From Gammaproteobacteria bacterium (lineage in GTDB: Bacteria > Pseudomonadota > Gammaproteobacteria > S144-34): a stretch of DNA of 20,000 nucleotides. Both the position numbers and the translations under genes were made by a program. Positions 1 through 20,000 of the stretch are shown here, one piece after another (position 1 is the stretch's first letter; each line of letters begins with the position of its first letter). Below the pieces are notes generated by a model. It had not been told where the DNA came from, searched no databases, and worked only from the letters and a program-made list of their open reading frames with translations. The stretch is from positions 1 to 20,000 of the forward strand of contig WFOW01000361.1 of the NCBI GenBank assembly GCA_015487895.1. Reading direction: 5' to 3'.

Positions 1-4
1 GATT

Positions 5-100
5 GTGGGAGGGGCTTCCAGCCCCGATCAAACGGCCGCGCGCGGAGCGCGTACCAACCCTCGCCTCCCGAACCTCGCCTCCCGCCTCTGCTTCGGCGGC
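5..100 (-). repeat. Composite intergenic repeat, copy A (REP hairpin type)
   Basis: This stretch closely matches 5021-5125 (copy D). Read on the plus strand it has a REP-like hairpin GGGGCT-TCC-AGCCCC at 11-25 preceded by GTGGGAG, then GATCAAA, then a second hairpin CGCGC-GGA-GCGCG at 39-51, then a pyrimidine-rich tract of repeated CTCGCCTCCC-type units. Its edge touches the TGA stop codon of the GGDEF/EAL gene at 101. No coding sequence is apparent in bases 1-100. The match to copy D is seen directly; assignment to the REP class rests on resemblance to GTGG/GTAG-headed Pseudomonas-type REPs. Confidence 0.75.
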
Positions 101-2053
101 TCACCCCCGGGCGGCCAGCCACGCCGGCACGTCCTCCGCCGGCATCGGCCGGGCGATGTGGAAGCCCTGCACCAGATCGCAGCCGAGCCCGGCCAGCCGC
201 TCCAGGGTGGCCCGGTCCTCGACCCCTTCGGCCACCACCCGCAGGCCGAGGCTGTGCGCGAGCGCCAGCACGCCGCGCACCACGGCCTCGTCCGGCGGCG
301 ACTCGTGGAGGCGGCTGACGAAGGTGTGGGCGATCTTGATCTCGCGGATGGGCAGGCGCCTGAGATAGGCGAGCGAGGAGTAGCCGGACCCGAAGTCGTC
401 GATGGACAGCTCCAGCCCCAGCTCGTGGAAGCGCTCCAGCACCGAGAGCCCGTGCGCCACGTCGGCGAAGACGGCGTTCTCGGTGAGCTCGAGCACGAGC
501 GCCCGCGGGGCGCGCGCGCGCTCCAGCAGGCCCGCGAGCCGCTCCACGCACTCCGGGCTCCGGAGGCTGTAGGGGGACAGGTTGACCGAGACGCGCACGG
601 GATGGCCGGCCTCGCGCCAGCGCGCGACGTCGCGCAGGGCCGTCTCCAGGACCTGCAGCGTCAGCGGCGTGATCAGGCCGCTGCGCTCGGCCGCGGGGAT
701 GAAGCGGTCGGGCGGGATCTCCCCGTAGGTCCCGTGACGCCACCGCGCCAGGGCCTCCAGGCCCTCGACCCTGCCGGTGCGGGGGTCGACCTGGGGCTGG
801 TAGGCGACGGTGATCCCGCCCCGCTCGACCGCCTCCCGCAGCTCCGCCGTGAGCACGAGCTGCTGCACGCTGTGGGCGTCGTCGCGGGGGTCGTAGAGCG
901 CGAAGCCGGCGCCGGCGCGCTTGGCCGCGTACATGGCCACGTCCGCGCAGCGGAGCAGCTCCTCGGCGCTGCGGCCGTGGTCGGGGAAGAGCGCGATGCC
1001 CACGCTGGCCCGCACCTGCAGCGTGGCATCGCCCACCCGGCAGGGGCGGTCGATCGCCTCCGTCACCTTGCGGGCCACGACCGGGGCGCGGGCGGCGTCC
1101 ACCCCGGGCAGCAGCACGGCGAACTCGTCGCCGCCGAGGCGCGCTATCGTGTCCGACTCGCGCAGGCTCTCGCGCAGGCGCATCCCCACCTGGCGCAGCA
1201 GGGCGTCGCCCGCCTGGTGGCCGAGGGTGTCGTTGATCTCCTTGAAGCCGTCGAGGTCGATCAGCAGGAGGGCGAAGGGCCTGCCCTCCCGCGGCGAGGA
1301 CCGCACCGCCTGCCGCAGGCGGTCCTCGAGCAGGGTCCGGTTGGCCAGCCCCGTGAGCGTGTCGTGGAGGGCGAGGTGCTCGAGCTGCTCGGCCTGCGAG
1401 ACCAGGCGCGCGCGCATGCGCTCGAGGTCCCCGGCCAGGTCGCGCACGTCGGCGAGGGGGCTGTCGACGCCGAGACGCCGGTCCACGTGCCCCGCGGCGA
1501 TGTGCCGCGAGATCGCGCGCAGCTCGCGCAGGGGGCGCGCCATCCGCCGCGCGGAGAGCATCGCCACCAGCAAGGTCAGCACGACGTAGGCCGCCGCCAG
1601 CACCAGCGCGCGGGTCCAGGCGCGTCCGATGCGCTCGGCCGTGGGGCGCTCGTCGTAGGCCAGACGCAGGCGCATCTCCTCTCCCAGCGGGACCTCGATG
1701 AGGTACAGGCCGTCGCCGCCCGTCCCGTAGGCGAAGTCCTCGCGGAAGGTGTCGGGGAGGGCTCCCACCCTCAGCGCCGGAGCCCCGTCGCCCCCGGAGA
1801 GCTCCGCCCCGACCACGCGCCCCGTGAGGGCGGCGTCCTCGAGGAGCGCGCGGGTGGCGGGCAGGGGGAGCGCGCGCACCGTGCTCGCCAGCAGGTAGGC
1901 GTCGCTGCGGACCAGGTCGACGAAGCCGTCCACGTAGTTGCGCCGCGCCTCGAGCACCACCCCGCCGATCAGCACCGGCGCGAGCACGAGGTGCACCAGC
2001 ACCATGCCGGCACCCAGATGGGCGGCGAAGCTCTGGCGCCACCGCCCGCTCAC
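101..2053 (-). CDS. Membrane-bound GGDEF/EAL dual-domain cyclic-di-GMP protein
   Basis: 650 residues. It probably makes and/or degrades the second messenger cyclic-di-GMP from the inner membrane. Two membrane segments (about 13-34 and 148-167) flank a ~110-residue periplasmic region of no recognised family. A HAMP-like linker (about 168-222) follows, then a GGDEF domain with intact GGDEF at 307-311 and an RxxD inhibitory site (RESD, 298-301), then an EAL domain starting at EAL 433-435. EAL residues N491, E525, D552-D553, K573, E609 and Q629 are present, but the usual KID triplet reads KIA (A575). The GTG start at 2053 is chosen because GGGGAGGA lies just upstream and the codon overlaps the preceding stop as GTGA, which implies translational coupling to the periplasmic PstS-like gene. 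That partner may supply the signal sensed by the periplasmic region (inference). Whether cyclase or phosphodiesterase activity dominates cannot be read from sequence. Confidence 0.93.
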   Translation of the reverse strand: MSGRWRQSFAAHLGAGMVLVHLVLAPVLIGGVVLEARRNYVDGFVDLVRSDAYLLASTVRALPLPATRALLEDAALTGRVVGAELSGGDGAPALRVGALPDTFREDFAYGTGGDGLYLIEVPLGEEMRLRLAYDERPTAERIGRAWTRALVLAAAYVVLTLLVAMLSARRMARPLRELRAISRHIAAGHVDRRLGVDSPLADVRDLAGDLERMRARLVSQAEQLEHLALHDTLTGLANRTLLEDRLRQAVRSSPREGRPFALLLIDLDGFKEINDTLGHQAGDALLRQVGMRLRESLRESDTIARLGGDEFAVLLPGVDAARAPVVARKVTEAIDRPCRVGDATLQVRASVGIALFPDHGRSAEELLRCADVAMYAAKRAGAGFALYDPRDDAHSVQQLVLTAELREAVERGGITVAYQPQVDPRTGRVEGLEALARWRHGTYGEIPPDRFIPAAERSGLITPLTLQVLETALRDVARWREAGHPVRVSVNLSPYSLRSPECVERLAGLLERARAPRALVLELTENAVFADVAHGLSVLERFHELGLELSIDDFGSGYSSLAYLRRLPIREIKIAHTFVSRLHESPPDEAVVRGVLALAHSLGLRVVAEGVEDRATLERLAGLGCDLVQGFHIARPMPAEDVPAWLAARG

Positions 2054-2532
2054 GGCGCTTCCTCCCCGGACCACAGCACCTGGAGGACGCGCAGGCGCGG
2101 GTCGGCATGGACGTCGCGCGCCCACAGCACCGCGACCGCGCCCGGCCGGGCGGCGAGCGCCTCGCGCAGGGCCGCCACGTCGGTGTACTCCGGCGGCCGC
2201 GGCGCTCCCGTGCGCAGCGTGCGCGAGAGCAGCAGCCGCGTGTAGCTCCGCGCCGACAGGAAGACCACCTTCTGGAGGAAGATCTCGTACAGGAGGGGAT
2301 CGGAGCGGTTGACGAGGGGCAGGACGCGGACCCCGTCCCGCTCGACGGGCAGGCCCAGGAAGGCCCGCCGCAGCGCCTCCAGGGTGAGCCGCTGGAGGGG
2401 GGATCCCTTCGCCACCGCCACCACCACCGCCCCCGGCGGCACCGCCTTCCCTTCCGCCTGCTCCGCCCGTCCCGCCTGGGACCCGAGGAGAAGGAGCAGG
2501 GCCAGGGCCGCCAGTCCCGCCCGCCGCCTCAT
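2050..2532 (-). CDS. Short secreted PstS-like periplasmic protein
   Basis: 160 residues with a clear signal peptide: MRRR, a leucine-rich core at about 7-16, and probable cleavage after A23 (GRA|EQ). The mature part resembles the short single-domain proteins annotated as phosphate ABC transporter substrate-binding (PBP-like). These features are an AVAKGSPLQRLTLEALRRAF opening, a central FLQKVVFLSARSY-type segment and a C-terminal REALAARPGAVAVLWARDV stretch. It is about half the length of transport PstS and no transporter genes adjoin it, so a sensory rather than transport role is likelier (inference). The ATG start at 2532 overlaps the upstream stop as ATGA, and the stop overlaps the next start as GTGA, so all three genes of the operon are translationally coupled. 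The ligand is unknown; the phosphate label comes only from family resemblance. Confidence 0.8.
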   Translation of the reverse strand: MRRRAGLAALALLLLLGSQAGRAEQAEGKAVPPGAVVVAVAKGSPLQRLTLEALRRAFLGLPVERDGVRVLPLVNRSDPLLYEIFLQKVVFLSARSYTRLLLSRTLRTGAPRPPEYTDVAALREALAARPGAVAVLWARDVHADPRLRVLQVLWSGEEAP

Positions 2533-3617
2533 GGCAGCACCGCGCTCCACTGCAGCGCCCATACGCGCAGGCCCCGTCCCGCCCTGTCGCGGTGCCGCGC
2601 CAGCTCCAGCTTGAGGGCGTGGCCGCGCGCGAGATCCCAGCGCAGCCCCAGCGCGCCGCCACGGCCCGGGAAGTGCGGAAAGCGGCCCAGGTAGGGATCC
2701 GCGGCGAGCCCGACGGCGAGATCCCGGCGGCCGTAGAGGAGCCACTGCGGGCCGAGGGCTCGCCCCACGTGCAGGTAGCCCGCCGTCACGCGGCCCCGTC
2801 CGGTCCCGGACAAGGCGGTGCGCATGCGGACCGCCTTGCCCGTGACCTCCCATTCCGCGCCGCTCCAGGCGCCGTAGAGGCCCAGCATCGTGACCCGGGC
2901 CGTCCCCGTGCCGGGAACGGCGAGGGGCAGGCGGTGGCGCGCGGCGACCAGGCCGGCCTCGGCGTCGCCGAGCTCGTCCGGCTTCCAGCCCAGCCGGGCG
3001 ACGAGGCTGCTTCCCCGCCGGCGGCGCCCCAGGTCCGTGAGGTGGAGCGGCTTCAGCTCGCCCTCGCCCAGGGCCGGACCCCGCCCGGCCGCGAGGCTGA
3101 GCTCCCAGAGGCCGCGCTTCTCCGCCGGCAGCCGCGTGCGGACGAGCCCGCCGACCAGGTGCTGGGGGAGCACGCCCCCGTCCTCCTCGAAGGCGGCGAT
3201 GGGGGGATGGCTGATGCTCGGCTGGACGTACTCCCCGTGATGGTAGCGGTCGTGCCAGTAGGTGGCCGGGTTGTGGAAGCGCCCGGCCCAGACGGCGACC
3301 CGCGGTGCCTTCCAACCGAGCTTCAGGCGCTCCAGGCTGGCCGACTCGTCCGTGGCCGCCGCCTCGAGCAGGAAGCGGAGGCGGCCGCGTCCCCCGCGCA
3401 CGAAGAGGCTCGCCGCCGGCGTCGCATCCTTCCGGGGGAGCCCGGCCACGGGCACGTCGGCGCCCGTGCGCGCCACCCAGGTCAGCGAGGGGAAGACCAG
3501 GACCTGCGCCTCCCAGCCGGAAGCGCCGCCCTGCGCCCCCGCCGCCAGGGGCACCGTGCACGAGAGCGCCGCCAGCACGGGCGCTCGCCATTTCCTGCCA
3601 CGCTCGCGGAGAGGCAT
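2529..3617 (-). CDS. Secreted probable outer-membrane beta-barrel protein, first gene of the operon
   Basis: 362 residues; I do not recognise a named family. A signal peptide is visible (RERGRKWR basic start, hydrophobic core about 13-26, probable cleavage AGA|QG after residue 28). The mature protein alternates short hydrophobic and polar runs, is rich in Gly, Arg, Trp and Tyr, has many strands of the LFVRGGRGRLRFLLEA type, and ends in a strand with SAVLP. These are features of porin-like barrels, though the last residue is Pro rather than the usual Phe. The ATG at 3617 is preceded by a strong GGAGG six bases upstream; an upstream in-frame extension lacks a ribosome site and is Pro/Gly-rich. 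The stop overlaps the next gene as ATGA. The operon order (outer-membrane, periplasmic, inner-membrane GGDEF) resembles the layout of the YfiB/YfiR/YfiN system in topology, but not in sequence. Confidence 0.75.
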   Translation of the reverse strand: MPLRERGRKWRAPVLAALSCTVPLAAGAQGGASGWEAQVLVFPSLTWVARTGADVPVAGLPRKDATPAASLFVRGGRGRLRFLLEAAATDESASLERLKLGWKAPRVAVWAGRFHNPATYWHDRYHHGEYVQPSISHPPIAAFEEDGGVLPQHLVGGLVRTRLPAEKRGLWELSLAAGRGPALGEGELKPLHLTDLGRRRRGSSLVARLGWKPDELGDAEAGLVAARHRLPLAVPGTGTARVTMLGLYGAWSGAEWEVTGKAVRMRTALSGTGRGRVTAGYLHVGRALGPQWLLYGRRDLAVGLAADPYLGRFPHFPGRGGALGLRWDLARGHALKLELARHRDRAGRGLRVWALQWSAVLP

Positions 3618-3711
3618 GGACCCTCCTTTTCCACCACCGGGCGCGGGTGCGGCGGGCCGGCCCGGGTGCCGCACATCCCCCCCGAGCGGCCGTTCCCTCG
3701 CCTCCGCCGGG

Positions 3712-3739
3712 TTATCGGGGCGCCCGCTCCTGAGCTTGA
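3712..3739 (-). promoter_or_regulatory. Possible sigma-28 (FliA)-type promoter of the barrel/PstS-like/GGDEF-EAL operon
   Basis: On the minus strand TCAAGCTC (3739-3732) is followed after 12 bases by CCCGATAA (3719-3712). The enterobacterial FliA consensus is TAAAGTTT-N11-GCCGATAA, and TCAAG-headed forms are known in pseudomonads. The match is good in the -10 region and partial in the -35, with a spacer one base long. It would give a 5' leader of about 90 bases before the ATG at 3617. No better sigma-70 candidate stands out in 3618-3853. Cyclic-di-GMP enzymes under FliA control are known (E. coli yhjH/pdeH), so the placement makes sense. Confidence 0.4.
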
Positions 3740-3830
3740 ATCAATTTCGGGCCGGCGGTCCAAGCGGGAAGGCCGCCGATCTGGCATGGAGCAGAAACGG
3801 GACGGAAGTTCCGGCGGGGCGCGGCAGCCT

Positions 3831-3849
3831 GGGGGGCCTTCGGCCCTCC
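3831..3849 (-). terminator. Strong hairpin just after the SAM hydrolase stop; possible terminator
   Basis: Four bases after the stop codon, the minus strand forms GGAGGGCC-GAA-GGCCCCCC, an eight-base stem with one A·C mismatch and a three-base loop. No T-run follows, so it is not a classical intrinsic terminator. It could act with Rho or protect the 3' end. The rest of 3618-3830 holds only the promoter candidate described separately. Confidence 0.35.
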
Positions 3850-3853
3850 GGGA

Positions 3854-4600
3854 TCACGGCCGCGCCAGCACGCGCACGGAAGAGCCGGGCGCGAGGCCGA
3901 GGGCGGCGTCGGCGCGGCCCCGGTTGACGGCGATCTCGACGAGCCCGTTGGCGTTCTCGTACCAGAAGGCCTCGCCCGGAGGCACGTCGCAGAAGGTGCG
4001 CGCGCGCCGCAGCACCCGCCCACCGGCCTCGATCCGCGCCCCGGGCGCGAGCCCGCCGGCCCGAAGCCCCGTCATCGCGTTGCCGAAGCGGTCGACGTAG
4101 ACGACCTCGGCCAGGTCCTCGGGCCAGTCCGCCCCGACGTGGGCACCATCGTCGCGCGGCGCGAGCGCGAGGTCGAGGCCCGCGGCGAGGCGTGCGGCGG
4201 CGGGCGCGAAGAGGTCGCGACCGTGGAAGCTCGCCGACAGCCGCTCCGGACGCCAGGCGAGGGTCCACCACCGGGCCGCCTGCGCGCGCCGGGCCACCAC
4301 CGCGAGCAGGCCGTTGTCGGGGCCCACGAAGCGGCGCCCGTCGGCCTCCACCACCACGGCATCGCGCGCGCCGCCCACGCCGGGGTCCACCACCGCCACG
4401 CACACGCAGCCCGCCGGGAGCTCCGGCGCGAGCGCCGCCAGCAGGTAGGCCGCCCCGCGCGGGCGGAAGGGCGGCAGGTCGTGGCAAAGGTCCACCACGG
4501 CGAGGCCCGGGGCCTCGCGGGCGATGGCCGCGCGCATCTGGCCCACGTAGGGCCCCTCGAGCCCGAAGTCGGTGTACAGGAACACCGTGCCATGGCTCAT
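3854..4600 (-). CDS. S-adenosyl-L-methionine hydrolase family protein (DUF62/SAM_adeno_trans)
   Basis: 248 residues, cytosolic, no signal peptide. Family motifs in order are TDFG at 10-13, VVDLCHDLPPF at 35-45, VVDPGVGG at 70-77, GPDNGL at 93-98, FHGRDLFAP at 125-133, then VDRFGN, and YENANG followed by EIAVNRG near the C-terminus. The Asp-Arg-His triad known from archaeal DUF62 enzymes such as PH0463 maps to D72, R79 (same +7 spacing) and H126. Characterised members hydrolyse SAM to adenosine and methionine; fluorinase and chlorinase are relatives, but nothing here points to halogenation. The ATG at 4600 follows GGAG at nine bases. The gene stands alone between a repeat-filled spacer and the cyclic-di-GMP operon. 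Its physiological role in bacteria is unsettled. Confidence 0.93.
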   Translation of the reverse strand: MSHGTVFLYTDFGLEGPYVGQMRAAIAREAPGLAVVDLCHDLPPFRPRGAAYLLAALAPELPAGCVCVAVVDPGVGGARDAVVVEADGRRFVGPDNGLLAVVARRAQAARWWTLAWRPERLSASFHGRDLFAPAAARLAAGLDLALAPRDDGAHVGADWPEDLAEVVYVDRFGNAMTGLRAGGLAPGARIEAGGRVLRRARTFCDVPPGEAFWYENANGLVEIAVNRGRADAALGLAPGSSVRVLARP

Positions 4601-4654
4601 CGTTCCCGTCTCCGCAGATGGCCGGGATGCGCTCCCAGTCTAGTGCAGGGGAGG

Positions 4655-4693
4655 CGGGTGACGGGTTACGGGTGACGGGTTACGGGTGACGGG
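4655..4693 (+). repeat. Heptamer tandem tract, alternating TGACGGG/TTACGGG
   Basis: About five and a half 7-base units alternate between CGGGTGA and CGGGTTA, giving a near-perfect 14-base higher period. The tract ends in GGGAAA, directly joined to the GATCAAATGG core of repeat copy B. Confidence 0.9.
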
Positions 4694-4696
4694 AAA

Positions 4697-4776
4697 GATC
4701 AAATGGCCGCGCCCGAAGGGCGCTCCACCCCTCGCCTCCCGGACCCCGTCTCTCGTCTCTGCCGCGCTTCGCGGGA
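4697..4776 (-). repeat. Composite intergenic repeat, copy B (heptamer type)
   Basis: The core is GATCAAATGGCC followed by the perfect hairpin GCGCCC-GAA-GGGCGC at 4709-4723. A pyrimidine-rich tract (CTCGCCTCCCGG, CGTCTCTCGTCTCTG) and a small CCGCGCTTCGCGG hairpin follow. The core and hairpin are identical to copy C, 155 bases away. The pyrimidine tract is roughly complementary to the heptamer tract on the other side of the core, so the whole unit could fold back on itself. Confidence 0.85.
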
Positions 4777-4792
4777 GTGTGCGGGAGGCGGG

Positions 4793-4848
4793 TTACGGGA
4801 GACGGGTGACGGGAAACAGGAGACGGGAGACGGGTCACGGGAGACGGG
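4793..4848 (+). repeat. Heptamer tandem tract, eight NNACGGG units
   Basis: Eight 7-base units read TTACGGG, AGACGGG, TGACGGG, AAACAGG, AGACGGG, AGACGGG, TCACGGG and AGACGGG. The first two positions vary while ACGGG is kept, apart from one unit with ACAGG. The tract runs into AAAGATCAAATGG of copy C, the same junction as at copy B. Confidence 0.92.
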
Positions 4849-4851
4849 AAA

Positions 4852-4920
4852 GATCAAATGGCCGCGCCCGAAGGGCGCCCCACCCATCGTCTCTCGACCC
4901 CTGCCTCTCGATTCTCCCCC
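4852..4920 (-). repeat. Composite intergenic repeat, copy C (heptamer type)
   Basis: It has the same GATCAAATGGCC core and GCGCCC-GAA-GGGCGC hairpin (4864-4878) as copy B, followed by a diverged pyrimidine tract (ATCGTCTCTCGACC, CTGCCTCTCG). It ends against GCAGGCGGCCGCGG and the inverted REP hairpin at 4931. Confidence 0.85.
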
Positions 4921-4930
4921 GCAGGCGGCC

Positions 4931-4945
4931 GCGGCTGGAAGCCGC
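4931..4945 (-). repeat. REP-like hairpin in inverted orientation
   Basis: The perfect palindrome GCGGCT-GGA-AGCCGC is the reverse-strand equivalent of the hairpins at 11-25 and 5026-5040. Its stem differs from them but keeps pairing. It lies between copy C and a decayed heptamer tract (about 4955-4987). Confidence 0.7.
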
Positions 4946-5020
4946 TTGTATGGTGAACAGGTGACGGATAACGGGGGACGGGTGACTGTACACCGTAGCC
5001 TGCAAGCCGTAACCCGCCTG

Positions 5021-5125
5021 CGGGAGAGGCTTCCAGCCCCGATCAAATGGCTGCGCGCGGAGCGCGCACCAGCCCTCGTCTCCCGACCCGCGTCTCCCGC
5101 CTCTGCCGCCGCAGGCGGCCGCGGC
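5021..5125 (-). repeat. Composite intergenic repeat, copy D (REP hairpin type), directly after rplQ
   Basis: Read on the plus strand it holds a REP-like hairpin GAGGCT-TCC-AGCCCC (5026-5040, one A·C mismatch), then GATCAAATGG, the perfect hairpin TGCGCGC-GGA-GCGCGCA (5052-5068), a pyrimidine tract, and GCCGCC-GCA-GGCGGC (5105-5119). It ends against the rplQ stop codon. On the transcript these hairpins follow the end of the alpha operon with no T-run, so they could stabilise the 3' end or assist termination rather than form an intrinsic terminator. Confidence 0.8.
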
Positions 5126-5518
5126 TCAGGCCTCCGCCTCTTCCGCCCCCTCCGAGGGCTGGGGCCGGTCGACGAGCTCCACCAAGGCCATGGGCGCGGC
5201 GTCGCCCGGGCGGAAGCCCATCTTGAGGATGCGGGTGTAGCCGCCGGGGCGCTCGCGGTAGCGCGGGCCCAGCTCCTCGAAGAGCTTGCGCACCGCCTCC
5301 TTGTCGCGCAGGCGCGCGAAGGCGAGCCGCCGCCGCGCCACGGTGTCCTCCTTGGCGAGCGTGATCAGCGGCTCGGCCACGCGCCTGAGCTCCTTCGCCT
5401 TGGGGAGCGTGGTGCGGATGCGCTCGTGGCGGAAGAGCGAGGCGGCCATGTTGCGGAACATGGCGCGCCGGTGCGCGCTCGTGCGGTTGAGGTGCCTGCC
5501 GGCCTTGCGGTGACGCAT
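5126..5518 (-). CDS. rplQ: 50S ribosomal protein L17
   Basis: 130 residues, close to the 127 of E. coli. The protein binds 23S rRNA near the exit-tunnel side of the large subunit. The N-terminus [20 protein letters not shown] and the [20 protein letters not shown] block identify the family. The acidic C-terminal tail (EGAEEAEA) is the only unusual part and varies in the family. It is the last gene of the alpha operon, 19 bases after rpoA, and its TGA abuts repeat copy D. Confidence 0.98.
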
Positions 5519-5537
5519 GGTGCTTCGCTCCCCTGCC

Positions 5538-6539
5538 TCAGGCCGAGGCCTTCTTTTCCTTGCCCAGCTCCGGCGGCGGCCAGTTCTCGAGCTTCATGCC
5601 GAGCTGCAGCCCATGGTTGGCGAGGACGTCCTTGATCTCCGTGAGCGACTTCTTGCCGAGGTTGGGCGTCTTGAGCAGCTCCACCTCGGTCCACTGGATG
5701 AGATCGCCGACGTAGTGGATGCCCTCGGCCTTGAGGCAGTTGGCCGAGCGCACGCTGAGCTCGAGGTCGTCGATGGGCCGCAGGAGGATGGGATCGATCT
5801 CGCTCTTCTTGCGCTCGACCGGCGCCGCCTCCTCCTTGCCCTCGAGCTCGACGAAGACCGAGAGCTGCTCCTGGAGGATGCGGGCGGCGCGCCGGATGGC
5901 CTCCTCCGGGTCGATGGTGCCGTTGGTCTCGATGTCGATGACCAGCTTGTCGAGGTCGGTGCGCTGCTCCACGCGCGCGCTCTCGACGTTGTAGGCCACG
6001 CGCCGCACGGGGCTGAAGCTCGCGTCGAGCTGCAGCTTGCCGATGGGGCGGTCCTCGCCGGCGGCGCGCCGCGCCGTCACCGGCTCGTAGCCGCGCCCGC
6101 GCGCGACCTTGAGGGTCATGCTGAGCTCGCCGCCCTCGTTGAGGTGGGCGATGACGTGCTCGGGGTTGACGATCTCGACATCGTGGTCGAGGGCGATGTC
6201 CGCCGCCGTCACCACCCCCGGCCCCTTCTTGCTGAGCGTGAGCGTGGCCTCGTCGCGCGCGTGCATGCGGATGGCCAGCCCCTTGAGGTTGAGCAGGATG
6301 TCGATGACGTCCTCCTGCACGCCCTCGATGGTCGTGTACTCGTGCAGCACGCCCTCGATCTCGACCTCGACCACGGCCGCGCCCGGCATGGACGAGAGCA
6401 GGACGCGCCGCAGGGCGTTGCCCAGGGTATGTCCGAAGCCGCGCTCGAGCGGCTCCAGCGTGATGCGCGCGTGCCGCGGATCCAGCGCCTGGACCTGCAC
6501 GTTGCGCGGCTTGAGAAACTCGCTGACCGAACCCTGCAT
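5538..6539 (-). CDS. rpoA: DNA-directed RNA polymerase subunit alpha
   Basis: 333 residues (E. coli 329). The N-terminal dimerisation and assembly domain covers about 1-235 with [19 protein letters not shown]. The C-terminal DNA- and activator-binding domain begins near 255 and keeps [12 protein letters not shown], with R264 matching E. coli R265, and [19 protein letters not shown]. The subunit nucleates core polymerase and contacts UP elements and activators. It lies between rpsD (18-base gap) and rplQ (19-base gap) as in the E. coli alpha operon. The short KEKKASA tail is Lys-rich. Confidence 0.99.
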
Positions 6540-6557
6540 GGCCGTGTCCCTCTGGGG

Positions 6558-7187
<630 letters not shown>

Positions 7188-7203
7188 GGTGCGCCTCCTG
7201 GCC

Positions 7204-7590
7204 TCAGACCCGCCGCTTCTTGGGCGGGCGGCAGCCGTTGTGCGGGATGGGCGTCACGTCCGAGATGTTGGTGATGCGGAAGCCGACCGCATGCAGCGCG
7301 CGCACGGCGGACTCGCGGCCGGGCCCCGGGCCCTTGACCCGCACCTCCAGGTTCTTGACCCCGTGCTCCTGCGCCGCCTTGCCGGCGCGCTCGGCCGCCA
7401 CCTGGGCGGCGAAGGGCGTGCTCTTGCGCGAGCCGCGGAAGCCGGAGCTGCCCGCCGAGGACCACACGAGCGCGTTGCCGGCGCGGTCCGTGATGGTGAT
7501 GATCGTGTTGTTGAACGAGGCGTGGATGTGCGCCACGCCGTCCGAGACGGTCTTCTTGATCTTCTTGCGGCTTCGGCTTGCCTTGGCCAT
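7204..7590 (-). CDS. rpsK: 30S ribosomal protein S11
   Basis: 128 residues (E. coli 129). The protein sits on the 30S platform near the mRNA exit and Shine-Dalgarno region. Diagnostic blocks are [60 protein letters not shown] and the C-terminal [15 protein letters not shown]. It is the second gene of the alpha operon, 34 bases after rpsM. Confidence 0.99.
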
Positions 7591-7624
7591 GTCGGTCCCG
7601 TGTGCTCCTGTCGTGGCTCGGCGC

Positions 7625-7984
7625 TCAGCGGCGGCCCACCGGGCGGCGCGGCCCCTTGCGCGTGCGCGCGTTGGTGCGGGTCCGCTGGCCCCGCACCGGC
7701 AGCCCGCGGCGGTGGCGCAGCCCGCGGTAGCAGCCCAGGTCCATGAGGCGCTTGATGTTCATCGACACCTCGCGCCGCAGGTCGCCCTCGACGGTGTACT
7801 TGCCGACCTCGGTGCGCAGCGCGTCGAGCTCGGCCTCCGTCAGGTCCTTGATCTTGGCGTCGGGGCGCACCCCCGCCGCCTCGCAGATCCGGCGCGCGCG
7901 CGAGCGGCCGATGCCGTAGATGTAGGTCAGGGCGATGACCGCGTGCTTCTGCGCGGGCACGTTGACGCCAGCGATGCGGGCCAT
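7625..7984 (-). CDS. rpsM: 30S ribosomal protein S13
   Basis: 119 residues (E. coli 118). This is a 30S head protein that contacts the P-site tRNA through its basic tail and bridges to the 50S. It starts [19 protein letters not shown], contains the [15 protein letters not shown] helix-hairpin-helix-like segment and the [20 protein letters not shown] block, and ends in a basic tail. It is the first gene of the alpha operon. The 80-base spacer before it holds a probable promoter and is long for this cluster. Confidence 0.99.
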
Positions 7985-8031
7985 GTTCGGTCGCTCTCCT
8001 GGATCCTGGACTGGGTCCGCGTAAACGGTTT

Positions 8032-8059
8032 ATTTTACCGGCTTTCGGGCCGCACGCAA
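8032..8059 (-). promoter_or_regulatory. Probable sigma-70 promoter for the alpha operon
   Basis: In the rpmJ-rpsM spacer the minus strand reads TTGCGT (8059-8054), 16 bases, then TAAAAT (8037-8032). The -10 matches consensus at five of six positions and the -35 at three of six. This AT-rich patch is conspicuous in the GC-rich cluster. The predicted leader is about 40 bases, and a GTAAA/TTTAC inverted repeat overlaps the -10. E. coli has S4 feedback in this leader; I cannot establish an equivalent pseudoknot here. Confidence 0.5.
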
Positions 8060-8064
8060 GACGC

Positions 8065-8178
8065 TCAGCCCTGGCGCTGCTTGTGGCGCGGGTCCTTGCA
8101 GATGACCCGCACCACGCCCTTGCGGCGGACGATCTTGCAGTTGCGGCAGATGCGCTTGACGGACGCCCGTACCTTCAT
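8065..8178 (-). CDS. rpmJ: 50S ribosomal protein L36 (zinc-ribbon form)
   Basis: 37 residues, beginning [20 protein letters not shown] and ending PRHKQRQG. It is a small 23S rRNA-binding protein of the 50S. Zinc ligands C11, C14, C27 and H32 are all present, so this is the zinc-containing form rather than the Cys-free paralogue. It lies 19 bases after secY, its usual place at the end of the spc operon. It is one residue shorter than E. coli L36, with KDPRHK in place of SAEPKHK. Confidence 0.97.
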
Positions 8179-8197
8179 GGTCGCTGCCTCCGGGGGC

Positions 8198-9559
8198 TCA
8201 GCGCGGCGCGCCGCGCGCGCCCCAGCTCTTGATGTTGGCCTTCCTCATCAGGCTCTCGTACTGGTGCGACATCAGGTGCGCCTGCACCTGGGCCATGAAA
8301 TCCATCACCACGACGACCACGATCAGCAGCGAGGTCCCGCCGAAGTAGAAGGGCACGTTCCAGTAAAGGATCAGGAACTCCGGCAGCAGGCACACGGCCG
8401 TGACGTAGATGGCCCCCGCAAGGGTCAGCCGCGTCATGACGCCGTCGATGTAGCGGGCGGTCTGCTCGCCGGGCCGGATGCCGGGGATGAAGGCCCCGCT
8501 CTTCTTGAGGTTTTCGGCGGTCTCGCGCGCGTTGAAGACGAGCGCGGTGTAGAAGAAGCAGAAGAAGATGATCGCCACCGAATAGACCAGCACGTAGACC
8601 GGCTGGCCGGGCGAGAGCGTCTGCGAGAGGTCCTGCAGCCAGGACAGCTCCTCGCTCTGGCCGAACCAGTTCCCCAGCGTGGCCGGGAAGAGGATGATGC
8701 TGGAGGCGAAGATGGGCGGGATCACCCCCGCCATGTTGAGCTTGAGCGGCAGGTAGCTCGACTGCTGCGCGTAGACGCGCCGGCCCTGCTGGCGGCGCGC
8801 GTAGTTCATGGGGATGCGCCGCTGCCCGCGCTCGACGAAGACCACGAAGGCGGTGACGCCGAGCGCCAGCATGAACAGGAACAGGATCTCGAAGGGGCCG
8901 AGCTCGCCGGTGCGCGCGAGCTCCAGCGTGCCGCCCACCGCCGAGGGCAGCCCGGCGACGATGCCCGCGAAGATGATGAGCGAGATGCCGTTGCCGATGC
9001 CGCGCTCGGTGACCTGCTCGCCCAGCCACATGAGGAACATGGTGCCCGTGACCAGCGTCACCGTGGTGGTGAAGATGAAGCCCGGCCCCGGGTTCGGCAC
9101 CACGGGCTGGCCGCCGAAGTGCTGGCCCTGGAGCGCGATCGCCACGCCGATGGCCTGGAAGGTGGCGAGCGCCACCGTCCCGTAGCGCGTGTACTGCGTG
9201 ATCTTGCGCCGCCCGGCCTCGCCCTCTTTCTTGAGCTGCTCGAGCTTGGGCACCACCACCGTCATGAGCTGCATGATGATGGAGGCCGAGATGTAGGGCA
9301 TGATGCCGAGCGCGAAGACGGTGAAGCGCTCCAGCGCCCCGCCCGAGAACATGTTGAACATGTCGAGGATGGTGCCGCGCTGCTGCTCGAAGAGCTGCGC
9401 CAGCACCGCCGAGTCGATCCCGGGCACCGGGATGTGGGCGCCGATGCGGAAGACCACCAGCGCCCCCAGCACGAAGAGCAGGCGCCGGCGCAGGTCGCCG
9501 AGGCGCGCGAGGTCGCCCAGCCCGCCGGCCGCCGCCGTTGCCGCTCCCGCGCGCGCCAT
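8198..9559 (-). CDS. secY: Protein translocase subunit SecY
   Basis: 453 residues (E. coli 443). This is the ten-helix inner-membrane channel of the Sec system, working with SecE, SecG and SecA. The first membrane helix is near 27-46 ([14 protein letters not shown]). Conserved blocks include [85 protein letters not shown] (SecA/ribosome-binding loop) and [19 protein letters not shown] (C5 loop). The N-terminus is ~10 residues longer than in E. coli and Ala/Gly-rich. The ATG at 9559 follows GAGG and lies ten bases after rplO; a later start is possible but has no better ribosome site. Confidence 0.99.
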
Positions 9560-9569
9560 CCCGCCCGCC

Positions 9570-10004
9570 TCAGTCCTCGACGCGGCCGCCCGCGGCCTCG
9601 ATGGCCGCGCGCGCGCCCTTGGTGACGGCGAGCCCCTTGACCGTCACCGGCCGCGTGAGCTCGCCGCTGGCGATGACCTTGACGCGCCTGACCACCGAGG
9701 AGATCAGCCCCGCCTTGCGCAGCGCCTCGAGATCCACCACGTCGCCCTCCACCTTGGCGAGCTCGTGCAGGCGGATCTCGTCCCACTCGCGCGCCTTGCG
9801 CGAGCGGAAGCCGACCTTGGGCAGGCGCCGCTGCAGCGGCATCTGGCCGCCCTCGAAGCCCACCTTGTGGAAGCCGCCCGAGCGCGCCTTCTGGCCCTTC
9901 TGCCCGCGGCCGCAGGTCTTGCCGAGCCCCGAGCCGGGCCCGCGGCCGACGCGCTTGCGCGCCGGCTTGCTGCCGGGGGCGGGCTTGAGCGTGTTGAGCC
10001 TCAT
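9570..10004 (-). CDS. rplO: 50S ribosomal protein L15
   Basis: 144 residues, the same length as in E. coli. The protein is a late-assembly 50S component whose extended N-terminus threads into 23S rRNA. The basic, Gly-rich N-terminus ([21 protein letters not shown]) and the [15 protein letters not shown] block are diagnostic. It starts one base after the rpmD stop (TGAGATG), implying coupled translation. Confidence 0.98.
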
Positions 10005-10005
10005 C

Positions 10006-10194
10006 TCAGGCCTCCTCCACCTTCAGAAGGTACTGCACCTTGCGGATCATCCCGCGGTTCTCGGGCGTGTCGTCCACGGTCACGGTCTGGTGCATGCGCC
10101 GCAGGCCGAGGCCGCGCACGCAGGCCTTGTGGCTGGCGAGGCGCCCGTGGAAGCTGCGCACCAGCGTCACCCTGAGCTTTTTCGCCGCGGCCAT
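10006..10194 (-). CDS. rpmD: 50S ribosomal protein L30
   Basis: 62 residues (E. coli 59). It shows the short bacterial L30 pattern [20 protein letters not shown], then [23 protein letters not shown] and a closing [10 protein letters not shown]. It sits between rpsE (11-base gap) and rplO (one-base gap), its conserved spc position. The extra residues are at the N-terminus (MAAAKK). Confidence 0.97.
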
Positions 10195-10205
10195 GGCGCT
10201 CCCCC

Positions 10206-10709
10206 TCAGCCCGTGATCTCTTCGACCTTCTTGCCGCGCTTGGCGGCGATCTCCTCCGGCGAGCGCATGGAGGCCAGCCCCTTCATCGTGGCACGGACCA
10301 CGTTGATGGGATTGCGCGAGCCGATCGACTTGGCCAGCACGTCGCGCACGCCCAGCACCTCGAAGACGGCGCGCATGGCGCCGCCGGCGATGATGCCCGT
10401 ACCCTCGGAAGCCGGCTGCATGTAGACCTTGGAGGCGCCGTGCTCGGCGGTGATGGCGTAGTGCAGCGTGCGCCCCTCGCGCAGCGGGATCTCGCGCATG
10501 CTCTTGCGCGCCTTCTCCATCGCCTTCTGGATCGCCAGCGGCACCTCGCGCGCCTTGCCGTAGCCGAAGCCCACGCGCCCCTGGCCGTCGCCGACCACCG
10601 TCAGCGCCGTGAAGCCGAAGCGCCGCCCGCCCTTGACCACCTTGGCCACGCGGTTGACGGCGATGAGCTTCTCCTGCAGGCCGTCGTTGCCGGTCTCGCC
10701 GTTCGCCAT
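10206..10709 (-). CDS. rpsE: 30S ribosomal protein S5
   Basis: 167 residues, equal to E. coli. The protein affects decoding fidelity and mRNA helicase activity at the 30S entry channel. Diagnostic segments are [48 protein letters not shown], and [19 protein letters not shown]. The ATG at 10709 follows GAGAGG at nine bases. The upstream gap of 183 bases is filled by the MITE-like element; part of the ribosome-binding context overlaps the element's target duplication (10722-10725). Confidence 0.99.
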
Positions 10710-10725
10710 CGCTTGCTACCTCTCA

Positions 10726-10891
10726 GGAAACCCTGGTCGATCCGCTACGCGGATCGACCGGCGCCAAAGCGCTTCGCGACCATTCCGACTTTCGCTGAAA
10801 ACCGCCATGCACTTCCGTGTGCATGCACCGTCCCGCGGCCATTCCCGGCCGCGGGGAAGCCCCGAAGAAAGCGGACTTTTTCAGGGCTTCC
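10726..10891. mobile_element. 166-bp MITE-like element inserted between rplR and rpsE
   Basis: The ends are inverted repeats matching at 9 of 10 bases (GGAAACCCTG at 10726 and CAGGGCTTCC ending at 10891). The similarity resumes inward at TCCGCT on both sides, offset by one base. The flanks are direct copies of CTCA (10722-10725 and 10892-10895), a 4-bp target duplication. Inside lie perfect hairpins at 10735-10759 (11-bp stem, 3-base loop), 10806-10825 (7 bp) and 10832-10855 (9 bp), and a 9-bp stem joining 10854-10862 to 10884-10892. No open frame of note is present. Removing the element and one CTCA leaves 13 bases between rplR and rpsE including GAGG, a normal spacing. The parent transposase family is not identifiable here. 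Confidence 0.8.
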
Positions 10892-10892
10892 C

Positions 10893-11249
10893 TCAAAACT
10901 CCAGGCCGGCCTCGCGCGCCGCCTCGGCCAGGGCCTTCACGCGGCCGTGATACTTGAAGCCGGAGCGGTCGAAGGCGACGCGCGTGATGCCCTTCTCCTT
11001 CGCCCGCTCGGCGATGAGGCGGCCCACCACGGCCGCCGCCTCGCGGTTGCCCGTGCTGCGCAGCCCCTCGCGCACCGCCTTCTCGAGCGTCGAGGCCGCG
11101 GCGAGCGTGCGCCCCCCGTCGGGGGCGATGATCTGGGCATAGATGTGCCGCGGCGTGCGGTGCACGCACAGCCGGTAGGCCTTCAGCTCGCGGATCTTCA
11201 TCCGCGTGCGGCGCGCCCGGCGCAGTCTTGCGGCCTTCTTGTCGCGCAT
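10893..11249 (-). CDS. rplR: 50S ribosomal protein L18
   Basis: 118 residues (E. coli 117). It binds 5S rRNA with L5 and L25 in the central protuberance. Key blocks are [53 protein letters not shown] and [28 protein letters not shown]. It lies 43 bases after rplF. Its TGA stop is part of the TGAG target duplicated by the element that follows it, so the insertion left the reading frame intact. Confidence 0.99.
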
Positions 11250-11292
11250 CTGCCTCTACCCTCGTCGCACGGGGGCCTGCGCCCCTCCGCGG

Positions 11293-11817
11293 TCACTTCT
11301 TCTTGGCTTCCTTCCGGATGATCTGCTCGTCGGCGTAGCGCACGCCCTTGCCCTTGTAGGGCTCCGGCGGGCGCAGGGCGCGGATCTGCGCCGCGACCTG
11401 GCCGACCCGCTGCTTGTCGATACCCTTGACCACGATCTCGGTCTGGCTGGGCGTCTCGATGGTGATCCCCTCCGGGACCTCGAACTCCACCGGGTGAGAG
11501 AAGCCCAGCGAGAGGTTTAGCTTGCGCCCCTGGGCCTGGGCGCGGTAGCCCACGCCCACCAGCTCGAGCTTCTTCTCGAAGCCCTGGCTGACGCCGAGGA
11601 CCATGTTGTTGATGAGCGAGCGCATGGTGCCCGCCAGCGCCCAGGCGCCGTTGCGCGGCGCCACGCGCACGGCACCCTCCTCGAGCCGAACCTCCACGCT
11701 CTCGTGCACGTCGAGCTCGAGCGCGCCCTTCGGCCCCTTGACCGCCACGCGCTGGCCCTCGACGCGCACCTCCACGCCCTTGGGCACCACCACCGGCTGC
11801 TTGGCGATTCTGGACAT
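11293..11817 (-). CDS. rplF: 50S ribosomal protein L6
   Basis: 174 residues (E. coli 177). The protein lies near the factor-binding site of the 50S. It begins [20 protein letters not shown] and has the duplicated L6 fold, with [24 protein letters not shown] at the joint and [21 protein letters not shown] in the C-terminal half. It ends KKEAKKK-like (Lys-rich). It is 17 bases after rpsH. Confidence 0.99.
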
Positions 11818-11834
11818 GATCCCCTTCCCGTCCG

Positions 11835-12227
11835 TCAGGCGACGATGCAGAGCACCTCGCCCCCGTGCCCGGCCTTGCGCGCGGCGCGGTCGCTCATGAC
11901 GCCCTTCGAGGTCGAGACCACGGCGATGCCGTAGCCGCCCAGCACCTTCGGCAGCTCGTCGCGCCCGCGGTAGACGCGCAGCCCCGGCCGGCTCACACGC
12001 TCGATGCGCTCGATCACGGGCTCGCCCCGGTAGTACTTGAGGCGGATGGTGAGCGTGGCCTTGCCGCCCTCCTCGCTCACCTCGTAGCCCTCGATGTAGC
12101 CTTCCTCCTCGAGCACCCGCGCGATGCCGACCTTGAGCTTGGACGAGGGCATGCGCACCTCCACCTTGCGCGCGGCCTGGCCGTTGCGGATGCGCGTGAG
12201 CATGTCTGCGATGGGGTCGGTCATCAT
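11835..12227 (-). CDS. rpsH: 30S ribosomal protein S8
   Basis: 130 residues, equal to E. coli. It is a primary 16S rRNA-binding protein and, in E. coli, the repressor of the spc operon. It contains [63 protein letters not shown] and the [19 protein letters not shown]-terminal block. Two adjacent ATGs (12227 and 12224) are possible starts and the ribosome site (GAGG) does not decide between them. It lies 13 bases after rpsN. Confidence 0.98.
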
Positions 12228-12240
12228 GGCGCCCGCACCC

Positions 12241-12546
12241 TCACCAGCTCGCCTTCACGAGACCCGGGATGTCGCCGCGCATCGCCGCCTCGCGCAGCTT
12301 GTTGCGTCCCAGACCGAACTTGCGGTAATAGCCGTGCGGCCGCCCCGTCAGCCGGCAGCGGTTGCGCAGCCGCACGGGGCTCGCGTTGCGCGGGATCTTC
12401 TGCAGGCGCCGCAGCGCCTCGGCCCGCGCCTCGGGCGTCGAGTTCGGGTTGCGGATGATGGCCTTGAGCTCCGCGCGCTTGCGCGCGTAGCGCGCCACCA
12501 GCCGCTGCCGCTTGCGCTCTCTCTCGATGACCGAAAGCTTCGCCAT
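12241..12546 (-). CDS. rpsN: 30S ribosomal protein S14 (long, zinc-free form)
   Basis: 101 residues, equal to E. coli S14. The CxxC zinc knuckle of the short S14 form is absent, and the [41 protein letters not shown] block is intact. The protein is required for 30S head assembly. It is 17 bases downstream of rplE. The contrast with the cysteine-bearing S4 and L36 in the same cluster shows mixed zinc dependence. Confidence 0.99.
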
Positions 12547-12563
12547 GTCCTCACCTCGTCCGC

Positions 12564-13103
12564 TCAGCCGCGGAACGGAAAGTCGAACGCCTCGAGCAGG
12601 GCGCGCGCCTCCTCGTCGGTGCGCGCCGTGGTCGTGATCGTGATGTCCAGCCCCCGGATGGCGTCGATCTTGTCGTAGTCGATCTCGGGGAAGATGATCT
12701 GCTCGCGCACGCCGAGGCTGTAGTTGCCGCGCCCGTCGAAGGCGCGCGCGCTGAAGCCGCGGAAGTCGCGGATGCGCGGGATCGCCACGTTGATGAGGCG
12801 GTCCAGGAACTCGTACATGCGCTCGCGCCGCAGCGTCACCTTGCAGCCGATGGGCCAGCCCTGGCGGATCTTGAAGCCGGCCACCGACTTGCGCGCGCGC
12901 GTCACCACCGGCCGCTGGCCCGAGATGAGCGCGAGGTCGTTCATGGCGTGCTCGATGACCTTGCGGTCGCTCACGGCCTCCCCCACGCCCATGTTGAGCG
13001 TGATCTTCTCGATCCGCGGCACCTGCATCACGTTCTCGTAGCCGAAGCGCTCCATGAGCTGCCCGACCACGTTCTTGCGGTAGTGCTCCAGCAGTCTCGC
13101 CAT
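12564..13103 (-). CDS. rplE: 50S ribosomal protein L5
   Basis: 179 residues, equal to E. coli. It is a 5S rRNA-binding protein of the central protuberance that contacts P-site tRNA and S13. Conserved parts are [57 protein letters not shown] and [20 protein letters not shown]. The ATG at 13103 gives the family start MARLLEHY, 17 bases after rplX; the open frame continues upstream without family similarity. Confidence 0.99.
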
Positions 13104-13120
13104 CGCCCGCGCCCCCGCGC

Positions 13121-13444
13121 TCACGCGTCCACGACCTCGCCCGTGGACTTGAAGTAGCGCACCTTGCGCCCGTCCTCGAGCACCTTGAACCCGACCCGGT
13201 CGCCCTTCTTGGTCTGGGGGTTGTAGAGCATCACGTTCGAGATGTGCAGCGGCGCCTCCTTCTCGATGATGCCGCCGGGAATGCCGCGCGCCGGATCGGG
13301 CTTCTGGTGCTTCTTCACCATGTTCACGCCTTCGACGATGACGCGATCGTCCGGCAGCACGCGCAGCACCGTGCCCCGCCGCCCCTTGTTCTTGCCGGCG
13401 ATCACCACCACCTCGTCGCCCTTCCTGATCCTGCGCATGGCCAT
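13121..13444 (-). CDS. rplX: 50S ribosomal protein L24
   Basis: 107 residues from the first ATG (E. coli 104). It is a 50S assembly initiator with a KOW motif near the N-terminus ([22 protein letters not shown]). It also has [23 protein letters not shown] and the [17 protein letters not shown] block. ATGs at 13444 and 13438 (MAM) are both possible: the AGG just upstream is too close to the first and well spaced from the second. It begins three bases after the TAG of rplN. Confidence 0.98.
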
Positions 13445-13447
13445 GGC

Positions 13448-13816
13448 CTAGAGCACCTCCGGCGCGAGCGAGATGATCTTCATGAAGCGCTCGCTGCGCA
13501 GCTCGCGCGTCACGGGACCGAAGATGCGGGTGCCGATCGGCTCGAGCCGGTTGTTGAGCAGCACTGCCGCGTTGCTGTCGAAGCGGATCACCGAGCCGTC
13601 CGGGCGCCGCACCCCCTTGCGCGTGCGCACCACCACGGCGTTGTAGACCTCGCCCTTCTTGACCTTGCCGCGCGGGATGGCGTCCTTGACGCTCACCTTG
13701 ATCACGTCGCCGATGTTGGCGTAGCGGCGCTTGGAGCCGCCCAGCACCTTGATGCACATCAGCTTGCGCGCGCCGCTGTTGTCCGCGGCATCGAGCATGG
13801 TCTGCATCTGGATCAT
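13448..13816 (-). CDS. rplN: 50S ribosomal protein L14
   Basis: 122 residues, the invariant bacterial length (E. coli 123). It lies at the subunit interface beside L19 and is the binding site of the silencing factor RsfS. It starts [33 protein letters not shown] (quoted in part: family start [16 protein letters not shown]), with [18 protein letters not shown] and [23 protein letters not shown]. It is one of few genes here ending in TAG. It is the first gene of the spc group, 31 bases after rpsQ, with no separate promoter evident. Confidence 0.99.
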
Positions 13817-13847
13817 GGCCCTGCCCCCGCAGTCCTCGCCGCCCCGC

Positions 13848-14108
13848 TCACTGGGAACGCTCGACGATGCGCACCAGGCGCCAGCTCTTGGTCTTGGAGA
13901 TCGGCCGGCACTCCTGGATGACGACGACGTCGCCCTCGCGGCACTCGTTGTTCTCGTCGTGCGCGTGCAGCTTCGTCGAGCGGCGGATGTACTTTCCGTA
14001 CAGCGGATGCTTGACCAGCCGCTCCACCACCACGGTGATGGTCTTGTCCATCTTGTCGCTGACCACGCGGCCGGTCAGGGTCCGCCCCTTGGCGCTCGCC
14101 TCGCTCAT
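13848..14108 (-). CDS. rpsQ: 30S ribosomal protein S17
   Basis: 86 residues (E. coli 84). It is an early-assembly 16S rRNA-binding protein with an OB fold. [40 protein letters not shown] and the [19 protein letters not shown] block are diagnostic. The start overlaps the rpmC stop as ATGA. It is the last gene of the S10 group. Confidence 0.99.
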
Positions 14109-14308
14109 GCCTGCTCACCCGCTCGCCGCTTCTCGTTCATGATGGTCTTCACGCGCGCGATGTCGCGCCGCACCTTGCGGAACTGGTCGGGGCGCGGCAT
14201 CTGCCCGGAACCCTTCTGCATGCGCAGGTTGAACTGCTCGCGCAGCAGCTCGTGGAGCGTCTGCTCGAGCTCCTTGAGGCTCTTCTCGCGCAGCTCGCTC
14301 GCCTTCAT
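14105..14308 (-). CDS. rpmC: 50S ribosomal protein L29
   Basis: 67 residues (E. coli 63). It is a helical hairpin protein near the tunnel exit, next to L23. It contains [40 protein letters not shown] and the [16 protein letters not shown]-terminal helix. It begins one base after the rplP stop and overlaps rpsQ by four bases. Confidence 0.98.
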
Positions 14309-14309
14309 C

Positions 14310-14723
14310 TCAGGCCACCGTCCGGGTCACGAAGGTCGCCTTCACCGGGAGCTTGGCCGCCGCCAGGCGGAAGGCCTCGCGCGCGACGTCCTCCGGAACG
14401 CCCTCGATCTCGTAGAGCACGCGGCCGGGCTGGACCTTGGCCACCCAGTACTCGACGTTGCCCTTGCCGTTGCCCATGCGCACCTCGAGCGGCTTCTTGG
14501 TCACGGGCACGTCGGGGAAGATGCGGATCCACAGCTTGCCGCCGCGCTTGACGTGGCGCGTGATGGCCCGGCGCGCGGCCTCGATCTGGCGGGCGGTGAT
14601 GCGCCCGCGGGTGGTCGCCTTGAGGCCGTACTCGCCGAAGCTCACGCGGTTGCCGCGCGTGGCGATGCCCCGGTTGCGGCCCTTGCGCTGCTTGCGGAAC
14701 TTGGTCCTCTTGGGCTGGAGCAT
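14310..14723 (-). CDS. rplP: 50S ribosomal protein L16
   Basis: 137 residues (E. coli 136). It organises the A-site region of the 50S. It starts [20 protein letters not shown] and has [65 protein letters not shown] and [10 protein letters not shown]. It lies 15 bases after rpsC. Confidence 0.99.
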
Positions 14724-14738
14724 GGCGCTGTCTCCCCG

Positions 14739-15428
14739 TCAGCCTGCGGCCGCCGCCTTCTTCTCGGGCGCGGCCTCCTCCGTCTCGCGCTCGCCGCCGA
14801 GCACCTCGCCCTTGAAGATCCACACCTTGACGCCGATGACGCCGTAGGTGGTGCGCGCCTCGGCGAAGCCGTAGTCGATGTCGGCGCGCAACGTGTGCAG
14901 CGGCACGCGCCCCTCGCGGTACCACTCGGTGCGCGCGATCTCCGCGCCGCCCAGGCGCCCCGCGACCTGGACCTTGATGCCCTGCGCGCCGAGAAACATG
15001 GCGTTGGTCACGGCCCGCTTCATGGCACGGCGGAACATGATGCGCCGCTCGAGCTGCTGCGCCACGTTTTCGGCCACGAGCTGGGCGTCGAGCTCCGGCT
15101 TGCGGATCTCCTCGATCTTGACGCGCACCTCCTCGGCGTCCGGCATCAGCGCCTCGAGCTCGCGGCGCAGGCGCTCGATGTCCTCGCCCTTGCGGCCGAT
15201 GACGATGCCGGGACGGGCGGTGTGGATCGTGATATAGGCCTGGCGCGCGGGGCGCGCGATGTCTATGCGGCTCACCGCCGCGTGCGCCAGGCGCTTCTTG
15301 ATGTGCTCGCGCACCTTCAGGTCGGCATGGAGCTGGTCCGGGAAGCGGCGCGAGTCCGCGTACCACTTCGAGGACCACTCCTTCGAGATCCCGAGCCTGA
15401 AGCCCGTGGGATGCACCTTCTGGCCCAT
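14739..15428 (-). CDS. rpsC: 30S ribosomal protein S3
   Basis: 229 residues (E. coli 233). It is a 30S head protein at the mRNA entry tunnel. It begins [20 protein letters not shown]. The KH-domain GxxG loop is visible as [12 protein letters not shown]. The C-terminal domain has [22 protein letters not shown] and [16 protein letters not shown], then an Ala/Glu/Lys-rich tail. It is 16 bases after rplV. Confidence 0.99.
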
Positions 15429-15444
15429 GGTCCTGCCCCTGCCC

Positions 15445-15804
15445 TCAGGCCGCCCGCCGCCGGCGCGACGGCTTCTCGTCCGAGACCTTGATGGTGATAT
15501 GGCTGGTGCGCTTGAGGATGCGCGTGGCCCGGCCCTTGGCGCGCGGCTTCCAGCGCTTCAGGGTCGGCCCCTGGTCGACGCACACCATGGAGACGTACAG
15601 CTCGTCGACGTCGGCGCCCTCGTTGTGCTCGGCGTTGGCGATGGCCGACTCGAGCACCTTGCGCACCAGGTGCGCCCCCTTCTTGGGCGTGAAGCGCAGC
15701 ACGTTGAGGGCCTCGCCCACGGGCAGGCCGCGGATCATGTCCGCGACCAGCCGGCACTTCTGCGGCGAGATCCTCGCGTAGCGGAGCCTGGCGGCGACCT
15801 CCAT
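15445..15804 (-). CDS. rplV: 50S ribosomal protein L22
   Basis: 119 residues (E. coli 110). Its beta-hairpin lines the peptide exit tunnel and is a known site of macrolide resistance changes. It has [33 protein letters not shown] and [19 protein letters not shown]. The extra length is a basic C-terminal tail (SRRRRAA). I start at the ATG at 15804, which aligns with the E. coli start and has GAGG eight bases upstream. The GTG three codons earlier (15813) overlaps that site and is less likely. Confidence 0.98.
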
Positions 15805-15814
15805 CGTTCCCACC

Positions 15815-16090
15815 TCAGCGCTTGGCCTTCTTGTCCGCCGCGTGCCCGCGGAAGGTGCGGGTGGCGGCGAACTCGCCGAGCTTGTGCCCGACCATGTTCT
15901 CCGTGATGAGGATAGGCACGTGCTGGCGGCCGTTGTGCACGGCGATGGTCAGCCCGACCATCTCGGGGATGATCATCGAGCGCCGCGACCAGGTCTTGAT
16001 CGGGCGCTTGCTGTTGGTCGCGCGCGCCTCCTCCACCTTCTTCAGCAGGTGGAGGTCGACGAACGGTCCCTTGCGTACGGAGCGTGGCAC
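15815..16090 (-). CDS. rpsS: 30S ribosomal protein S19
   Basis: 91 residues (E. coli 92). It forms a complex with S13 in the 30S head near the A and P sites. Motifs include [43 protein letters not shown] and [22 protein letters not shown]. It is 15 bases after rplB. Confidence 0.99.
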
Positions 16091-16105
16091 GGTTGCAACC
16101 CCTGC

Positions 16106-16933
16106 TTACTTCTGGCCGCGCCGGCGCACGATCCACTTGTCCGTGCGCTTGTTGCGGCGCGTCTTGTAGCCCTTGGTCGGCACGCCCCAGGGCGTGACCG
16201 GATGGCGCCCGCCCGAGGTGCGGCCTTCGCCGCCGCCGTGCGGGTGGTCGACCGGGTTCATGGCGACCCCGCGCACGGTGGGGCGGATGCCGCGCCAGCG
16301 CTTGGCGCCGGCCTTGCCCAGCGAGCGCAGGTTGTGCTCGTCGTTGCCCACCTCGCCGATGGTGGCGCGGCAGTCGACGTGGATCTTGCGCATCTCGCCC
16401 GAGCGCAGGCGCAGGGTCGCATAGCTGCCCTCGCGCGCAAGGAGCTGGGCCGAGGTGCCCGCCGCGCGCGCGATCTGCGCGCCCTTGCCGGGGCGCATCT
16501 CGATGCAGTGCACCTGCGTGCCCACCGGGATGTTGCGCAGCGGCAGCGCGTTGCCGGGGCGGATGGGCGCGTCGGGCCCCGACATCAGCTCGTCGCCCGG
16601 CTGCACGCCCTTGGGGGCGATGATGTAGCGGCGCTCGCCGTCGGCGTAGAGCAGGAGCGCGATGTGGGCGCTGCGGTTGGGATCGTACTCGATGCGCTCG
16701 ACCCGCGCCGGCACCCCGTCCTTGTCGCGCCGGAAGTCGATGATGCGGTAGCGCTGCTTGTGGCCGCCGCCGCGGTGGCGCACGGTGATGCGGCCCTGGT
16801 TGTTGCGGCCGCCCGTCTTGGTCTTCTTCTCGACCAGGGGCTCGTAGGGGCCGCCCTTCCAGAGGCCGGGCGTGACCACCTTGACGACGAAGCGTCGTCC
16901 CGGCGAGGTCGGCTTGCACTTGACCAGCGGCAT
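16106..16933 (-). CDS. rplB: 50S ribosomal protein L2
   Basis: 275 residues (E. coli 273). It is needed for subunit joining and peptidyl-transferase activity. It contains [42 protein letters not shown] and, near the C-terminus, [26 protein letters not shown], which includes the histidine equivalent to E. coli H229. (The last block is cited here by its key part, [11 protein letters not shown].) It follows rplW after 19 bases. Confidence 0.99.
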
Positions 16934-16952
16934 CGCCCGTCTCCCGTCTCCG

Positions 16953-17258
16953 TCAGCCCTGCTCGGCGCCGCCGAACAGATCGATCGTCTGCCCCGGCTT
17001 GAGGCGCACGTAGGCCTTCTTCCACGAGGGGCGCCGCCCCTCGATGTAGCCGAAGCGCTTGCGCTTGCCCTTGACGTTCAGCACCGTCACCGACTCGACC
17101 TCGACCTCGAACAGGGTCTCGACCGCCTTGCGGATCTCGGGCTTGGTGGCGTCGCGCGCCACCTTGAACACGTACTGGTTGGCCTGCTCCATCGCCCGCG
17201 TGCTCTTCTCCGAGACGTGCGGGGCGAGGATGATCTTGTAGAGCCGCTCGCGGTTCAT
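16953..17258 (-). CDS. rplW: 50S ribosomal protein L23
   Basis: 101 residues (E. coli 100). At the tunnel exit it docks trigger factor and SRP. It has the short start [20 protein letters not shown], then [19 protein letters not shown] and [24 protein letters not shown]. The ATG at 17258 overlaps the rplD stop as ATGA; the open frame continues upstream but without L23 similarity. Confidence 0.99.
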
Positions 17259-17860
17259 CCCAGCCACTCCTCGACACGCCGCACGGCGCCGACCGTCATC
17301 AGCACCTTCTCGAAGCGCACCAGGCTCACCGGATCGAGGTCGGAGACGCCGAGCGCAAGCACGCGCGGCAGGTTGCGCGTGGCAAGGTGCAGGTTCTCGC
17401 TCAGCTCCTCGGTCACGATCAGGACCTCGTCGAGGCCCATCTCCTTCAGGCGCGCGGCCATGTCCTTCGTCTTCGGCGTCTCGGCCTCGAAGGACTCGAC
17501 CACGACCAGGCGCCCCTGGCGCGCGAGCTCCGAGAGGATCGAGCGCAGGGCGCCGCGGTACATCTTGCGGTTGACCTTCTGGCTGTGGTCCTGCGGCTTG
17601 GCCGCGAAGGTCACGCCTCCGCCGCGCCAGAGGGGGCTGCGGATGCTGCCGTGGCGGGCGCGGCCCGTGCCCTTCTGCCGCCAGGGCTTGGCGCCGCCGC
17701 CGCGCACCTCGGCGCGCGTCTTCTGCGCGCGCGTGCCCGCGCGCCCCCCGGCCAGGTAGGCCACCACCACCTGGTGGACGAGCGGCTCGTTGAAGCGCTG
17801 GCCGAAGGTGCGGTCCGAGACCTGCAGCTTCGCGCCCGTGTCCTGCACCGCGAGCTCCAT
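17255..17860 (-). CDS. rplD: 50S ribosomal protein L4
   Basis: 201 residues, exactly the E. coli length. A globular domain and a long loop reach the exit tunnel; in E. coli L4 also autoregulates the S10 operon. The loop sequence [19 protein letters not shown] and [20 protein letters not shown] are diagnostic. The ATG at 17860 ([16 protein letters not shown]) is chosen over upstream in-frame ATGs, which lie inside rplC. It is 11 bases after rplC. Confidence 0.99.
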
Positions 17861-17871
17861 CGCCGCCTCCC

Positions 17872-18528
17872 TCACGCCTTCTTCCCGCGCCGGACCTTGA
17901 CGGCCGGCCGCACGATGACGTCGCCTCCCGGCGCCCCGGGCACCTCCCCCTTGACGAGCAGCAGGTTGCGCTCGGGGTCCACCTTGACGACCTCGAGGTT
18001 GAGCACGCAGCGGCGCACGTTGCCCATGTGGCCCGCCATGCGCTTGCCCTTGAAGACGCGTCCGGGCGTCTGGTTCTGGCCGATGGACCCCGGCACGCGA
18101 TGCGAGAGCGAGTTGCCATGCGTGGCGTCCTGCGAGCGGAAATTGTGCCGCTTGATGGTTCCGGCGAAGCCCTTGCCCTTGGTGACGCCGATCACGTCCA
18201 CCTTCTGGCCGGCCTCGAAGAGGTCGACCTTGAGCTCGGCGCCCACCTCGAGGCCCTCGCCCTCGCCCTCCGCGAGCCGGAACTCCCACAGCCCGCGCCC
18301 GGGCTCGACGCCGGCCTTGGCGAAGTGGCCGGCCTCGGGCTTCGTCAGGCGCGAGGGCTTGCGCCGGCCCGTGGTGAGCTGCACGGCGCGGTAGCCGTCG
18401 CGCTCGGGCGTGCGCAGCTGCGTCACGCGGTTGGGCTCGACATGGATCACCGTCACGGGCACCGAGCGCCCGTCCTCGGTGAAGACCCGCGTCATGCCCT
18501 CCTTCCTTCCAATCAGACCGATCGGCAT
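17872..18528 (-). CDS. rplC: 50S ribosomal protein L3
   Basis: 218 residues (E. coli 209). It is an assembly initiator reaching the peptidyl-transferase centre. It starts [20 protein letters not shown] and has [11 protein letters not shown] and [20 protein letters not shown], including the glutamine methylated by PrmB in E. coli. A C-terminal extension (VKVRRGKKA) accounts for the extra length. It is 28 bases after rpsJ. Confidence 0.99.
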
Positions 18529-18556
18529 CGCTCTCGCCTCTCGCCCGCGCCCCCGC

Positions 18557-18871
18557 TCAGTTGAGCTTGATCTGCACGTCCACGCCGGGCGCCAGATCGA
18601 GCTTCATCAGGGCGTCCACGGTCTTGTCCGTGGGGTCGATGATGTCCATCAGGCGCTTGTGGGTGCGCAGCTCGTACTGGTCGCGCGCGTCCTTGTTGAC
18701 GTGCGGCGAGATCAGCACGGTGAAGCGCTCCTTCTTCGTCGGGAGCGGGATGGGACCGCGCACCTGCGCGCCCGTCCGCTTCGCCGTCTCGACGATCTCG
18801 CGCGCGGACTGGTCGATCAGCCTGTGGTCGAAGGCCTTCAGGCGGATCCGGATTCTCTGGCTCGCTGGCAT
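18557..18871 (-). CDS. rpsJ: 30S ribosomal protein S10 / transcription antitermination factor NusE
   Basis: 104 residues (E. coli 103). It is a 30S head protein that also works as NusE with NusB in rRNA antitermination. It contains [43 protein letters not shown] and [20 protein letters not shown]. By my reading only two of its codons end in T, in contrast with tuf. The 52-base gap from tuf holds a small GCGCC-TGAC-GGCGC hairpin but no E. coli-size S10 leader and no clear promoter. Confidence 0.99.
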
Positions 18872-18923
18872 GGGCCCCTCGCTGTACCGCTCTCTACGAC
18901 CGCACTCGCGCCGTCAGGCGCCC

Positions 18924-20000
18924 TCACTCGATGATCTTGGAGACGACGCCCGCGCCGACCGTCCGGCCACCCTCGCGAATCGCAAAGCGCAGCCCCTCCT
19001 CCATCGCAATCGGCGCAATCAGCGACACCGTCAGCTTCACGTTGTCGCCAGGCATCACCATCTCCACCCCCTCGGGCAAATCCACCGCACCCGTCACATC
19101 CGTCGTCCGAAAATAAAACTGCGGACGATACCCAGCAAAAAACGGCGTGTGCCGACCACCCTCCTCCTTCGTCAGCACATACACCTCCGCCTCAAACTTC
19201 GTGTGCGGCGTGATCGTCCCAGGCTGACACAGCACCTGACCACGCTCCACCTCGTCACGCTTCGTCCCGCGCAACAGCACTCCCACATTGTCCCCCGCAA
19301 CCCCCTCGTCCAGGAGCTTGCGGAACATCTCCACACCAGTCACCGTCGTCTTCTGCGTGGGACGAAGCCCCACAATCTCCACCTCGTCACCAACCTTCAC
19401 CTTCCCGCGCTCGATCCGGCCCGTCACCACCGTCCCACGGCCCGAAATCGAAAACACATCCTCGATCGGCATCAGGAAAGGCTGGTCGATCGGACGCTCC
19501 GGCACCGGAATGTACTCGTCCATCGCCTCCATCAGCTTCAAAATGGACGGCACACCAATCTCCGACTCGTCCCCCTCCAGCGCCTTCAGCGCCGACCCCA
19601 CCACAATCGGCACATCATCACCCGGAAACTCATACTGGTTCAGAAGATCCCGAACCTCCATCTCCACCAGCTCCAACAGCTCGGGATCGTCCACCATGTC
19701 CGCCTTGTTCATGTACACCACGATGTACGGCACACCCACCTGACGCGCCAGCAAAATGTGCTCGCGCGTCTGCGGCATCGGACCATCCGCCGCCGACACC
19801 ACCAAAATCGCCCCATCCATCTGCGCCGCACCCGTAATCATGTTCTTCACATAGTCCGCATGACCCGGACAGTCCACGTGCGCATAGTGACGCTTCGGCG
19901 TCTCATACTCCACGTGCGCCGTCGCAATCGTGATCCCGCGCGCACGCTCCTCCGGCGCATTGTCAATCTGATCGTACGCCTTGAACTCCGCCCCCTGAAA
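18924..20000 (-). CDS. tuf: Translation elongation factor Tu, 5' end outside the window
   Basis: 358 C-terminal residues are visible; about 36-38 residues, including the P-loop, lie beyond base 20000. EF-Tu carries aminoacyl-tRNA to the ribosomal A site. The GTPase motifs DCPGH, NKAD and GSALKALEG are intact, as are domain 2 ([18 protein letters not shown]) and domain 3 ([37 protein letters not shown]). Codon use is odd: about 75 of 358 codons end in T (TTT, TAT, GAT, ATT, GGT, CGT) and most others in G, while neighbouring genes nearly always end in C or G. The last ~16 codons revert to the local style. Position next to rpsJ fits the tufA locus of the str operon. Confidence 0.99.

Follow-up and report, generated by a model that had tools for sequence, protein, structure and literature searches.

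The 166-bp sequence lying between rplR and rpsE in the window (the 20,000-nucleotide stretch of DNA analysed here) very probably belongs to a high-copy family of the MITE type. The family was found here in a single genus; it would be moved by a DDE transposase acting in trans, and its folded sense strand is probably constrained. By architecture the element is of the MITE type: it is below about 500 bp and carries no transposase gene, it has terminal inverted repeats and a target duplication of constant length, and its family consists of dispersed copies with occupied and empty sites in relatives. The original prediction had described the element as MITE-like, and this reading was supported by the copies, by their 4-bp duplications and by the empty focal site.

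The terminal inverted repeats of the focal element match at nine of ten positions, and TGAG, in the sense of the genes, flanks the element on both sides (Table 1). On re-reading, the coordinates, the 9/10 repeats and the CTCA/TGAG duplication given in the original prediction were all exact. The downstream TGAG runs on into AGGTAGCAAGCG and then the rpsE ATG. Because the target at this junction was TGAG, neither the rplR stop nor the rpsE ribosome-binding stretch was lost on duplication, and the claim that one duplicated TGAG includes the rplR TGA and the other feeds the rpsE ribosome-binding region was confirmed. Neither terminator-like nor promoter-like sites were detected when positions 10200-11300 were scanned. 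The insertion is presumably tolerated because both genes are intact with the stop and the ribosome-binding stretch both kept, because no such site was detected, and because the element lies in the favoured transcribed sense, a form that may be less harmful than the other, or useful. The insertion may also affect the expression of rpsE or the processing of the mRNA.

Table 1. Features of the rplR-rpsE junction in window positions, with sequences given in the sense of the genes.
Feature	Position	Strand	Description
rplR (ribosomal protein L18)	10893..11249	-	upstream neighbour, frame intact, 11249-10893
Upstream TGAG of the 4-bp target duplication	10892..10895	-	CTCA on the + strand; holds the rplR stop TGA (10895-10893)
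MITE-type element	10726..10891	-	166 bp, in the sense of rplR-rpsE
Left terminal inverted repeat	10882..10891	-	GGAAGCCCTG, start of the element
Hairpin 1	10855..10891	-	12 bp including one U-G; arms 10891-10880 and 10866-10855
Hairpin 2	10833..10854	-	8 bp, CCGCGGCC / GGCCGCGG; arms 10854-10847 and 10840-10833
Hairpin 3	10806..10825	-	7 bp, CATGCAC / GTGCATG; arms 10825-10819 and 10812-10806
Hairpin 4	10735..10759	-	11 bp, GGTCGATCCGC GTA GCGGATCGACC; arms 10759-10749 and 10745-10735
Right terminal inverted repeat	10726..10735	-	CAGGGTTTCC, end of the element
Downstream TGAG of the target duplication	10722..10725	-	CTCA on the + strand; leads into the native rpsE ribosome-binding stretch
rpsE (ribosomal protein S5)	10206..10709	-	downstream neighbour, frame intact, 10709-10206

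Within its own genome (G000), a DNA search with the element returned the focal copy and 30 further matches of at least 127 bases at 74-83% identity, three of these shorter than 145 bases, and additional shorter pieces also matched. Copies were dispersed in all three genomes searched from the genus, a genus of uncultured bacteria (G000, G001 and G002), and among 37 relatives only these three members gave matches. A wider search of 369 genomes of the class, with two candidates scored per genome, returned matches in five genomes besides the three from the genus; these five matches, among the 366 other class genomes, were 22-39 bases long, with E-values of 1e-4 to 1e-3, and were taken as chance. 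With a covariance model, matches at E <= 0.01 numbered 112 in G000, 148 in G001 and 125 in G002; these are not copy numbers because palindromes match themselves on the other strand, pieces are counted and 150 candidates were scored per genome. We examined 110 distinct copies with their flanks (29, 52 and 29 per genome), obtained from 116 rows by dropping four duplicates and two rows without a flank; contig-end copies (L028, L029), divergent copies, long variants and unfetched covariance matches lie outside this set. Removal of a further 13 rows, 12 at sites shared with G000 and one of two copies in a single gap, gave a non-redundant set of 97 copies. The last of these removed rows (L181:708-871) represents a copy of its own that shares its intergenic gap with a second one; the two L181 copies (474-638 and 708-871, G001 contig C26) run in the same direction 69 bases apart and have long identical inner stretches.

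All copies in one set of 50 measure 150-169 bp, and GG...CC ends are present in 70 of the 110. Full-length copies contain 52-69% GC compared with 72% in the fetched surrounding DNA, and are thus poorer in GC without being AT-rich; AT-rich sequence in AT-rich intergenic DNA is given as typical of MITEs in a review (PMC10969869). Long variants of about 290 bp form a subfamily (L163, L164, L005 at 690-977, L166 and L251-L255) with an insert of about 127 GC-rich bases separating hairpin 2 from hairpin 3, and sequence related to this insert also stands alone elsewhere in the genus. A second dispersed repeat of 126-bp tandem units, observed in G001 contigs C63 and C137 (L245 299-607 and L247 5141-5393), is partly similar to the same insert. 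The end repeat was found as tandem doublets or triplets with a unit of about 12 bp at L279 (116-170), L280 (1552-1574), L268 (1501-1535) and L006 (14-36), and L279 has a solo palindrome consisting only of the last hairpin and the two ends. A palindrome with the element's end repeats was also observed within a gene that we take to encode a threonyl-tRNA synthetase (L244, about 420-445, G000 contig C424), probably by chance.

Rfam returned no match in the window at gathering score, and assignment to a known RNA family was rejected, the matches being sub-threshold (CrfA, E = 0.96; mir-8834, E = 3.9). Plasmids and phages searched with the element gave no match at an E-value of 1e-5, and viral contigs contained no exact match to its 23-base core. 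A limited literature search found no report of a MITE in a ribosomal protein operon, and none containing the element's end sequences as text, so that the family seems to be unpublished.

An exact 4-bp target duplication flanked 55 of the 110 copies, with copy ends fixed by the covariance model, and 1000 shuffles gave 1.39 on average and never more than 7; the other 55 have no exact duplication. Identical flanks at lengths of 2, 3, 5 and 6 bases were observed in 11, 3, 2 and 0 of the 110 copies. In the non-redundant set, 47 of 97 copies carried an exact 4-bp duplication (10/29, 29/51 and 8/17 in G000, G001 and G002), at least three of the four flank bases matched in 62, and the remaining 35 fell below this level. 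This pattern is the mark of a 4-bp staggered insertion. We infer that a DDE-type transposase, supplied in trans, would recognise ends like GGAARCYCTGA and insert the element by cuts staggered by 4 bp. Additional copies that share these ends but differ in their 4-bp duplications, which the original prediction had looked to as a check, were thus found. The 55 duplications comprise 43 different 4-mers, with CTAA seen once, and on this ground a derivative of the IS5 group, whose target is 4 bp of the type CTAR/YTAR, was rejected.

Several insertion sites could be compared between the genomes. Eleven G000 sites were matched by G002 copies at the element boundary, seven of them on both flanks, while no G001 copy matched a G000 site at the exact boundary and two pairs matched one flank at an offset; because the sample of copies is incomplete, the number of shared sites is a lower bound. 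One further site, between genes that we take from their translations to be alaS and lysC, is filled in G000 by the short form and in G002 by a form with 127 extra bases inside the element, and is empty in G001. A third site (L040) is not a simple empty site, with about 750 bases between the flanks in both relatives.

The perfect hairpins noted in the original prediction were borne out, with four hairpins in the element and folding beyond chance on both strands of a 174-nt stretch (z of -6.6 and -5.8; 0 of 200 dinucleotide shuffles in each case). The sense RNA would be a string of hairpins with conserved pairing, probably because the folded sense strand is constrained. Among 51 distinct sequences, standard pairs occupied 98.9% of paired cells. 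Changes on both sides of a pair were observed in 12 of 41 pairs (43 cells), compared with shuffled means of 3.5 and 10.6 and with at most 6 and 7 in slid versions, these counts being inflated by the relatedness of the copies and drawn from an alignment fitted to the tested structure; the other 29 pairs showed no such change. Hairpin 1, which is the left terminal repeat followed by an inverted copy of itself, had 7 of its 12 pairs changed on both sides somewhere in the family, hairpin 3 had two of seven and hairpin 4 (helix 5 of the covariation count, next to the right end) had 3 of 11. Hairpin 2 had none, and with five of its eight pairs invariant it is hardly a test.

A single transition within a pair appears as G-U when the folding strand is the sense strand, and as A-C when it is the opposite one. 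In the 97 non-redundant copies, leaving aside a 3-bp helix, we counted 70 G-U and 21 A-C cells; the ratios by genome were 20:9, 47:13 and 4:1, and all 41 pairs gave 92:24. Hairpin 3 was even (5:5). The equivalent transitions at unpaired positions were also skewed, at 272:182, so part of the G-U excess is mutational; the skew in paired positions is larger (Fisher p = 0.002). This control used 105 rows from two alignments, including a few duplicate or truncated ones, and took columns filled to 80% or more in which the majority base reached 70% or more. Counted by columns and summed over the two alignments, the result is weaker (44:16 compared with 55:39, p = 0.08), and none of these p-values is exact because the copies share ancestry. 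Compensatory changes together with a G-U excess on one strand suggest that this strand folds as RNA, and we regard the comparison of copies as moderate evidence that the sense-strand RNA fold is constrained.

The direction of the copies relative to genes was also biased. Gene neighbours, on which the orientation count rests, were taken from a simple codon-usage gene caller that recovers the spc genes of the window, and a gene overlapping a copy by no more than 20 bases was treated as its neighbour. A total of 105 of the 110 copies lay outside called genes, and the other five overlapped one by more than 20 bases (42-82); for comparison, coding sequence made up 91% of the window and 81% of L001-L050 according to a similar caller. 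Fifty copies were located between co-directional genes, 40 of them in the sense and 10 in the antisense direction (p = 2.4e-5), and the same bias was observed in the non-redundant set (34 compared with 9, p = 1.7e-4). The focal copy has the favoured sense direction. Twenty-three copies lay between divergent and 11 between convergent genes, and 21 had no called neighbour on at least one side. Within 20 bases, and with redundant rows included, a gene start was met by the right end of the element 21 times and by the left end three times, while a gene end was met by the left end 18 times and by the right end five times. Of the 23 copies between divergent genes, 16 had their right end as the one nearer a gene start, at p = 0.09 only. 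A terminator does not explain the orientation bias, because terminator-like sites were present in 13 copies in the sense and 11 in the antisense direction, and no promoter-like site was detected in the 110 copies. Taken together, the strand-biased pairing and the orientation bias make a constraint at the RNA level plausible.

The hairpins may instead be kept as DNA palindromes, through recognition by the transposase, template switching during replication or gene conversion involving arms and copies, with the orientation bias arising from an asymmetric target preference of the transposase. The composition of hairpin 1, a terminal repeat with its own inverted copy, is in keeping with such an origin, as is the structural turnover observed in the long and short forms at the alaS-lysC site and in the extra tails of two G002 copies. 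The duplicated targets are indeed asymmetric, with C at position 1 in 4 of 55 and G at position 4 in 2 of 55. However, the symmetry of a DNA palindrome predicts equal G-U and A-C apart from mutation bias, whereas the paired cells are skewed beyond the unpaired control, and the direction bias persists among copies separated from each neighbour by over 25 bases (17:6, in a hand count that includes shared sites). We consider an explanation at the DNA level rather unlikely, although we give it appreciable weight.

A second alternative is that the copies have been domesticated and are selected beside gene starts and ends as sense-strand RNA modules, serving as an mRNA stabiliser, a processing site or a translation buffer. 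The sense bias, the contacts of the right end with gene starts and of the left end with gene ends, and the conserved pairing would all be consistent with this, as would the identity of the 11 shared pairs, 95.7% between species compared with 86.9% for 150 random pairs. However, few of the examined sites are shared, 11 between G000 and G002 and none with G001 at the exact boundary in an incomplete sample of copies, and purifying selection against a harmful orientation gives the same bias. Domestication of the copies therefore appears to us unlikely.

The history of the focal site itself could be read from its relatives. Both congeneric genomes have an empty rplR-rpsE site, reading GAGTTCTGA, GAGGTAGCGAGCG and ATG with a spacer of 13 bases, and since both are empty the insertion is lineage-specific, gained after the lineage of the window split from both relatives. 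Removal of the 166 bp and one TGAG from the window leaves a 13-base spacer that differs from that of the relatives by one base, as compared by eye; the original prediction had arrived at this length by excision in silico, and it is the length of both empty sites. Spacers of at most 32 bases were found in 105 of the 110 rplR-rpsE loci measured, a set in which the locus of the window is counted and one contig of G002 occurs two times (L052, L081). Longer spacers were seen at five loci, namely the window (183), L067 (156), L087 (85), L092 (83) and L093 (45), of which the L087 value is probably a start-codon artefact of the locus script. The 156-base spacer at L067, in an unrelated genome of the class (G014), is rich in GC palindromes and is possibly an independent insertion at the same junction.

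These observations bear on whether the spacer is a leader or regulatory RNA that the spc operon acquired by vertical descent, as its structure, its place within a ribosomal protein operon and its transcription sense might suggest. Such a leader RNA was rejected on the empty sites in both congeneric genomes and the copies elsewhere in the genome, and two further results stand against it: spacers are short in 105 of 110 loci, and Rfam gave nothing at gathering score and at best a sub-threshold E of 0.96. We regard it as very improbable. The original prediction had named the same spacer in distant relatives, with no copies elsewhere, as the pattern to be expected of inheritance, and this pattern is excluded. 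A repeat wrongly joined at a contig break is conceivable in a draft of 437 contigs, but it is scarcely credible for a copy located midway along a 20-kb contig, with both adjacent genes intact and a clean 4-bp duplication of sequence seen in the empty site of the relatives.

No autonomous partner with the element's ends was found by PF01609, PF13546 or end-pattern scans, in draft assemblies that may lack such an element, and the transposase gene with the same inverted repeats that the original prediction had in view was likewise not found in the three draft genomes. PF01609 matched two proteins, one in G001 and one in G002 with none in G000, and both have other ends; PF13546 gave no match in the three genomes. 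The G001 protein, at a contig end, has ends GGGGCTGTTGAAAAA and is presumably an IS1182-like transposase (L161), and the G002 protein has ends GAAGCTATCTCAAAAAT as read by eye and is presumably IS5-like (L162). The exact pattern GGAARCYCTGA had 71 matches in G000, 68 of them at family copies as we read the positions, and its reversed control had none; the remaining matches were C310:1006 and the pair C424:919/934. A filtered end pattern, which misses elements whose base 17 is C or T, gave 27 matches in G001 and G002, most beside known copies as judged by eye, and the four isolated places that were retrieved were full, partial or solo-hairpin pieces of the family. Scanning of 149 of 189 loci from viral contigs gave, among the matches listed, five end-pattern pairs with matching 4-base flanks. 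One of these five (L382, 12481-12643) is a 163-bp single-hairpin palindrome of another architecture, with TTAA flanks and ends GGAACCTCTAAACAAG / GGAAGCTCTGAACAAG, which is possibly a distant relative of the mobilising system.

Among known repeat families, Correia elements have TA as their target; the family described here was rejected as a Correia element on its 4-bp rather than 2-bp duplication, and differs also in its several separate short hairpins. REP/BIME and ERIC sequences resemble it as repeated palindromes, but to our knowledge REP elements lack terminal repeats with target duplications, and the exact 4-bp duplication distinguishes the family from REP/BIME. In the review (PMC10969869), Correia elements of Neisseria are described as MITEs of about 200 bp, with more than 120 copies in N. 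gonorrhoeae and transcripts cut by RNase III at the terminal repeats, and ERIC inserts at gene 3' ends are noted as able to change transcript levels. The same source describes QMITE1 and QMITE2 of Coxiella burnetii (45 and 78 copies, with full lengths of about 400 and 190 bp) as gammaproteobacterial MITEs with a predicted structured transcript (PMC10969869); compared by description only, they belong to another lineage. The nearest precedent noted there is the Chunjie MITE of Geobacter uraniireducens, which is 178-235 bp long with conserved terminal and direct repeats, has one copy in an operon, and has 37 further intergenic copies and 57 partial ones (PMC10969869). Chunjie-1 is said to disrupt one of two phosphate uptake operons, and the title of the original Chunjie paper, as it stands in the reference list of the review, speaks of an operon structure that is not disturbed (PMC10969869). 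Likened by that description alone, Chunjie is similar in having tens of copies with one in an operon; unlike in Chunjie as described there, the operon is here the essential spc operon and relatives with empty sites are shown.

A further and doubtful proposal is that the spread of the MITE has produced a co-transcribed RNA module selected on one strand, with a sense transcript that folds into conserved hairpins and with copies kept in the sense direction at gene starts and ends, and that the rplR-rpsE copy has recently rewired this essential ribosomal operon in a way that would change the S5:L18 output or mRNA processing. The focal insertion provides a clean natural case of a mobile element in an essential, tightly regulated operon, with no gene broken and two sister genomes that still have the empty site. 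With dozens of independent insertions across the three genomes, it becomes testable whether selection acts on the hairpins of bacterial MITEs as RNA or on the DNA alone, since a cause at the DNA level predicts equal G-U and A-C, mutation bias aside, and a cause at the RNA level would give a G-U excess on the transcribed sense. The strand-biased RNA constraint is the part of this family worth testing.
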